This document shows positions 1 to 64,000 of a stretch of DNA of 64,000 nucleotides, one piece after another (position 1 is the first letter of the stretch; every line of letters starts with the position of its first letter). The stretch comes from Marinilabilia rubra (lineage in GTDB: Bacteria; Bacteroidota; Bacteroidia; Bacteroidales; Marinilabiliaceae). The translations under genes were made by a program, and so were the position numbers. The notes under the pieces are model-generated. The model ran no database searches and was not told the origin of the DNA. It saw only the letters and a program-made list of their open reading frames with translations. Where the stretch lies: the NCBI RefSeq assembly GCF_003121985.1, contig NZ_QEWP01000008.1, positions 1 to 64,000 of the forward strand, in the 5' to 3' direction.

Positions 1-80
1 TTCCCATTCCGAACAGAGAAGTTAAGCCTGTTAGCGCCGATGGTACTACGTAAAAGTGGGAGAGTAGGTCGCCGCCGATC
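1..80 (+). rRNA. rrf: 5S ribosomal RNA, 3' part
   Basis: The window opens inside a 5S rRNA. The conserved segment CCATTCCGAACAGAGAAG followed by GTTAAGCC is at the left edge, and the 3' strand of the terminal helix region (GGGAGAGTAGGTCGCCGCC) is at about 57-76. Roughly the first third of the molecule lies outside the window. A strong terminator follows at once, so this is the end of an rRNA operon whose 16S and 23S genes should lie upstream. The exact 3' end is placed to within a few bases. Confidence 0.95.
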
Positions 81-90
81 TTTAAGTAGA

Positions 91-128
91 AATCCCGGTC
101 TGATTAATTTCAGACCGGGATTTTTTTG
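91..128 (+). terminator. Intrinsic terminator of the rRNA operon
   Basis: A perfect 12-bp stem (AATCCCGGTCTG, 91-102, pairing with 111-122) closes an 8-nt loop and runs into a T tract at 121-127. It lies about 10 bases after the 5S rRNA. Confidence 0.93.
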
Positions 129-449
129 TTTATAAGGGTTTTTAAGCACGAACTGCTTACAACAAAAGTAAAACAGTGAAAAGTAGGATCTACTGACAGG
201 TTTCCAAACCCTGTCAGGGGCGTAGTGGTTCAGCATTGCAGAATAGCCCCGTTGGGGGGTATATATTAGTAGAAAAATGAGCACGACCAAGGGGTGAGTG
301 CCGTAGGTGCGATATAGAATATTTTGGGTTATCCATTTTAACTGTTACCACGGGACTTTAGGATTTGAAGGCCCCCTCCATGCTATTCATTATTATCTCT
401 GGCTCTGTTTTTTCAACTCACAATTATTGATTTTTTTAATTAGATTTGT
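129..449. repeat. Gene-free stretch with a palindromic repeat-like segment
   Basis: No gene is visible between the rRNA terminator and the kinase gene. At 193-217 there is a strong hairpin (CTGACAGG, then AAACCCTGTCAG). Next comes a GC-richer block (about 241-325) containing GCCCCGTTGGGGGG and GTGCCGTAGGTGCGAT. Both resemble short dispersed repeats that are frequent in Bacteroidota intergenic DNA; that comparison is from memory and no second copy was found in this window. Confidence 0.4.
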
Positions 450-479
450 GTGAATCCATTGAAAAACAATTCATCATCC

Positions 480-2348
480 ATGAGTTCTTTAAAGCAAAAT
501 TCATTGTATCCGGGATTGATTATCCTTGTTTCTATTTTATTCATGAATGTCATTTCTTTTGGGCAGATTCAGAAGGAAGCCTCTTCAGGTTTTAAATATC
601 TTGAGGATAAGATAAAAAAAATCATCCCGGATTCACTGAATATGGCAGATTCGATTGCTTATGAATTGGTCAAAATAGGTAAAGAATCTAATGATTCGTT
701 AGAAGCCATTGGTTGGTACTACAAAGCCGAGGTTGCCTTTTATTCCGGACAAATAGATGATGCTGGAGATTTTTATAAAAAGTGTCTTTCTTTGATAGAA
801 CCCTATTCGGCTCCACAACGAAAAGCTATTTACTACAATAACCTGGGACTTACGCGGTATTTTAAAGACAGGAATAATGAAGCGTTAGAAGCCTATCTAA
901 AATCTGCTGAATTTGAAAAAAAGGTAGGGAACGAATATGGATTTGCTCAGTGTTTACACAATATTGCATTGGTACACGATCGAGTGGGGAATGATGAAAA
1001 TGCAGAAAATTACTTTGACCATTCGTTAAATATTTTTTTTGAATTAGATTCTCTGGATGATGCAGCGGCTGTTTTTAATGACTATGCGATTTTTCTTAGC
1101 AGAAGAGGAAGAAATGATGAAGCCATTCAAAAGTATAAACAGGCCTTTGAAATTTATAATGAATCAGGAAATTTTGAGGATGCAGCAAAAGTTAAATGTA
1201 ATATTGGTGCTCTTTATTTATACCAAAAAGAATATACTAAGTCTGCCGATTTACTCGAGGAATCCCTTGATTATTTTAAAACTCTCGAGCAATCCTCTTA
1301 TTTGATAAATATTTACAGCTTATTTGGGGATCTTTATTACGAACAGGGGCGTACTGCCTTATCTGTTGTTTTTTACGACAGGGCTGAAGCTGTTGCGAGA
1401 AAAATGGGGAGAGACAATTTGAGACAAAAAAATTTGTATTCACTTTTTAAGGCCTTGAAAGCTGAAAATGACTATAAAAATGCGTTGGATGTTCTGGAAA
1501 CATATTCAAGGTTTAAAGACTCCTTAATAGTGATAAATCAGGGGTTTCTGGAGACATCTATGGATAATGAAATAGAGACCGAACTGATGGAAAAGGAACT
1601 TAACCTGGTCAATGCCCAAATGAGAGAAAAGAACCTTGTTTTAATCATTCTTGCATTGCTATTGATTCTTGGAGTTTTTGCGTGGTTTCTTTACGGTCGG
1701 ACCAGAGGTCTCAGGGCTGAAAAAGAAAAAAGAGAACTTCAGCAGAAAATTTTGCATATGCAAATGAATCCTCATTTCATGTTTAATGCAATGACTTCTT
1801 TGCAAAGCTATATCTTAAATAACCAAAAAGAGGAAGCTTCTGATTATTTAAGTGATATTGCCCAACTTATTAGGAAAATCATGTGTGTTGCTGACAAAGA
1901 ATTGATATCCCTGGAAGAAGAAATGGAATTAATTGAGATGTACCTGAAAGTACAGTGCAGGCGCTTTTATCGAACGATTAACTGCGGTGTAGACTCCAGA
2001 ATAATTTCCGGGTCGGGTTTTTTAAAAGTACCTCCTATGCTTCCAAGGCCCATTATCGACGACGTCTTTGCTTATGGCAATATGGGTGATCATTCTTGTC
2101 CTGGAATTAATATCTCTTATGAACAAAAGGAAAATGAATTGGAGGTGATTGTTGAAAGTAAGGGCGCTGTTCCCTCAAAAACAATGAAAGCCAACAGTCT
2201 TTCACTTATTGAGGAGCGCTTAAAATCTTTTGTGAAAATATATAAGGGAGGTAGAATTTATGTTGAAAAGGTTGATGTTGTAAAGGAGGGCCAAATTTCA
2301 GGAGCAAAAATTAAATACTGGATTCCAATCATCAGAAGCCATAATTAG
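480..2348 (+). CDS. TPR-containing LytS-type sensor histidine kinase, probably ATP-binding deficient
   Basis: The protein has an N-terminal signal sequence (hydrophobic run ending near SFGQ), then about 350 residues of tetratricopeptide-like helical repeats, one membrane helix (LIILALLLILGVFAWF), a short coiled coil and a His_kinase domain with the phosphoacceptor motif NPHFMFN (His at about residue 432). This is the domain order of membrane TPR kinases that signal to LytTR regulators. The catalytic end is degenerate: the N-box reads RPIIDDVFAYGN where relatives have QPLVENAIKHG, and the DNG motif of the G1 box is replaced by ESKGA, so ATP binding is doubtful. The ATG at 480 is preferred over a GTG at 450 because it directly precedes the signal sequence. 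No response regulator lies beside it; the nearest LytTR gene is at 37221-37961. It could be a pseudokinase or an allosteric partner of another kinase. Confidence 0.8.
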   Translation: MSSLKQNSLYPGLIILVSILFMNVISFGQIQKEASSGFKYLEDKIKKIIPDSLNMADSIAYELVKIGKESNDSLEAIGWYYKAEVAFYSGQIDDAGDFYKKCLSLIEPYSAPQRKAIYYNNLGLTRYFKDRNNEALEAYLKSAEFEKKVGNEYGFAQCLHNIALVHDRVGNDENAENYFDHSLNIFFELDSLDDAAAVFNDYAIFLSRRGRNDEAIQKYKQAFEIYNESGNFEDAAKVKCNIGALYLYQKEYTKSADLLEESLDYFKTLEQSSYLINIYSLFGDLYYEQGRTALSVVFYDRAEAVARKMGRDNLRQKNLYSLFKALKAENDYKNALDVLETYSRFKDSLIVINQGFLETSMDNEIETELMEKELNLVNAQMREKNLVLIILALLLILGVFAWFLYGRTRGLRAEKEKRELQQKILHMQMNPHFMFNAMTSLQSYILNNQKEEASDYLSDIAQLIRKIMCVADKELISLEEEMELIEMYLKVQCRRFYRTINCGVDSRIISGSGFLKVPPMLPRPIIDDVFAYGNMGDHSCPGINISYEQKENELEVIVESKGAVPSKTMKANSLSLIEERLKSFVKIYKGGRIYVEKVDVVKEGQISGAKIKYWIPIIRSHN

Positions 2349-2351
2349 TAA

Positions 2352-2981
2352 TTATTTCCTTCCAAAATCTGCCGGAATTTCACCCCATGATTCAGTATCC
2401 CATTTAAGTAAAGGTTGTTCGTAACTGTTTTCTTTTAGCCAATTTTCGGCTCTTTCGATAAGTGTGAAAAGTTTCTGAGTGTGCCTGTTTCTCTCTAATT
2501 TGGTGACACATTTTTTCTTTTTGATCCATCCCATCGCAATTGTAGAGTCGGTGTAAACGGGAATGTTCAGGTTTTGACGTTTAAGCTCAGCCAGTCCATG
2601 CACGATTCCCAGAAATTCGCCAATATTATTAGTGCCTAAAGGAAAAGAGGCATGGAACCATTGTTCCCGGGTTTCGACATGAACGCCCTGATATTCCATG
2701 GGGCCAGGATTGCCACTGCAGGCGGCATCTACAGAAAGACTATTGGAAATGGGTTGGTATGAAGGATCAAAAGCAGGTTTGGTTTTGGGAGTACCATTCC
2801 CCTTGGGATTAATAAAATCAGACCATGGTGTTTCAAATGCCTTCTTTGCTTCATCAAGGGACTTGAAAGACTTATACCTGGCTCCTTTGTATCCTTTTGT
2901 AAGACGCTGGCACTCGTCCCAGGAATCTACAACACCTGTTTCGTGTCCCATCCAAACCACATAGTATTTTTTTGCTGCCAT
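2352..2981 (-). CDS. rnhA: Ribonuclease H1 with N-terminal hybrid-binding domain
   Basis: This enzyme cleaves the RNA strand of RNA-DNA hybrids. Residues 1-50 form the RNase H1 N-terminal (caulimovirus viroplasmin-like) hybrid-binding domain, with KKYYVVWMGHETGVVDSW and YKSFKSLDEAKKAF. A linker leads to the RNase H fold, with catalytic acids visible as VDAACSGN, NIGEFLGI and YTDSTIA; the fourth acid may be in PADFG near the C-terminus. The usual TNNRAE motif reads TNNIGE, a variant of the Bacteroidota RNase H family. It lies 13 bp downstream of marC on the same strand, so the two are probably cotranscribed. The gene ends 3 bp from the stop of the convergent kinase gene, and no terminator is visible between them. 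Confidence 0.88.
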   Translation of the reverse strand: MAAKKYYVVWMGHETGVVDSWDECQRLTKGYKGARYKSFKSLDEAKKAFETPWSDFINPKGNGTPKTKPAFDPSYQPISNSLSVDAACSGNPGPMEYQGVHVETREQWFHASFPLGTNNIGEFLGIVHGLAELKRQNLNIPVYTDSTIAMGWIKKKKCVTKLERNRHTQKLFTLIERAENWLKENSYEQPLLKWDTESWGEIPADFGRK

Positions 2982-2994
2982 TGATTACTTTGTT

Positions 2995-3570
2995 TTAACC
3001 ACCCAGGTTAGCCACATTATTGGTAAAAAGTTTAATTGCTACTGCCAGCAATATGATGCCAAAAAACTTTTTTAATACGTAAATACCTGTTTCTCCAATG
3101 AGTTTTTCTACCTGGTTAGTAAGTTTAAGAACCATAAATACCAAAGCAATATTGAGTGTTAATCCAATAATGATGTTGATGGTTTCGTATTCTGCTCTCA
3201 AAGCCAAAAGAGTGGTAAAAGATCCTGCCCCGGCAACAAGCGGAAAGGCAATAGGAACCAGAGATGCCCCTGATGGAGAATCATGCTTAAAAATGGTTAC
3301 TCCCAAAATCATCTCGATGGCTATCATAAACAGCACAAATGAGCCCGCTATTGCAAAGGATGAAATATCAACGCTGAATAAGCCTAACAGGGCTTTTCCA
3401 ACAAAAAGAAAGGCAATCAGGATAACATATGAAACAACGGATGCCTGAGTGGCATTGATTTTATTGCCTTTGTTCCGCAAATCCACGATAATAGGGATAG
3501 AACCAAGAATGTCAATTACGGCAAAAAGAACGATGAAAGCTGAAACAATTTCAAGAAAATCAATTCCCAT
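2995..3570 (-). CDS. MarC family (UPF0056) integral membrane protein
   Basis: A 191-residue protein with six predicted membrane helices. Family features are FAVIDILGSIPI near the N-terminus, the SFVLFMIAIEMILG helix, and IAFPLVAGAGSFTTLL in the middle, which is the second half-repeat of MarC proteins. It acts in the inner membrane. The family is named after the E. coli multiple antibiotic resistance locus, but a role in resistance was not upheld and its substrate is unknown. The length is normal for the family. It is probably the first gene of a two-gene unit with rnhA. Confidence 0.88.
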   Translation of the reverse strand: MGIDFLEIVSAFIVLFAVIDILGSIPIIVDLRNKGNKINATQASVVSYVILIAFLFVGKALLGLFSVDISSFAIAGSFVLFMIAIEMILGVTIFKHDSPSGASLVPIAFPLVAGAGSFTTLLALRAEYETINIIIGLTLNIALVFMVLKLTNQVEKLIGETGIYVLKKFFGIILLAVAIKLFTNNVANLGG

Positions 3571-3675
3571 ATCTCAATGTTTTGGAGGTTTAACGTATTT
3601 GAACAAATGTAGGAATTATTTTTCGGCCACCGGAATGCTAAAAATCATAACTAACGGTGATTTTTTCGATTTTAA

Positions 3676-3845
3676 TAAGTGTCGGTCTATAAACGAAGCA
3701 AACAGTGTCAAAATTTATGTGCGTGTTCAGAAAGTTTCATTAGCAAGACTTGCGTAGTTCGAAAGTACGCAGTCCCGATCCCTCGGGATGAGTGATTCTC
3801 GGGCACGCATAACGAAGCAAATGGGACTTTATGGACACACACTAA
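3676..3845. repeat. Dispersed repeat family A, copy 1 (inverted ends)
   Basis: About 170 bp. The left end reads TAAGTGTCGGTCTATAAAC and the right end TTTATGGACACACACTAA. These are imperfect inverted repeats of each other. Internal blocks AAACAGTGTCAAAATTTATG and GTGTTCAGAAAG recur at 19052-19088 and 34496-34534. The inner part of the right arm (GCATAACGAAGCAAATGGGACTTTATGG) is found again at 20236-20275 in the opposite orientation. The right end overlaps the stop codon of the S46 peptidase gene at 3842. A small CCCGATCCCTCGGG hairpin lies inside. Confidence 0.6.
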
Positions 3846-5995
3846 TTAGCGATTTTTATCTCTTCAATGAGATGTGAAGCCTGCCCCAAATTCTCAATCA
3901 GGAAAAGAACATACCTGATGTCGGCATTAACGCATCGTTGATACTTGCTATTGTAGGAAAGGTCTGATGCCATGCCTTCCCAGTTTCCATCAAATGCCAA
4001 TCCAATAATTTCTCCATTACCATTCAAAACAGGACTTCCACTATTGCCACCTGTTATATCGTTGTTCGAGATAAAACAGAGTGGCGTGTTTATATTTGGG
4101 GAGTTTGAGCCTGGTTTGAAGAACAACGATTCAAGGCTAACTTGTGTCTGATAGTGCAATTTAGAGGATTCGGCTTTGGATATTAATCCTTTTAATGAGG
4201 AAAAAGCCGGAAATTCATTTCCATCCGGTGCTGAATATCCGTCGACATATCCATAAGATAAGCGCATGGTGCTGTTTGCGTCAGGATAAAAATTCTTATC
4301 GGGCTGATGTAATTGCCGGGCTTTTATGTACCTGTGCATGCTGAGGTCAAGTTGCCGGTCAAAACGGTTGAACATGCTGTATACCGGCCCGAAATCTTGA
4401 AAAACTCTCTTATAGAAGGCAAAAGCCGGATCGCTTTCAAAGGCTTTGGTTTTGGGATTCTTCAATAGCTGTCTGAAACGCTCGGGGTTTGAAAATGCCG
4501 ATTCCTCATAAATTTCTTTTGCTAATTTCCGGATGTTTCCGGAATTTCCGAGCAGTTGTTCAGAGGTTATTTGCAGACTGTCTTCGAGGTTCTCCTGGTA
4601 GTATTTCAGCATTGCCCTAAAAACTTTTTTATCTATGTCAGGAGAGAAGTCACGAAAGAATTTGTGGGCTTTCGATTCAAGGTCTTTGATTAGTTCAATT
4701 GTTTTTACCGGATCTCCATCTTCTCTTCGAACATTGGAATAAAGCCCGAAAGCATTAACGACCAAAGAACCGATCTCCGGTCCGTTGATCAAACTCTCCA
4801 GGGTGATGTAAGTGGTTTTGGTTAGTTTTTTTCGCATCGTATAGAGCAATCTGTTTGAAGTCAAAACATTGTTGTATTTTGCTTCCACTTCCGGAATACT
4901 GTCCATCCATGTCTCAAAATTCTGCTCCTGTTTTTGACGTCTGGAGATAAGACTTAATTCTTTGATGCTTTCATTTTGGCCAATGGCATATTTGTAGAAA
5001 TTGTAAGAACTGGCATATTTATCAGCGTACTGAATGCCTGTGGCATGTGATTTACGCATGTTTTTCTCCCAAATTTTCTGACGTATCCCACGGACATCAG
5101 CAATGAGAGGATTCAGAATGTTTTGTGTTTCTTTTATGCCTGTGGAGGTTAGGTACCGGTCAGTGCTCCCGGGATATCCAAGAGTCATGGTGAAGTCATT
5201 TTTATTTATCCCGCCAGTTGAAATATCAAGAACTTTGGAAGGGTGAAACGGGATGTTTTTTGGATGATAATCAGCCGGTTTGCCATCGGGAGAAGTGTAT
5301 ACACGGAAAAGTGCAAAATCAGCAGAATGCCGGGGCCACATCCAGTTGTCATGTTCACCTCCAAATTGTCCGATATCCTCCGGAGGTGCCCCTACAAGAC
5401 GTACATCTTTGAATGTCTGTGTGATAAAGAGATAAAATTCATTCTGAAATAAAAAGTCTTTGATCTGTGCGTCGTAATCAGGTCCAACGCGTAAAGTGTC
5501 GAGGATGGTGGAAGTTAAACTGTCGATTGTATTCAGGGTTTCCTCTGTTCCTGATACATTCTCTAATGCACTGTTAAATATACCTGTAAGGTTGCGTGCT
5601 TCAATTAAAAGGGTTGCTGTTTTTCCGGGATTGGGTAATTCATCGTCCAATGATTCAGCCCAAAAGCCTTTTTTGAGATAATCATTCTCTACTGAGCTGT
5701 GCTCTTGAATTTCGCCATAAGCGCAGTGGTGATTGGTGAGGAGAAGTCCCCGGGTGCTGATAAAACTCCCTGTGCAACTTCCATTATCCAATGAAACAAT
5801 GGCATCTTTAAGAGAAGCTTTTTGGGAGCTATAAATTTCATCAATGGATATCTCCAGGCCCATTTTCTGCATTTGGTTAATTTGTGACTGAGGGAGATTC
5901 CATGGAAGCCACATGCCTTCGTCTGCCTGAACGGAGAGAAATATAAATTGATGTAGAAATAAAAGAAATAACGCCCGCTTCCACATATCGTACAA
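3842..5995 (-). CDS. S46 family dipeptidyl-peptidase (DPP7-like), first of a tandem pair
   Basis: A periplasmic or outer-membrane serine exopeptidase that removes N-terminal dipeptides from oligopeptides. A signal peptide ends near SVQA, and the mature start DEGMW is typical of S46. The catalytic triad is in TNHHC (residues 87-91), HDNWMWPRH and GGNSGSP. The specificity loop reads AFDGNWE. As I recall the family, a Gly here marks DPP7-type (hydrophobic P1) enzymes and an Arg marks DPP11 (Asp/Glu P1). Length (717 aa) is normal. It lies downstream of a paralogue on the same strand, but a terminator hairpin separates them, so it probably has its own promoter. A second Met (residue 4, position 5986) is an alternative start. 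Confidence 0.92.
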   Translation of the reverse strand: MYDMWKRALFLLFLHQFIFLSVQADEGMWLPWNLPQSQINQMQKMGLEISIDEIYSSQKASLKDAIVSLDNGSCTGSFISTRGLLLTNHHCAYGEIQEHSSVENDYLKKGFWAESLDDELPNPGKTATLLIEARNLTGIFNSALENVSGTEETLNTIDSLTSTILDTLRVGPDYDAQIKDFLFQNEFYLFITQTFKDVRLVGAPPEDIGQFGGEHDNWMWPRHSADFALFRVYTSPDGKPADYHPKNIPFHPSKVLDISTGGINKNDFTMTLGYPGSTDRYLTSTGIKETQNILNPLIADVRGIRQKIWEKNMRKSHATGIQYADKYASSYNFYKYAIGQNESIKELSLISRRQKQEQNFETWMDSIPEVEAKYNNVLTSNRLLYTMRKKLTKTTYITLESLINGPEIGSLVVNAFGLYSNVRREDGDPVKTIELIKDLESKAHKFFRDFSPDIDKKVFRAMLKYYQENLEDSLQITSEQLLGNSGNIRKLAKEIYEESAFSNPERFRQLLKNPKTKAFESDPAFAFYKRVFQDFGPVYSMFNRFDRQLDLSMHRYIKARQLHQPDKNFYPDANSTMRLSYGYVDGYSAPDGNEFPAFSSLKGLISKAESSKLHYQTQVSLESLFFKPGSNSPNINTPLCFISNNDITGGNSGSPVLNGNGEIIGLAFDGNWEGMASDLSYNSKYQRCVNADIRYVLFLIENLGQASHLIEEIKIAN

Positions 5996-6101
5996 TAACT
6001 TAACAGATTCTAAATGTATGCGAAACTACTACAGATAGCTTTAAATACAGGTTTTTATAAAAACTTTTTAAGATTATTTATAATATGTGGAGAGGGTTTA
6101 A

Positions 6102-6132
6102 AAAAAGGCTGCCCTTTTAAGACAGCCTTTTT
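6102..6132 (-). terminator. Intrinsic terminator between the two S46 peptidase genes (possibly bidirectional)
   Basis: Stem AAAAAGGCTG with CAGCCTTTTT around an 11-nt loop. A tracts on the left give U tracts on the minus strand, as expected for the upstream S46 gene that stops at 6166. Confidence 0.75.
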
Positions 6133-6136
6133 CGAG

Positions 6137-6164
6137 CCTCCCCTTTGGGGAGGTTGGTGGGGCC
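6137..6164. repeat. Repeat family D hairpin, copy 1
   Basis: CCTCCCCTTTGGGGAGG (6137-6153) followed by a G-rich tail TTGGTGGGGCC that ends 2 bp from the stop codon of the minus-strand S46 gene. It belongs to the same C5/G5 hairpin family as the copies at 14641-14797 and 16271-16297. Confidence 0.5.
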
Positions 6165-6165
6165 T

Positions 6166-8316
6166 CTATTCAACAATGGTCATTTCATCAATTAAATTAG
6201 TGGCTCCTGCATACTTGTCGATAATAAACAGTACATAACGGATATCCACATTGATACATTTCTGAAGTTCCTGTTCAAATGCGATGTCTCCGCTCATAGC
6301 TTCCCAGTTGCCGTCGAAGGCCAATCCAAACAGCTCTCCTTTGGCATTGATGACAGGACTGCCGCTGTTTCCACCGGTAATATCATTGTCAGTGGTAAAA
6401 CAAACGCGCATGTGCCCGTCTTCGGCAGCATAACGGCCGTAATTTTTATCGCGATAAAGCTCCTTAAGTTTTGAAGGTACAGCAAATTCGTAATCATTGG
6501 GCTTTTCTTTTTCCATCACCCCTTTAAGCGTTGTGTAGTGCTTGTAAATAACAGCATCACGAGGCTCATAGTTGCCTACTTCACCATAACTCAGGCGCAT
6601 TGAGAAGTTGGCGTCATCGTAATAGACCTTATCAGGATTCATTTCTTTAAGTCCTGCAATGAACAAGCGGTGATTGCGGTCAATTTTTAAATTTGACTCT
6701 CGTGTTTTGTCCATTAAAGAGAGGTAGAGGTCGATGGTAGACTTTCCTGCCTTGAAAGCCGGATCTTTCTGAAGCTTATTCAACTTTGGATTTTCGAGAA
6801 AGTTGAAAAGTTCTTCCCGGCTGACAAAGAATGATTTTCTGAAAAGTTTGTCAGCATAGTCTTCAAAACCATCTTCTTTTTCGGTTTTTATGTCTTCAAA
6901 AAAGGAAGGATAGAATTGATCATCAATTTCATCGAAATACAATTCGAATAGCGCTGACATTACTTCCTGATCAGTAGCTGCATGGTAATCTTTGTAAAAT
7001 TCTTTTGCTCGTGCCTTAAGGCTTTCAACAGCGGCATCAATTTTTTCCTGATCTTCATCTTCCAGCGCTTTTTCCAAGTCTCTTGCAGCGAGGGAGAAAC
7101 CGACTATTTCAGTGCCGCGTAACATGCATTCGCGAACAAAATTTTGAGCTAAGTAGTAAGGAGAACGCTGGCTATAGGCTTTTTCAAGAGAGGGAAGTAC
7201 ATCTCCATATTCCGCTTCACGCTCAGGAGATCCTTCAACCCAATTCTGGAATTTTTCTTCCAATTTCTGTTTTTTAGCTAAAACATTCAGGTTTTTAAGG
7301 CCGCGATTCATACCAATACTGTTTTTCCAGTAATTGGAGCTGCGTGAGTATTTTGAAGCGTATTGCAACCTGATCTTGTCGCTGGTATTCATAGCTTCCT
7401 GCCAAATGTCTTGTTTAACACCCCGGGGTTTAATCAATGAGAAATTGAAGATGTTCATTCGTTCGTCAATGCCCCATGAAGTAAGGTAACGTTGGGTGCT
7501 TCCGGGGAAGCCAAGAGTCATAGCAAAGTCTTCCTTTTCATAACCTTTTAGTGAGACAGGCAAGTGATGAGCAGGTTTTAAGGGTACGTTGTCTGCAGAA
7601 TACTCTGCAGGATTTCCATCCTTGTCCGCATAAACGCGGAACATCGAAAAGTCACCTGTGTGACGCGGCCACATCCAGTTATCGGTATCGTGCCCAAATT
7701 TACCAATAGATGAAGGAGGTGCCCCAACAAAGCGAACGTCATTGAATACTTCATAAACAATGAGGTAATACTGATTTCCACCATAGAAATCACGGACAAG
7801 TGTGCGGTAGTGTGAGTCTCCTTTTACACTATCAGCAATTTGTGTAGAAGTTTTTTCAATGGCAGCACGGCGTTCTTCTTCGCTCATATCCTCATTAAGT
7901 CCGGCCTCAATTTTGTCAGTGACATCTTCCATTCTTTTCATGAAGGTAACTGAAAGTCCGGGCGCCGGAATTTCATCGCCCATTGTTTTGGCCCAAAAAC
8001 CCTCTTCCAGATAGTTGTCTTCAACTGTGCTCAACTCCTGGATGGTTCCGTATCCGCAGTGGTGATTGGTTAGAATTAATCCTTTGTCTGAAATCATTTC
8101 TCCGGTACATCCTCCACCAAATATTACAATGGCATCTTTCAAACTGGATTGGTTAACACTATAAATGTCTTCAGCAGACAATTGCAGGCCTTTTTCCTGC
8201 ATCTTTTCAATGTTTAACTTTTTAATAAGTGGCAAGAGCCACATTCCTTCATCAGCTTTCAGTGATCCTGCAAAAGATATCAACAGAGCCACTAAAACGG
8301 CGGTCATCTTTTTCAT
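6166..8316 (-). CDS. S46 family dipeptidyl-peptidase (DPP7-like), second of a tandem pair
   Basis: A secreted serine dipeptidyl-peptidase, paralogous to the product of 3842-5995. The start at 8316 (MKKMTAVLV) is chosen because it begins a classic signal peptide ending LKA and followed by DEGMW; the open frame extends 18 codons further upstream without support. Catalytic motifs are TNHHCGYG, HDTDNWMWPRHTGDF and GGNSGSP, with the specificity loop AFDGNWE as in its neighbour. Compared with the first copy it carries an acidic helical-domain segment (residues about 145-160 and 400-480). Two S46 enzymes in tandem suggest peptide scavenging by an organism that uses proteins as a carbon source. A terminator and a D repeat follow the gene. 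Confidence 0.93.
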   Translation of the reverse strand: MKKMTAVLVALLISFAGSLKADEGMWLLPLIKKLNIEKMQEKGLQLSAEDIYSVNQSSLKDAIVIFGGGCTGEMISDKGLILTNHHCGYGTIQELSTVEDNYLEEGFWAKTMGDEIPAPGLSVTFMKRMEDVTDKIEAGLNEDMSEEERRAAIEKTSTQIADSVKGDSHYRTLVRDFYGGNQYYLIVYEVFNDVRFVGAPPSSIGKFGHDTDNWMWPRHTGDFSMFRVYADKDGNPAEYSADNVPLKPAHHLPVSLKGYEKEDFAMTLGFPGSTQRYLTSWGIDERMNIFNFSLIKPRGVKQDIWQEAMNTSDKIRLQYASKYSRSSNYWKNSIGMNRGLKNLNVLAKKQKLEEKFQNWVEGSPEREAEYGDVLPSLEKAYSQRSPYYLAQNFVRECMLRGTEIVGFSLAARDLEKALEDEDQEKIDAAVESLKARAKEFYKDYHAATDQEVMSALFELYFDEIDDQFYPSFFEDIKTEKEDGFEDYADKLFRKSFFVSREELFNFLENPKLNKLQKDPAFKAGKSTIDLYLSLMDKTRESNLKIDRNHRLFIAGLKEMNPDKVYYDDANFSMRLSYGEVGNYEPRDAVIYKHYTTLKGVMEKEKPNDYEFAVPSKLKELYRDKNYGRYAAEDGHMRVCFTTDNDITGGNSGSPVINAKGELFGLAFDGNWEAMSGDIAFEQELQKCINVDIRYVLFIIDKYAGATNLIDEMTIVE

Positions 8317-8644
8317 TTGAATTAAATTTTTGGTTTGAAAACCATCTGAAAAGCAAAAATGCTTATCCATATGGTCCTTATAATTACGGTTTATTTTTTG
8401 TTTTGGCCGGTAAAGATAATACTATCTGTATAAAAAGCCGGATTGAGTCTGTTTGCCCAATCAGCAAATGCAATTTTTGGGCCTTAATTGACTGGTTAAG
8501 AATTGCTGTAAATAAAGTGTTAACCACCAAACAGAAAGTTTACTAAAAATGTTTTCCTCTTATCCATTGGAGGCATACTCATTAAATAAAAAAAACACTG
8601 CCCGATAAAAGGAACACTGGATAAGTATTGAATTATTCCATTAA
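8317..8644. other. Intergenic stretch with no recognised feature
   Basis: 328 bp between two minus-strand genes. It is AT-rich, and I found no RNA gene, strong hairpin or repeat. It should contain the promoter of the S46 gene at 8316, but no convincing TAnnTTTG box was found. Confidence 0.5.
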
Positions 8645-9436
8645 CTAAAAATATACAGAGATACCACCATTGATGGTGAGGCCTTTCCGGGTTGATTCTA
8701 TATCATAATCACTCTCCTTCATATCACCAGACATATTTGCATATCCAATACCAAGATCCAGCGAGATGTATTGATTTAAAAAAAAGGCCACTCCGCCCCC
8801 TAAGGCCCATCCTTCCTTTTTATATGAGCTTTCATCCCCATCATATTCATATGTTTCATTTCCAAACATGTACTCTCCATGGATGAAGGGCTTAATGTTT
8901 GAAGTGCCAAAGTAATAAGTAATAATTGGCCCGGCCAGCAATGAGGATTCTTTCTGTTCAGAGTCATCCCCTTCCTGTTTGAGGGTTTCGTATTCAATGG
9001 ATAGACCTATTGCAAAGCCATCTGCCACAAAATAACTGACGGATGGTTGAAATGAGAACTGGTTGATATCGCTTTCTATTTTATCATCAAAGAATTCTGA
9101 GTTTATAGAAACTTCATTAGTCATTGATGTGAAGGAAAGACTGGTGCTACCTGAAATACTGAATTTCCCTTTGGATATGGCAGATAAGAAGTTGGAGTTG
9201 TTCCCGGAAGAAGGGGGGATTTTTTCTTTGGAGATTCTTTTTACTTCATTCATTTCATAAACTAAGATGCTTCCATCAGAAGTTTCAAGTTTTAAGTTCA
9301 GCTCAGGTATCTGCTCAATAATTTGTCCTTTGATGATACTCCCGTTTTTGAGATAAACAACATCCCTTGAACTGTTTTGGGAAAAGGCGGTTAAGGCAAA
9401 GATCATAAAGATCAGGGTAAAGAATAGTTTTTTCAT
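8645..9436 (-). CDS. Outer-membrane beta-barrel protein with N-terminal periplasmic domain
   Basis: The signal peptide (MKKLFFTLIFMIFALTAFSQ) is followed by a short domain (DVVYLKNGSIIKGQIIEQ) that resembles the small beta-stranded modules found before many Bacteroidota barrel domains. The C-terminal ~170 residues alternate polar and hydrophobic residues with Gly/Tyr-rich strands (GKFSISGSTSLSF, GWALGGGVAFFLNQYISLDLGIGYANMSG) and end in a terminal strand GISVYF with aromatic last residue, as in OmpA/OmpX-like porins. The function is unknown. It stands alone between long intergenic regions. Confidence 0.75.
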   Translation of the reverse strand: MKKLFFTLIFMIFALTAFSQNSSRDVVYLKNGSIIKGQIIEQIPELNLKLETSDGSILVYEMNEVKRISKEKIPPSSGNNSNFLSAISKGKFSISGSTSLSFTSMTNEVSINSEFFDDKIESDINQFSFQPSVSYFVADGFAIGLSIEYETLKQEGDDSEQKESSLLAGPIITYYFGTSNIKPFIHGEYMFGNETYEYDGDESSYKKEGWALGGGVAFFLNQYISLDLGIGYANMSGDMKESDYDIESTRKGLTINGGISVYF

Positions 9437-9768
9437 CTTTTTAAACTTTTTTAATGGTTTAATGTTTTACTATCAAAACTAACTAAAATGTTTATTATTC
9501 GAAAACTGAAGGATGTATTTGGATTACCAGTAAAGTACAATGGATCCCAACCAGTTAATCACTAAGAAGTTCTTTGTTCTTTTATTAAAACAAAAAACGC
9601 TCTTTGTTAAAGTAATAATTAATGCCATTTATCTATCATTGACAGTCGTTGGTCATTAAAAAGACCTTGTTGTCCTAAATGCTCTTGAAGTTTATATCAA
9701 AGCGAAGTAAATTGAATTCCAATTGTTTCAAAAAAGATGATTTTTTTATTGAACTTAAATTAAGGGTT
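9437..9768. other. Divergent intergenic region with no recognised feature
   Basis: 332 bp between the divergent beta-barrel genes at 9436 and 9769, so it must hold both promoters. It is AT-rich with a repeated CTTTGTT word (about 9573 and 9602), but no clear promoter consensus or RNA gene was found. Confidence 0.45.
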
Positions 9769-10263
9769 ATGAAGAAAGTATTATTATTTGCCTTTGTATT
9801 ATTTATGGCAACAGCAGCATCTGCCCAGTTTAAAGTGGGCGGTGGTTTAACAATTGGAACAGAAGCAGGTGGTATAGATGATGATGGAAGTGAAAAGTTA
9901 GGAATAGGCTTGAACCTTAGGGGAGATTATGCTTTTAATGAAAGTTGGTCAATTGCTCCCGGGTTTACCTTCTTTTTTCCTTCTGCACCAGATGGGGTTG
10001 ATATCACTTACTGGCAGCTAAATGCAGATGCCCATTACAATTTTGGAGCTGAAGGAGATTTCGGGTTCTATGCCCTTGGAGGATTGAATTACAGCTATGT
10101 GAAGATTGATTGGGGCGATAATGAATTTTGGGGAGGTTCTTCCGATGATAGCGAAATTGGCCTCAATCTTGGTGCCGGAGCTACAATGCAGCAGTTTTAT
10201 GGAGAACTAAAATACGACACCGCTTTTGAACAGTTAGCTTTGTCGGTGGGTATTATGTTTTAA
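9769..10263 (+). CDS. Small outer-membrane beta-barrel (OmpX/OmpW-like) protein
   Basis: Start at 9769 (MKKVLLFAFVLFMATAASAQ), a clean signal peptide preceded by TAAGGG a few bases upstream; the frame is open for 30 codons before it without supporting signal. The mature part (~145 aa) is an eight-stranded-barrel-like sequence with alternating hydrophobic strands (FKVGGGLTIGTEAGG, IAPGFTFFFPS, GFYALGGLNYSYVKIDWG, LGAGATMQQFYGELKYD) and ends in VGIMF with a C-terminal Phe, as in barrel proteins inserted by BamA. Function unknown. An intrinsic terminator follows. Confidence 0.8.
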   Translation: MKKVLLFAFVLFMATAASAQFKVGGGLTIGTEAGGIDDDGSEKLGIGLNLRGDYAFNESWSIAPGFTFFFPSAPDGVDITYWQLNADAHYNFGAEGDFGFYALGGLNYSYVKIDWGDNEFWGGSSDDSEIGLNLGAGATMQQFYGELKYDTAFEQLALSVGIMF

Positions 10264-10270
10264 ATGCTTG

Positions 10271-10306
10271 AATCAACCGGATTTCATTTTAGGAATTCGG
10301 TTGATT
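10271..10306 (+). terminator. Probable terminator after the small barrel gene
   Basis: AATCAACCG (10271-10279) pairs with CGGTTGATT (10298-10306). The T tract after the stem is short and interrupted (TCCTTTCTT), so efficiency is uncertain. It also sits in the 3' region of the convergent minus-strand operon. Confidence 0.6.
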
Positions 10307-10313
10307 TCCTTTC

Positions 10314-11195
10314 TTATGGGCAAGGCCCTTCTATTAATTCGGAGGTGATTTTAGTATTAAAGCGAATTATTTCTTTTCTATTTCGTTCCTTTGCCAGTGT
10401 CTCCGCCCGGTGTTGGCCACCGGAATGGAACTTCTGTAATAAAGTAACCCCGACAACGTAACCTGTAAAATAATATTCAGTATAGACCTGCCAGGCTCCA
10501 AAGCTTAAAGCCGAGGCATTTAGCAAAAAGCTGATTCCTCCTTCGAATATTTTACCACAATAAGCTTGTCCCAATCCCGGAAGAATGGAAAGATGTCTGG
10601 CCTTTTCAGGATCTTTGTATTTTGGGGTGTCTTTGTAAAAAGCTAAAATATTTAGATATTTAGATTTTTCGGAGGCCACTTCCCTAAATGATTTTGTAAG
10701 ACATTCTTTTGCCTCTTTAAATTCAAAAAGCTGATTGTGGCAAAGAGCTTTCAGTGTATATAAGCTTTTTAGTTTTGGATGACTTGTCTCAAGTAGAGCA
10801 CTGTAGGTTTCAATTGTATTTTCGGCATCTCTGTAATTTTCTTTCATATATTGTGCAAAAGCAAGTTCATAGGCTTTTGTGGCAAAGAGGGAATCTTTTG
10901 GATCCCTGATACCAATCCTCATTAACTCTTCTTCAACTTTAGGGTAGTTTCCGATGTGTTTGTAAACTTCAGCTTTTTTAAAGATGGCTTTTTGCGTGGT
11001 TCCAATATTCTTGCTAAGAAAGACAATTCGCTCGTATTCGACAATGCTGCCTATATAATCACGGACTTTATACAAGCTGTCTGCTTTGTGCCATAAGTCA
11101 CTTATTTCAGCTGCTTTAACATTAGTCAAAAACGTTGCGGAGAGGAATATGCAGATCAAATAGGACTTGTTTGTTAATGAGTGCATGGCGTTCAT
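10314..11195 (-). CDS. Exported TPR-like protein with C-terminal PGxGQ membrane hairpin
   Basis: I chose the ATG at 11195 (another is at 11186) because a signal peptide follows directly (SYLICIFLSATFLTNVKA); the open frame runs further upstream inside the neighbouring gene. Helical repeats resembling TPRs occupy about residues 25-200 (ADSLYKVRDYIGSIVEYERIV, YMKENYRDAENTIETY). The C-terminus carries SILPGLGQAYCGK, then two hydrophobic segments. The same PGxGQxYxGK motif is in the upstream neighbour, so the two look like diverged paralogues; it resembles the membrane hairpins of TM2/DUF5683-type proteins. It is the last gene of a four-gene overlapping operon and overlaps its neighbour by about 74 bp, which suggests translational coupling. 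Biochemical function unknown. Confidence 0.65.
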   Translation of the reverse strand: MNAMHSLTNKSYLICIFLSATFLTNVKAAEISDLWHKADSLYKVRDYIGSIVEYERIVFLSKNIGTTQKAIFKKAEVYKHIGNYPKVEEELMRIGIRDPKDSLFATKAYELAFAQYMKENYRDAENTIETYSALLETSHPKLKSLYTLKALCHNQLFEFKEAKECLTKSFREVASEKSKYLNILAFYKDTPKYKDPEKARHLSILPGLGQAYCGKIFEGGISFLLNASALSFGAWQVYTEYYFTGYVVGVTLLQKFHSGGQHRAETLAKERNRKEIIRFNTKITSELIEGPCP

Positions 11196-11985
11196 TGTTT
11201 GCGATTTTAGCCGAAAAAACGGCTCCATAAATATTTCCAATGTAAAAGACCGAAAAAACAGAACCGAAAAAGATGGTTTTGAATTTCTCAGGGCCCTGTT
11301 TTTCATAATTTTCAATTGTCACTAAGGCCAGCCCTGTTGACATGAGTAGTGCTGCGATACCTTGTCCGGTTTTTCCAGAATAAATTTGACCGGAACCAGG
11401 AACTATTCCAGATAAGATTCCTGCAAAAACTGGTGATTTTTCTTTTTGAGTTTCTAATCTGTTGGCAAGAATTTTTAGATGTTTTAGCTCTTTTTCGAAA
11501 CCATAATAGTCGGGCGGAAGCAAAGAAACCGTTTTTCTAAACGAAGGCAAATCTCTTTGAAGGAGATCTATTCCTGCGAAAAGATAATTGATGAAGTGTT
11601 GATTTATTTTGTTCTGCGGTCTGAAATTATTTAAAACCTGAGTAGCATTTTCATATTTCCCCAAGTGGATAAGGTTATAAGATCCAAATAATATAGACTT
11701 TGGATAAAAGGTTGATTGGAAGCTGACTTTTTGAAAAGAGAAACTGGACTCTTTGAGGTGTTTTAAATTATATTCGGCCCAACCCTTCAGGTAAAAAACA
11801 GAGTCTTTTTGTATTTGGTTAAGCTTCAGTTCTTTTAGGATATTTTTGCATTCGAAAACCCCTTCCTCATGAAAATCTTTATTTACTAAGTAATTCGCAA
11901 ACTGAATGCGTTTGGAAATGGATTGACTTTGTGCAACAAGGGAGAATGAAGCAAAGAAAATGCAAAGAAATTTTGATTTAAGCAT
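11122..11985 (-). CDS. Exported membrane protein with PGxGQ motif, paralogue of its downstream neighbour
   Basis: 287 residues with a signal peptide (FLCIFFASFSLVAQS). The middle is helical and repeat-like (WAEYNLKHLKESSFSFQKV, NLIHLGKYENATQVLNNF). The C-terminal third has GIVPGSGQIYSGKTGQG followed by two hydrophobic stretches (IAALLMSTGLALVTI and FFGSVFSVFYIGNIYGAVFSA). Its ATG shares bases with the stop codon of the YidD-like gene (TGATG), so the two are translationally coupled. No enzymatic motif was recognised. Its tight linkage to YidD-like and LolA-like genes points to envelope protein or lipoprotein biogenesis, but that is inference from context only. Confidence 0.65.
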   Translation of the reverse strand: MLKSKFLCIFFASFSLVAQSQSISKRIQFANYLVNKDFHEEGVFECKNILKELKLNQIQKDSVFYLKGWAEYNLKHLKESSFSFQKVSFQSTFYPKSILFGSYNLIHLGKYENATQVLNNFRPQNKINQHFINYLFAGIDLLQRDLPSFRKTVSLLPPDYYGFEKELKHLKILANRLETQKEKSPVFAGILSGIVPGSGQIYSGKTGQGIAALLMSTGLALVTIENYEKQGPEKFKTIFFGSVFSVFYIGNIYGAVFSAKIANNERHALINKQVLFDLHIPLRNVFD

Positions 11986-12479
11986 CAGTGATGGTGATGT
12001 ATGGGTTTAAACTGATATTTTGTAAAACTGTCTGCTGAGTGTCCTGAACATGGATCTATTGACAGCGGGTGTAGGGATGTTTGTGCTATACGGTTACATC
12101 GGGTTAGTCGATCGGCTGTCAGGAAAACACCTTTTATTACTCCAAAATGGGAAATTACATCTCTACTGAAATTTGAGCAGGAAGGCTCATAGAGGCAATC
12201 TGCAGAGAAATGTTTTGAAATAGAGGTTTGATAAATGTAAAGCAGGCTTCCCAGTGTTAATTTAATAGGATTTATTTTTTCAATTAAAGGATCCTCTTTT
12301 TTTATGAGAAACTCGCGCTTTCGGTTTTCTTTATCTTTAATTTCTTGCAGATCTACTGTTTCTTTTGATTGAATCGTCAGCAAGTCGGCTTCCAATTTAT
12401 TTTGGGCGGATACAGAAAAAACAGAAATCCGGAGGAAAATGATAATCAGGGGGATTTTAAAAATCAACTTTCTTGGCAT
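11985..12479 (-). CDS. YidD-like (haemolytic domain) protein with an export signal and His tail
   Basis: The YidD core is at about residues 75-140 (LLYIYQTSISKHFSADC, then YEPSCSNFSRDVISHFG, KGVFLTADRLTRCN and DPCSG). In other bacteria YidD is a small membrane-associated protein linked to YidC-dependent membrane insertion. The start at 12479 was chosen because it begins a signal peptide (MPRKLIFKIPLIIIFLRISVFSVSAQ), unlike ordinary YidD, which lacks one. About 45 extra charged residues separate the signal from the core. The protein ends in four histidines. It overlaps the LolA-like gene by 23 bp and the downstream gene by a TGATG. Export would place it on the opposite side of the membrane from ordinary YidD, so its role may differ. 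Confidence 0.78.
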   Translation of the reverse strand: MPRKLIFKIPLIIIFLRISVFSVSAQNKLEADLLTIQSKETVDLQEIKDKENRKREFLIKKEDPLIEKINPIKLTLGSLLYIYQTSISKHFSADCLYEPSCSNFSRDVISHFGVIKGVFLTADRLTRCNRIAQTSLHPLSIDPCSGHSADSFTKYQFKPIHHHH

Positions 12480-13197
12480 CTTCAGGGATTTTGAAATCAA
12501 ACAATTTTTCGTCAGCATTAAAACCAGTCTTGATATCAGAAAAAGTAGTGCGGCGAACCGTGCTGTCACCTTTAGACATATAGTTTATTTCAGTTATTTT
12601 CTTGGGTAAGAAAAATTGAGGGCCGTTAAAATAATTGTAATAATAAATCTTCTTAAGTACTTTGCCTTTATTGTCAAAATATTGAGCGAAGATTGGCAGG
12701 AAATTTTCAGAAACTAATTCCACTGAGCTTACAACCCGCATTCCCGGAGGCGATTGCCAGGTTGTAATTAGGTAGTTGTCTTCCCTTCTTGTTCCGATTT
12801 GATTGAATCCTTCATTCTTTAATCCCATATCCTGAGTAAGGTTATTAACAAAAAAATAGAGTAGCTCAGTTGAACTGGAATATTGACTGTTTTGCATGAA
12901 GGTTACGGTATTGTCCTCCGGCGTATAAATCGTAATTTCCCCCTTGGAGTTTATTTTTTTGTAAAAATCTTTTGGGCTGAAGTAGTGGGTTATTATATCT
13001 CCGGTTTGTCCTTTATACAGCGATGCCGATTCGGCCGTAAAAAGACTTCCATTCTTGTAAATCTGGTATACCGCATTAACACTTACCTTGCCATTGAATC
13101 CTTGTGCAGGAGAGTTTTGAGGGATTGGGAATGCAACTAAAAAGAAAATTGTAAACTTTAGCGAAAGATTTCCAGGTAATTTATATCTGATGTTCAT
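12457..13197 (-). CDS. LolA-like periplasmic protein
   Basis: 246 residues with a signal peptide ending at SPAQ. The rest has the alternating beta-strand pattern of the LolA/LolB fold: YKGQTGDIITHYFSP, ITIYTPEDNTVTFM, an exposed-strand region ELVSENFLPIFAQYFD, and the typical ending SDIKTGFNADEKLFDFKIPEDAKKV, close to the LolA C-terminal pattern. LolA carries lipoproteins across the periplasm, but many Bacteroidota LolA-fold paralogues have unknown ligands, so lipoprotein transport is not assured. It is the first gene of the four-gene overlapping operon 13197-10314. Confidence 0.7.
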   Translation of the reverse strand: MNIRYKLPGNLSLKFTIFFLVAFPIPQNSPAQGFNGKVSVNAVYQIYKNGSLFTAESASLYKGQTGDIITHYFSPKDFYKKINSKGEITIYTPEDNTVTFMQNSQYSSSTELLYFFVNNLTQDMGLKNEGFNQIGTRREDNYLITTWQSPPGMRVVSSVELVSENFLPIFAQYFDNKGKVLKKIYYYNYFNGPQFFLPKKITEINYMSKGDSTVRRTTFSDIKTGFNADEKLFDFKIPEDAKKVDF

Positions 13198-13347
13198 TAT
13201 TTAATTATTAACAAAATCTGATCAAAAAAATAGATTTGAGATCTAAACGAGTGTATTTACAGCGATAGTTTATCCAGTCTATGATCTAATAATACCGGTC
13301 CTGAAAAATATTTAATCTTTGAAATTTAAAATCAACCAAAAATCAAC

Positions 13348-13374
13348 AAAAAGGCCTGTCGAGAAAACGACAGG
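13348..13374 (-). terminator. Intrinsic terminator after the TM2-domain gene
   Basis: CCTGTCG (13355-13361) pairs with CGACAGG (13368-13374) around AGAAAA, with an A tract at 13348-13352 that becomes a U tract on the minus strand. Confidence 0.8.
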
Positions 13375-13403
13375 CTCGAGTTTTTTCATGGGAAGTTTTA
13401 GGG

Positions 13404-13814
13404 TTACCACATGAAGAATTTAGGATTGTCAACATAAGCACTGATGTCATCCCAGTTGACGGCCAGAACAATGAGGTCAATAAACGGAACAAGACCGAAA
13501 ATACCGCCACAGGTTAAAATGTAACCAATTCCGGTCATAGTTTTGGTGCCAAGATAAAAACGGTGAATTCCAAATCCACCCAGGAAGAAGTCCAGCAATA
13601 CAGCTATTAATGGATCTTTCCCTCCATTCTCAGAGGCTACAGCCATAACTGGAGCAGCTTCAGCAACGTCAGCTACTAAATTAAATGATGCATTTGTTGC
13701 TGAGGCGAAAAGATTTTCTACTTGAGCATCATCGATTGTGTAAGCAGCATTGGCATTGTTAGAAAATGCTGCAAGTCCCAAAACTAAGGTAAGGGTAATT
13801 AAAAGTTTCTTCAT
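13404..13814 (-). CDS. TM2 domain-containing protein
   Basis: 136 residues. A signal peptide (MKKLLITLTLVLGLAAFSNNANA) is followed by a short Ala-rich linker, then a TM2 domain: two membrane helices around GIHRFYLG, which is the family signature. TM2 proteins are widespread, and their bacterial function is not established. The gene has its own terminator and a ~200 bp upstream gap, so it is probably monocistronic. It is followed, after a terminator and 150 bp, by the envelope operon at 13197. Confidence 0.85.
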   Translation of the reverse strand: MKKLLITLTLVLGLAAFSNNANAAYTIDDAQVENLFASATNASFNLVADVAEAAPVMAVASENGGKDPLIAVLLDFFLGGFGIHRFYLGTKTMTGIGYILTCGGIFGLVPFIDLIVLAVNWDDISAYVDNPKFFMW

Positions 13815-14069
13815 GATAAAATTGTTTATTTGATTAAAGTAAAAACGAAAATAGATATTTGTTCTAATTATTGCTAAATAAAAATAACATTAAAAAGCTA
13901 TTTAGACTGGTTTTAAGGATTTTTGTGGTCTAAGTGTTTTGAAAACAGGAGTTTTTTAAGATGGGGAGAGAAGAGGCTGAGTTATTGTAATGAAAATTCT
14001 TGTTTCAATATTTCTGGTAGCTGTGATATCTTCTAAAATCAAATCTTTGGGAAGCATTGGTTAAATGAC

Positions 14070-14711
14070 TTATACCTCCAACTTTATCTGTCGTTCCGTC
14101 AACTTAAAAGACCTTCTGTGCAAAGGAGATACCCCATGCTCCTCAATGCCTGATCGATGGGCTTTTGTGGGGTACCCCTTGTTTTTGTTCCACCCATAAA
14201 AAGGGAACGATTTGTGTTGTTGCGCCATATACTCGTCCCGGTGGGTTTTTGCTAAAATACTTGCCGCAGCAATGCATTTATAAATGGAATCTCCTTTTAT
14301 GATGCATTTATGGGGCACTTTAAGGTAAGGGTGAAACTTGTTTCCGTCAATCAATAACGCCTCAGGAGGACTTGACAGTTGTTTTATTGCTGTGTGCATT
14401 GCCTTAATTGAAGCATTCAGAATATTTATTTCATCGATTTCTTCATTGTGAATCATGGCTACCGCCCATGAAACCGCTTCTTTTTCAATAAGGATTCTCA
14501 GTGTATCCCTTTTCTTTTTCGATATTTTTTTGGAATCATTGAGAAGCGGGTGATCGAAATCGTCAGGAAGAATAACTGCTGCAGCCACGACGGGACCTGC
14601 CAGACAACCTCTTCCTGCTTCGTCGCATCCGGCGGTAAGTAGGGGCCCTCTAAATCCCCCAAAGGGGGACTTCTCGTTGCAGTTCAGTAATCTCTTTACT
14701 TCTGATTCCAT
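14070..14711 (-). CDS. rnhB: Ribonuclease HII with a repeat-derived N-terminal segment
   Basis: The enzyme removes RNA, including single ribonucleotides, from DNA. Motifs are GCDEAGRG (residues 28-35), [18 protein letters not shown] and [12 protein letters not shown], which together hold the acidic active-site residues. The start at 14711 ([10 protein letters not shown]) is preferred. The open frame continues upstream to 14765, but only through two further copies of repeat D, so an upstream start is unlikely. Residues about 13-24 ([12 protein letters not shown]) are encoded by a D-repeat hairpin at 14641-14671 lying in frame just before the catalytic core. Ordinary RNase HII proteins begin only about 10-15 residues before the DEAGRG motif. 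If translation starts later, no ATG is available, so the repeat seems to be genuinely translated. Confidence 0.9.
14641..14671. repeat. Repeat family D hairpin, copy 2, inside rnhB
   Basis: The core TCCCCCAAAGGGGGA (14655-14669) is preceded by GGGGCCCTCTAAA. It is inside the rnhB frame and is translated as SPFGGFRGP on the minus strand. Confidence 0.7.
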
Positions 14712-14730
14712 CTTAATAATATTTTGCCAA

Positions 14731-14797
14731 TCCTCCTCCTTTGGGGGAGCTAGAGGGGGCCTCAATCCTCCCCCCTTGGGGGAATTAGAGGGGGCTT
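14731..14797. repeat. Repeat family D hairpins, copies 3 and 4, in tandem
   Basis: Two units, TCCTCCTCCTTTGGGGGAGC with TAGAGGGGGCC (14731-14761) and TCCTCCCCCCTTGGGGGAAT with TAGAGGGGGCT (14766-14796), fill the gap between the M28 peptidase stop (14800) and the rnhB start. The second lies 3 bp from the peptidase stop codon and could act as its terminator on the minus strand. Confidence 0.7.
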
Positions 14798-14799
14798 TT

Positions 14800-15825
14800 C
14801 TAGTAACGGTTTTTGTAAATGACCTCCATGACGGTTTGCCCCACGGCTTTCAAGGTACTTCGATCAATGTTTTCCATCGTGTCGTCATGCGTATGCCAGT
14901 AGCTGCCGAATGAAGTCCGGGTGGAGGGATCGTACTGGATAATATTGGCTGCCGGTATGCCGGTGTGCTTGTTTACATAAATATGATCATCGGTAATGTA
15001 GCCACCTTTCTGAAAAACGAAATAGCTTCCATAACCAATGGTGGCGGCTGTATTCCAAATGTGATCCACCAGGTCAGGCGCCATGTCTAATGAAGCTTGT
15101 TCCTGATAAAATCTTGCCCCTTTTGCTCCAACCATGTCGAGTAAAATTCCGTATTGGGCGTAGTATCTCTTTTTATGAAGGTTATTACCCCAGTACTGAC
15201 TTCCCAGGCACCAGGTATCTTCTTTGTAAGGCAAATCCAAATGGCGGGGAGTACCGTAGTCTTCAGCATCGAAAAAGATGATATCAATGCCCGGGTAGGT
15301 AGGATGATCCTTTAGATGTCTGGCAATTTCGATGAGAACACCTACTCCGCTTCCTCCATCATTGGCTCCGTCAATAGGTTTGTTGCGCCTAGCAGGATCG
15401 GGATCGTAATCCGCAAAGGGACGGGTGTCCCAGTGGGCAAACAATAAAATTCGGTTGTTTTTTTCCGGTTGATATTGCGCAATGATGTTTTTAATTCTAA
15501 GTGTGCTGTTGTCAAAAGCAGTAACTTTTCCCTCCTGTACTATAACATCTGCTCCAAGACTGTCCATTTTTGTGGCCAACCATTGGGCGCAAGCCTCATG
15601 AGCAGGGGTGTTAGGAACCCGTGGGCCAAATTCCACTTGTTTTGCAATATAGTGATAGGCCGAATCAGAATTGAATTCAGGGGTTTGGAGTTCAGGCTTT
15701 GACTCGGTTTTTTTCTGACTGCTTTTTTTAGAGCGTTGACTATTGCATCCGGCACCCATCGAAATCAGGGCGAGCAGGGTGAAGAGTAATGGAGCCTTGA
15801 TAAACTGGGGGATGAGCTTTTTCAT
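14800..15825 (-). CDS. M28 family zinc peptidase / glutaminyl-cyclase-like lipoprotein
   Basis: The start at 15825 (MKKLIPQF) places a lipoprotein signal with lipobox MGAGC near residue 27; an in-frame ATG six codons upstream is less likely. After a Lys/Ser-rich linker comes the M28 fold. Metal-ligand motifs are [31 protein letters not shown] and WHTHDD. The set and spacing resemble glutaminyl-peptide cyclotransferases (QPCT type), which convert N-terminal Gln to pyroglutamate, more than classical aminopeptidases. Bacteroidota carry such enzymes in the periplasm, where exported proteins often begin with Gln. Choosing between cyclase and aminopeptidase needs an active-site comparison. Confidence 0.85.
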
Positions 15826-15842
15826 TTTTGGTTCAATTGTCA

Positions 15843-15934
15843 TTAATTAGTGTCTTACTTCTGATATTCGTGTATTTTTTGGCAAAATATTCTCTAAAGG
15901 GCTATTATGAAATGGCTGCGCCATTTATTGTTTT
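15843..15934. repeat. Repeat family E, copy 1
   Basis: A ~90 bp sequence (from CATTAATTAGTGTCTTACTT to AAATGGCTGCGCCATTTATTG) that recurs in inverted orientation at 57007-57098 with only scattered differences. It lies just upstream of the M28 peptidase gene. Confidence 0.75.
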
Positions 15935-16024
15935 GGATCCACGAATTACACGAATTTGAGTCGCACTTGAAGTGCGACTTTAAACGGCATCGCCGTTTTC
16001 AAAAAAGCTGTTTTTACAGCTTTT
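15910..16024. repeat. Array of short perfect hairpins
   Basis: Four adjacent perfect hairpins: AAATGGCTGCGCCATTT (15910-15926), GTCGCACTTGAAGTGCGAC (15960-15978), AAACGGCATCGCCGTTT (15982-15998) and AAAAGCTG...CAGCTTTT (16003-16024). The last three are flanked by ACACGAATT (15948-15956) and its complement AATTCGTGT (16026-16034). Confidence 0.7.
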
Positions 16025-16219
16025 CAATTCGTGTCGCTCGGCTCTGCCGCTTGCTTGCAAGAATTAGTGCAATTAACCATTTATTGTGATGATTTTTTCA
16101 ACTCTATAACTTGTTTGGTTCTGGCTCGTCCAGGTTAGGGGGTAAGCGTTGGGTTGTGAGTGCTGCGTTATAGCTCTGTGTTTAAAGTTCCGGTTTCCGG
16201 ATTCAGGTTCTGATCACTT

Positions 16220-16269
16220 AAACTCAGAACCCTGAACCCTCAACTCATAACCCTGAACTCAGAACTCAA
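16220..16269. repeat. Degenerate short tandem repeat
   Basis: Imperfect repeats of AACTCAGAACCCTGAACCCTC-like units between the cysS 3' end and the hairpin array. The units are short, have no spacers and are not CRISPR-like. Confidence 0.5.
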
Positions 16270-16270
16270 A

Positions 16271-16297
16271 GTCCCCCTTAGGGGGATTTAGGGGGGC
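16271..16297. repeat. Repeat family D hairpin, copy 5
   Basis: GTCCCCCTTAGGGGGATTTA with the G6CC tail ends exactly at the cysS stop codon (16298). The position matches the copies after the S46 and M28 genes. Confidence 0.65.
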
Positions 16298-17770
16298 CTA
16301 CTTTACTTCCCATTCAGCCCCATCTTTGCTGTCACGGACTTCAATGCCCAAAGCTTTAAGCCCATCTCTGATACGATCGGCTGTGTCAAAGTCTTTGGCC
16401 TTCTTGGCTTGTTGACGAACCTGCAAAAGAAGATCCATCACTCCATCCAGGACTTCAGAATCACCGGCATCTGACTTGTCTTCAGTTTCTAATCCCAGAA
16501 TATCTCCTGAGAACAGATGCATTAATTCCCGGAGAGTTGCCAGATCATCTTCTGTAAACGAAACTTTTCCTGCAACGGCACCATTGATCGCTTTGGCTCC
16601 TTCAAACAGATTGGCAATCAGAATCGGACTGTTCAGGTCGTCATTAAGCGCTGCATAGCATTTTGACTTAAAATGCTCAATGTCGAAAGTGGTGGTATCT
16701 CCCGGTTTGATCTTCTCAATTTGTTGCAAGGCATCCATCAATCTTTGAAAACCCTTTTCTGCTGCCTGAAGTGCTTCGTTGGAAAAGTCAACTGTGCTGC
16801 GATAATGGGCTTGGAGGATAAAAAAGCGGATGGTCATAGGAGACCATGCTTTGTCAAGGAGCTTGTGATTACCCGTAAAGAATTCTTCAAGCGTAATGAA
16901 GTTGCCCAGAGATTTTCCCATCTTCTGTCCGTTGATGGTAATCATATTGTTGTGCATCCAATATCGGGCGGGCGTATTCCCATGTGCAGCTACTGATTGG
17001 GCTATTTCGCATTCGTGGTGGGGGAATAGCAAATCCATGCCTCCACCGTGAATATCGAATTCGTTGCCCAGATACTTGGCACTCATAGCCGAGCACTCAA
17101 GGTGCCAGCCCGGGAATCCGTCGCTGTAGGGTGATGGCCAGCGCATAATGTGTGTGGGGGTGGCTTTCTTCCAGAGTGCAAAATCAAAGCTGTTGCGTTT
17201 TTCGGATTGGCCCTCCAATTCGCGGGTGGTGCTTAATAGTTCGTCCAATACACGTCCGGAAAGGATGCCGTATTTATGATCCTTGTCGTACTTCTCTACA
17301 TCGAAATAAACTGATCCGTTTTTCTCATAAGCATATCCTTTGTCAAGAATCTCCTTAACGATTTCCAGTTGCTCAATGATATGACCGGAGGCTCGTGGTT
17401 CAATGCTTGGAGGTTTTACATTGAGGGCCTGCATGTAGTTGTGGTAACGATCGGTATAATATTGCACTACTTCCATGGGTTCAATTTCCTCGAGCCTTGC
17501 TTTTTGGGCTATTTTGTCCTCTCCTTCATCGGCATCGTTTTCCAGGTGGCCCACATCAGTGATGTTGCGTACATAACGTACTTTATAGCCCAGGTGATTC
17601 AAATATCTGAAAAGAATATCGAATGTGATAGCCGGACGGGCATGCCCCAGGTGTGGATCGCCATAAACAGTAGGTCCACAAACGTATAGCCCCACGTGGG
17701 GTGGTTTTATAGGTTGGAATGTTTCCTTTTTTCTCGAAAGTGTGTTGAAAAGCGTCAGATTGTTTTCCAT
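16298..17770 (-). CDS. cysS: Cysteine-tRNA ligase
   Basis: This essential cytoplasmic class I aminoacyl-tRNA synthetase charges tRNA-Cys. It has the HIGH-like site [10 protein letters not shown] after the zinc ligand Cys in YVCGPTVYG, further zinc ligands in GWHLECSAM and [10 protein letters not shown], and the KMSKS loop as KMGKSLGN. The C-terminal DALR-like helical domain begins near residue 340 and ends with [25 protein letters not shown], typical for the family. Length (490 aa) is normal and the ATG at 17770 is well supported by alignment to [16 protein letters not shown]-type starts. No operon partner is apparent. A family D hairpin abuts its stop codon and may terminate transcription. 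Confidence 0.97.
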
Positions 17771-17933
17771 GTTAGTCGTCTGCTTAATTGATACAGAAAA
17801 AATTTCAGACGGCTAAGTTAAGAAAAATCTGTGAGCCTGATAGGAATCATATCCCTTTGAGAATCTTTAAAAGATCTTAAACCTGAAGCAGGGAGAAGGG
17901 ACTGCTATGGATCAAAATCAAACTAAGCAGAAA

Positions 17934-18716
17934 CTAATTTTGGTATTTCCCGTTTTCCACGACTCTGATTTTAATGACAGAGTCTTTTTCGTTGTAAAAA
18001 TAGTGTTTACCATCCTGCAAAACCCCATCCCGGAAATAACCTTCTTTTACTTTAAATCCATCAAGTGATTGTAAGATGTAATGCCCGGTTCCATAGAAAG
18101 GAAGAATTTTCTTGTTGGTGTTTTCCTGGTCAGAAACGGGGCGTGTGGTAATCACCTTGCTTGTTTGAAATGATCCGTCGGCATAATGTCGTTTTTCAAC
18201 CATTTCACCGGCTTCATTAAAGACTTCTACTTCTCCGCGGATGGATCCGTTCTGCCATTCTCCGGCATACTGAAGTTGTCCGTTTTCATGGTAATATTTC
18301 TGTTCTCCGGTTCTTCGACCCAGATTGTTGTATTGCCATTCATAGAATTTTTGACCGTTAGCATGGTATAGGTTGTATTCACCTACCCAATGAGTCTCAT
18401 TCCAGTAACCTTCTTCCCAAAGTGTTCCGTCTTTGTAATAAAAACGTGCCGGTCCTCTGGCTACACCGTCTTCGAATGTAATTTCATGTTTCAGGTTACC
18501 GCTCCGATAGAAAGCTTTCCAAAGCCCGTTTTTCTGCCCTTCCAGATAATGGCCTGTTTCTTTGATAGAATCATTGTCATAATATATTTTCCACACGCCT
18601 GTTTTTTGGCCGCGGTCATTTAACTGGTTGGAAGTGATGGAATCTTGTTGCGCAATGGTGGCTTGCACAAAAAAGAGCATCAGAATAAATATGGTATGGT
18701 TAAGCAATTTTGTCAT
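17934..18716 (-). CDS. Secreted YwqK-like / MORN-variant repeat protein
   Basis: A signal peptide (IFILMLFFVQATIAQ) is followed by at least five copies of a ~22-residue repeat with the pattern G-x-W-x2-Y-Y-x2-G-x-L-x2-E-x2-Y (KNGLWKAFYRSGNLKHEITF, EEGYWNETHWVGEYNLYH, RTGEQKYYHENGQLQYAGEW). This is the YwqK/MORN-variant repeat. Some family members are annotated as antitoxins (YwqK), but no toxin gene adjoins this one and it is predicted to be exported, so an antitoxin role is unlikely. The repeats probably form an extended beta scaffold. The gene appears monocistronic, and its upstream region is occupied by mobile-like repeats. Confidence 0.75.
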   Translation of the reverse strand: MTKLLNHTIFILMLFFVQATIAQQDSITSNQLNDRGQKTGVWKIYYDNDSIKETGHYLEGQKNGLWKAFYRSGNLKHEITFEDGVARGPARFYYKDGTLWEEGYWNETHWVGEYNLYHANGQKFYEWQYNNLGRRTGEQKYYHENGQLQYAGEWQNGSIRGEVEVFNEAGEMVEKRHYADGSFQTSKVITTRPVSDQENTNKKILPFYGTGHYILQSLDGFKVKEGYFRDGVLQDGKHYFYNEKDSVIKIRVVENGKYQN

Positions 18717-18727
18717 TTCTCTAAATA

Positions 18728-18873
18728 CAATAGATCGTTAGTCCCGATGCTTCGGGATAGATATTAGATGCAAGATGAATCGCATGGTGCTGATAGCCTG
18801 CATTTTAATACAAATAGCTTTTGTTTTCAAGTTGTTGATTACAAGCAGCGTATAAAAGTTTGACGTACTATTA
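18728..18873 (-). mobile_element. MITE-like repeat family B, copy 3
   Basis: 146 bp in the reverse orientation relative to the copy at 18899. Its first 36 bp (18729-18764) are a perfect inverted match to 19009-19044. Ends CAATAGATCGTTA and TTTGACGTACTATTA are imperfect inverted repeats. TAAATA flanks both sides (18722-18727 and 18874-18879), a possible target duplication. A small CCCGATGCTTCGGG hairpin is inside. Confidence 0.6.
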
Positions 18874-18877
18874 TAAA

Positions 18878-19140
18878 TAGTGCTTGTCTATAAACTAACA
18901 ATACTCCGTTAAACTTTTGTGAAAACCTATAAATCAACTTTTTGGAACTACATGCATGGTTGCTTTAAAGTTCTGTTTATTAGCGTTATATGGTTTGTCT
19001 TAAATCTTATATCTATCCCGAAGCATCGGGACTAACGATCTATTAAACTAAGCAAACAGTGTAAAAATCTATTTGCGTGTTCAGAAAGTTTCATTTACAA
19101 AGCGTAACGCGGTAAATGGGGCTTTATGGACATGCACTAA
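18878..19140 (+). mobile_element. Repeat family A, copy 2, interrupted by a family B element
   Basis: The left end TAGTGCTTGTCTATAAACTAA is at 18878-18898. The rest resumes at 19045 with AAACTAAGCAAACAGTG and runs to GCTTTATGGACATGCACTAA (19121-19140). Removing 18899-19051 restores GTCTATAAACTAAGCAAACAGTG, which matches copy 1 (GTCTATAAACGAAGCAAACAGTG). Confidence 0.65.
18899..19044 (+). mobile_element. MITE-like repeat family B, copy 1, inserted into an A element
   Basis: About 146 bp starting CAATACTCCGTTA and ending TAACGATCTATT, so its ends are imperfect inverted repeats. It is flanked by direct repeats of (T)AAACTAA at 18891-18898 and 19044-19051, the expected footprint of transposition. 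It has no coding capacity. Other copies are at 18728-18873 and 57125-57263, with a weaker one at 20078. Confidence 0.65.
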
Positions 19141-19305
19141 ATAGCCTGAAAAACTTAATCTTTTAGATTGCATGATCCGGTGTATGTTTTTCGTAAAAAG
19201 GCTGTAAAAGGTTTCAATATCAGGCTGGTTCTTTGGTTTTATTTTGAACTATTAAAGGGTGTTTACTCTTAAACTTAGGAATACCAAAAACTAAAATTTA
19301 AAGCA

Positions 19306-19734
19306 ATGAAGAAGTTTGTATTGTTTCTTGCAGTCTCTGCGTTCCTTTCCGGCGGGGTGTTTGCTCAAACAGACTCACCCGGTAAACCGGAATTGTCTGA
19401 TACATTAGTGGTTCTCTGGACCAGTGGTGACCCTGATGTAGCCGAGCGGGTTTGTCTCATGTATACCCATGCTGCTAAAACCCAGAAATGGTTTGACGAG
19501 GTAATATTGGTGGTTTGGGGACCATCAGCTAAACTGATTTCAGAAAACCTTAAGTTAAGGGCGAAAGTCAAAAGTATGGAAAATGATGGGGTACTTCTTG
19601 AGGCCTGTGTTGCCTGTGCCAACTCGTATGGTGTAGCAGCGGAGTTGAGTAAGTTTGGCTTTGACGTAAAAGGAATGGGCAAACCACTTACTGATTATCT
19701 TAAAAGTGATGATGTTAAAGTTCTGACGTTCTGA
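19306..19734 (+). CDS. Exported DsrE/DsrF-like family protein
   Basis: 142 residues with a signal peptide (FVLFLAVSAFLSGGVFAQ). The mature domain matches the DsrE-like fold: DTLVVLWTSGDPDVAERVCLMY at the first strand and helix, EVILVVWGPSAKLI in the middle and the Cys-containing loop VLLEACVACANSYGVAAEL near residues 96-114. DsrE-type proteins take part in sulfur relay or have unknown roles. The CVAC pair could be redox active in the periplasm. It is convergent with the small gene at 19749. The 160 bp directly upstream contain no clear promoter box, and beyond that lie the A/B repeat elements. Confidence 0.78.
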   Translation: MKKFVLFLAVSAFLSGGVFAQTDSPGKPELSDTLVVLWTSGDPDVAERVCLMYTHAAKTQKWFDEVILVVWGPSAKLISENLKLRAKVKSMENDGVLLEACVACANSYGVAAELSKFGFDVKGMGKPLTDYLKSDDVKVLTF

Positions 19735-19748
19735 TGGCAATACTCGTT

Positions 19749-20051
19749 TTAATCATCATAACCGGCCTGGCATGACAGGCAGGCATTGGCGTAAGCGTCG
19801 TATTCGTCGAAGGCCGGACCGGGATTTCCATTTATGGTAATAATCCGGTCCAGTCTTATTTTTTCATCACCGAATAGATCAATAAATTCACCTTCCTTTT
19901 CTTTCAGAGTGCCACTGTATTCAACTTCTCCCTGCCCAATTTCATTGTTAGGATAAAAGAAGAAAACTTTCAGATGCCTTGATTTTTTTGTCTGGGTTTT
20001 TATAATGTCGTAAAAATCAGGGTCTATTGGGGTGTATTGGGAGTACTGCAT
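19749..20051 (-). CDS. Rof-like (Rho-binding antiterminator family) small protein
   Basis: 100 residues, no signal peptide, predicted cytoplasmic. The pattern YTPIDPDFYDIIKTQ at the N-terminus, a central beta-rich segment and EKIRLDRIITINGNPGP resemble the Sm-like fold of Rof (YaeO), where the equivalent blocks are YxPIxCDxYDxLE and ELRLDKIxSF. In E. coli Rof binds Rho and inhibits termination. Here the conserved Cys after the PI motif is replaced by Pro-Asp, and an extra C-terminal tail carries a CLSC pair that might bind metal. The identification rests on a short motif match. It could instead be a Bacteroidota-specific small protein of unknown function. Confidence 0.5.
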   Translation of the reverse strand: MQYSQYTPIDPDFYDIIKTQTKKSRHLKVFFFYPNNEIGQGEVEYSGTLKEKEGEFIDLFGDEKIRLDRIITINGNPGPAFDEYDAYANACLSCQAGYDD

Positions 20052-20077
20052 AACGTTTTGGTTATTGTTTGCTTTAA

Positions 20078-20186
20078 CAAAACTTCGTTAAACTTTTGTA
20101 AGAGGCTAAAAATTACTTTTTTTAATCAGAGGTGTATCTTCTTTAATGTTCAGTTTGTCAGTGTTGTAAGGTTTGTTTTTTATTTG
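20078..20186 (+). repeat. Degenerate repeat family B, copy 4
   Basis: CAAAACTTCGTTAAACTTTTGT and the later GTCAGTGTTGTAAGGTTTGT correspond in order and spacing to the left and middle parts of the element at 18899. The right end is not recognisable. It lies 26 bp upstream of the start of the Rof-like gene. Confidence 0.4.
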
Positions 20187-20232
20187 GCAAAAGTCAAAAT
20201 CGTTTAAAAAATCAATTGACTATTTGATTTAG

Positions 20233-20362
20233 TTAGAGTCTGTCCATAAAGTGCCATTTGCTTCGTTATGCTTGCCGCAAAAACAGGCAGTTTACTCACG
20301 TAAAAGAGTAATTTTCTGGCAAGCGTAACGCAATAAATTAGACTTTATGAACACGCACTATT
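20233..20362. repeat. Repeat family A, copy 3 (near-perfect long hairpin)
   Basis: The left arm TTAGAGTCTGTCCATAAAG (20233-20251) continues through GCTTCGTTATGCTTGCC, and the right arm GGCAAGCGTAACGC leads to GACTTTATGAACACGCACTA at 20360. The arms pair over about 45 bp around a ~38-bp loop region, so this copy is a long inverted repeat rather than the asymmetric form seen at 3676. Confidence 0.7.
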
Positions 20363-20857
20363 TAATCTTAAAGTATTACGATCTGTGGTCTAATATAGCC
20401 AATTTGAATGCGGATGTAAAGGTCTTAAATGATGGATTTTTTTCATTCTTCGTTAAAATTTTTTTCGAAATATGTGTTGCTGCTGTTTTAGCCTCTTCTG
20501 GTAAGCGATTTCAGTGCATGGAATGTTTGTTTTATTACTTTAAAAATTCCGCTTCTACAATATTTTGTTGCGTTTCTCCTTAAAGGTTTCTTAACTTATA
20601 AGGATTGTTTTCTGAATCTTCCCGGATAATTTTTAAGTCAACATTTTGCCGAAAGTGTCTGTTAGGTTTAATAGGGCGCTATATTGAGTTGATAATGAAA
20701 TGAATTGATGTTTGTGGTGTTGGTCCTTATTGATGTTTCAAAATATAGTGCTTGTTTCTTCTTGTGGTTGTGAAAATCTGCAGCACCGACAGGCCAATGG
20801 CCATGGGCCACGGGACAAAAAAATCCGGAAATATAATTATCATTCAAAATATTAATT
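20363..20857. other. Intergenic region upstream of the glycogen/trehalose operon
   Basis: 495 bp with no recognised gene or RNA. It should contain the promoter of the glgE operon. Apart from a palindrome-like CAATGGCCATGGGCC block at 20792-20806, nothing specific stands out. Confidence 0.45.
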
Positions 20858-22855
20858 ATGAACGGACAGCAAAGAGTAATTATTGAGAATGTCAAACCGC
20901 AAATAAATTGTGGTGAATTCCCGGTTAAGCGTGTGGTGAATGATAAGGTGGAGGTGGAAGCTGATATCTTTTGCGATAGCCATGACGTTTTAAATGCAGA
21001 AATTTTATATAGGTGTCAGAATGAGAAAGAATGGCATTTGTCAGAAATGGAACACGATGTCAATGACCGATGGAGTGGCTGCTTCAAGGTTCCTGAATTG
21101 GGCAATTGCTTTTTTACTGTTAAAGGCTGGGCCGATCATTTTAAAACCTGGCACCGGGATATCCTCAAAAAAATTCATGCCGCTACCGATTATGCCTCCG
21201 ACTTGTTGGCCGGGGCCGAGATTATCAGGCAAACCATGTCGAAATACCAAGATGAATTATTACCTGAGGAGGCAGAGTTTCTAAAAGAAGCACTTGAAGA
21301 TTTAACTGCAGAAAACAAGCCTGCTTCGGAAAGGACTACCATCATTCTTAATAATGCCCTTTTCCATATAATGGTCAGATATCCGTTAAAGAATCATGCC
21401 ACAATATATAATAAGGAGCTGGAAGTTACCGTAGAACGGGAGCGTGCCAATTTCAGTTCATGGTATGAGGTATTTCCCCGTTCATTGGGGAAGGGTACTG
21501 AACAGCATGGTACATTTAAAGATGTCATAGATTTCTTGCCCTATGTGGCTGAAATGGGCTTCGATGTTTTGTATTTGCCCCCTATTCATCCTATTGGCAA
21601 AACGAAAAGAAAGGGCAGAAATAACAGTACTGAAGCACAGAAAGGGGATCCCGGATCTCCCTGGGCCATTGGTAGTGCAGACGGAGGGCACAAAGCCATC
21701 CATCCCGAACTGGGGAGTCTGGATGATTTCAGGAATTTGATCAGTGAAGCCGCCGAACATGGCATTGAAATAGCCATGGATGTTGCTTTTCAGTGCTCTC
21801 CAGATCACCCTTATGTGAAAGATCATCCTGAATGGTTCAAGCATCGTCCTGACGGGTCTTTGCAATATGCCGAAAATCCTCCCAAAAAATATGAAGATAT
21901 CTACCCCTTAAATTTTGAATCAGACGACTGGGAAAATCTTTGGGAAGAACTAAAAAGTGTTTTCGAATACTGGATCGATAAGGGTGTTAAGATCTTCAGA
22001 GTCGATAATCCGCATACCAAATCATTCCGGTTTTGGGCCTGGACTATCGGGGAGTTGAAAAAGAGCCATCCTGAAACCATTTTTCTCGCAGAGGCATTTA
22101 CCCGTCCAAAGGTTAAGTATCAACTGGCCAAAGGAGGTTTTACACAGTCATACACTTACTTTACATGGCGCAATACCAAATACGATATTACTACTTATTG
22201 TAATGAATTGACAAAAACCGAGGTTCGCGACTTTTTCAGACCCAACTTCTGGCCAAACACTCCTGATATTCTGCCCGAGTATTTGCAGGTTTCGCAACGT
22301 GTCGGGTTTATTCAAAGACTGGTTCTGGCCGCCACACTTAGCTCAAATTATGGCATTTATGGTCCGGCCTTCGAACTGATGGAAAATACTCCAACCGTTC
22401 CCGGAAAAGAGGAATATCTTAATTCGGAAAAGTATGAGTTAAAAGATTGGGACATCAATCATCCGGGCAGTTTAAAAAAGGTAATTACCAGAATAAATAA
22501 AATCAGACGTGAAAATAAGGCACTTCAGAATACTCATTCTTTAAAATTCCATGACATCAATAATGAAGCTCTGCTTTGTTACAGTAAGACTTCGGATGAT
22601 CTGAGCAGCATTATTTTGGTGGTTGTCAACCTCGATCCCCATTACACACATCATGGCTGGATTCACTTGCCCGTTAAAGATTTTGATATGGATAAGCACA
22701 CCTCCTATCAGGTGCATGATTTGCTGAGTGGGGCTTTCTATCTATGGAACGGTGAACACAATTATGTGGAGATTGATCCCGGTATAATGCCGGTTCACAT
22801 TTTTAAAGTAAGAAAGAGAGTCCGGACCGAGCAGGACTTCGATTACTTTATGTGA
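20858..22855 (+). CDS. glgE: Alpha-1,4-glucan:maltose-1-phosphate maltosyltransferase
   Basis: GlgE (GH13_3) adds maltosyl units from maltose-1-phosphate to the non-reducing end of an alpha-glucan. The N-terminal beta and helical domains (residues about 1-190) precede the barrel, which opens with YEVFPRSLGKG and contains LYLPPIHPIGKTKRKG and SPWAIGS, a family signature. The nucleophile is Asp383 in FRVDNPHTK and the acid/base is Glu412 in LAEAFTRP. Length (665 aa) is usual. It is the first gene of a three-gene operon with the TreS-maltokinase fusion and GlgB, which supply its substrate and branch its product. The start MNGQQRVII at 20858 fits known GlgE N-termini. Confidence 0.95.
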   Translation: MNGQQRVIIENVKPQINCGEFPVKRVVNDKVEVEADIFCDSHDVLNAEILYRCQNEKEWHLSEMEHDVNDRWSGCFKVPELGNCFFTVKGWADHFKTWHRDILKKIHAATDYASDLLAGAEIIRQTMSKYQDELLPEEAEFLKEALEDLTAENKPASERTTIILNNALFHIMVRYPLKNHATIYNKELEVTVERERANFSSWYEVFPRSLGKGTEQHGTFKDVIDFLPYVAEMGFDVLYLPPIHPIGKTKRKGRNNSTEAQKGDPGSPWAIGSADGGHKAIHPELGSLDDFRNLISEAAEHGIEIAMDVAFQCSPDHPYVKDHPEWFKHRPDGSLQYAENPPKKYEDIYPLNFESDDWENLWEELKSVFEYWIDKGVKIFRVDNPHTKSFRFWAWTIGELKKSHPETIFLAEAFTRPKVKYQLAKGGFTQSYTYFTWRNTKYDITTYCNELTKTEVRDFFRPNFWPNTPDILPEYLQVSQRVGFIQRLVLAATLSSNYGIYGPAFELMENTPTVPGKEEYLNSEKYELKDWDINHPGSLKKVITRINKIRRENKALQNTHSLKFHDINNEALLCYSKTSDDLSSIILVVVNLDPHYTHHGWIHLPVKDFDMDKHTSYQVHDLLSGAFYLWNGEHNYVEIDPGIMPVHIFKVRKRVRTEQDFDYFM

Positions 22856-22981
22856 CGGAAGAACTTTCTCAGAAAATGGGGTTTTTCTATGATGTTTTTG
22901 GGTTTGCTTATCTGAAAATATTTTTCGGGTAGGTTCCATATTCAGTGAGATTCATCAAAATTCATTCTAAAAAATAGAAAT

Positions 22982-25900
22982 ATGTCAGATAACAATACAA
23001 AGCAGTGGTATAAAGATGCAGTAATTTATCAAGCCCATGTAAGATCTTTTAAAGATAGTAATGGTGATGGTGTGGGCGACTTCAAAGGGATGGTCGAAAA
23101 GCTTGATTATCTTAAAGGCCTTGGTGTAAGTGCTGTGTGGATACTGCCCTTTTATAAGTCTCCACTAAAAGATGGAGGATATGATATCTCTGATTTCACC
23201 AGCATTCACGAGGATTATGGAAGTATGGCTGACTTTAAACGGTTCATTCAGGAAGCCCATAAAAGAGGTCTTCGGGTCATTACGGAGTTAGTGTTGAACC
23301 ATACATCTATTGAGCATAAGTGGTTTGAAAGAGCTCGTAATTCAAAGCCCGGAACTGTGTACCGCGATTTTTATGTTTGGAGTGATACCACCGAGAAATA
23401 CAAAGAAGCACGGATCATCTTTCAGGATTTTGAAATTTCCAACTGGACCTGGGATCCTGTAGCGGAGGCCTATTATTGGCATAGGTTTTACTCCCATCAA
23501 CCAGACTTGAATTTTGAAAATCCAAGTGTGCATAAGGCAATCATTAAAGTATTGGATTTTTGGTTTAAAACGGGGGTCGATGGCTTACGGTTGGATGCTG
23601 TTCCTTATTTGTATGAGGAAGAAGGAACCAATTGCGAAAATCTTCCGGCAACTCACCAGTTCCTGAAAAAGTTACGCAAACACATAGATGATAATTATGA
23701 TGATAAGATGCTTCTTGCCGAAGCCAACCAGTGGCCTGAAGATGCCGCAGAATATTTTGGGAAAGGGGATGAATGTCACATGGCATTTCATTTTCCGCTG
23801 ATGCCGAGACTTTATATGGCTCTGCGCATGGAAGACCGCTTTCCGCTTATTGATATTCTGGAGCAAACTCCGGATATCCCGGAAAACAGTCACTGGGCCA
23901 TTTTTCTCCGCAATCATGATGAATTAACCCTGGAAATGGTTTCTGATGAGGAAAGGGACTATATGTATAAGTCTTTTGCTCAGAATCCCAAGCAACGAAT
24001 CAACCTGGGTATCAGACGACGTCTGTCTCCACTGCTTGGCAACGACCGGAAAAACATAGAGATGTTGAATATCCTTCTTTTTTCATTGCCGGGTACACCT
24101 ATTGTCTATTATGGAGATGAGATCGGGATGGGCGATAACTTTTACCTGGGTGACCGTGATGGCGTAAGAACCCCAATGCAATGGTCGGCTGATAAGAATG
24201 CAGGTTTTTCAAGTGCCGAACCACAGCGATTGTTCCTTCCTGTTATTTTTAATCACGACTTTCACTACGAAAGCATCAATGTTGAGAATCAGGAGAAAAA
24301 TGCTTCATCATTGCTTTGGTGGATGCGTCGGGTTATTGCCAAGCGTAAACAATATCCCGCCTTCAGCAGGGGGGACATACAATTTGTTGACGGTAAAAAT
24401 TCCAAGATCCTCGCTTTTGTGAGGAAGTATGAAGAACAGATTATACTCGTGGTGGTCAATCTTTCAAGATATTCACAGCAGGTGCAACTTGATCTGAGCG
24501 ATTTTAAAGGATATGTTCCGACGGAAGTCTTCAGTCGCAATCAACTGGCCCCGATAGGGGAGAATCTTTACCATTTTCCGATGCAGTTCAAAAATTATTT
24601 CTGGTTCGAACTGCAGCATCCCGAGATTGAAAAAGAGAAAGAGTTGGCCTATAAGCAACAGCTCGAATTTACTACAGCTCAATGGAATCAGATAGCCAAT
24701 AATGTACCCGGGTCTCTCAATTCCTTTTTGGCTGAATTTGCAAAGAGAAGCCGTTGGTTCCGTGGCAAATCCAGAAAGATGAAGGAAGTGGTTGTACAGG
24801 ATGTGATACCTTTTAACACCGGGAAACTGAATTCTTATGTGTTGATACTGGAAGTTTTCTATATCGAAGGAAAGAATGAACGCTATTTTGTTCCTATTTC
24901 CATAGTTGTGGGAGAGGAACTTTACGAAATAAAGCACCAGTTCCCGGAAGCTGTTATTGCTCATCTTGAAATAGATGGGCAGGCTGCCCTTATTTATGGT
25001 GGCTCCTACAACCAAGTGGTTCGTGACCACTATCTGCGCTTAATTGTTCAGCGCGGAAAAATTAAAGGTATGAATGGAGAACTTGCCGGAATACCCGGGA
25101 AGAAGCTTAATAGCAGGTTGAAAAAAAGCGAGCTCCCTCTCAATTCCAAGGTTTTGGGTGTAGAGCAGTCCAATACCTCAGTGCTTTATGATAAACGCTT
25201 TTTCTTTAAAATGTACCGTTGTCCTGAGGAGGGAAGTAATCCCGAGTTGGATATTATTAAGGCTCTTACGGAAAATACGACATTCCGAAACTTCCCTGTT
25301 TATGCTGGAGCTCTGGAGTACAGACGGGATGAAGACAAGATGGAAGTAGGTCTTCTGGTTGATTTTCTGCAGAATGAAAGTAATGCCTGGGAATTTACTC
25401 AGAACGGTATTGAGGATTACTTTGACCGCCTGAAGCGACAACAGCCCGATTTACAGGGGTTTATTGGTGATCGAGAGGGGAATGCAAAAATAAGGGAGAG
25501 GGAAAACGAACTCTTCGATCCCTTCTTTATTGAAATGATAAGCCTTTTGGGAAAACGAACTGCCGAGATGCATATGGCATTGGCATCTATAAAAGAGAAA
25601 GATTTTAAAGAAGAGGCTTTTTCTCTACTTTATCAGAAGTCTCTTTATCAGTCGTTCCGCACGCTTATCAAGCGGACCATTGAGGAAATGAGGTCGGCTT
25701 ATGGCGGACTTGAGGATGATCAGAAAGCATTGCTGGATGATATTTTCGACAATGAATCGCTTCTGTTGTCAACCATAAAGCAAACACTGGAACAGAAAAA
25801 GATCCATACCTCCAAGATCCGTATCCATGGTGATTATCACCTGGGACAGGTATTATATACCGGAAAAGATTTTCTGATTATCGATTTTGAGGGTGAACCA

Positions 25901-26284
25901 ACCCGGTCACTTACTGCAAGAAGTCTTAAGTATTGTCCGTTTAAAGATGTTGCCGGAATGCTGCGTTCGTTCCACTACGCCATTTATATGGGGCTACTCG
26001 ACTATAATGAAAAGCAACCGGGTTATTACGATTACCTGGAGCCTTGGCAGGAGGTATGGTACCGGAAAATTGAGGATACCTTCCTGGGTAATTACCTTGA
26101 AACGGCCAAAGGAGCTTCATTTATCCCGGAAGAAAAACGACAGCTTGACGATCTGCTTTCGGTTTATACCATCGAAAAAGCGGTGTATGAAGCCGATTAT
26201 GAGTTGAACAACCGTCCCGATTGGTTGCATATCCCCCTTAACGGGCTGAAGAAGATATTGCAAAATTTACTTGAGAAAGATTAA
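22982..26284 (+). CDS. treS: Trehalose synthase fused to maltokinase (TreS-Mak)
   Basis: A two-domain, 1100-residue enzyme. Residues about 1-560 form GH13_16 trehalose synthase, which interconverts trehalose and maltose: WYKDAVIYQAHVRSF at the start, nucleophile Asp205 (LRLDAVPY), acid/base Glu247 (LAEANQWP) and Asp313 (RNHDELT). Residues about 590-1100 are a maltokinase (Pep2) with the kinase-like catalytic loop HGDYHLGQVL (Asp951) and IDFEGEP, ending in ADYELNNRPDWLHIPL, typical of TreS-Mak fusions. Together the domains turn trehalose into maltose-1-phosphate for the upstream-encoded GlgE. It lies 126 bp after glgE and 70 bp before glgB, all on one strand. Fusion of TreS with Mak is a known arrangement that channels maltose. 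Confidence 0.96.
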   Translation: MSDNNTKQWYKDAVIYQAHVRSFKDSNGDGVGDFKGMVEKLDYLKGLGVSAVWILPFYKSPLKDGGYDISDFTSIHEDYGSMADFKRFIQEAHKRGLRVITELVLNHTSIEHKWFERARNSKPGTVYRDFYVWSDTTEKYKEARIIFQDFEISNWTWDPVAEAYYWHRFYSHQPDLNFENPSVHKAIIKVLDFWFKTGVDGLRLDAVPYLYEEEGTNCENLPATHQFLKKLRKHIDDNYDDKMLLAEANQWPEDAAEYFGKGDECHMAFHFPLMPRLYMALRMEDRFPLIDILEQTPDIPENSHWAIFLRNHDELTLEMVSDEERDYMYKSFAQNPKQRINLGIRRRLSPLLGNDRKNIEMLNILLFSLPGTPIVYYGDEIGMGDNFYLGDRDGVRTPMQWSADKNAGFSSAEPQRLFLPVIFNHDFHYESINVENQEKNASSLLWWMRRVIAKRKQYPAFSRGDIQFVDGKNSKILAFVRKYEEQIILVVVNLSRYSQQVQLDLSDFKGYVPTEVFSRNQLAPIGENLYHFPMQFKNYFWFELQHPEIEKEKELAYKQQLEFTTAQWNQIANNVPGSLNSFLAEFAKRSRWFRGKSRKMKEVVVQDVIPFNTGKLNSYVLILEVFYIEGKNERYFVPISIVVGEELYEIKHQFPEAVIAHLEIDGQAALIYGGSYNQVVRDHYLRLIVQRGKIKGMNGELAGIPGKKLNSRLKKSELPLNSKVLGVEQSNTSVLYDKRFFFKMYRCPEEGSNPELDIIKALTENTTFRNFPVYAGALEYRRDEDKMEVGLLVDFLQNESNAWEFTQNGIEDYFDRLKRQQPDLQGFIGDREGNAKIRERENELFDPFFIEMISLLGKRTAEMHMALASIKEKDFKEEAFSLLYQKSLYQSFRTLIKRTIEEMRSAYGGLEDDQKALLDDIFDNESLLLSTIKQTLEQKKIHTSKIRIHGDYHLGQVLYTGKDFLIIDFEGEPTRSLTARSLKYCPFKDVAGMLRSFHYAIYMGLLDYNEKQPGYYDYLEPWQEVWYRKIEDTFLGNYLETAKGASFIPEEKRQLDDLLSVYTIEKAVYEADYELNNRPDWLHIPLNGLKKILQNLLEKD

Positions 26285-26354
26285 GTCTGATTAATTCATG
26301 AATTATTCAGGTAAGATAAGCGCATATCTGTTTACAATAAAAAATGATATTGCT

Positions 26355-28406
26355 ATGGCTGAGAAATCTAAAGCGACAGGTAAAAATAAAAAGACTGCTT
26401 CAACAAGTCGCAAAACAGCGGCTACAAAAAAGAAAGCAGCAACTAAAGCAACCCCGAAAAAAGCAGCAAAGGCTCCTGTGTCAGTGAAGGACAGACCTGC
26501 GGTTTGGGGAGTGCAGGATTTTATAACCGATTTCGACATCTACTTATTCAGAGAGGGAAAGCACTTTTCACTTCATAAAAAACTGGGCGCTCATATTATC
26601 GAGCAGGATGGTGTTGCCGGAACTTTTTTTGCTGTATGGGCACCCAATGCGAAACTTGTATCGGTAATTGGAAATTTTAACGGATGGGACAGAGCATCAC
26701 ACCCCTTGTCCAAACGCAACGATGATTCGGGTATATGGGAGGGGTTTATCCCCGGCATACTGAAAGGTGAAGTGTACAAATACTTCCTTCAGTCGATTTT
26801 TAATAATTACAGTGTGGAAAAAGCCGACCCTGTCTCAGCCTTTAATGAGCATCCGCCCCGCACTGCCTCAGTTGTATGGGAGCACAGTCATGATTGGAAA
26901 GACAAGCAGTGGATGAAGAAAAGAAAAGACTTCAATTCCCTGGAAAGTCCAATGTCGGTTTATGAGGTGCATCTGGAGTCATGGCGACGTTCCCTGGAGG
27001 AGGACTTGAGGCCTCTTACCTATCTGGAGCTGGCTGATCAGCTTACGAAGTACGTAAAAGAAATGGGGTATACTCACTTGGAGTTAATGCCGGTTACAGA
27101 GTATCCGTTTTCCGGATCGTGGGGGTATCAGGTTACAGGATTTTTTGCCCCTACCAGCCGATTTGGAACACCTGATGAGTTTAAGCAATTAGTGGATATT
27201 CTCCACCAGAATGATATTGGTGTGATAATGGACTGGGTGCCTTCGCACTTCCCGGGAGATCAGCATGGACTTCATTTTTTCGATGGAACTTATTTGTACG
27301 AGCATGAAGATCCAAGACAAGGGTATCATCCCGACTGGAGTAGTTACATCTTTAATTACGGGCGAAATGAGATTCGAAACTTCCTTATCAGTAGTGCTCA
27401 CAGCTGGATGGAATACTATCACATTGATGGCCTGAGGGTAGATGCCGTGGCTTCAATGCTGTATCTTGATTATTCCCGCAAAGACGGAGAGTGGATTCCC
27501 AATGAACATGGAGGGAGGGAAAACCTCCATGCCATAAAATTTCTGCGGGATTTTAATGAGTCATTGTATTCATCTTTCCCGGATATTCAAACCATTGCCG
27601 AAGAATCAACTGCCTGGCCTATGGTCACAAAGCCCGTCTACACCGGAGGGTTGGGCTTTGGCATGAAATGGAACATGGGATGGATGCACGATACGCTTGG
27701 TTATATGACGCATGACCCGGTTTACCGAAGTTATCATCACAACCAGATGACTTTTAGTATTATGTATGCTTTTAACGAGAATTTCAAGTTGGCCCTTTCA
27801 CATGACGAGGTGGTGCACGGCAAAAAGAGTCTGATTAATAAAATGCCTGGTGATGACTGGCAGAAATTTGCTAACCTCAGGGTTTTGTTCAGCTATATGT
27901 ATGGCCATCCCGGCAAGAAGCTCCATTTTATGGGCATGGAACTTGGGCAGTGGGCAGAATGGAACTACGAAAGCAGTCTCGACTGGCATCTTTTGGATTC
28001 TGATATGCACAGGGCTTTTCATCACTTCATGAAAGAACTTAACAGCATTTACAGACAATATCCGGCTCTTTATGAGGCAGATTTCTCCCCGGAAGGATTT
28101 GAATGGTTAGATGCCAATGATTCAGAAAATTCCATTCTTGGATTTATGCGATACGATAAGGAAAAGAAACAAGAAGTACTGGTAATGGCCAATTTTACTC
28201 CTGAGCCAAGATACAATTACCGTGTAGGAGTGCCGCATGATACACATTGGAGTGAAATTTTCAACAGTGACGCCCGGCAATATGGAGGAAGTGGTATGGG
28301 TAATTTTGGAGGCGTGAATGCCAATCCGGTCCCTTATCATGAAAAGGATCAGTCTATTAATATTCTTCTGCCACCACTTGCTGTTGTGATGTTTGCTGCT
28401 GAGTAA
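26355..28406 (+). CDS. glgB: 1,4-alpha-glucan branching enzyme with a Lys/Ala-rich N-terminal tail
   Basis: The GH13 branching enzyme introduces alpha-1,6 branches. A CBM48 domain (about residues 70-160, FAVWAPNAKLVSVIGNFNGWDR) precedes the barrel, with nucleophile Asp363 (LRVDAVASM), acid/base Glu416 (IAEESTAWP) and LSHDEVVHGKKSL. The start at 26355 (MAEKSKATGK) is preferred; the frame is open 19 codons further up but without support. Residues 1-38 are a low-complexity tail rich in Lys, Ala and Thr (KKTASTSRKTAATKKKAATK) resembling histone H1-like tails. Such a basic tail is unusual on GlgB; it might bind nucleic acid, anionic polymer or membrane. It is the last gene of the glgE operon and completes the route to branched glucan. 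Confidence 0.94.
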   Translation: MAEKSKATGKNKKTASTSRKTAATKKKAATKATPKKAAKAPVSVKDRPAVWGVQDFITDFDIYLFREGKHFSLHKKLGAHIIEQDGVAGTFFAVWAPNAKLVSVIGNFNGWDRASHPLSKRNDDSGIWEGFIPGILKGEVYKYFLQSIFNNYSVEKADPVSAFNEHPPRTASVVWEHSHDWKDKQWMKKRKDFNSLESPMSVYEVHLESWRRSLEEDLRPLTYLELADQLTKYVKEMGYTHLELMPVTEYPFSGSWGYQVTGFFAPTSRFGTPDEFKQLVDILHQNDIGVIMDWVPSHFPGDQHGLHFFDGTYLYEHEDPRQGYHPDWSSYIFNYGRNEIRNFLISSAHSWMEYYHIDGLRVDAVASMLYLDYSRKDGEWIPNEHGGRENLHAIKFLRDFNESLYSSFPDIQTIAEESTAWPMVTKPVYTGGLGFGMKWNMGWMHDTLGYMTHDPVYRSYHHNQMTFSIMYAFNENFKLALSHDEVVHGKKSLINKMPGDDWQKFANLRVLFSYMYGHPGKKLHFMGMELGQWAEWNYESSLDWHLLDSDMHRAFHHFMKELNSIYRQYPALYEADFSPEGFEWLDANDSENSILGFMRYDKEKKQEVLVMANFTPEPRYNYRVGVPHDTHWSEIFNSDARQYGGSGMGNFGGVNANPVPYHEKDQSINILLPPLAVVMFAAE

Positions 28407-28487
28407 AAGGAGAGCCGGAATTAATTAAAATAATGGATGATGCTGGAGTTTTTTCTTTTTTAAAGGATTTATCATTAAGAGAAGCAG

Positions 28488-28519
28488 AGACGCAGAAGGA
28501 AGATTAAAAAACTGCGTCT
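28488..28519. repeat. Inverted-repeat hairpin between glgB and the rhodanese gene
   Basis: AGACGCAG (28488-28495) pairs with CTGCGTCT (28512-28519), within AAGCAGAGACGCAGAAGG ... CTGCGTCTTAGCGTCTTTGCG. The A/G-rich CGCAGA words look like a common dispersed repeat. It has no T tract and is not a convincing terminator. Confidence 0.5.
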
Positions 28520-28596
28520 TAGCGTCTTTGCGAGAGTCTTAAAAACAATGAATGAAAGCCCGGACGAAAATAAATGCATAAAAAACTAATGAAACT

Positions 28597-29904
28597 ATGG
28601 CGCAACCAATAAAAGAGATTACCACTGAATCATTAAAATCATTACTCAACAATCCGGAAGCCAGGATCATTGATGTCAGACCAGTAGATGCATACAACGG
28701 CTGGGAACTCCAGGGAGAAAAAAGAGGTGGTCATATCCCGGGAGCTAAAAGTTTGCCCGTTAAATGGACGCAATACATGGATTGGATAGAAATGGTACGC
28801 CATAAAGAAATTGAACCCCATCACCGGATTATCCTCTACGGCTATCCTTCGGATGATGTTAAACAAGTTGTGGGTCAGTTTGAAAAAGCGGGCTTTAATA
28901 ATCTGGAAGTTTATCCTCACTTTTTCAGCGATTGGCTGGAGGATGAGGTGTTACCGCTGACTAAGCTTCCGCGTTTTCGGCATTTAGTGTCTTCGTCGTG
29001 GGTTAAGGAACTCATCGAGGGAAAAAGTCCTTTGCATTATCACAATGATAAATATGTTGTGGTGCATGCCCATTACCGCAACCGGGATGCCTACCTTGGT
29101 GGCCATATTCCCGGTGCCATCGATTTGGATACCAACGACATTGAGTCAACAGACACATGGAATCGCCGTTCACCGGATGAGCTGAAAAAAGCTTTTGAAG
29201 CCCATGGTATTACTGCGGATACGACGGTGGTGATGTATGGTAAATTTATGTTTCCGGATAATGAAGATGAGTTTCCCGGAAGTGCTGCCGGAGACTTAGG
29301 AGCCATACGATGTGCCTTTATCTTAATGTATGCCGGCGTAAAGGATGTTCGCGTGTTAAATGGTGGATTTCAGTCCTGGCAGGATGCAGGTTACGAAATT
29401 TCAAAAACCGATGAACCCCGGCATCCCGTTTCCGATTTTGGCGTAAAAATCCCTGCAAATCCACAGTTGGCGGTTGATACGCCCGAGGCCAAGACGATGA
29501 TTGCTTCTCCGGATTCAGAGTTGGTATGTGTCAGGAGTTGGCCTGAGTACTTAGGAGAGGTAAGTGGCTACAATTACATTGAGAAGAAGGGGCGCATTCC
29601 CGGTGCTGTTTTTGCCGATTGCGGTTCGGATGCTTACCATATGGAAAATTACCGGAATTTTGATCATACCACACGTGAAGCACAGGAGATTGAGAAAATC
29701 TGGCGGGAAAGTGGCATTACCCCCGAAAAACACCTGGCCTTTTATTGCGGAACCGGTTGGCGGGGCAGCGAAGCCTGGTTCAACGCCTGGTTGATGGGCT
29801 ATCCCAAAGTATCTGTTTATGATGGAGGCTGGTTTGAATGGAGTAATGATCCTCAAAACCCCTTTGAGACAGGTTTCCCTGAAGAGATCGTAAGTCAGGA
29901 TTAA
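28597..29904 (+). CDS. eanB: Triple-rhodanese sulfurtransferase, probable ergothioneine synthase EanB
   Basis: 435 residues in three rhodanese domains (about 1-125, 130-275, 290-425), each with the GHIPGA-type or GRIPGA motif. Only the third has a catalytic cysteine: FYCGTGWRGSE, Cys384. In the first two, the active-site loop reads LYGYPSDD and MYGKFMFP, without Cys. EanB of green sulfur bacteria is a multi-rhodanese protein with one essential persulfide Cys near the C-terminus; it inserts sulfur into hercynine without oxygen. The next gene encodes an EgtD-family methyltransferase, which would supply hercynine, so the pair is read as anaerobic ergothioneine biosynthesis. Without that neighbour it would be annotated as a thiosulfate sulfurtransferase, which remains the alternative. 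Confidence 0.78.
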   Translation: MAQPIKEITTESLKSLLNNPEARIIDVRPVDAYNGWELQGEKRGGHIPGAKSLPVKWTQYMDWIEMVRHKEIEPHHRIILYGYPSDDVKQVVGQFEKAGFNNLEVYPHFFSDWLEDEVLPLTKLPRFRHLVSSSWVKELIEGKSPLHYHNDKYVVVHAHYRNRDAYLGGHIPGAIDLDTNDIESTDTWNRRSPDELKKAFEAHGITADTTVVMYGKFMFPDNEDEFPGSAAGDLGAIRCAFILMYAGVKDVRVLNGGFQSWQDAGYEISKTDEPRHPVSDFGVKIPANPQLAVDTPEAKTMIASPDSELVCVRSWPEYLGEVSGYNYIEKKGRIPGAVFADCGSDAYHMENYRNFDHTTREAQEIEKIWRESGITPEKHLAFYCGTGWRGSEAWFNAWLMGYPKVSVYDGGWFEWSNDPQNPFETGFPEEIVSQD

Positions 29905-29973
29905 TGCTAACCCTTTATGGGATTAACATCTTAAACCTCACAATTGTAAATATCAACCTTAAAAACACCAGCC

Positions 29974-30975
29974 ATGCAACATCAGGATGCGTTCATTGAT
30001 ATCGGATATGAACCACAAATAAAAGATTACCTGGAAACAGAGTCGGAGCAGGAAGTGGCAGACTTAATTTTATCGGGGCTGAAGGCTACATCCAGACATA
30101 TCTCCAGCCGGTTTTTCTATGATGAAAAAGGGTCGCTTTTATTTGAGGACATTACCAGGCTACCCGAGTATTATCCCACCAGAACTGAAAAAAGTATTAT
30201 TCGGGAGGTTGCTCCTGAAATTGTTGAAAAACTGGATGGAAGTCAGCTCATAGAACTTGGCAGTGGCGATTGTTCAAAGATTTCCCTGGTTTTGAAGGCG
30301 GTTCCCGAAAAAAAGATGTGGTCTGTGGAATATCTGCCGGTAGATGTGAGCCGATGGTCCATCATAAAGTCTGCTCAAATACTTACATCCCGATTTCCCG
30401 GTCTCACGGTAAAGGGCGTATTGGCTGATTTTTTGAAGCATCTGAGATTTCCTGCCACAGATAAACCCCGGATGATCTGTTTTTTTGGAAGTACTCTGGG
30501 GAATTTTGACCGGCCTGTGGCCCATCAGTTTTTGCTCAATGTAGCATCAATGATGGATGCCGGTGATCATCTTTTGCTGGGTCTGGACATGGTGAAGAAT
30601 CCGAAAGTGCTTGAAGCGGCTTACAATGATAAAGAAGGTGTTACCGAGGCCTTTAATAAAAATATCTTAAATGCTGTCAACCACCAGATAGGAACCAATT
30701 TCAACCCGGAGATGTTTTTACACCGTGCTTTCTTTAATGCAAAGGACAAAAGAATTGAGATGCACCTGGAAGCCCTGCAGGATATGAAAGTTTCCAGTCC
30801 TTTTACGGAGACTTACCTGGCTTTAAAAAAGGGTGAGATGATTCACACCGAAAATTCTTATAAATTTTCTCGTGAGGATATATCAGAAATTTCAGCTTTT
30901 ACCGGATTAAAGGTAAAAGAGGTTTACTCCGACGACCGGGGTTGGTTCTCACTGACTTGCTTTCAGAAAACCTGA
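29974..30975 (+). CDS. eanA: L-histidine N-alpha-methyltransferase (EgtD/EanA family)
   Basis: 333 residues of the EgtD domain family, which trimethylates histidine to hercynine using SAM. Visible motifs are SSRFFYDEKGSLLFEDI with LPEYYPTRTE (residues 61-71), the SAM-binding ELGSGDCSK (94-102), CFFGSTLGNF with Asn177, EAAYND (Tyr217) and HTENSYKF with Glu293 and Ser295. In mycobacterial EgtD the equivalent Tyr, Asn, Glu and Ser hold the histidine, so histidine specificity looks preserved. No EgtB (iron-dependent sulfoxide synthase) gene is nearby; instead the partner is the rhodanese gene 69 bp upstream. Cytoplasmic. The length is normal for the family. Confidence 0.87.
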   Translation: MQHQDAFIDIGYEPQIKDYLETESEQEVADLILSGLKATSRHISSRFFYDEKGSLLFEDITRLPEYYPTRTEKSIIREVAPEIVEKLDGSQLIELGSGDCSKISLVLKAVPEKKMWSVEYLPVDVSRWSIIKSAQILTSRFPGLTVKGVLADFLKHLRFPATDKPRMICFFGSTLGNFDRPVAHQFLLNVASMMDAGDHLLLGLDMVKNPKVLEAAYNDKEGVTEAFNKNILNAVNHQIGTNFNPEMFLHRAFFNAKDKRIEMHLEALQDMKVSSPFTETYLALKKGEMIHTENSYKFSREDISEISAFTGLKVKEVYSDDRGWFSLTCFQKT

Positions 30976-31197
30976 GCCCCTGGTGGAACATTGGGTTAAG
31001 CAATAGTTCGTTAAATAAAAACCAAATACACAGGTCATGACGCAGCGTTATATTATCAGGCTGCCCGGGTTTCGTTGGTGTGTGTCCAACCCTCTTTACT
31101 GATTGCTTGAAATCCCTGATAGTCGGGATGTCAGACTATGCTTGACTTGACACTGGGAATCAGTAAAAAAACAATATTCATAAAAAAGGATTATGAT

Positions 31198-31776
31198 ATG
31201 GATTTAGCAATTAGTTTGATCTATGGATCGGTTCGCAGTAGCCGCAGGGGAATACAGGTGGCAAAATATCTGGATCAGAAGTTAAAAGAAAGAGAGATAA
31301 AGGTTCATTTTATCGACCCCTTACAATATCCGCTCCCTATGCTTGATAAAATGTATAACGAATATCCAAAAGGAGAGGCTCCCGGTAATATGGAAAAACT
31401 GGGTGGTTTTCTTAAGGAATCGGATGGGTTTTTACTGGTTACAGGAGAGTATAATCACAGTATCCCACCGGCTTTGAAGAATTTGCTGGATCATTTTCAA
31501 AAAGAATATCTCTTCAAACCCTCAGCCATTGCGTCTTATTCCAAAAGTTCATTCGGAGGAGTCAGAGCTGCTGTTCACTTAAGAGTGATATTAGCAGAAT
31601 TGGGTACACCCTCCATTTCCTCGATATTGCCATTTCCGCAAGTAGGTGATTTGTTTGATGAAAATCTGTTGCCTCGAAATGAAAAAACTGAACCTGCCAC
31701 GAAGAGATTTTTGGATGAGTTTGTTTGGTATGCTGAAGCTTTAAAAACAAAGCGATCAAGGGGTATTCCCTTTTAA
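31198..31776 (+). CDS. NAD(P)H-dependent FMN reductase / quinone reductase family protein
   Basis: The start at 31198 (MDLAISLIYGSVRSSR) follows an AAAAAGGATTATGAT leader; the frame is open 20 codons further upstream without support. The 192-residue protein has the flavodoxin-like fold of the ArsH/ChrR/azoreductase group: FMN-phosphate loop YGSVRSSRRG near the N-terminus, DGFLLVTGEYNHSIPPALKNLLDHF in the middle (the GEYNxSxPxxLKNxLD signature) and SKSSFGGVRAA. It reduces flavins, quinones or metals with NAD(P)H. The substrate cannot be assigned. It is followed by a strong terminator. Confidence 0.9.
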   Translation: MDLAISLIYGSVRSSRRGIQVAKYLDQKLKEREIKVHFIDPLQYPLPMLDKMYNEYPKGEAPGNMEKLGGFLKESDGFLLVTGEYNHSIPPALKNLLDHFQKEYLFKPSAIASYSKSSFGGVRAAVHLRVILAELGTPSISSILPFPQVGDLFDENLLPRNEKTEPATKRFLDEFVWYAEALKTKRSRGIPF

Positions 31777-31852
31777 TTTGATGTTTTTCGAGGTTTAAAA
31801 GCTGAACTTTGTTAGTTTTTAGCTGTTTTTCGTCTATAATGTAGACGGACTG

Positions 31853-31894
31853 AGCATCCGTAAATAATGGATTATTTTCGGGTGCTTTTTATTT
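31853..31894 (+). terminator. Intrinsic terminator after the flavin reductase gene
   Basis: A 16-bp stem, AGCATCCGTAAATAAT against ATTATTTTCGGGTGCT (31871-31886), with two non-Watson-Crick positions and a tight GG turn, followed by TTTTATTT. Confidence 0.8.
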
Positions 31895-32027
31895 AATGCT
31901 CCGTTGAGCTTTTGTGATGAAATGCAGTTAGAGTTTTTAAAGTTGCAGTTTTTTGTTTTTTAACTATTAGATTGTTAGAGGTGAGAAGATGATCTTAAAA
32001 CTAATGATCTGCTGGATTTGTGTGATT

Positions 32028-32471
32028 ATGAAAAATTATGCTTTTTGCCCCGTATCGCCCAAGGTGGTGAACGAGAATGTGGCCCGGTTAAATGCCACTT
32101 TTACAACATTGTTGGTGATCTTGTTTTTATTGACCTTCAATATTATTCTTATGGCTTTTTTGTTGACGGATTTCCTTATCCGGTCCATTGATAAGGCAAA
32201 ATACAGTCCATTAGCCATTACCTCCAGGGGGATATCAAAAACGCTTTCGCTCAAAACCCAAAAGATCAATGCCGGGCCAAAGTTATTTGCAGCCAGAATT
32301 GGTATGTTGTTTAGTGTGGCAACTGTTTTTCTCTTTTTTATCGGAACTTCCCCGACTGCTTTTATCGTTGCTTGCGTTCTTGGAGTGTTTTCTTTTCTTG
32401 AAGCAGCTTTCGGATTTTGTGTGGCCTGCAAGGTTTATCCGTATATGTACAGATGGCTTTACGTGTCATAA
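32028..32471 (+). CDS. DUF4395 membrane protein
   Basis: 147 residues from the ATG at 32028 (MKNYAFCPVSPKVV); an earlier in-frame ATG at 31989 is possible. The motifs CPVSPKVVNENVARLNA, FAARIGMLFSVAT and CVACKVYP are typical of DUF4395. There are four predicted membrane helices. The family often accompanies thioredoxin-like or rhodanese proteins, and the conserved CVAC near the end suggests thiol chemistry or quinone-linked disulfide exchange, but function is unknown. The next gene encodes a TlpA-type thioredoxin lipoprotein, which suits that idea. Confidence 0.82.
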   Translation: MKNYAFCPVSPKVVNENVARLNATFTTLLVILFLLTFNIILMAFLLTDFLIRSIDKAKYSPLAITSRGISKTLSLKTQKINAGPKLFAARIGMLFSVATVFLFFIGTSPTAFIVACVLGVFSFLEAAFGFCVACKVYPYMYRWLYVS

Positions 32472-32514
32472 TAACCAGCTGATAAATGTTCTTTCTGTTA
32501 ATTTTTTTGTATGA

Positions 32515-32522
32515 TACTTTTG
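32515..32522 (+). promoter_or_regulatory. Candidate -7 box TACTTTTG upstream of the TlpA-like gene
   Basis: Matches the Bacteroidota TAnnTTTG -7 consensus 115 bp before the ATG. A well-placed TTTG -33 box is not obvious, so this is tentative. Confidence 0.3.
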
Positions 32523-32636
32523 TGCGTTACAATTCATTGAAGAGCCTTTGTTTTGTTTTAATTTTTAAAAAGCGTTTGGTGTGGTTAATATATAACGTCA
32601 TTACCCCGGAGTCAAATAGTTTTTTTTTCTTTTGAT

Positions 32637-33857
32637 ATGCGTTACCTGATTCTATTTTCGGTATTAGTGTTTTTTATTGGTTGTTTATTTATCTCTTCCT
32701 GTTCATCAAAGCAAAATAAACTTTCAGCCGGAAAGTGGCGTGGAACAGTAGAGCTAGAAAATGCTACCGTTCCATTTGAATTTGAAGTGGAGCCGCGTAA
32801 TCAGCAATTACTAGTGACCCTGATCAACGGAAAAGAAAGGATTACTTTATCATCTGTTGAGATCACTAACGACTCCGTAATTATGCATGTAGGATTGTAC
32901 GATGCTGTGCTGAAGGGCAGCCTGGACGAGAAGGAAATTAAGGGAAATATCTTTAAAGCCGGAGTGAAAGGTCCTGCCTTTAAAGCCCAATTCAAAGGAG
33001 GCCCCAGGTTTTTTATTGACAAGTCATCAAAACCTGCTTCGATTGAAGGCACCTGGGCGGTTCAGCTTGTTTCGGAAAGTCGGGAAAGATCAGGTGTTTT
33101 GCTGTTTAAACAGGATGGGCATCAACTTACCGGAAGTTTACTTACACCGACTGGCGATTACCGCTTTTTTGAAGGCGTTGCAGATGGGAATCAATTCCGT
33201 CTTTCAACTTTTGGCGGAGCTTATCCGTACCTTATCAGAGGTAAAGTGGATGAAAACGGTCAGCTGAAAGGGGAGTTTATTTCAGGAGGCGGCATCACTC
33301 AAATATCCGGAATTCTTGATCCGGATGCTAAGTTACCCGATACTTACGGGAAAACATACTTAAAGGACGGTGCTGAGAAATTTCACTTCACTTTCCCTAA
33401 TCTGCAGGGGGATTCGGTTTCTCTCTCCGACCCGAAATATGATAACAAAGTGGTGCTTGTTTCGATTATGGGCAGCTGGTGTCCTAACTGTATTGACGAA
33501 ATGGCTTTTCTCTCACCCTGGTATCAGCAAAATAAAGATCGAGGGGTGGAAATAATTGCTTTGGCCTTTGAACGAAAAAATACGCTGGAATACGCCCGCA
33601 AAGTAATTCGGCCCCTTATTGATCGTTACGACGTTGAATATGATGTTTTGCTGGCCGGTAAAATTGGTGGTGATTCTGCTGAAGAAGCATTGCCTCAGCT
33701 TAATGCCGTGCTTTCTTTTCCAACTACAATCTACATAAACAGAGAGGGTGAAGTTCGCTATATCCACTCCGGATTCAGCGGGCCGGCTACCGGGAAGTTC
33801 CATGATGAGTTGATAGCGGATTTTAATGCCAAGATGGATGAATTGTTGGGAGAATAG
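32637..33857 (+). CDS. TlpA-like thioredoxin-fold lipoprotein
   Basis: 406 residues. The lipoprotein signal ends in FISSC. Two beta-rich halves (residues about 30-125 and 130-235) look like repeated lipocalin- or DUF4369-like modules (GKWRGTVEL; EGTWAVQLVS). The C-terminal ~160 residues are an AhpC/TSA-thioredoxin domain with the redox pair in GSWCPNC and the cis-Pro region SFPTTIYINREG. Such proteins reduce periplasmic disulfides, often for cytochrome c maturation. No cytochrome gene adjoins. The preceding DUF4395 gene may be a partner. Confidence 0.87.
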   Translation: MRYLILFSVLVFFIGCLFISSCSSKQNKLSAGKWRGTVELENATVPFEFEVEPRNQQLLVTLINGKERITLSSVEITNDSVIMHVGLYDAVLKGSLDEKEIKGNIFKAGVKGPAFKAQFKGGPRFFIDKSSKPASIEGTWAVQLVSESRERSGVLLFKQDGHQLTGSLLTPTGDYRFFEGVADGNQFRLSTFGGAYPYLIRGKVDENGQLKGEFISGGGITQISGILDPDAKLPDTYGKTYLKDGAEKFHFTFPNLQGDSVSLSDPKYDNKVVLVSIMGSWCPNCIDEMAFLSPWYQQNKDRGVEIIALAFERKNTLEYARKVIRPLIDRYDVEYDVLLAGKIGGDSAEEALPQLNAVLSFPTTIYINREGEVRYIHSGFSGPATGKFHDELIADFNAKMDELLGE

Positions 33858-34068
33858 GGTGAGAGGTTTCTCATATGACTTTTTTAGTATTCTATCCGGA
33901 ATTAATGGGATGTGTAATTTTCTGTATAGTTGGCTTTTATGTTTGAGCCAAAATCTTGGCTATGTCAGCCTGAAATATTATTAAGAACACTCATTTTATT
34001 TCCAAGTGTGCAGATATAACATCATGTGAGCAAAACAACATCGTTTGTGCTGTAAATTCTGCTCTTTT

Positions 34069-34252
34069 GACTTTTTCAGCGGGCCCTATTTAGTGCCAGC
34101 AAGAAAACTCATGTTTTTCATCTGTGCTTGCAAGAGGGCGTCAAGTGCAAGGCTTGCGCTGTTTTGAAGACAAGCATTGAGTTTACCCCGACCCTTTGGG
34201 GCAGCAATTGTCGTTTTCTTGCAAACACTATTTAGGGTGCGCTGAAAAACGC
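34069..34252. mobile_element. Repeat family C (inverted-repeat element)
   Basis: About 184 bp. The left arm GACTTTTTCAGCGGGCCCTA...AGCAAGAAAAC (34069-34108) pairs with the right arm GTTTTCTTGC...GCTGAAAAACGC (34213-34252) over roughly 40 bp, with about three quarters of the positions matching. A partial direct copy of the left flank and arm lies at 34433-34475. No coding potential. Confidence 0.6.
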
Positions 34253-34432
34253 AGATTCAATTAACTATCAGATACTTAAAGCACATCAACAATTAACTGC
34301 GTGCAAGGTTATTCCACAGCATACTCTAATACCGTTGCACTTGTAAATAGGAAAACTGCTAATCAAAAGAAAAAAATTTACTTCACCGGCCCCATCTCGA
34401 AGTATTTCAATACTCCTTCGATTGGGCCGTCT

Positions 34433-34475
34433 TGTAAATTCTCATCTTTTGACTTTTTCAGCAGACCCTATTTAG
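34433..34475 (+). repeat. Partial copy of repeat family C
   Basis: TGTAAATTCTCATCTTTTGA and the following CTTTTTCAGCAGACCCTATTTAG match 34051-34093 at about 38 of 43 positions. It ends where the family A copy begins. Confidence 0.65.
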
Positions 34476-34476
34476 A

Positions 34477-34606
34477 AGTGTTTGTCTATAAAACTAAACA
34501 AACAGTGTCAAAATTTATGCGGGTGTTCAGAAAGGCAAAGCCTTTTTTAGCATTTGTTAATTTTTTTACATTTTATTAAGGGAGCGTAAGCAAATAAAAA
34601 TGACTA
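34477..34606 (+). repeat. Repeat family A, copy 4 (diverged)
   Basis: Starts AAGTGTTTGTCTATAAAAC and contains AAACAGTGTCAAAATTTATG and GTGTTCAGAAAGGCAAAGCC. The right end (GGGAGCGTAAGCAAATAAAA) is poorly preserved. With 33858-34476 it fills an 840-bp gene-free region that contains nothing else I recognise. Confidence 0.5.
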
Positions 34607-34700
34607 ATATTCGTAACGTTATTATTGGAAAAACTGCATTTTTGCAAGCTCCATATTCCCTTCCCGCTTAGTTTGAAAATTATTGATTTATTTTGCTTTT

Positions 34701-37145
34701 ATGCTCCAGGATTTAATTGTGAATGTGGCCCTTTTGGTTGTGCTGTCGATTTTTTACGGGGGATTGGTAAGGTACCGTTCAACCCATCCTTTGCTGGTGA
34801 AGATACTGATGGGGCTGTTGTTTGGAAGCCTTGCCATCATTGGCATGAATATTCCTTTTAGTTATTCTGAGGGCGTATTCTACGATGGACGTTCCATTAT
34901 CTTTTCGCTTGCCGGCTTGTTCGGGGGAGGGATCGTTGCGTTAATATCAGGAGTGATTGTTGCAATTTATAGAATCCTTATTGGTGGAGCCGGTGTCTAT
35001 GCCGGGGTTGCTACCATTGCATCAACTGTTTTGATGGGTCTTTGGGTGAGGCGTCGGTTGGTCGGTAGGTTTCATATTCCCGAAATCAAACATCTGATTT
35101 TTGTGGGTGTTGGGAGTCATTTGCTAATGTTGGCATCTCAGCTTCTTTTACCCTGGCCTCAGGGCCTTGATGTAATTGCCGGGGTTGGGCCATCGGTGAT
35201 GATATTATTCCCTCTGGCAACACTTTTTATTGGTTTGTTGATGATCTCCTCAGAGAGGAGACTTGCCGCCGAGCAGGTTTTGAAAGAAAATGAATCACTT
35301 TACCGAACTACATTAAACAGTTTGGGAGATGCGGTAATTCTGACCGATATAGAGATGAATGTTGTGGAAATGAACCCGGCAGCCTGCAGGATGACCGGCT
35401 GGCCTGTGTCAGAAGCCAAAGGAAGGCCTGTTGGAGAGGTTTTTAAGGTGGTTAATGAGAATGATCTCGAACCTGTCGAAAATCCTGTTGAAAAAGTTAT
35501 TGAAAGCGGCCGGAAGACTGAAATTGCCATTGAGGCCATTTTGATTTCGAGGGATGGTAGAAGGATTCCCATTGCTGACAGGGGCTCTCCGGTGGTGAAT
35601 GACCATGGTGAGAACCTGGGCGTTGTGTTGGTTTTTCAGGATAGGACTGAGACTATGAAAAAGCAAAAAGAGGTGGAAGAGAGTGAAGGGCTTTTTCGAA
35701 GATTGTTTGAAAAGCATACCGCTGTAAAAATGCTGATAGATCCTGTTGATGGAAGGATCGTAGGAGCTAACGATGCAGCAGCCGAGTTTTACGGCTGGAG
35801 CCGGGAGCATCTTTTAAATATGAATATTGATCAAATCAATACTTTGTCGATCGATGAAATTAAGGCAAAGTTTGTTCTTGTGGAGCAGGGGCAGAGGACT
35901 TATTTTCAATTTCAGCACCGTAAAGCTGATGAATCCATTTCAGATGTCCAGGTTTTTGCAAGTCAAATCATAATTAAAGGAAGGCCTTTTATCCACAGTA
36001 TTGTTCACGATGTCAGTGACAAAAAACGGATAGAGCAGGAGCTGAAGCTACTCAGTGCCTCGGTTCGACAAAACCCGGTAGGTGTTATTATTACAGATGC
36101 TTTCATGCGGATTGAATATGTTAACCCTAAGTATACAGACTTAACAGGGCTGGGATTGGAAGATGTGGCAGGAATAAAGCCCGGGATCCTTGATCATAAA
36201 TATGTGGACGTAGATCTTCTTGAGAATGAAATTCTGGAAACGCTTAAAGCACGCGAGATCTGGAATGGTGAATATCGGCTGGAAAGAAAAGAAGGTAAAC
36301 CCTTCTGGGGAAAAATCATGATTTCACCCATTGAGGATGCCTTTGGAAATGTAACCAATTATCTTCTGCTTTATGAAGATATTTCTGTACTCAAAAGAGT
36401 AATGAAAGACCTTGAAGAGGCAAAAAACAAAGCGGAAGAGAGTGAACAAATGAAAACGGCCTTTCTGGCAAATATGAGCCATGAAATTCGTACTCCCTTA
36501 AATGGCATTCTTGGTTTTACGGAACTTCTTACCTCTCACGATGGCTTTTCATTTGAGCAACGACAGGAGTTTGGAACCATTATTCAAAAAAGTTCAGAGG
36601 GGCTGTTGCAAATCATCAATGATGTTTTGGAAGTTTCCCGCATAGAGTCTGAAAAGCTGAGCATGGAATCAAAACCCTTTGTGCTTAACGAAACGCTTTC
36701 AGCAATCAGGAATTTGTACATCAGGAAAATGGAGGAGCTTGGGAAATCCCATCTTTCTTTGAAACTGGAGATGCCAGATCAGGCCGTTGAAGTAACAGGT
36801 GATGAAAACCGGCTTCAACAGGTTTTAATAAATCTTCTCGACAATGCACTGAAGTTTACTGCTGAGGGGGGAATTGTATTTGGCGTTTCAAACGTTGAGA
36901 ATGGTAAGGTGGAGTTGATTGTAAAGGATACCGGAATAGGAATCAGACCCGAGAAACAGGAGATTATTTTTGAACGGTTCAGTCAGGCAGATAATGATAT
37001 AGCCAGAAAGTATGGGGGGACAGGCCTGGGACTGGCCATTGTAAAAAAATTGACCAGCCTTATGGGGGATGGCATTTCACTGGATTCGGAGGAAGGAAAA
37101 GGTTCTGTCTTCAGATTCAGTCTGCCCGGTCGTTTCACCACATAA
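34701..37145 (+). CDS. 5TMR-LYT receptor histidine kinase with three PAS domains
   Basis: The N-terminal ~190 residues are five to six membrane helices of the 5TMR_LYT (LytS-like YhcK receptor) type, with SFSEG-like YSEGVFYDGRSIIFSLAGLFGGGIVA and RILIGGAGVYAG. Three PAS domains follow (about 205-325, 335-450, 455-575), each introduced by ENESLYRT-, SEGLFRRL- or LLSASVRQNP-type helices. Then come a HisKA dimerisation domain with phosphoacceptor FLANMSHEIRTPLNGILGF and an intact HATPase (LLDNALKFT, DTGIGI, GGTGLGLAI). I chose the ATG at 34701 over a TTG at 34683. It lacks a receiver domain and is convergent with the LytTR regulator gene, which belongs to the adjacent kinase, so its partner is unknown. 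It senses an unknown membrane signal. Confidence 0.9.
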   Translation: MLQDLIVNVALLVVLSIFYGGLVRYRSTHPLLVKILMGLLFGSLAIIGMNIPFSYSEGVFYDGRSIIFSLAGLFGGGIVALISGVIVAIYRILIGGAGVYAGVATIASTVLMGLWVRRRLVGRFHIPEIKHLIFVGVGSHLLMLASQLLLPWPQGLDVIAGVGPSVMILFPLATLFIGLLMISSERRLAAEQVLKENESLYRTTLNSLGDAVILTDIEMNVVEMNPAACRMTGWPVSEAKGRPVGEVFKVVNENDLEPVENPVEKVIESGRKTEIAIEAILISRDGRRIPIADRGSPVVNDHGENLGVVLVFQDRTETMKKQKEVEESEGLFRRLFEKHTAVKMLIDPVDGRIVGANDAAAEFYGWSREHLLNMNIDQINTLSIDEIKAKFVLVEQGQRTYFQFQHRKADESISDVQVFASQIIIKGRPFIHSIVHDVSDKKRIEQELKLLSASVRQNPVGVIITDAFMRIEYVNPKYTDLTGLGLEDVAGIKPGILDHKYVDVDLLENEILETLKAREIWNGEYRLERKEGKPFWGKIMISPIEDAFGNVTNYLLLYEDISVLKRVMKDLEEAKNKAEESEQMKTAFLANMSHEIRTPLNGILGFTELLTSHDGFSFEQRQEFGTIIQKSSEGLLQIINDVLEVSRIESEKLSMESKPFVLNETLSAIRNLYIRKMEELGKSHLSLKLEMPDQAVEVTGDENRLQQVLINLLDNALKFTAEGGIVFGVSNVENGKVELIVKDTGIGIRPEKQEIIFERFSQADNDIARKYGGTGLGLAIVKKLTSLMGDGISLDSEEGKGSVFRFSLPGRFTT

Positions 37146-37220
37146 TAAATACTAAACGGGAAGTGCTGTCATTCCCGGGGGCAGTCACTTTTGCCTTCTG
37201 ATCTTATATTTGGCTGATTG

Positions 37221-37961
37221 TCAAATGGTCTGTAGCCGTTTAAGCAGTTTTTCTTTCTTTCGAACAGATACGGGGGCTTCTGAACCGTCAGACAATTCTA
37301 CGATAAAACCTCCTTTGCGGTCAATTTTCCGTATGTGAGAAAGGTTGATAAGGTGCGATTGATGGATGCGCAGAAATCCCACGCCTTCCAGCATTTCATC
37401 AAACGCCTTTAGAGGACGTGATATTACCAGTGGTTTTTGATCTTTAAGAATAAAACGGGTATAATTATCCATGCTTTCGCAGCGAATAATGTCATCGGTG
37501 CAAACAATATGAATGGCTTCACTGGATTTAAGAGCAAGCTTTTTTGATGGAGCGGATGCTTGCTGAATATTCTCCATTAAGGTTCCAAGCAGGGCTTGGT
37601 TATTGGTGTTATGCCTGCGCACTTTTTCAACGGCATCTTTCAGGTCATCCGGATCTACCGGTTTTAGCAAATAATCGGTCGCGGAAAACCTGAAGGCTTC
37701 AATGGCATGATCATCATGAGCGGTGAGAAAGACCAGGGCAAAGTCCCGCGTCTTTAGCTGGCGGAGCATATCAAAGCCGGTGCCGTCTTTCATTCTGATG
37801 TCCAGAAAAACAATCTCGGGCCGATGTGTTTCAATGATTGTTTTTCCGGATGCTACACCGTCTGCTTCACCGACAATTTCCAAATCCTGAAACAGCATAT
37901 TCAGCATTCCTCTGAGGGTACTTCGGGCATTGGGTTCATCATCAATAATCACTGCTTTCAT
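37221..37961 (-). CDS. LytTR family response regulator
   Basis: 247 residues from the ATG at 37961 (MKAVIIDDEPNARSTL). The receiver domain has the acidic pair DDE, phosphoacceptor Asp in IVFLDIRMKDGTGF, FLTAHDD and the conserved Lys in YLLKPVD. A LytTR DNA-binding domain follows from about residue 145 (IVCTDDIIRCESMDNYTRF and FLRIHQSHLINLSHIRKID). It is encoded 110 bp downstream of the Reg_prop kinase on the same strand and is its likely partner. It binds DNA as a dimer at direct repeats; no target site was identified. Confidence 0.93.
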   Translation of the reverse strand: MKAVIIDDEPNARSTLRGMLNMLFQDLEIVGEADGVASGKTIIETHRPEIVFLDIRMKDGTGFDMLRQLKTRDFALVFLTAHDDHAIEAFRFSATDYLLKPVDPDDLKDAVEKVRRHNTNNQALLGTLMENIQQASAPSKKLALKSSEAIHIVCTDDIIRCESMDNYTRFILKDQKPLVISRPLKAFDEMLEGVGFLRIHQSHLINLSHIRKIDRKGGFIVELSDGSEAPVSVRKKEKLLKRLQTI

Positions 37962-38070
37962 TCGTGTAAAATTAATTAAAATCATTGGTCGAATGGAACT
38001 CGCATTATTTAAGCTTATGCATGTTCTTTAGCGACAACCCTTGAATGCTCGTTTCATTTGGCTGGTTCTT

Positions 38071-41000
38071 CTAATCCTCAGACAACTGAAGGGCTGGTAC
38101 CAACAGGCTGATTTCGGTTCCGGTTTCGTTACCTGGTTCTTGCGTTTTGTCTTTTATTATTAATTGACAAGGTTGTTTATATTGCTTTCTCAGTTGTTCG
38201 ATCCGTTTTTGGGTTATTCCCATGCTCATGGATTTATGAGATGGGTGGAACTCACTTTTTAACTGTCGGCTTTTTTCAATGCCTAAACCATTGTCTTTTA
38301 TGGCAACCTCCCAGCTATTATTCTTTAACGAAAAGATGACTTCTATGTTACCTTCATAGTCAATGTGCTGGATGCCATGTTCCACTGCATTTTCAACAAA
38401 GGGCTGTACCAGCATGGCCGGGATGCCCATCGAAAGATGATCACACCCGGAAAGCACTTTCACCGAGTATTTGAAAGAGCCGTTAAATCTTAATTGTTGA
38501 AGCACCAGGTAGTGTTTCAGCGTGGCGACTTCATCATTTATAGGAGTTACAGGCAAAGACATGTTGTTGAGATAGAGTCGCATAAGTTTTGCAAACTTGG
38601 AGAGATAAGCCCCTGCTGTTTGAGGTTGATTTTGATAAATGAAGGATTGAATGGCTGATAAAGCATTAAACATGAAATGCGGGTTCATCTGCGAAAGCAA
38701 AAGCCGGTGTCTAAGATTCAGGTTGTTCTCAAGTACCCTCAGATGATTTAACCGGTGTCGCCACCAAAACCAAAGACCGGTTACTAAGGACATGATCAAA
38801 ATGGTGAAAAACCACCAGGTTTTCCAAAAAGGCGGCTTGATGGTAATCATTAGTCTGGTTTCCTGACTGTTGCCATATGGATTAAAGGATTTTACCCTGA
38901 ATGTGTATTTGCCTGGTGGCAGTAGCTTGTAAGAAACAGATGTTTCATTGGTTTTTGTCCATTCCTTATCGGTGGGTTCCAGCTTATAAAGGTATTGATC
39001 ATGATTGGCAGGGAAAACCATATCCGAAAACCAAATTTGTAACAAATTCTGATCATGGGTAAGCATTAATTCTTCCTGATCCCCGAAGCTGACCGGATCT
39101 CCCATCACACCAACCCGGGTAATCTTTGTTTCTTTGGGGAGGGTTGGTGGATTAAACAACCCGGGGTCCATTTTGAAAAATCCCTTTGCGGTTCCAATGT
39201 AAATTTCGTTGGTAGAGGTCTTTAAACTCGCCGGGGTGAAGGATATGTTTTCTGTACCGAGGTATGGGGTGATGTTTAATAATTGCAAGGAATCGGATGA
39301 ATAAATTAAAATATTGTGAGAGGTAACAATCACGATTCTTCCCATTGGATCTTCTGTGAGAGAGAGGATCTTCTCTTTGGGTAAATGGTGTGCAAAATCA
39401 GGGGACTCGAATCGTTGCCGGGCAAAGTTGAAAATATTAAGTGAATCTCCACCTACGTAAACCTCTCCTGTAGAGGTTTCGAGGAAAGCCATGGCATCAG
39501 AGCCATGGAAACCGTTTTTATCATAGAAATGTTTTACCCTTAATGAGTGTGGATCGATTTGGTTTACCCCTTTGTTGGTGGTACCAGTCCAGATGAATCC
39601 TCTTCTGTCCTTTTTTACAAATGTTGTCAGGTGAGAAGATAACATATCTGTGGGTGGAGCATTTAGGAAAGTGACTTTCCGGGAGGGGAGGGAAAGCAAT
39701 GCCAATCCCTGATCTGTTGCGAGAAAGAGTTGCTTTTTGTGGTAAGCCATCTCGTTTACCGCGTAGTCGTTTAGCTCAGGAATTTGTTTAAAATGCTCCT
39801 GAGATGGGCTGAAATAATACAATCCCTTATCAGCTCCAAGCCAGACGCCGTCTCCATCAGGAGTTGGCAACGCAAAATTGATGGCGTCATTGCGCATGCC
39901 CTGGTTAAATGCGGTGCGGGTGTTGAATGTTTTGGGTTTCCCCTGATCCGGGAGGAAAGAGATTCCTCTGGGATATATCAGTAGAATGCCATCCTTGAGT
40001 CTTACGATTTTGTTAATGGCTTGTTGAGATGTAGCCAGGGATGAAAAGGGAGACGGTAAATTTAATAGAAGTTTGGTCTTGAGATTAAATAAACGGGCCC
40101 CCTCCGTAGTGGCTAATAATAACTTGTTTTTTCTAAAAACAAGAAGGTCCTTTATGTTTTCCGGCTTAACAGGCATCGAGTCGGCAACAACCAAATGCGA
40201 AAGACCGTTTGTTTTCGGGTTGTACATCCAGATACCATCCTGTGCCAATAAAAAGGTTTTTTTTGAAAAGGATGAATAAACGCCTGTTTTAAAGACTTTC
40301 TGACTTAAAATCTGGAATTTATTTTCATCAAAACCTGCCACACCCTGGTTTGTAAGGAAAAGAGTTTCATCTCCCGCTTGTATAATGTCAGGGATACTGG
40401 AGAAATTGGGAATGTCCACCGACTGGACATGGAGCCGCCGGTTGGCATCCTTGAATTTTTGAGACCGGTAACCGTTAAACGTTTTATCGGAGGGATTAAA
40501 TGTGTGAAGAATATTCTGGGATTTGTAAAGCCATATCAGACTGTCGTTGGATGCAATAAGGTGAATTTCGCCATCGGCCGGATGTTTTTGTGGACGAAAA
40601 CTATGCGGCAACCATGCTTTTTTACTTTTGCTGAATAACCTGAGGCCTTCTGCCCCCCAAAAACCAACCACCAGAGTATCATTCCCGATGGATTCAAAGC
40701 CACTGTACCAGTCTCTTTTCAGGGAGCTGGAGTCCAAAGCGAAATGGGTGAAACGGTGTTTGGCCGGATCAAAATGATTAAATCCAACACCTTGCCACAA
40801 TCCGGTCCAGATACTTCCATCTTTTTCCTCAAACAGGGTAGATACGCGATTGGCACTGATACAACCGTTTAATCCTTTCCGGCTTGTGAAGGTCTTAAAC
40901 TCATCGGTTTGCGGATTAAAAAGGTTTAAGCCACCACCCATTGTTCCTATCCAAATGTCTCCTTTTGAATCCTCCAGAAAACAGGAAACGTGATTGTTGC

Positions 41001-42066
41001 TGAGCGAGTGGGGTACTTCATTTAAATGGCGGTAGTACCGGATGAGACTTTGGTTCTCTTTTAATATGCTGATTCCTTGTTGTGTTCCTATCCAGAGATT
41101 GCCCGAATGATCGATGGTTAAACAATTGATGTGATCGTGAAGAATGGAAGAGAGATCATTGTCAGAAGGCAGGTATTTTACGATGGTGCTCTTTTTCTTA
41201 TTGATACGGGCAAGTCCATGACCCGTAGCGACCCATAAAAAGCCCTTGTTGTCCTCCACCATATCATAAGATGAGGTATGAAGCCTTTTGTTAACAGTTT
41301 CGGTGTTTCGGTCAAACTGATAAAGACCGTCGAGAGCTCCGATCCAGAAATCATTGTTGCTGTCCTCAAAAAAAAGAGCAGCGTCTTTGTCCCGCTTAAG
41401 TTCAGGGTCGGAGCTGCTGGTTGGAATGGATCTGATTTTGCCGTTTTCCATTTTCAGAGGCCCCATATTTCGGCCTCCTATCCAAAGCTGGTTTTGCGAG
41501 TCTTTGAAAATGGAGTGGTAATCATAATAGGGTTGGCTGGGCTTGTCGTGGGACCAGCTTTGGGTTTCAAACGTTTTAGTATTGAGCTTGTGTAGCACTC
41601 CGTTAAAAGTTTCAACCCATATGTGTTGGTCGTCGGCCTCAAGGAGAGCCCTGATGTGCTTGTCCTGAAGCCCCACCCCATCTTCAAAAATAATGGGAGC
41701 CTGGGAGAAAGAGAACATTTCAGGTTCAAAAATGCTTAGGCCTTCCCGTGTACCGATGTAGACATTTCCGTCAGGAGAAGTGAGGATGTCCGTGATGTAA
41801 TCCGAAGCAACGGATGATGAATCCCCTGGCAGATGGTGGAAGGTTTCAAAGCGGGTGCCGTCGTATCTGGCGAGTCCTTCCCGGGTGCCAATCCACATAA
41901 AACCCTGTGCGTCCTGCTGAATAACCGTTATGTGATTTCCGGGCAATCCGTCAGCCACGGTCAGGTTATCAAAACGGGTGTAATGGTCATAATCGATTGG
42001 CATTATCTGTCCTGAGATAGAAATGCTTAGTAATGTGTTGAAAATAAGGACCCAAATTTGCTTCAT
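38071..42066 (-). CDS. Reg_prop / Y_Y_Y two-component sensor histidine kinase (LytS type)
   Basis: 1331 residues. After a signal peptide come about 14 beta-propeller Reg_prop repeats (pattern: D-x-x-G-x-x-W-I-G-T, e.g. DAQGFMWIGTREGLARYD, DHSGNLWIGTQQGISIL, DSKGDIWIGTMGGGLNLFNP) forming two periplasmic propellers, a Y_Y_Y domain (YLYKLEPTDKEWTK, PGKYTFRVKSFNPYG), one membrane helix (WFFTILIMSLVTGLWFWW) and a His_kinase domain with MNPHFMFNALSAIQ, QPFVENAVEHG and KDNGLGI, all intact. This is the architecture of Bacteroidota nutrient or surface sensors, but here the output is LytTR rather than AraC. Signal unknown. It forms an operon with the regulator at 37961. Confidence 0.93.
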   Translation of the reverse strand: MKQIWVLIFNTLLSISISGQIMPIDYDHYTRFDNLTVADGLPGNHITVIQQDAQGFMWIGTREGLARYDGTRFETFHHLPGDSSSVASDYITDILTSPDGNVYIGTREGLSIFEPEMFSFSQAPIIFEDGVGLQDKHIRALLEADDQHIWVETFNGVLHKLNTKTFETQSWSHDKPSQPYYDYHSIFKDSQNQLWIGGRNMGPLKMENGKIRSIPTSSSDPELKRDKDAALFFEDSNNDFWIGALDGLYQFDRNTETVNKRLHTSSYDMVEDNKGFLWVATGHGLARINKKKSTIVKYLPSDNDLSSILHDHINCLTIDHSGNLWIGTQQGISILKENQSLIRYYRHLNEVPHSLSNNHVSCFLEDSKGDIWIGTMGGGLNLFNPQTDEFKTFTSRKGLNGCISANRVSTLFEEKDGSIWTGLWQGVGFNHFDPAKHRFTHFALDSSSLKRDWYSGFESIGNDTLVVGFWGAEGLRLFSKSKKAWLPHSFRPQKHPADGEIHLIASNDSLIWLYKSQNILHTFNPSDKTFNGYRSQKFKDANRRLHVQSVDIPNFSSIPDIIQAGDETLFLTNQGVAGFDENKFQILSQKVFKTGVYSSFSKKTFLLAQDGIWMYNPKTNGLSHLVVADSMPVKPENIKDLLVFRKNKLLLATTEGARLFNLKTKLLLNLPSPFSSLATSQQAINKIVRLKDGILLIYPRGISFLPDQGKPKTFNTRTAFNQGMRNDAINFALPTPDGDGVWLGADKGLYYFSPSQEHFKQIPELNDYAVNEMAYHKKQLFLATDQGLALLSLPSRKVTFLNAPPTDMLSSHLTTFVKKDRRGFIWTGTTNKGVNQIDPHSLRVKHFYDKNGFHGSDAMAFLETSTGEVYVGGDSLNIFNFARQRFESPDFAHHLPKEKILSLTEDPMGRIVIVTSHNILIYSSDSLQLLNITPYLGTENISFTPASLKTSTNEIYIGTAKGFFKMDPGLFNPPTLPKETKITRVGVMGDPVSFGDQEELMLTHDQNLLQIWFSDMVFPANHDQYLYKLEPTDKEWTKTNETSVSYKLLPPGKYTFRVKSFNPYGNSQETRLMITIKPPFWKTWWFFTILIMSLVTGLWFWWRHRLNHLRVLENNLNLRHRLLLSQMNPHFMFNALSAIQSFIYQNQPQTAGAYLSKFAKLMRLYLNNMSLPVTPINDEVATLKHYLVLQQLRFNGSFKYSVKVLSGCDHLSMGIPAMLVQPFVENAVEHGIQHIDYEGNIEVIFSLKNNSWEVAIKDNGLGIEKSRQLKSEFHPSHKSMSMGITQKRIEQLRKQYKQPCQLIIKDKTQEPGNETGTEISLLVPALQLSED

Positions 42067-42409
42067 CGTTTAATTGCTCACCCTCCTGAAACAGAATTCC
42101 TGTAAAGCTCTAGATTTTTCTAAAGGTTGTTTTCCATTGATGGTTTGCAATTATAGTCGTATTGGCTTATAAAGTTCCCCGGATTTGATGATTGCTTCTT
42201 TTTTTTAGGTAAAATGATCATTTCTGAGTTGTTTCCTGCTTAAGCAGGCTGCATTTACAAATCATTTTTTACTTCGACATTGAATCGAATTCTTCCTGTC
42301 AGGCTTCAAATTCTAACCAAAACTATGCGAATGTCCTTTAAAATGAACATGCCCTGCAGGGTTTCGTAAAAAAACCAAAATATAATCATCCCATAATCTC
42401 TATTAAACT
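42067..42409. promoter_or_regulatory. Divergent intergenic region with two perfect palindromes
   Basis: 343 bp between the sensor kinase (minus) and the Ig-repeat protein (plus). CCTGCTTAAGCAGG (42235-42248) and CCCTGCAGGG (42352-42361) are perfect palindromes and could be operators. No promoter consensus is clear. Confidence 0.3.
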
Positions 42410-44692
42410 ATGAGACAAACTTTACTGATTATCCTTTTCATGAGTTCCATTTTTGCTTTTGGACAAGGAGGGATAGAACTGACTTTTTCAGGACAGCATA
42501 AAGGGAATATGGTGGTTCCTGATAGTGTTTTGATTGAAAATTTAACGAAAGGGCTGGAGGCAAAGATTTACAGTTCTGATTTATCGGTTACACTGGAGGT
42601 GCCAACCCAAATTGATAATATTTATTCCAATCAGAAATCTGCAGGTTTTAGCTTAAAACCCAATTTCCCAAACCCATTTGCTGACTTCACCAATTTTGAA
42701 CTCGAAATTTTGAGCAGCCAATCAATGGTGATAAGTGTTTTTAGTCTTTCTGGTGAGAAAGTTCTTGAAGATCAATTTTTTTTGTCAAAAGGTGTTCATC
42801 AGTTTAAATTTACAGCCGGTAATGATAATATTTATTTTCTAAAAGTGACTGGAGAAGAGGGATTTGAAACCATTAAGATGATGGCCTTGAGTGGGAACAA
42901 CTATCAACCTGAGCTGGAACTATTGGCTTCAAATACACTTGAAAACAGGCTGAAATCATCATCTGCTAGATTATCTTACTCGAACGGTGACATATTGAGG
43001 ATGACCGGATATGCAACAACTTGTAATCGCCCGGATCACGATATTCTGGAAGATTCCCCGGAGGCAAGCAGAGATTATCAATTTTTGTTTGAAAATGATG
43101 TTCCTCAAATAGAGAATAATATGACAGGTCAAACACAATTATGTCAGGGAACTCTTGATATGGCCTATGAGGTTGAATTATTGGATGATGTATATTATCT
43201 GTGGGATTATTCCGGTGAAGGGATCTCAATTAGTGGTCAGGGAACCAATATTGTGAATGTTGATTTTTCTGAAAATGCCACTTCCGGAACACTAAGCGTG
43301 ATTCCTTCTAATTCATGTGGAGACGGCAGCATTATTCAACTTGAGATAACTGTAAACCAATTACCGAATGTTGTTATTGATGCTTCTGCTTTAGAAATTT
43401 TTAATGGAGAATCCGTTACTTTAACCGCATCAGGTGGCGGTTCTTATGATTGGTCCCCGGTTGTTTCAACCGATGCGGTTCTTGTTGCTTCTCCCTCCGA
43501 AACAACAAATTTTGTGGTCACTGCGTCTTCTCAATACGGGTGCTCAGAAGAGGAAAGTATAACTATTTCAGTAAAGAACCATCCTGTTTCAATTGATGAT
43601 AATGGTGAAATTGATGAGGATGGTACCACTTTAATAGATGTATTGTTGAATGATACCGACATCGACGGAGATGTTCTGAGCATTACAGGCTTTACCCAGG
43701 GAAGTGATGGAACCGTCAGTCAGGAAGGCAATTCTTTGCGTTACACGCCCGATGCAGATTTTAATGGTTTCGATAGCTTTAGCTACGATATAGGCGATGG
43801 CAATGGTGGAATTGCAACAGGCACCGTCAATGTGACGATAAATGCTGCAAATGATGTTCCTCAGGCTGTAACGGATGCTGGTGAAATTGATGAGGATGGT
43901 ACCACTTTAATAGATGTATTGTTGAATGATACCGACATCGACGGAGATGTTCTGAGCATTACAGGCTTTACTCAGGGAAGTGATGGAACCGTCAGTCAGG
44001 AAGGCGATGCTTTGCGTTACACTCCCGATGCCGATTTTAATGGTTCCGATAGCTTTGCCTACGATATTGGCGATGGTAATGGTGGAGAAGTCTCCGGAAC
44101 GGTTAATGTGACAGTCAATCCTGTAAACGATTTGCCACAGGCTGTAACTGATCTAGCAAGTGTTGATGAGGATGGCACAATCCTGATAGAAGTATTATCA
44201 AATGATACTGACATTGATGGCGATGCCCTCAGCATAACAGGTTTTGCACAGGGAACTAATGGCACCGTCTCTCAGGAGGGCGATGCTTTGCGTTACACGC
44301 CCGATGCCGATTTTTCAGGAAGTGACAGCTTTACGTATGGTATTAGCGATGGAGATGGTGGCAATGCTACCGGAACTGTAGATGTAACGATTGTTGATAA
44401 TAGTCTTGTTTCTTTTGATATCACAGACCCATCCGGAGAAACAGATCCTATTTGGTTTACTGTGACTACAAGCGGGAATTTCGAAATTGTTTCCAGTTTT
44501 TATTTGGTTGGTTGTGACACAGTTGTGTATTTGTATGATGAGAGTGGTAATCTAGTTGCCTCAAATGATGATTACGTGGATCTCTATGGGACGATAGCTA
44601 GTATAGCCCTAGATGCGGGGAATTATTATGTTATTGTTCAAAACTTTGATTTCACTGAATTAAATTGTCATCTTGAGGTGAATCCTCTTTAG
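42410..44692 (+). CDS. Secreted multi-domain Ig/cadherin-like repeat protein
   Basis: 760 residues. A signal peptide (LLIILFMSSIFAFGQ) is followed at about residues 80-165 by a module that resembles a T9SS type A sorting domain or FlgD-like Ig fold (LKPNFPNPFADFTNFELEI... VFSLSGEKVLEDQ... GNDNIYFLKVTG), here near the N-terminus instead of at the end. Then comes a PKD/Ig-like region (LWDYSGEGISISGQG), a LTASGGGSYDWSP module and three ~92-residue cadherin/VCBS-like repeats beginning DEDGTTLIDVLLNDTDIDGD. A C-terminal pre-peptidase-like domain (DPIWFTVTTSG... DTVVYLYDESGNLVASNDD) closes the protein. Probably a surface adhesin or scaffold. No catalytic domain seen. Confidence 0.78.
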   Translation: MRQTLLIILFMSSIFAFGQGGIELTFSGQHKGNMVVPDSVLIENLTKGLEAKIYSSDLSVTLEVPTQIDNIYSNQKSAGFSLKPNFPNPFADFTNFELEILSSQSMVISVFSLSGEKVLEDQFFLSKGVHQFKFTAGNDNIYFLKVTGEEGFETIKMMALSGNNYQPELELLASNTLENRLKSSSARLSYSNGDILRMTGYATTCNRPDHDILEDSPEASRDYQFLFENDVPQIENNMTGQTQLCQGTLDMAYEVELLDDVYYLWDYSGEGISISGQGTNIVNVDFSENATSGTLSVIPSNSCGDGSIIQLEITVNQLPNVVIDASALEIFNGESVTLTASGGGSYDWSPVVSTDAVLVASPSETTNFVVTASSQYGCSEEESITISVKNHPVSIDDNGEIDEDGTTLIDVLLNDTDIDGDVLSITGFTQGSDGTVSQEGNSLRYTPDADFNGFDSFSYDIGDGNGGIATGTVNVTINAANDVPQAVTDAGEIDEDGTTLIDVLLNDTDIDGDVLSITGFTQGSDGTVSQEGDALRYTPDADFNGSDSFAYDIGDGNGGEVSGTVNVTVNPVNDLPQAVTDLASVDEDGTILIEVLSNDTDIDGDALSITGFAQGTNGTVSQEGDALRYTPDADFSGSDSFTYGISDGDGGNATGTVDVTIVDNSLVSFDITDPSGETDPIWFTVTTSGNFEIVSSFYLVGCDTVVYLYDESGNLVASNDDYVDLYGTIASIALDAGNYYVIVQNFDFTELNCHLEVNPL
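43604..44431 (+). repeat. Three 276-bp coding tandem repeats
   Basis: Units start at 43604, 43880 and about 44156, exactly 276 bp (92 codons) apart. Units 1 and 2 are almost identical over long stretches at DNA level (e.g. both contain GAGGATGGTACCACTTTAAT). Unit 3 has diverged in codon use while keeping the protein pattern. Confidence 0.9.
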
Positions 44693-44710
44693 GCTGATTT
44701 TTCTTGTGTT

Positions 44711-44748
44711 AAAGGGGTGTTCCTGGCTGGGGCACCCCTTTATTTTTT
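44711..44748 (+). terminator. Intrinsic terminator after the Ig-repeat gene
   Basis: AAAGGGGTG (44711-44719) pairs with CACCCCTTT (44733-44741), followed by ATTTTTT. Confidence 0.9.
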
Positions 44749-44839
44749 AAACTTGAAACGAAATTATCCGTAAAGGTGTTTACCTTTAATTGTAATCTTG
44801 TATATTAAATGGTTCGCACTGGTTCCGCAATTAATATTT

Positions 44840-46540
44840 ATGAGGAAATTTTTTAATAAATCGAAAATAGATCACGAATGGTTAATGGCCATTAGGATTT
44901 CGTGTATTTTTTTAATCATTGGAGGGTTATGGATTTTCTTCAGTGACCGACTGGTTTTGTCCTTTTTTAAAGACCCTGATCAGTATGCCAGATTACAGCT
45001 TTGGAAAGGCTGGTTTTTTGTTGTTTCAGTGGCGGTCATCTTGCTGCTTCTGATAAAAAATTATTTGAAACGAAACAGAACCCTTTCTGAATCTTTGCAG
45101 GAGAGCGACGAACGCTTTAGGTATGTCATCGAAAAATCTGTTTCAGGCATATGTATAATAAATTCAAAAGGAGAATTTGATTACGTTAATAATTCTTTTT
45201 GCACTGTGTTTGGGTATGAAGCAAACGAAATTGTTGGACAATCAATTACCATGTTGTATTCTTCTGATCAGCATGAGGCTGTGATAAATGAAGTTGATCG
45301 CCTGTTTGTTAATTCCCTGCATGAGACCAAAACATGGGATGCAATTGACAAACAAAACAAACAGAAAAAAGTTAAGACCGATACAATGCCAATTACATGG
45401 TTTAACGGGGAAGAAAAGTTGGTCTCCTTTGTTGAGGACATTACAGCGAGAGTAAAGGCTGAAGGTGAGCTGAAACGTAGCGAACGGAAATATCGCTCAA
45501 TGATGGAGGCACTCGATATTCCTCTTTATATTGCCGATGACAATTGTCGGATTTTGTTTGCCAATACCGCTTTTCGAAAAAGATTCGGAGAGGTTGATGA
45601 TATAAAGCATTGTTACAAGAAAGTCTTATATAATGAAGATCGTTGTGGTTGGTGCAAAGGGGTGAAGCAATTAAAAATAGGGCAAAGATACGAACGTGAA
45701 TTGCACGATCCTGGAACAGGGCAGATTTATCAGGTAATAATGGCTCCCATCGAATTTGAAGAAGGTCAAATTAATAAAATGATTGTGATGAGAGATTTGA
45801 CCGACATAATAAAAGCCAGACAGAGAGCTGAAGAGAGTGATCGGCTGAAAACTGCTTTTCTGGCCAATATGAGTCATGAAGTCAGAACCCCTTTAAATGC
45901 AATTCTCGGTTTCTCAAGCATTCTTAATGATGATACTCTGCCCGGGGAAGAACGTTCCCGTTTTATTGATCTCATTCACCAGAGTGGGATTCAATTGCTA
46001 AATATTATTGATGATATTGTTGATGTAGCCCGCATTGAACAAGGCAATCTCAGAATATCCAGGGTTTCAGTGGAGGTGAATCCTCTTTTGAGAGAGACTA
46101 TGGATATTATGAAGTTAGAGCTGGCAGATGGCAGTAAACCTGATTTGGAATTAAGAATGGAGAACCATCTTCCCGTGGGTTACACCATTCAGGCCGATCC
46201 ATTGCGCTTGAAGCAGGTGCTGATGAATTTGTTGAATAATGCCATTAAATTCACGCGGAAAGGACTTGTAAAACTTGAGGTTTTCAAGAATAATAATCAT
46301 GAGGTTATTTTTGATGTGGAAGATACCGGCATTGGCATTCCTGCAGAAAAAATGGAGGTGATTTTTGAGCGTTTCAGGCAGGCTGATGAGTCAACCACAA
46401 GGGTAGCCGGAGGGAATGGACTTGGTCTTTTTATTAGTAAAAACCTGATTGAACAGATGGGGGGGCAAATAAAGGGAACCTCCACTCCCGGGCAGGGAAG
46501 TACCTTTTCGGTGATTATGAAAGAAAACAAAAAAACTTAA
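44840..46540 (+). CDS. Membrane PAS histidine kinase with Cys-rich PAS
   Basis: Start ATG at 44840 (MRKFFNKSKIDHEW), preferred over a TTG at 44798. Two membrane helices (about 20-45 and 60-80) enclose a short periplasmic loop. PAS1 (about 95-220, GICIINSKGEFDYVNNSF) and PAS2 (about 225-345) follow. PAS2 carries Cys258, Cys269 and Cys272 (HCYKKV...RCGWCKG), a C-x10-C-x2-C set that could bind metal or sense redox state. HisKA (FLANMSHEVRTPLNA) and HATPase (LLNNAIKFT, DTGIGI, GGNGLGL) are intact. No receiver or regulator is adjacent. The paralogue at 48177 shares both the PAS2 Cys pattern and the kinase core; a GH18 gene lies between them. Confidence 0.9.
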   Translation: MRKFFNKSKIDHEWLMAIRISCIFLIIGGLWIFFSDRLVLSFFKDPDQYARLQLWKGWFFVVSVAVILLLLIKNYLKRNRTLSESLQESDERFRYVIEKSVSGICIINSKGEFDYVNNSFCTVFGYEANEIVGQSITMLYSSDQHEAVINEVDRLFVNSLHETKTWDAIDKQNKQKKVKTDTMPITWFNGEEKLVSFVEDITARVKAEGELKRSERKYRSMMEALDIPLYIADDNCRILFANTAFRKRFGEVDDIKHCYKKVLYNEDRCGWCKGVKQLKIGQRYERELHDPGTGQIYQVIMAPIEFEEGQINKMIVMRDLTDIIKARQRAEESDRLKTAFLANMSHEVRTPLNAILGFSSILNDDTLPGEERSRFIDLIHQSGIQLLNIIDDIVDVARIEQGNLRISRVSVEVNPLLRETMDIMKLELADGSKPDLELRMENHLPVGYTIQADPLRLKQVLMNLLNNAIKFTRKGLVKLEVFKNNNHEVIFDVEDTGIGIPAEKMEVIFERFRQADESTTRVAGGNGLGLFISKNLIEQMGGQIKGTSTPGQGSTFSVIMKENKKT

Positions 46541-46623
46541 ATGAGTATCCGTTTTTATACCCAACTTGAAAGCAGACCCGCCGAAAAGGACGGCCTTGAC
46601 CGGTGAGCCAAAAAACAAGTGAA

Positions 46624-46835
46624 GATGGCGTTAAAAAATCTTTTCTGTTTGAGCCGATAGGCGAGTTTAAAAGATTTTAGCCATCAAACGCTGTTTTTTT
46701 GAGTGAAGCGGTCACAGCCTTGGATTATTGCGATTAGCGAAAGCAGTGTCAAGCTCGCTTGAACAATGCTGAGTGTAGCAATAATCATGAAATAATTTTT
46801 TTGATTACTTTTTTGTGTCAAGACAAAAAAGTAAT
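46624..46835. repeat. Block of three strong stem-loops in a gene-free region
   Basis: Inverted repeat 1: GATGGC with AAAATCTTTT (46624-46644) against AAAAGATTTT and GCCATC (46669-46685). Repeat 2: GATTATTGC (46723-46731) against GCAATAATC (46778-46786), with inner partial pairing. Repeat 3: a perfect 13-bp stem ATTACTTTTTTGT (46804-46816) against 46823-46835. The region 46541-46966 has no gene. Confidence 0.7.
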
Positions 46836-46966
46836 TGGGGTTTAAGGGGTAAAGCCCCTCTATATTTTCAAATAGGTAAATAACCGGATATTCATAAAAA
46901 CTTAAATAGTTTCTTAATTTGCGTTTCAGTGGTCTGTCGGTTATATTAGGGTAAAATCTTGATATA

Positions 46967-48091
46967 ATGAAAAATATTGCTTTTCTTATTTTTGCAATTT
47001 GGACTTTTATAGCTTGTTCATCTTCACAAAAACCACCTAAACGAAGTTCAAAAGTTGTAATTGGTTATTTGTTCCCTGGTAACCGCCTGATTAAAGAAGA
47101 TATTTCTGCATCAAAATTAACTCACATAAACTATGCTTTTGCCAATATCATTGATGGAAGAATGGTAGAAGGCTATGAGGCTGACTCTGCTAATTTTGCA
47201 GTTCTGAATCGGCTTAAACGAAAGAATTCTGCACTTAAAATTTTAGTTTCTGTTGGGGGGTGGGGATGGTCCGGAGAATTTTCGGATATGGCTCTGAATA
47301 AGGAGTCTAGAAGGCACTTTGTTGAAAGTGCCGTTGATTTCTTGTTAAAACATAATCTTGACGGGTTAGATATTGACTGGGAATATCCGGGAATGCCGGG
47401 AGCAGGCAATACTCATCGTCCCCAGGATAAAGAGAATTTCACCTTGCTATTGAAGGAGTGCCGGGAAGCGCTTGATGCCATCGATAGATCAAAACATTAT
47501 TTGCTGACGATTGCCGCCGCGGCCTCTCCCGTATTTTTGGAAACTACCGATATGGACAAAGCGGCTCAATATCTGGATTTTGTGAATCTCATGACCTATG
47601 ACTTTGCCGGTGCCTGGGACTCCATAGTAAGGCATCATGCCAATTTGTATCCTTCTGAGTTTTATGAAGGGGGTAACTCTGTTTCTGAAACTGTAGATAG
47701 GTTTATTTCAGATGGTGTGCCTGCCGATAAACTGGTAGTCGGGGTTCCATTTTATGGCCGGGGGTGGAAGAAAGTTAAAAAGAAAAACAGCGGGTTAGGA
47801 GGCGTCGGCGAAGGGCTCGAAAATGTTAATCTTGTATATCAGTCCATATTAGAAAATGTTCTTAGCAATAAGAAATTTGAAAAGCACTGGGATAATTCGG
47901 CTAAAGCACCTTATCTTTTTAATGAAGAAGAAAGGGTGTTTATTACTTACGAAAATCCAAAATCACTTGGATTAAAGTGTCAATATATTCGCAACACCGG
48001 ATTAAAAGGGGTGATGTTTTGGGAGTATTTTGATGATTCTAAAGAATGTCTGCTTTCTGTGATTAACACAGAACTTCATAGGAGAGACTAA
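46967..48091 (+). CDS. GH18 family chitinase-like lipoprotein
   Basis: 374 residues. The lipoprotein signal ends TFIAC. GH18 barrel motifs are VVIGYLFPGNRL, LTHINYAFANI, ILVSVGGWGWSGEFSDMA and the catalytic DGLDIDWEYPG, whose last Glu is the acid. MTYDFAGAWDS and the late strand GLKGVMFWEYFDD are also typical. It hydrolyses beta-1,4-linked N-acetylglucosamine polymers such as chitin, or cell-wall-derived chains, at the cell surface or in the periplasm. It lies between two paralogous PAS kinase genes. Possible co-regulation is inference. It has no carbohydrate-binding module. Confidence 0.93.
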   Translation: MKNIAFLIFAIWTFIACSSSQKPPKRSSKVVIGYLFPGNRLIKEDISASKLTHINYAFANIIDGRMVEGYEADSANFAVLNRLKRKNSALKILVSVGGWGWSGEFSDMALNKESRRHFVESAVDFLLKHNLDGLDIDWEYPGMPGAGNTHRPQDKENFTLLLKECREALDAIDRSKHYLLTIAAAASPVFLETTDMDKAAQYLDFVNLMTYDFAGAWDSIVRHHANLYPSEFYEGGNSVSETVDRFISDGVPADKLVVGVPFYGRGWKKVKKKNSGLGGVGEGLENVNLVYQSILENVLSNKKFEKHWDNSAKAPYLFNEEERVFITYENPKSLGLKCQYIRNTGLKGVMFWEYFDDSKECLLSVINTELHRRD

Positions 48092-48176
48092 TTCACAGGG
48101 ATGGATTCTCTTTAAGGGATTTTGGGGAACAAAAATAAATTTTTTTCGTAATAGAGTTTTTGAAAGGAGTACCTAT

Positions 48177-50444
48177 ATGTGGACTGGTCTAAACAATAAC
48201 TATAGAATTCTTTTGCTGAATAATAAGCCGGAACTGGCTGTTCAGCTTCAAAAATATCTTCTGCAAAAATTTGAGGTGGCAGACTGTATTCATAATACTG
48301 ACCAGGCAATTCAGGAATTGAGAAGTGGAAAGTACGGTTTATTGGTGCTCTCCAATCATCTAAATGACATGGAAGGAGTCGATTTTTTAAAGTTACTAAA
48401 AAAGGAGTCTCTTTCTATTCCTTGTATTGTTTTGGCGGGTGATGGTGATATTAAGCAAGCAGTTTCAGCCATGAAAGAGGGCGCTGAGGATTTCATACAA
48501 TGGTCAGATGATCAGGAAGCTTTGTTCCCCTATATTGAAGAGGTTCTGAAAAAACTTATAGCCCGAATGGAGAAAGATAGCCTTTTGGCAGAGGGAGAGT
48601 TGCTTTACAAAACTTTGTTTGAGAATATCAGAGATGCAGTTTATCTTCACTTTCTGGATGAAGAGACTTTATTGCCGGGGCCTTTCATAGAAGTGAATAA
48701 AGTCGCTTGCAGACGAATGGGTTATACAAAGGAGGAATTCATGACCATGGGGCCTCAGGATATCGATGTCCCGGGGCAAGTGGATGTGCAAGCCATTGCA
48801 GATGAGCTGCTGGGAAAAGGGTCAGTGATATTTAAAACCAAAAGTCTAACCAAAGACGGACGGGAAATACCAACAGAAGTAAACGCACGCCTGTTTGATT
48901 TCAAGGGCAGGAAAGCCATTCTTTCAGTTGCAAGAAATATTACAACCCAGCAAAAAATACTGGATGACCTGAGAAATAGCGAAAAACGTTTTCGGGCCAT
49001 AATAGATAAATGCATAATTGGGATTTGCATTACCGATGAACAAGGTGTTTTTGAATTTGTGAATGATGCTTTTTGCCAAATATATGGTTATTCGCCTGAA
49101 GAAATAGTGGGCCAATACATTTCCATGGTGGTTTTGGAAGAAAAAAAATCTCTTCTTTTCGACCGGCATAAAGAATTTTTTAAGAGCAAGTCTTCTAAAA
49201 AAGATGATTGGGATGTTGTAGATAAGTTTGGACGTATTAAGCATGTTGTTACAGATTCTACTTTGATAATTGATGCAGAAGGCCGAAAGCGACGGGTGAC
49301 CTTTGTTGAGGATGTAACAGAAGAAAGAAAGAGCAAACAGGCATTGGAGATGAGTGAGGTCAAATACCGCACTATGATGGAGAATCTTCAGGATCCGGTT
49401 TTTATCAGCGATAGTGACTTTGAAATTGTTTATGCCAATAATGCTTTCAATAAAAGGTTTGGAGCTTTCGACCCTGAAGGTAAATGTCATGATATTATAT
49501 TTGGCATAAAGTCTCCTTGTTCCTGGTGCATGGCTGCAAAAGAAAATATGTCACGCTTCAGGAAGCGGCAGGAAAAGACTATCAAAAACCGGGATTATCA
49601 GATTACTACGGTTCCCATAAATTACAATGGCCATGAAGGTGCAAAAATGACCATCCTCCGGGATGTGACAAAAGTGGTGAAAGCAAGAAGAAAAGCCGAA
49701 GAAAGTGATCGGCTCAAATCTGCTTTTTTGGCGAATATTTCCCACGAAATACGGACCCCTCTGAATGCCATGCTGGGGTTTTCCAATTTATTGAAGGATG
49801 ACAACGTTTCCTCCCAGGAGGCTGACATGTATATTGATATGATCAATGAGAGCGGCAATCATTTGATGCATGTGATGGATGACATTATCGAATTCTCTTT
49901 TATTGACTCGGGGCTGGTGGAAGTCCATCCCGTTGATTTGAATATGGATAAACTATTGAAAAATCTTGATAATGAAGCACAGTCAATGAGAGAGAAGATG
50001 AGTAAAGGGTATTTAGAGGTAAGGGTTAATAATTTACTGCCACAAGACTTAACATTAAAAACCGATGAATCTCGCCTCAGGCAAATTCTTCTCAACCTTA
50101 TCTCCAATGCAGTGAAGTTTACCGAGCAGGGAGAAGTCAATGTTTCTGTTCGATATACCAAAAATAAATGGGTGGTAATTTCTGTGAAGGATACAGGAAT
50201 AGGCATTCCCAGAGAAAAGCACAATGTTATTTTTAAACGTTTCAGGCAAGTGGATGAAGGCAATGCCCGTATGTTTGGAGGCAACGGTCTGGGACTGGCT
50301 CTTTGCAAACATCTTGCTGAAATGCTCGGTGGCCACATTAAATTTGAATCAGAAACGGGTAAAGGCTCCGACTTTCAATTGTTTATTCCTGCTACATTTG
50401 ATGAATCAATGGCACGCGCGGTCGCAGTCGATTTTGTGAAATAG
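48177..50444 (+). CDS. Cytoplasmic PAS histidine kinase with degenerate N-terminal receiver
   Basis: 755 residues, no membrane helix. GAAAGGAG 9 bp upstream supports the start at 48177. Residues 8-120 have the receiver fold, but its key residues are lost: the acidic pair is Asn15-Asn16, the phosphoacceptor position is Ser59 (VLSNHLNDMEG), the Thr/Ser is Ala87 and the Lys is Gln108. Three PAS domains follow (about 140-265, 275-395, 400-515), the last with Cys437, Cys448 and Cys451 as in the kinase at 44840. HisKA (FLANISHEIRTPLNA) and HATPase (LISNAVKFT, DTGIGI, GGNGLGL) are intact. The pseudo-receiver may act as a protein-interaction or signal-sensing module. Confidence 0.9.
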   Translation: MWTGLNNNYRILLLNNKPELAVQLQKYLLQKFEVADCIHNTDQAIQELRSGKYGLLVLSNHLNDMEGVDFLKLLKKESLSIPCIVLAGDGDIKQAVSAMKEGAEDFIQWSDDQEALFPYIEEVLKKLIARMEKDSLLAEGELLYKTLFENIRDAVYLHFLDEETLLPGPFIEVNKVACRRMGYTKEEFMTMGPQDIDVPGQVDVQAIADELLGKGSVIFKTKSLTKDGREIPTEVNARLFDFKGRKAILSVARNITTQQKILDDLRNSEKRFRAIIDKCIIGICITDEQGVFEFVNDAFCQIYGYSPEEIVGQYISMVVLEEKKSLLFDRHKEFFKSKSSKKDDWDVVDKFGRIKHVVTDSTLIIDAEGRKRRVTFVEDVTEERKSKQALEMSEVKYRTMMENLQDPVFISDSDFEIVYANNAFNKRFGAFDPEGKCHDIIFGIKSPCSWCMAAKENMSRFRKRQEKTIKNRDYQITTVPINYNGHEGAKMTILRDVTKVVKARRKAEESDRLKSAFLANISHEIRTPLNAMLGFSNLLKDDNVSSQEADMYIDMINESGNHLMHVMDDIIEFSFIDSGLVEVHPVDLNMDKLLKNLDNEAQSMREKMSKGYLEVRVNNLLPQDLTLKTDESRLRQILLNLISNAVKFTEQGEVNVSVRYTKNKWVVISVKDTGIGIPREKHNVIFKRFRQVDEGNARMFGGNGLGLALCKHLAEMLGGHIKFESETGKGSDFQLFIPATFDESMARAVAVDFVK

Positions 50445-50462
50445 CACATTATTAAAAAAATA

Positions 50463-50503
50463 TGCATAAAAAAAGCGCCTGTATCAGGCGCTTTTTTTAT
50501 GCA
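50463..50503. terminator. Bidirectional terminator between convergent genes
   Basis: A perfect 19-bp inverted repeat, TGCATAAAAAAAGCGCCTG with its complement (50485-50503), around a 3-nt loop. A/T tracts on both sides serve the kinase gene (+) and the pterin dehydratase gene (-). The dehydratase stop codon (50497-50499) lies inside the stem. Confidence 0.93.
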
Positions 50504-50742
50504 ATCTGGTTGATCTTTTCCGCCATGTTCACATCCCGGTCGGTGATTTCCCCTACATCGTGAGACATGAGTTTTATCTTTACCTTTTTGTATGAGAATA
50601 TCTCGATGTCGGGATGATGTTGCGCCTCTTCAGCAATGGGAACAATCTTCTTAACAAATTCGACGGCTTCCACAAAGTTCTTTAACTCAAAAGTGCGGGT
50701 CAGTTGATCATTCTCGATAATCCAGTTTTCAGGTGTCTTCAT
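50497..50742 (-). CDS. 4a-hydroxytetrahydrobiopterin dehydratase
   Basis: 81 residues of the pterin-4a-carbinolamine dehydratase family, with the active-site motif EEAQHHPDIEIFSYKKVKI and KLMSHDVGEITDRDVNMAEKI. It recycles oxidised pterin cofactor after aromatic amino acid hydroxylases, although in bacteria without such hydroxylases its role is unclear. No phenylalanine hydroxylase gene is in the window. Divergent from the RND pump gene, with about 220 bp between. Normal length for bacterial members. Confidence 0.94.
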   Translation of the reverse strand: MKTPENWIIENDQLTRTFELKNFVEAVEFVKKIVPIAEEAQHHPDIEIFSYKKVKIKLMSHDVGEITDRDVNMAEKINQIA

Positions 50743-50960
50743 AATCTTTCCTTTTTTAGATTCTTAAACTATGTACTAATAATCTTACAGTTTAAGGGCT
50801 AAATTGTTTAACGAAACCGCTTGGTAATTAATGCTAAATTGATAATAATATGTTTTTGTTGATCTAAATCCGGATTTCGTCCTTTTGTCAAAAAAGGTTG
50901 CGAGTTTAGTGACTTTGCGATAAAATTTGTAAATTGGAAACTCAATAACTTCACTTCTGT

Positions 50961-53900
50961 ATGATTGAGAGTATCGTTCGTTTTAGTGTTCGCCATAAGC
51001 TTATGGTGTTTTTGTTTACTGCAACTGTAGCTGCCCTTGGAATTTTCTCACTCTCAAGGCTTCCTATTGGGGCAACCCCTGATGTTACCAATAATCAGGT
51101 TCAGGTAATTACCACATCCCGCAATTTATCAACCCTCGATGTTGAAAAGTTTCTTACCTATCCGGTGGAAATGGAGATGGCTAACCTGCCGGGTGTAAAG
51201 GAAATAAGATCTGTTTCTAAATTTGGGCTTTCAGTAGTTACCATTGTTTTTGACGATGATATGGGCACTTACCTTCCCCGGCAACTGATAGCTGAAAAGA
51301 TAGAAGCGGCTTCGGAAAATATACCCGAGGGGTTTGGCAAACCTTTTATGGGACCGGTTTCAACCGGGTTGGGCGAGATTTATCAATATACCCTGGAAGT
51401 GAAGCCGGGATATGAAAATCGCTACAATTCAATGGAATTACGCTCTATCCAGGATTGGATGGTGAAACGGCAATTGTCCAGAATAAAAGGAGTTGTGGAG
51501 GTAAATACCTGGGGCGGGTACCTTAAACAATACGAGGTAGCTGTGGATCCGGCAAAACTAAAGGCTCTGAATATTACGCTCGACGAGGTTTTTACAGCTG
51601 TTTCGGATAATAATAATGTTGCAGGAGGAAGTTATATTGAGCGAAGCGGGCAAAGTTATTTTGTACGCGGTGAAGGATTGGTTGAAAACCTTGAAGATAT
51701 ACGAAATATCGTTGTTAAAGGGCGTTCCGGTAAGCCTGTGTTGGTGAGAGATTTAGCTAAGGTTCAGTTTGGCCATGCCAATCGTTTTGGAGCCATAACC
51801 GGAAATGGCGAAGGCGAAAAGGTCATGGGACAGGTTATGATGTTAAAAGGGGCTAACCCAAAAGCCGTTATTGAAAGAGTTAAGGAAAAGGCAGCTGAGG
51901 TTCAGGAGACTTTACCCGAAGGGGTTTATATCAATCCTTTTCTGGATCGCAGCGAGCTTATTGGCCGTACAACCACTACCATTGCTGAAAATCTGATCCT
52001 CGGAGCCCTTATTGTAATATTTGTCGTGGTTCTGCTATTGGGAAGCTGGCGCTCCGGGTTGGTGGTAGCTTCTATTATACCATTAAGTTTGCTCTTTGCC
52101 CTAACATTGATGTATTTAACCGGCGTGGATGCCAATTTAATGAGCCTTGGTGCTATTGACTTCGGGATTATTATTGACGGAGCCGTAATTATTGTTGAAT
52201 ACATTTCTTTTAAAATTCACAGGAGGCGTCACGGACTTTTGGAACTTGGGGATAGTGAACGGCAGCATGCCCGAAACTCCATCTCAATTGAAGGTGCCTC
52301 TAAAATGATGAAGTCGGCCGTTTTTGGGCAGGTCATCATTATTATTGTTTTGATCCCGATCCTGACTTTGAGCGGAGTGGAAGGGAAGATGTTTCGCCCT
52401 ATGGCATTGACTTTTAGTTTTGCCTTGCTGGGAGCCATGGTCTTTGGTTTTACTTTTGTTCCTGCTGTTTCGTCTTTGTTTTTAAAAGCCTCTGTTCAAC
52501 AGAAAAAGACTTTCTCGGATAAATTTATGGACTTCCTAAACAAGTTGTATGCCCCTACCATCGATTGGTCATTGTCTCATAAAAAGATAGTGATTTTATT
52601 GGCTGCAGTAGTGTTGTTAGGGACCGGCATTTTGTTTTCCCGAATGGGGGGCGAGTTTGTTCCTACTCTTGATGAAGGGGATTTTGTGATTCAGCCGGTA
52701 TTAAAAACCGGCACCAGCCTTGGCGAAACCATTGAAATAATGACCCGGATTGAAGAAATCGCCAAAACTTTTCCGGAGACAAGGCAGGTTGTTAGTCGTA
52801 TTGGGGCTGCCGAGGTGCCAACCGATCCCATGTCGATGGAGGAGACAGATGTTATTATTACTCTTATACCGAAGGGAGAATGGGTGTCGGCAGATACAAA
52901 AGATGAACTGGCCAACCGGTTTAAAGAACGTATTTTGGAGAAAATTCCCGGAATTGAAATAGAATTCACTCAGCCTATTGAAATGCGCTTTAATGAATTA
53001 ATTACAGGTGTTCGTGCCGATTTGGCCATCAAAGTTTTTGGAGATCATCTGGAGACATTGAATGCCAAAGGGCAGGAGATTCAACAGTTGATGGAGGAAG
53101 TGCCCGGTGCTGCTGATGTTGTGTTGGAAAAGACAACTGGCTTACCGGAAATGCTGGTGAACTACAATCGTAAAAAAATCGCTTCCCTGGGAGTCAATAT
53201 TGCAGATCTTAACAAAGTGGTTAACACCGCTTTTGCCGGTGCAACTGTTGGCACCGTTTATGAAGGAGAACGAAGATTCGATTTGGTAGTCCGCTATAAC
53301 AAAGGATCACGTGAGTCTATAGCAGATCTCAGAAATACCTATGTCTCTTTGCCGGGGGGGAGTCGCATACCTCTGAGGGAGGTAGCAACCATTGATTACT
53401 CCAAAGGTCCCGCACAGATTTCCAGAGACGAAACGCGCAGAAGAATTGTGGTAGGTGTCAATGTCAGGGGGCGTGACCTCGAATCAGTAGTTGAAGAGGC
53501 CCGTGAGCGTATAGAGAAAGAAGTAGAATTGCCTCCGGGTTACTATGTGGAGTATGGAGGGCAGTTTGAAAATCTGAGAAGTGCCCGTCGCCGCCTGATG
53601 ATTGTAGTCCCTATTGCCTTGATTTTAATCTTTATTATGCTTCACTTTGCTTTTGGCAGTATTCGTCCGGCTCTTTTGGTTTTCTCTGCAGTTCCTTTGT
53701 CTGCTGTTGGTGGCGTTTTGTTTTTATGGCTAAGAGGTATGCCTTTTTCAATTTCGGCAGGAGTTGGTTTTGTAGCTTTATTTGGGGTGTCGGTGTTGAA
53801 CGGAATCGTATTAATAGAGCATTACAATGATTTAAAACAATCCGGGATGAGTAATTTAAGAGAACGCGTTATTCAGGGAGCTCGTGAAAGGCTCAGACCC

Positions 53901-55286
53901 GTTTTGCTGACGGCTGCTTCCACGGCTTTTGGCTTCTTCCCAATGGCCTTTTCAACGGGTGCAGGAGCAGAAGTTCAAAGACCTCTGGCTACCGTTGTGG
54001 TTGGTGGACTTGTTACCGCCACTTTGCTCACTCTTGTAGTGTTGCCCGTTTTATATTGTCTCATGGAAGACAGAGATCGTGTTCGAAGATTTTTCAGACC
54101 CAACAGCCTTGCAGTACTTTTGCTGTTATTCATTCCTTCAATTGTGAATGCCCAGCAGCCGGTAACGCCTGCAGAAGCTGTCGATATTGCTCTGGAAAAC
54201 AACGGGATGATTCGGGCTTCTGAACTCAGGCTAAAGGCAGCCGGTGAAATGAAAGGAACAGCCTGGGATATAGAAAAAACCGGAGTTTTTGTCAACTATG
54301 ATGAGAGTAATCTGGGGCACAACGGAGAACCATTAACTGTTTTTGGTGTCAGTCAGAACTTCAAATTTCCGTTGGTTTATGTGGGGCAGAAAAAATTGCT
54401 TGACTCGGCAGAAGAAATACAGCTTTACAGACACCGGATTAATAAAAGAATTTTGACCCGGAAAGTTCTGAAAGCATATTATGATGTAGTCTATTTTAAA
54501 AGCCTTAAGGCGAATTATGAGGAGCTTGATTCACTCTATTCCATGTATGCCAAAGGTGCCAGGAGGCGTTTTCAGGCAGGTGAAGCCAATTCGCTGGCCG
54601 TCATGATGGCCTTGTCTAAAAAGGATGAGGCCAATTTGAAATTAGTAAAGACTCTTGAGGATCTTTCTTCCGCCCGGTTAAGGCTGAAAAGTATTGTTCA
54701 GGGAGAGAATAGTTATGCCGTTACACATGATTCATTGCCAAAGCTAATGGTCGGGGGGTACGAGGTTGCTTCAAATCCGGCATTGGCCCTTAAAAATGCT
54801 GAAGGAGAAATGGCCCTGAAAGAGTGGTCGGTAGAAAAAATGAATTGGCTGCCCGACATTAATGTGAGCTACTTTCGTGGCACAAATGACTATGCCGATG
54901 CCCGCGTTTATGAAGGTGTAGAAGTGGGCCTGGCTTTCCCATTGTTTTTTTCGGGGCAAAATGCTCAGGTAAAATCAAAGAGATTGAAAAAGGAAGCTGC
55001 AAGACTCGAATATATTGATTACGAGAATCAGGTTTCATGGAAAATGGGAGCTTTAAAAGCTGAGTTTCGAAAGTATGAACGAGCTTTGAAAATATATGAA
55101 ACCAGAAGTCGCCAATTGGCCACCGGATTAATGCAAACAGCACGCAAATCCTATGAAACCGGTGAAATAAATATGTTGGAATACATCACGGTTCTTGATC
55201 AATCACAGCGAATTTATCTTGACTATCTGGCAAGTCTGCACCAATATAATAACACTGTTATAGAAATAAATTATTTCATTCCTTAA
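50961..55286 (+). CDS. CzcA-type heavy-metal RND pump fused to a TolC-like outer-membrane factor
   Basis: 1441 residues. Residues 1-1040 form a complete HME-RND permease, with IVRFSVRHKLMVFLF at the start and the TM4 proton-relay signature DFGIIIDGAVIIVE (Asp400, Asp406, Glu413). This DFG/DGA pattern is the Zn/Co/Cd/Ni subgroup rather than Cu/Ag CusA. From about residue 1046 a hydrophobic stretch ending VNAQ looks like an internal signal peptide, followed by a ~370-residue TolC/OEP domain (EAVDIALENNGMIRASE, QLATGLMQTARKSYETGEINMLEYI). Such a pump-channel fusion, which I have seen in other Bacteroidota genomes, puts two membrane components in one chain. The adaptor gene follows after 11 bp. 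Confidence 0.93.
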   Translation: MIESIVRFSVRHKLMVFLFTATVAALGIFSLSRLPIGATPDVTNNQVQVITTSRNLSTLDVEKFLTYPVEMEMANLPGVKEIRSVSKFGLSVVTIVFDDDMGTYLPRQLIAEKIEAASENIPEGFGKPFMGPVSTGLGEIYQYTLEVKPGYENRYNSMELRSIQDWMVKRQLSRIKGVVEVNTWGGYLKQYEVAVDPAKLKALNITLDEVFTAVSDNNNVAGGSYIERSGQSYFVRGEGLVENLEDIRNIVVKGRSGKPVLVRDLAKVQFGHANRFGAITGNGEGEKVMGQVMMLKGANPKAVIERVKEKAAEVQETLPEGVYINPFLDRSELIGRTTTTIAENLILGALIVIFVVVLLLGSWRSGLVVASIIPLSLLFALTLMYLTGVDANLMSLGAIDFGIIIDGAVIIVEYISFKIHRRRHGLLELGDSERQHARNSISIEGASKMMKSAVFGQVIIIIVLIPILTLSGVEGKMFRPMALTFSFALLGAMVFGFTFVPAVSSLFLKASVQQKKTFSDKFMDFLNKLYAPTIDWSLSHKKIVILLAAVVLLGTGILFSRMGGEFVPTLDEGDFVIQPVLKTGTSLGETIEIMTRIEEIAKTFPETRQVVSRIGAAEVPTDPMSMEETDVIITLIPKGEWVSADTKDELANRFKERILEKIPGIEIEFTQPIEMRFNELITGVRADLAIKVFGDHLETLNAKGQEIQQLMEEVPGAADVVLEKTTGLPEMLVNYNRKKIASLGVNIADLNKVVNTAFAGATVGTVYEGERRFDLVVRYNKGSRESIADLRNTYVSLPGGSRIPLREVATIDYSKGPAQISRDETRRRIVVGVNVRGRDLESVVEEARERIEKEVELPPGYYVEYGGQFENLRSARRRLMIVVPIALILIFIMLHFAFGSIRPALLVFSAVPLSAVGGVLFLWLRGMPFSISAGVGFVALFGVSVLNGIVLIEHYNDLKQSGMSNLRERVIQGARERLRPVLLTAASTAFGFFPMAFSTGAGAEVQRPLATVVVGGLVTATLLTLVVLPVLYCLMEDRDRVRRFFRPNSLAVLLLLFIPSIVNAQQPVTPAEAVDIALENNGMIRASELRLKAAGEMKGTAWDIEKTGVFVNYDESNLGHNGEPLTVFGVSQNFKFPLVYVGQKKLLDSAEEIQLYRHRINKRILTRKVLKAYYDVVYFKSLKANYEELDSLYSMYAKGARRRFQAGEANSLAVMMALSKKDEANLKLVKTLEDLSSARLRLKSIVQGENSYAVTHDSLPKLMVGGYEVASNPALALKNAEGEMALKEWSVEKMNWLPDINVSYFRGTNDYADARVYEGVEVGLAFPLFFSGQNAQVKSKRLKKEAARLEYIDYENQVSWKMGALKAEFRKYERALKIYETRSRQLATGLMQTARKSYETGEINMLEYITVLDQSQRIYLDYLASLHQYNNTVIEINYFIP

Positions 55287-55297
55287 AAGGAAATACG

Positions 55298-56425
55298 ATG
55301 ATAACAAGATCTTTAATATTTTTGTTTTTTCTGCTTTTCGCATCTGGATGCAATTCCGAAAAAGCAGCCGATAAAAAGAATGCAGTTGACGGACCAGAGG
55401 GGGCAATTGGACTGACCAAAGAGCAATTTAAATCTTCAGGAATGACTTTTTCGGAGTTAAAAAAAATAAGTGCTTCCGAAAAAATTGAAGCCACAGGACA
55501 AATTTTGGTTAAGCCTGAGAGTTATTTTATGATGAGTACCTTGATGCAAGGGCGGGTTAAAGAGGTTTTTGTAACACGCGGTGACTGGGTGAAAGCCGGC
55601 CAGGCATTGGTTGAAATAGAGGATCCCTCAATTATCCGGTTACAACAGGATTATTTAGAGGTTGTGGCGGGTGAACCTGTTCTTAAAGCGGATTTTGAAA
55701 GACAAAAGAGCTTATTTGCCGATGAGGTTGCATCTGAGAAAAAACTTCAAAAAGCCCGAGCTGACTATCTCTCAGTTAAAGCGAAGGTAACCGGATTGAA
55801 AGAACAGTTGAGGTTACTGGGGCTTGATCCAGTAGAAGTTGAACAAGGAAAAATAAAGTCTTCGGTTGTTCTTAAAGCACCCATTGATGGAAATGTATCA
55901 ACGATGGAAATCAATAAAGGCGTTTATCTGGAGGAGGGGGCTGAAGTATTAGAAATCATTGATCCTTCCGGAATATTTGTCTCACTTAGCGTCTTTGAAA
56001 ATGATGTTACAGGCATTAAAGCCGGGTTAAAAGTCTTAGTTAAACCTGCCGGGGATGCAACAGCCAGAGATACAGCGCTGATTACAAGAATTGCCCGAAA
56101 AGTGGAGGAAGGATCAAGAAGTGTTACCGTTCATGCTGCGTTCGAAAAGGATGCTTTTGATTTTATTCCGGGAATGTATCTTGATGCACAGATCGTAAAG
56201 GGAGTTGGTGAAATGTTTGTGCTTCCTGAAGAAGCAGTTGTTGATTTGGAAAACAGAAACTGGGTATTGCTAAAATTGGAAGAAAAAAATGAATCTTACA
56301 TAATGGTTCAGCGTGAAGTTGAAGTTTTGGATTTGGATAACGGTTTGGTTGCCATCTTAAATAATGATGATTTCTCTGCAGATGACCAGTTTTTATGTAA
56401 AGGTGCATTTGGATTAATACAATGA
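55298..56425 (+). CDS. RND efflux periplasmic adaptor lipoprotein (CusB/CzcB-like)
   Basis: 375 residues, lipobox LFASGC. Membrane-fusion-protein layout: a beta-barrel strand region, the first lipoyl half (SYFMMSTLMQGRVKEVFVTRGDWVKAGQALVEIED), a short helical hairpin (about 100-160), the second lipoyl half (LKAPIDGNVSTMEINKGVYLEEGAEVLEII) and a beta-barrel/membrane-proximal domain. It links the inner-membrane RND pump to the outer-membrane channel, both encoded by the gene 11 bp upstream. No Met- or His-rich metal-binding extension was seen. Its stop overlaps the start of the next gene (ATGA), so the three genes form one operon. Confidence 0.93.
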   Translation: MITRSLIFLFFLLFASGCNSEKAADKKNAVDGPEGAIGLTKEQFKSSGMTFSELKKISASEKIEATGQILVKPESYFMMSTLMQGRVKEVFVTRGDWVKAGQALVEIEDPSIIRLQQDYLEVVAGEPVLKADFERQKSLFADEVASEKKLQKARADYLSVKAKVTGLKEQLRLLGLDPVEVEQGKIKSSVVLKAPIDGNVSTMEINKGVYLEEGAEVLEIIDPSGIFVSLSVFENDVTGIKAGLKVLVKPAGDATARDTALITRIARKVEEGSRSVTVHAAFEKDAFDFIPGMYLDAQIVKGVGEMFVLPEEAVVDLENRNWVLLKLEEKNESYIMVQREVEVLDLDNGLVAILNNDDFSADDQFLCKGAFGLIQ

Positions 56426-56946
56426 CCGAAATATCACTTACCATTGAGGAAACAGCCCGAAAAGCGGCCGGTTTTATTTTGCCTGTGTTATTTGCTACAG
56501 GTATTCCCTTTTTTGTGATTTACGGGTTGCATCCTTTTTATGAATGGTCCTTCGCGGGTGTTTTTCAATTTATTTTTATACTTGTCGTTGGGATTCCGGT
56601 TCATGAGCTTTTACATGGCATTGTATTTGGCGCTTTTGCTCATGGGGGATACAAATCAGTTAAGTTTGGTTTGGATCGCTCAACATACACTCCTTATTGC
56701 CATTGCAAAGCTCCTATCAGGGTTCAGTACTATCGCATTGGTGCTATAATGCCATTATTTGTATTGGGTGTCACTCCTTTTGTGTTTTCTCTTTTCAATG
56801 GTTCGTTTGGCTGGTGGCTGTTTGGATATTTTTATATCATAGCAGCAGGAGGGGACCTGGTGGCGCTAAAAATGTTAAAAAAAATTCCAGGCCATCGTAA
56901 AGTATTGGATCATCCCGAAAAAATGGGGTTTTATATTTTGGACTGA
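56422..56946 (+). CDS. DUF3267 putative zincin membrane protein
   Basis: 174 residues. Start codon overlaps the adaptor stop (ATGA). About four membrane helices. HELLH at residues 68-72 in VGIPVHELLHGIVFG matches the zincin HExxH motif of the DUF3267 family (related to site-2-type metalloproteases). It contains CHCKAPIRVQYYRIGAIMPL after it. The substrate is unknown. Its place in the metal-efflux operon is striking, but the family also occurs alone, so a link with metal transport is inference. Confidence 0.82.
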   Translation: MTEISLTIEETARKAAGFILPVLFATGIPFFVIYGLHPFYEWSFAGVFQFIFILVVGIPVHELLHGIVFGAFAHGGYKSVKFGLDRSTYTPYCHCKAPIRVQYYRIGAIMPLFVLGVTPFVFSLFNGSFGWWLFGYFYIIAAGGDLVALKMLKKIPGHRKVLDHPEKMGFYILD

Positions 56947-57006
56947 TGCTCGATTTTGTGTTTAGCCTGGGCAGGCCAGGCCCAAATAAGTAATATGGTT
57001 GAAAAA

Positions 57007-57098
57007 AACGATAAATGGCGCAGCCATTTCATAATAGCCCCTTAGAAACTATTTTCCAAAAAATACACGAATATTAGAAGTAAGACCTTAATGAGAGA
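57007..57098. repeat. Repeat family E, copy 2 (inverted relative to copy 1)
   Basis: The reverse complement matches 15843-15934 over about 90 bp with few differences, including AAATGGCTGCGCCATTT and TTCGTGTATTTTTTGG. Confidence 0.75.
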
Positions 57099-57124
57099 TT
57101 TTACCTTTGCCGACATCCCATAAA

Positions 57125-57263
57125 CAATACTTCGTTTAGTTTTTCAATGAACTTATAGCCAATTGCTTGCGGGTGTGTTTTTGTTTGTGAGTGATAATAT
57201 ACAGAATATCAGTGTTATACGTTTCGTCTTGCATCTAATATCTAAAAATCTAACGCTCTATTG
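57125..57263 (+). mobile_element. MITE-like repeat family B, copy 2
   Basis: Starts CAATACTTCGTTTAG and ends AACGCTCTATTG (imperfect inverted ends), 139 bp. TCTTGCATCTAATATCT (57232-57248) matches 18757-18773 exactly in reverse orientation, and the middle aligns with the copy at 18899. It lacks the CCCGATGCTTCGGG hairpin of the other copies. The junction region carries AACAAT on both sides (57123-57128 and 57267-57272). Confidence 0.55.
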
Positions 57264-57386
57264 ATGAACAATCATGTTGTCTATCTCTTGTAATTGATTC
57301 AAAATCCTCTTTATCAAGACTTCTTTCACCTCTTTAATCTTTTTTGATGTGAAAAACTCCAAATTCAGATATTCTTCTTCGGTTTG
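57258..57386 (-). pseudogene. Possible 3' remnant of an unidentified gene
   Basis: On the minus strand a 42-codon frame without a start codon reads QTEEEYLNLEFFTSKKIK, then EVKEVLIKRILNQLQEIDNM and IVHQ, before a stop at 57258-57260. The composition is protein-like (amphipathic helices) and unlike the AT-rich surroundings. A stop (TGA) interrupts the frame just upstream at 57387-57389. Its stop codon lies in the end of the B element. The source gene was not recognised. Confidence 0.3.
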
Positions 57387-57616
57387 TCACAGTAGTGTTT
57401 TCTTTTAAAAAATAATTTCCCTGAAAGCGGTTTTATTCCGGCAGATTTTTCCTGGGCTTTGTTGAAAACAGGATGATCTTATGGTAGTTAATAGCCAATT
57501 TGTTATTAATGATATAAATCAGGTCGAACAGCAGGGTTAAAAGTTAGAAATGAGTGGAGTAAATACATTTTGTTTGTTATTTTTAGTAGATTATTGATAA
57601 TTAAATCTACGTTTTT

Positions 57617-58867
57617 ATGAAAAAGAATCAATACTCTCCCGAAAGCCTCATGATGTCTTACGGATACAAAGCTTCAGACCACCAAGGGGCGGTCAAGTGT
57701 CCTTTGTTTCAGACTTCCACTTTTGCTTTTCACTCTGCCTCCGAGGGCAAAGCTTTTTTTGAGTTGGCTTATGGATTGAGAGAACCTGAAGCCGGTGAAG
57801 AGATGGGAATGATTTACAGCCGGGTAAATAATCCAAACCTGGAGCTGGCAGAAAAAAGGCTTGCTCTTTGGGATAAAGCTGATGGTGCTGCTTTTTTCGC
57901 TTCAGGTATGGCAGCGATATCTACTATGATGTTCACGTTTTTACGTCCCAATGATATATTGCTGTTTGGCTCTCCCGTTTACGGTGGTACGGATCATTTT
58001 ATTCATCATGTTTTACCTGATTTCGGAATACGAACGTTAATGTTTACCTCCCTGGATTCTGAAAAGGAAATCCTTCAGCGGCTTGAAGATACTTTCCCCG
58101 GAGAGCAGCCATCTTTAATTTATATTGAAACTCCTGGTAATCCAACAAATAATCTCATTGATATTGAGATGTGTGCGCGATTGCGGAATGAGTTTGTGTC
58201 TGGCAGAAAAGATTGTTTGCTGGCTGTTGATAATACTTTTTTGGGGCCTGTTTTTCAGAGGCCACTCGAACATGGTGCTGACCTTGTGGTCTATTCAGCA
58301 ACCAAATTTATTAGTGGACACAGCGATGTTATTGCCGGAGCCTGTGCAGGGAGAAATGAAACGATTGGTCGGCTCAAAGCAATGAGAACATTTTTAGGCA
58401 GCATGTTGGATCCTCATTCCTGTTGGCTGGTAATGCGAAGTCTTGAAACTTTACAAATTAGGATGGAAAGGCAAGATGCAAGTGCCCGGAAAGTAGCGGA
58501 ATATGTGGCGCAGCATCCTAAGGTTGAGAGTGTTCATTTTTTGGGATATCTGAGAGACGACGATCCACAAAAACAAATCTTTAAAAAGCAGTGTCTTTCA
58601 TCCGGATCAATGATTTCTTTTAATATAAAAGGGGGAGAGAAGGAAGCATTCCGATTTTTAGATAACCTGACGTTGTTTAAGTTAGCAGTGAGTCTTGGCT
58701 CAACAGAAAGCCTGGCTGAACATCCTGCTACCATGACCCATGTGGATGTTTCGGAGGAAGACCGTCAAAAACTGGGGATTTTGCCCAATTTGGTCAGATT
58801 AAGTATTGGACTTGAAGATCCGGAGGACTTAATTCAGGCTGTTGAATCTGCTTTCGGAAAAGTTTGA
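57617..58867 (+). CDS. PLP-dependent trans-sulfuration enzyme (cystathionine gamma-synthase/lyase family)
   Basis: 416 residues of the Cys/Met metabolism PLP family. The PLP lysine is in VYSATKFISGHSD, with DNTFLGPVFQRPLEHGAD before it, plus FASGMAAISTMMF and SLGSTESLAEHPATMTH near the C-terminus. Members make or break cystathionine or eliminate methanethiol from methionine. In the loop before the active site the sequence is SPVYGGTD, with Gly where methionine gamma-lyases usually have Cys, so that activity is less likely. The substrate cannot be fixed from sequence alone. The metA gene 4.4 kb downstream belongs to the same pathway but is not cotranscribed. Confidence 0.88.
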   Translation: MKKNQYSPESLMMSYGYKASDHQGAVKCPLFQTSTFAFHSASEGKAFFELAYGLREPEAGEEMGMIYSRVNNPNLELAEKRLALWDKADGAAFFASGMAAISTMMFTFLRPNDILLFGSPVYGGTDHFIHHVLPDFGIRTLMFTSLDSEKEILQRLEDTFPGEQPSLIYIETPGNPTNNLIDIEMCARLRNEFVSGRKDCLLAVDNTFLGPVFQRPLEHGADLVVYSATKFISGHSDVIAGACAGRNETIGRLKAMRTFLGSMLDPHSCWLVMRSLETLQIRMERQDASARKVAEYVAQHPKVESVHFLGYLRDDDPQKQIFKKQCLSSGSMISFNIKGGEKEAFRFLDNLTLFKLAVSLGSTESLAEHPATMTHVDVSEEDRQKLGILPNLVRLSIGLEDPEDLIQAVESAFGKV

Positions 58868-58938
58868 AATATAGTACTAAAGTATAAGTAATAATCGAAC
58901 ATTTTAATCGGTGACTTTACAATTGTCTTGGAAATTCT

Positions 58939-58946
58939 TATATTTG
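58939..58946 (+). promoter_or_regulatory. Candidate -7 box TATATTTG upstream of rnr
   Basis: Matches TAnnTTTG about 180 bp before the rnr ATG. The TTTA at 58914-58917 is a weak -33 candidate at 21-bp spacing. Confidence 0.35.
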
Positions 58947-59128
58947 AGCTAAATATACAGGTTAAAACATTGGACGGATTTGTCTGTTTAAGTTGTTAAA
59001 AGGATCCGATTTTTTATGTAAGATGAAGCAGATCGTCCTTTTTTTAAAAGTTAGAATGACTTGATTACGTGAATGTTTGACTTTTTGAAAGGGCCGGCAG
59101 AAGTTTTAATCAGTGTAAGAAAATTTAT

Positions 59129-61291
59129 ATGTCAAAAAAGAAGAAGCAAAATAAGAAGAAGACAAAAAAGGGAGATTTGAGGGCAGCAGTAAAAAACCTG
59201 TTCTCTAATAATCCTCAAAAAACCTATAATTATAAACAGGCATCTGCTGCGCTGGGAGTTAGTAAAAAGAGTTCCCGCTTGCAGGTGGAAGTTTTATTGT
59301 TCCAATTAAGCGAAGAGAATTATTTAAATGAGGTTTCAACCGGACGATTTAAGTTATTGATGAGTCCGGGGAATATCATTGAGGGAATTGTGGATATGAC
59401 TGCCAAAGGGGCTGCATATATTGTTCCTGATCAGGGAGATGAGGATATTTTTGTAGCTCAAACGAACCTGGGACATGCCCTCAATGGCGACCGGGTAAAA
59501 GTGCTTCAATACGCTCGCCGGCGCAGGCATCAGGCCGAGGGTGAAGTTGTTGAAATAATTGAACGCAGTCGGGATCAGTTCGTCGGAACATTAGAGGTTT
59601 CCAAAGACTTCGCATTCCTTGTGGCCGACTCCCGGGTGATGCACCACGATATTTTTATTCCTCTAGAAAAGCTAAAAGGAGGCAAGAACGGACAAAAAGC
59701 TGTTGTAACCTTAAGTGAATGGCCGGAAAAAGCCAAAAATCCTATTGGGGAAGTTGTCGATATATTGGGGAATCCGGGTGAGAATAACACTGAAATGCAT
59801 GCCATTTTAGCGGAGTTCAATCTTCCTTACAAATATCCATCAAAAGTTGTGGCAGCAGCCGAAAAAATTCCGGATGAAATTCCTAAAGAAGAAATCAAGA
59901 AAAGAAAGGACTTTCGCGATGTTACAACCTTTACAATTGACCCGGCAGATGCCAAGGATTTTGACGATGCCCTGTCGGTGCAAAAGTTGAAAAATGGCAA
60001 TTGGCAAGTGGGTGTTCATATTGCTGATGTTACTCATTATGTAAGACCGAATACATTGCTTGAAAAAGAAGCCGTTAACCGGGCAACTTCGGTTTATTTA
60101 GTCGATCGTGTTGTGCCAATGCTTCCGGAGCGTTTGAGTAATCAACTGTGTTCTCTCCGGCCTGAGGAAGATAAACTCTGCTTTTCAGCCGTCTTTGAGT
60201 TGAATGATGAGGCTGCCATTGAAAATAGCTGGGTGGGACGTACTATTATTCACAGTAACAGACGTTTTGCCTATGAAGAAGCTCAGGAAGTTATTGAGAA
60301 AAAGGAGGGTGACCTCTCAAACGAATTGCTCACATTAAATGACTTGGCAAAAAAGCTCAGGTCTATTCGTTTTAGTAGTGGGTCAATTGATTTTGAACGT
60401 GTTGAAGTTCAATTTGAATTGGATGAAGACGGAAAACCCTTAAGTGTATTTTTTAAAGAGGCCAGGGATGCCAATAAACTCATTGAGGAGTTTATGTTAT
60501 TGGCAAACAAAAAAGTGGCAGAGTTGATTGGGAAAAATGAATTGAATCCCAAAGATAAGAGAACAACAAAAAACTCGAAGACTTTTGTTTACAGGATTCA
60601 TGATGAGCCCGATCCCGAGAAATATCAGACCTTTGGAAATTTCGTGCGCAAGTTTGGTTTTGAAGCCATGCCCAAGGGAAATGAGTCCATTAGTCACTCT
60701 TTAAATCGCCTGCTGGATGAGGTGCAGGGTAAAAAGCAACAAAACATTGTTGAAACTTTGGCCATCCGGACTATGTCAAAGGCAGTATATTCCACGCACA
60801 ATATTGGGCATTACGGACTTGGGTTTAAGTATTACACTCATTTTACTTCCCCCATTCGGCGTTATCCCGATATGATGGTGCACCGATTATTGCAACGTTA
60901 TCTAGACGGTGGTCGCTCAGTTTCAAAAGAAAAATATGAGGAGCTTTGTGATCACAGTTCAAAAATGGAACTGCGGGCAGCTGATGCCGAGCGTACTTCT
61001 ATCAAATATAAGCAGGTAGAATTTTTAAAAGACAAAGTTGGTGAAATTTTCGATGGTGTAATCTCCGGCGTTACAGAGTGGGGCATTTATGTAGAGCTGG
61101 ATGAAAACAAATGTGAAGGCATGGTGCCTATTCGGGACCTTGACGATGATTTTTACCAATTTGATGAAGAAAACTACTGTTTGGTTGGCCGACGTAAGAA
61201 CCGGAAATACCAGCTTGGAGATGCTGTTAAAATTCAAATAGCCAAAGCAAATCTTGAAAAACGTCAATTAGATTTCACCCTGGCCGATTGA
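59129..61291 (+). CDS. rnr: Ribonuclease R
   Basis: A 3'-5' exoribonuclease that degrades structured RNA. The N-terminus is very basic (SKKKKQNKKKTKKGDLR), then a winged-helix RNase R domain (KTYNYKQASAALGVSKKSSR), two cold-shock domains (GIVDMTAKGAAYIVPD; FVGTLEVSKDFAFLVAD), the RNB catalytic domain with TIDPADAKDFDDALS, whose Asp residues hold magnesium, and PIRRYPDMMVHRLL, and a C-terminal S1 domain (FDGVISGVTEWGIYVEL). The length, 720 aa, is typical of Bacteroidota RNase R. It has the gene order rnr then tetR on one strand with a 46-bp gap, so the two may be cotranscribed. Confidence 0.96.
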   Translation: MSKKKKQNKKKTKKGDLRAAVKNLFSNNPQKTYNYKQASAALGVSKKSSRLQVEVLLFQLSEENYLNEVSTGRFKLLMSPGNIIEGIVDMTAKGAAYIVPDQGDEDIFVAQTNLGHALNGDRVKVLQYARRRRHQAEGEVVEIIERSRDQFVGTLEVSKDFAFLVADSRVMHHDIFIPLEKLKGGKNGQKAVVTLSEWPEKAKNPIGEVVDILGNPGENNTEMHAILAEFNLPYKYPSKVVAAAEKIPDEIPKEEIKKRKDFRDVTTFTIDPADAKDFDDALSVQKLKNGNWQVGVHIADVTHYVRPNTLLEKEAVNRATSVYLVDRVVPMLPERLSNQLCSLRPEEDKLCFSAVFELNDEAAIENSWVGRTIIHSNRRFAYEEAQEVIEKKEGDLSNELLTLNDLAKKLRSIRFSSGSIDFERVEVQFELDEDGKPLSVFFKEARDANKLIEEFMLLANKKVAELIGKNELNPKDKRTTKNSKTFVYRIHDEPDPEKYQTFGNFVRKFGFEAMPKGNESISHSLNRLLDEVQGKKQQNIVETLAIRTMSKAVYSTHNIGHYGLGFKYYTHFTSPIRRYPDMMVHRLLQRYLDGGRSVSKEKYEELCDHSSKMELRAADAERTSIKYKQVEFLKDKVGEIFDGVISGVTEWGIYVELDENKCEGMVPIRDLDDDFYQFDEENYCLVGRRKNRKYQLGDAVKIQIAKANLEKRQLDFTLAD

Positions 61292-61337
61292 TATCGTGTA
61301 TAACCTAATTTTCCAACATACCTAAATTAATTTTGTT

Positions 61338-61946
61338 ATGAGTGATATATTTAATTCAATGGTTTCGGGACAGGATACTGTACGGAATTCAATCTTAAAA
61401 TCGGCAAGAGAACTTTTTGCAAAGTTTGGTTATAGAAAAACCACTATGGAGGACATAGCCCAGGCTTTGCGAAAAGGGAAAAGTTCTCTTTATTATTACT
61501 TTAAGAATAAAGAAGAAATCTTTCAGGCAGTTATTGAATTGGAGTCCGAGTTGTTAGAACGCCGCTTGCGTGAAGTTGTGGGGAGTGAATACTCGCCACG
61601 CCAGAAATTTCATGACTACGTAATTATTCGTATGGAAACTTTACGTGAATTAGAGAATTATCAGAAAGCTATGAGAGATGAAACTTACGGCGATTACCAT
61701 TTTCTGGATGATGTGCGTGAGCGTTCAGAGCAAGCTGAGCAGGAGATGATCCGGATTGTGATGGAAGAAGGTGTTTCATCCGGCGAATTTGATATAAAAA
61801 ACCTTCGGTTGGCTGCCATCGGAATTAGTACTGCCCTCCGCGGACTTGAATTGCCATTGTTTAGAGGAATAGAGAATTTTGATGATTTCCGCCTTCAGCT
61901 TGACAATATTCTAAATATTATGTTTTTTGGAATATTAAAGCGGTAA
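61338..61946 (+). CDS. TetR/AcrR family transcriptional regulator
   Basis: 202 residues. The N-terminal helix-turn-helix (ILKSARELFAKFGYRKTTMEDIAQ with GKSSLYYYFKNKEEIFQAVI, residues 19-65) is a clear TetR DNA-binding domain. The C-terminal ligand-binding half is unassigned (MRDETYGDYHFLDDVRERSEQ). TetR proteins usually repress a neighbouring transporter or metabolic gene when no ligand is bound; here no such gene adjoins, since rnr is upstream and a T9SS cargo gene downstream. A terminator follows the gene. Confidence 0.93.
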   Translation: MSDIFNSMVSGQDTVRNSILKSARELFAKFGYRKTTMEDIAQALRKGKSSLYYYFKNKEEIFQAVIELESELLERRLREVVGSEYSPRQKFHDYVIIRMETLRELENYQKAMRDETYGDYHFLDDVRERSEQAEQEMIRIVMEEGVSSGEFDIKNLRLAAIGISTALRGLELPLFRGIENFDDFRLQLDNILNIMFFGILKR

Positions 61947-61968
61947 ATAGAATTTTCATTTATAAAGG

Positions 61969-62009
61969 CCTCCTGGATTGTACTTAACGTGTCGATCAGG
62001 AGGTTTTTT
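61969..62009 (+). terminator. Intrinsic terminator after the tetR-type gene
   Basis: CCTCCTG (61969-61975) pairs with CAGGAGG (61997-62003), extended by GAT/ATC, followed by TTTTTT. Confidence 0.92.
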
Positions 62010-62127
62010 GTTGGAAAAAATTCTTTTAATGATAGTATTTTGTGGATATTTATGTTTGTTTATTTAAATTTGATTAAATTAAAATTTTAAACAAAGGAAT
62101 TGTTTCCTTAATCTGATTTTCCTTTTT

Positions 62128-63156
62128 ATGAGAAAAACTTTATTTCTACTAACTTTTTTCCTGGTATTCTTTTGTACTGAAAGTAAGGCCCAGGATTGGA
62201 CTTCAAACGGAGATACATTATTTCGGGAAAAACCAGTTATTATTGGTAGTAATACCGGTAGTGAAAACTCCATTCTCTCGTTGATAAGTAAATATGATTC
62301 GCCTGAGGGGGGAGGATATGGACTTATAAACAAGCATTCCAGTAGCCTTTCTTATTTGCAATTTCGCTCCAGAGGAAGAGTTGGGTATTCCAGTGCATGG
62401 TATTCCCAGGCTCAAAGTGCCGCTTTTGCCGGAACCAACTATTTGAAAACTGATCATGCCGGACAACTGGATAGCCACAGTTCAGGCGGTCTGTTTGTTT
62501 TGGAATTTGATGATTACAGACCTTATAGTTCTTATCTTTCAACTACACATTATTTGGGAGGATCTTATAGTACCATTAGAGGCAATATTCTTGGTTATCC
62601 TAATAATTTTGTAATCTCTGCAGTTATTGGGCAAGATCAAATTCGAAATGATTCAACATTTGCAGGTTATTTTGAAGGGCGAGGATTTTTCAGTGATAAT
62701 GTGGGATTTGGAACAGTTAAGCCCACCGCCAAAGTTGAAGTGGCTGATGGGGACGTTTATATAAGTGATATTGATAAAGGGATAATTATGAAGTCTCCCG
62801 ATGGAAACTGCTGGAAAGGCATATTGGACAATACAGGCATGTTAAGTTTTTCTCCTGTACAATGTCCTGATGCAATATTACCTTCATCGTCGCCTGAACT
62901 TAAAAGTAGTGAAGGCTCAGTCTCTTTATATCCAAATCCTGCCGGAGATGATGTTTCAATTGAGATAAATGATTCAAGAAGTACTCAAATGTATTATTCC
63001 ATTGTAAATATAGACGGGAAGGAATTGGAGGCGGGATTTATCGAAGGAAATAAATATACCCTGGATGTAGGAAATTTCAATTCCGGTGTTTATTTAGTTA
63101 ATATTACTGATGTCAATGGGGATATTATTTCAACTAAAAAATTGATTAAAGAATAA
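62128..63156 (+). CDS. T9SS-exported protein with type A C-terminal sorting domain
   Basis: 342 residues. Signal peptide (MRKTLFLLTFFLVFFCTESKAQ), a beta-rich N-terminal part (NSILSLISKYDSPEGGGYG, LQFRSRGRVGYSS) and a module typical of Bacteroidota secreted proteins (NVGFGTVKPTAKVEVADGDVYISDIDKGIIMKSPDGNCWKG). The last ~75 residues match the T9SS type A sorting domain: SLYPNPAGDDVSIEIN, a middle strand and GVYLVNITDVNG ending KKLIKE. The cargo is expected to be exported across the outer membrane and released or anchored to the surface. Biological role unknown. It shows that the organism has a T9SS, whose machinery is outside the window. Confidence 0.85.
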   Translation: MRKTLFLLTFFLVFFCTESKAQDWTSNGDTLFREKPVIIGSNTGSENSILSLISKYDSPEGGGYGLINKHSSSLSYLQFRSRGRVGYSSAWYSQAQSAAFAGTNYLKTDHAGQLDSHSSGGLFVLEFDDYRPYSSYLSTTHYLGGSYSTIRGNILGYPNNFVISAVIGQDQIRNDSTFAGYFEGRGFFSDNVGFGTVKPTAKVEVADGDVYISDIDKGIIMKSPDGNCWKGILDNTGMLSFSPVQCPDAILPSSSPELKSSEGSVSLYPNPAGDDVSIEINDSRSTQMYYSIVNIDGKELEAGFIEGNKYTLDVGNFNSGVYLVNITDVNGDIISTKKLIKE

Positions 63157-63251
63157 TCATTTAGATAATCTTACATTCAATATCCTTCATCTTTGGTGAG
63201 GGATTTTTTTATCAATTACCTGTTTGTAATTGATTTTGTTTCTCATTCCTT

Positions 63252-63259
63252 TATATTTG
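63252..63259 (+). promoter_or_regulatory. Candidate metA promoter (-7 box TATATTTG)
   Basis: TATATTTG lies 31 bp before the metA start codon, a distance that fits a Bacteroidota -7 box. TTTG words at 63223 and 63235 are possible -33 boxes, but neither has the ideal 19-21 bp spacing. Confidence 0.45.
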
Positions 63260-63290
63260 TAGGCTCTTTTTGTAACCAATAACTAATGCT

Positions 63291-64000
63291 ATGCCTGTAA
63301 ATATTCCTGACTTACTGCCTGCTAAGAGTCTTCTTGAGGAGGAAAATGTGTTTGTAATGGGTGAAAGCCGGGCTGTTGCTCAGGATATCCGCCCACTCAA
63401 GATTCTTGTTCTTAATCTGATGCCTTTAAAGATTAAGACTGAGACGCATCTGCTGAGGGTGTTGTCTAATACCCCCTTGCAGGTAGAGGTTGAATTATTG
63501 TTTACCTCTTCGCATGTTCCAAAGAATACACCTCAGGAACACTTGATTAGTTTTTACAAAACTTTTGAAGAAATAAAGGACAAGCATTACGATGGTTTTA
63601 TAATTACCGGAGCTCCCGTTGAATTGCTCGAATTTGAAAAGGTAACCTACTGGGAAGAATTGTGCCGGATCATGGATTGGAGTAAAACCAATGTTACTTC
63701 CACGCTGCATCTTTGCTGGGGGGCGCAAGCGGGGTTGTATTATCATTATGGTATCCCCAAGTATGAAATGTCAGCCAAATTGTTTGGGGTTTTTGAGCAT
63801 TTTGTGAACGATCCTGAGGAGCCTCTTCTGAGAGGATTTGATGACACATTTTGGGCACCTCATTCCCGTTATACCGATGTCAGGCGAACAGATATTGAGA
63901 AGGTGGATGATTTAATCTTACTTTCCGACTCGGTAAAAGCCGGACCATATATTGCACTGTCTAAGGATCGAAGTCAGGTTTTTGTGACAGGGCATCCTGA
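63291..64000 (+). CDS. metAA: Homoserine O-acetyltransferase MetA (3'-truncated by the window end)
   Basis: 236 codons are visible; the frame continues past 64000. It activates homoserine in methionine synthesis. The start [20 protein letters not shown] is typical. Catalytic Cys in [11 protein letters not shown] and the His-Glu pair in TGHPE are at the expected places. Residue 111 is Glu ([11 protein letters not shown]); in this family Glu111 marks acetyl-CoA use and Gly111 marks succinyl-CoA use, so acetyl transfer is predicted despite the MetA fold. Terminator or operon partners downstream are not visible. Confidence 0.94.

Follow-up and report, generated by a model that had tools for sequence, protein, structure and literature searches.

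A predicted EanB-EanA gene pair for oxygen-independent ergothioneine synthesis in Marinilabilia rubra and its distribution in Bacteroidota

Gene organization of the locus and its genomic setting

The window (the whole 64-kb stretch of Marinilabilia rubra DNA that was analysed) contains two reading frames that are intact, lie on the same (+) strand, and are separated by 69 bp, as the first-pass annotation had described. According to Pfam, the first frame contains three rhodanese stretches, which confirms the triple-rhodanese architecture noticed earlier, and the second a single Methyltransf_33 domain. The match scores of the two products rule out chance. The features are as follows.

22982-28406, upstream of eanB: trehalose synthase-maltokinase (TIGR02456/TIGR02457) followed by GlgB
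28597-29904, + strand: eanB, predicted ergothioneine synthase, 435 aa, three rhodanese domains, predicted orthologue of Chlorobium limicola EanB
29905-29973, + strand: eanB/eanA spacer, 69 bp
29974-30975, + strand: eanA, predicted histidine N-alpha-trimethyltransferase (EgtD family, class T1), 333 aa, TIGR03438 and PF10017
31198-31776, + strand: NAD(P)H-dependent FMN reductase-like gene, possible accessory, PF03358 (103.9 bits)

When scanned, the eanB/eanA spacer contained no terminator-like site and one promoter-like match, on the - strand, and the two genes are probably co-transcribed. The start of the FMN reductase-like gene at 31198 was deduced from its homologues, the ORF list placing it at 31138. 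The 222-bp gap between eanA and this start holds promoter-like and terminator-like matches; because matches around the gap are no commoner than in shuffles, transcription of the flavin reductase together with eanA is uncertain.

Directly upstream of the trehalose synthase-maltokinase gene is a 665-aa ORF (20858-22855) that had no NCBIfam match at 1e-30 and might, as a guess, encode a GlgE maltosyltransferase. An imperfect short inverted repeat lies between glgB and eanB at 28484-28540 (GCAGAGACGCAGA ... CTGCGTC) and is perhaps an intergenic repeat element; two of its longer pieces are single-copy in the window, and a 9-base piece has one further copy on the opposite strand at 27485. Also in the window are a metA-like gene, which runs from 63291 to the window edge, and a gene of the cystathionine gamma-synthase family (57617-58867); nothing connects either to EanB. 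The GC contents of EanB (46.6%), EanA (42.8%), GlgB (44.0%), and TreS (42.5%), set against 40.7% for the whole window, give no clear signal of horizontal transfer of the pair into the host; EanB is patchy within the genus, yet a genus-mate has the same gene order.

The lack of a nearby EgtB gene, part of the first-pass annotation, was upheld genome-wide as far as searched in the host assembly (5.38 Mb in 59 contigs, 99.99% complete), in which the best match to the EgtB profile TIGR03440 reached 75.7 bits, where the cut-off is 360. PF03781 gave five matches in four ORFs of this genome, and none of the four possesses a second EgtB-type domain or the EgtB motif HxxxHxE. An EgtB hidden among these genes was ruled out, as they have the FGE-sulfatase domain only, apart from BACON domains in one of them, show lipoprotein-like starts by eye, and fall far under the TIGR03440 cut-off. 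Adjacent EanA and EanB genes thus occur in a genome that has no EgtB above cut-off. A genome-wide search for an ergothioneine importer of the kind that neighbours EanB elsewhere gave a best match of 68.4 bits, to the permease part only, so that no such importer was found in the host.

Assignment of EanB and EanA

The best solved relatives of the M. rubra rhodanese protein are the C. limicola EanB entries (667.6 bits for 6ktv), followed as the next group by YnjE at 309 bits. Aligning 28597-29904 with EanB, the check proposed in the first-pass annotation, gave 65.2% identity to the C. limicola enzyme over 422 residues, versus 40.2% over 413 residues to Escherichia coli YnjE. Y325, C384, T386, and R389 correspond to C. 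limicola Tyr353, Cys412, Thr414, and Arg417. Because every one of the 116 rows of our alignment, YnjE included, has these same four residues, they are not diagnostic of EanB and were dropped as proof of the assignment. The earlier identification of Cys384 as the sole cysteine needed a correction: it is the only one in the active-site loop (CGTGWRG) and aligns with Cys412, but the protein has four (239, 311, 342, and 384), three of which fall in the last rhodanese stretch (296-417).

Greater discrimination came from 164 positions that are kept in at least 95% of 75 EanA-associated EanBs, the M. rubra protein being excluded from their definition. YnjE deviates at 61 of these positions (10 of the 61 being gaps), and M. 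rubra EanB retains all 61; its own deviations from the 164 number three (243, 275, and 402). In a quick tree of the 116 rows, in which support falls below 80 at 40 of the 113 inner branches, M. rubra EanB pairs with the EanB of locus L025 (support 96) and lies inside a 46-row set that includes C. limicola EanB (SH-aLRT 96), while a very long branch sets YnjE apart from the 115 other rows. By bits, identity, and tree, the full-length protein is nearer to C. limicola EanB than to other triple-rhodanese proteins. The case for EanB rests on this overall orthology, the 61 specific positions, and the linked EanA rather than on the catalytic residues, and assignment of 28597-29904 as a predicted EanB orthologue is well supported.

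The second protein is the sole PF10017 match in the host genome (343.5 bits) and scores 346.5 bits with TIGR03438, above the EgtD equivalog cut-off of 290.9. Comparison of 29974-30975 with EgtD, also proposed earlier, showed identity at 13 of 13 active-site positions of the Mycobacterium smegmatis enzyme (Y49, F57, Y66, D124, F153, G172, T174, N177, Y217, T224, M263, E293, and S295 in M. rubra EanA). The histidine-binding residues picked out in the first-pass annotation were correctly placed, with Y66, N177, Y217, E293, and S295 equivalent to EgtD Tyr56, Asn166, Tyr206, Glu282, and Ser284. Two of the 13 are Gly161 and Met252 of EgtD. The other 11 are named for Mycobacterium tuberculosis EgtD in the available part of the source (PMC8593015). 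M. rubra EanA is 47% identical to the EanA of L011 and only 54% identical to that of the genus-mate L025.

Distribution, gene partners, and neighbours in Bacteroidota

At E ≤1e-60, and with M. rubra itself counted at every rank, EanB was found in 18 of 395 genomes of the phylum and 37 of 295 of the order. At the lower ranks it occurred in 6 of the 25 family members, a number that takes in the genus, and in 2 of the 5 members of the genus. Carriers include Thermophagus xiamenensis, Labilibacter marinus, Carboxylicivirga, Saccharicrinis aurantiacus, and Salinimicrobium, together with the genus-mate Marinilabilia sp. UBA5340 (L025, a MAG; Marinilabiliaceae per NCBI), whose locus contains L163, a locus from a genome of the same genus. 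Genome contigs yielded at least 558 confirmed relatives, and 80 of their loci were kept for comparison. Of these 80, 58 contain an EanA-like gene, in every case on the same strand as EanB and downstream of or fused to it. The idea that a two-gene locus of this type is a rarity in Bacteroidota did not survive these counts, with EanB in 36 of 294 order genomes other than M. rubra; the EanB route is widespread in the phylum, and the M. rubra locus is not rare.

Half of the 22 loci lacking EanA (11) extend for 1.9-10 kb downstream of EanB with no EanA in that DNA. Six others stop within 1.5 kb of EanB, one of them belonging to a Salinimicrobium MAG, and the remaining five come from Salinimicrobium isolates. 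All six Salinimicrobium genomes (Flavobacteriaceae; L027, L029, L032, L033, L034, and L042) encode EanA elsewhere; we found no paper in the open-licence literature that treats Salinimicrobium and ergothioneine together. Among the phylum's EanB homologues, families f25 and f37 (L014-L024, 11 loci) had no whole EanA in the 4.3-kb loci searched, and the eight that were aligned read SGYHYI around Tyr325 instead of SGYNYI. An ORF on the - strand upstream of one of these homologues (L014:2850-3584) has an end that matches EanA residues 200-333 (47%, 2e-35) and a front that is AhpD-like by eye. This partial EanA looks like a deletion remnant or an assembly join and is unlikely to be a working methyltransferase; our EanA alignment took only matches of more than 200 aligned residues and thereby left it out.

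The 58 EanA-like proteins fall into two classes. T1, to which M. rubra EanA belongs, has 30 members, among them L085, which duplicates L009; T2 (e.g., L038, L041, and L030) has the other 28. The T2 proteins have Asn (27) or Ser (1) at Thr163 and Ser at Met252 (27, with one uncovered). Both classes always keep Tyr56, Asn166, and Tyr206, and they keep Glu282 and Ser284 where these are covered. In the EanA tree, T1 and T2 form the two sides of one branch (support 100), while the EanB tree, a quick tree with weak deep forks, requires at least 13 changes between them. This pattern suggests that EanBs have repeatedly exchanged their EanA partner.

Five of the 58 loci, all from MAGs, encode EanB and EanA as a single ORF of 676-776 codons.

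L026, 10001-12250: EanB-EanA fusion
L047, 829-3132: EanB-EanA fusion
L050, 10001-12331: EanB-EanA fusion
L054, 8731-10761: EanB-EanA fusion, cut near the contig end
L069, 6922-9171: EanB-EanA fusion, apart from the other four in the EanB tree

Among the matches listed in our search of the open-licence literature, we found no report of natural EanB-EanA fusions; in the available text of PMC13209761, "fusion" refers to added tags or cited titles.

Several other genes recur near EanB. Eight other loci (L025, L037, L039, L041, L059, L062, L075, and L082) have homologues of the M. rubra flavin reductase (54-71% identity) no more than six genes from EanB; these homologues directly follow EanA in L025 and L037, sit between EanB and EanA in L059 and L082, and are on the opposite strand in L075. 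The flavin reductase is possibly an accessory to EanB and EanA. A fused permease/substrate-binding transporter is located downstream in six T2 loci (L046, L049, L051, L052, L055, and L061), and a 288-aa piece of one occurs in the T1 locus L095. The betaine-type ABC transporter of L049 (3712-5268), a relative of ergothioneine importers, has as its closest solved chain 8dp6 (296 bits), presumably the ergothioneine transporter domain of Helicobacter pylori; its match to Streptococcus pneumoniae EgtUC (7txl) was 162 bits, and several choline/betaine-type proteins and sensors scored higher, up to 198. In 24 loci (e.g., L085:11301-11582), a gene no more than seven places from EanB encodes a small DUF427 protein (PF04248). 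We also noted a pyridine-nucleotide disulfide oxidoreductase between EanB and a T2 EanA in L046 (11308-12684), L048, L055, and L067. One guess is that the oxidoreductase could reduce the disulfide of ergothioneine or of a thiol.

Proposed pathway and comparison with known systems

EanB orthology, the EanA active-site residues, gene order, and the absence of EgtB agree with one another, and they support the EanB-EanA assignment of the first-pass annotation. The order EanB then EanA, also cited there, recurs in three loci that cluster with C. limicola EanB (L010, L011, and L013). The two genes very probably make up a pathway of the Chlorobium EanA/EanB type, by which M. rubra would produce ergothioneine independently of O2. 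By analogy with C. limicola EanB, from which the chemistry is drawn, EanA would form hercynine by trimethylating L-histidine at its alpha-amine, consuming three SAM. Cys384 of EanB would take up sulfane sulfur, the donor being polysulfide or some other persulfide, and Tyr325 would serve as acid/base on the hercynine imidazole, both protonating and deprotonating it. With Thr386 orienting the substrate and Arg389 stabilizing the intermediate, the sulfur would move from Cys384 to hercynine C2, giving ergothioneine in a single step. The roles of Tyr353, Cys412, Thr414, and Arg417 in C. limicola EanB are described in the available parts of two sources (PMC9103826, PMC10903977), in which the choice between a nucleophilic and a carbene path is debated.

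Some observations run against this pathway assignment, namely the 22 of 80 loci without EanA, the f25/f37 loci without a whole EanA, and the 54% EanA identity to the genus-mate. The rhodanese protein could instead be a YnjE-like general sulfurtransferase acting, for example, on molybdopterin or thiosulfate, with the methyltransferase merely making hercynine. YnjE is indeed the next solved relative at 309 bits and shares the triple-rhodanese layout and the four catalytic residues, but we judge a general sulfurtransferase highly improbable given the 65% identity to EanB versus 40% to YnjE, the EanB-like residues at all 61 separating positions, the very long YnjE branch, and an EanA-like gene that accompanies EanB in 58 of 80 loci and is fused to it in five. 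The pair might otherwise yield some related thiohistidine, or a compound with another methylation, since T2 EanAs, which differ at Thr163 (Asn or Ser) and Met252 (Ser), stand beside EanB elsewhere and partner specificity could vary. M. rubra EanA, however, is of class T1, matches EgtD at 13 of 13 active-site positions, and exceeds the EgtD equivalog cut-off, which makes a different product extremely improbable here.

A silent or marginal pathway, a patchy trait without a significant ergothioneine pool, is compatible with the enzyme assignments and disputes physiology only. Of the four other members of the genus one carries EanB, and of the 24 others in the family, again with the genus counted in, five do. 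The available portion of one study (PMC6282198) gives no sign that ergothioneine was a major thiol among the Chlorobiaceae it examined, so the presence of the genes need not mean abundant ergothioneine. On the other side, both M. rubra frames are intact and keep their key residues. Moreover, EanB, EanA, and flavin reductase stand in the same order in L025 even though their identities to the M. rubra proteins are down to 73%, 54%, and 69%, which argues for lasting selection. We consider a silent or marginal pathway unlikely.

The description of the locus as anaerobic holds for the chemistry, which is predicted to be O2-independent, but not necessarily for the host. The M. rubra genome encodes a CtaD-like haem-copper oxidase subunit I (667.9 bits, just below the cut-off of 670.75) and carries cytochrome bd genes, and these terminal-oxidase genes suggest that the host may respire oxygen. 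Confinement to anoxic life is how hosts of such loci are usually described, and we did not take it as a defining trait. Within the order, PF00115, which takes in haem-copper oxidases and related NO reductases, was found at E ≤0.001 in 28 of 36 other EanB-bearing genomes versus 104 of the 258 that lack EanB (Fisher p = 2.5e-5), and strong matches alone gave 22 of 36 versus 74 of 258 (p = 2.2e-4), comparisons that ignore kinship, genome size, and completeness. Salinibacter ruber is an aerobe. An oxygen-using EanB host is therefore not new in itself, because this species had already been reported as an ergothioneine producer with the anaerobic gene in the available part of PMC11993508; the accessible text of another paper gives EanB hosts as mostly anaerobes (PMC9516567). 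As a tentative view that we hold to be doubtful as a whole, the EanB route in Bacteroidota might be a standard ergothioneine module of bacteria able to respire oxygen rather than an anaerobe relic. Such a module would be tied to persulfide or polysulfide disposal and to redox protection across oxic-anoxic change, would have a dedicated flavin reductase, and would have been refitted repeatedly with a second EanA class only distantly related to the first, and would have given rise to bifunctional fusions that hand hercynine on directly.

Ergothioneine is a protectant against reactive oxygen, and the EanB route makes it without oxygen; its role there is described as unsettled in the parts available of PMC9103826 and PMC9516567. 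Bacteroidota with named strains offer organisms in which to study that role, and the natural EanB-EanA fusions are ready candidates for bifunctional enzymes. The pathway is already known from green sulfur bacteria, and many relatives of M. rubra carry it. The value thus lies less in the M. rubra locus than in the comparison, i.e., the spread in Bacteroidota, the frequent terminal-oxidase genes, the fusions, and the partner exchange.

The closest known system is C. limicola EanA/EanB (Clim_1148/Clim_1149; EanB structures PDB 6ktv and 6h98), with which M. rubra shares a 65% identical EanB, the same catalytic residues, and an adjoining EgtD-family methyltransferase. For EanA, our comparison with the Chlorobium type uses the L011 protein (47%) in place of the C. 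limicola sequence itself. Unlike C. limicola, a phototrophic sulfur bacterium, M. rubra has terminal oxidases and a flavin-reductase gene after eanA. With the aerobic EgtB/EgtD pathway it shares the first enzyme family, EgtD, but has no EgtB above cut-off. To our knowledge, YnjE is not known as an ergothioneine synthase. It resembles M. rubra EanB in its three rhodanese domains, CGTGWR loop, and equivalents of Tyr353, Cys412, Thr414, and Arg417, and differs in its annotation as a molybdopterin synthase sulfurtransferase, its 40% identity, and its departure, by substitution or gap, from 61 of the 164 conserved positions. Finally, EanAN from a "Bacteroidales bacterium" has been combined with an EanB homologue from Anaerobacillus for ergothioneine synthesis in Bacillus licheniformis, according to the available part of the report (PMC11767532). 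By description, the only basis of this comparison, EanAN resembles M. rubra EanA in its Bacteroidales origin and its length of 333 in the paper's figure, and it differs in having been partnered with the Anaerobacillus EanB homologue (PMC11767532).
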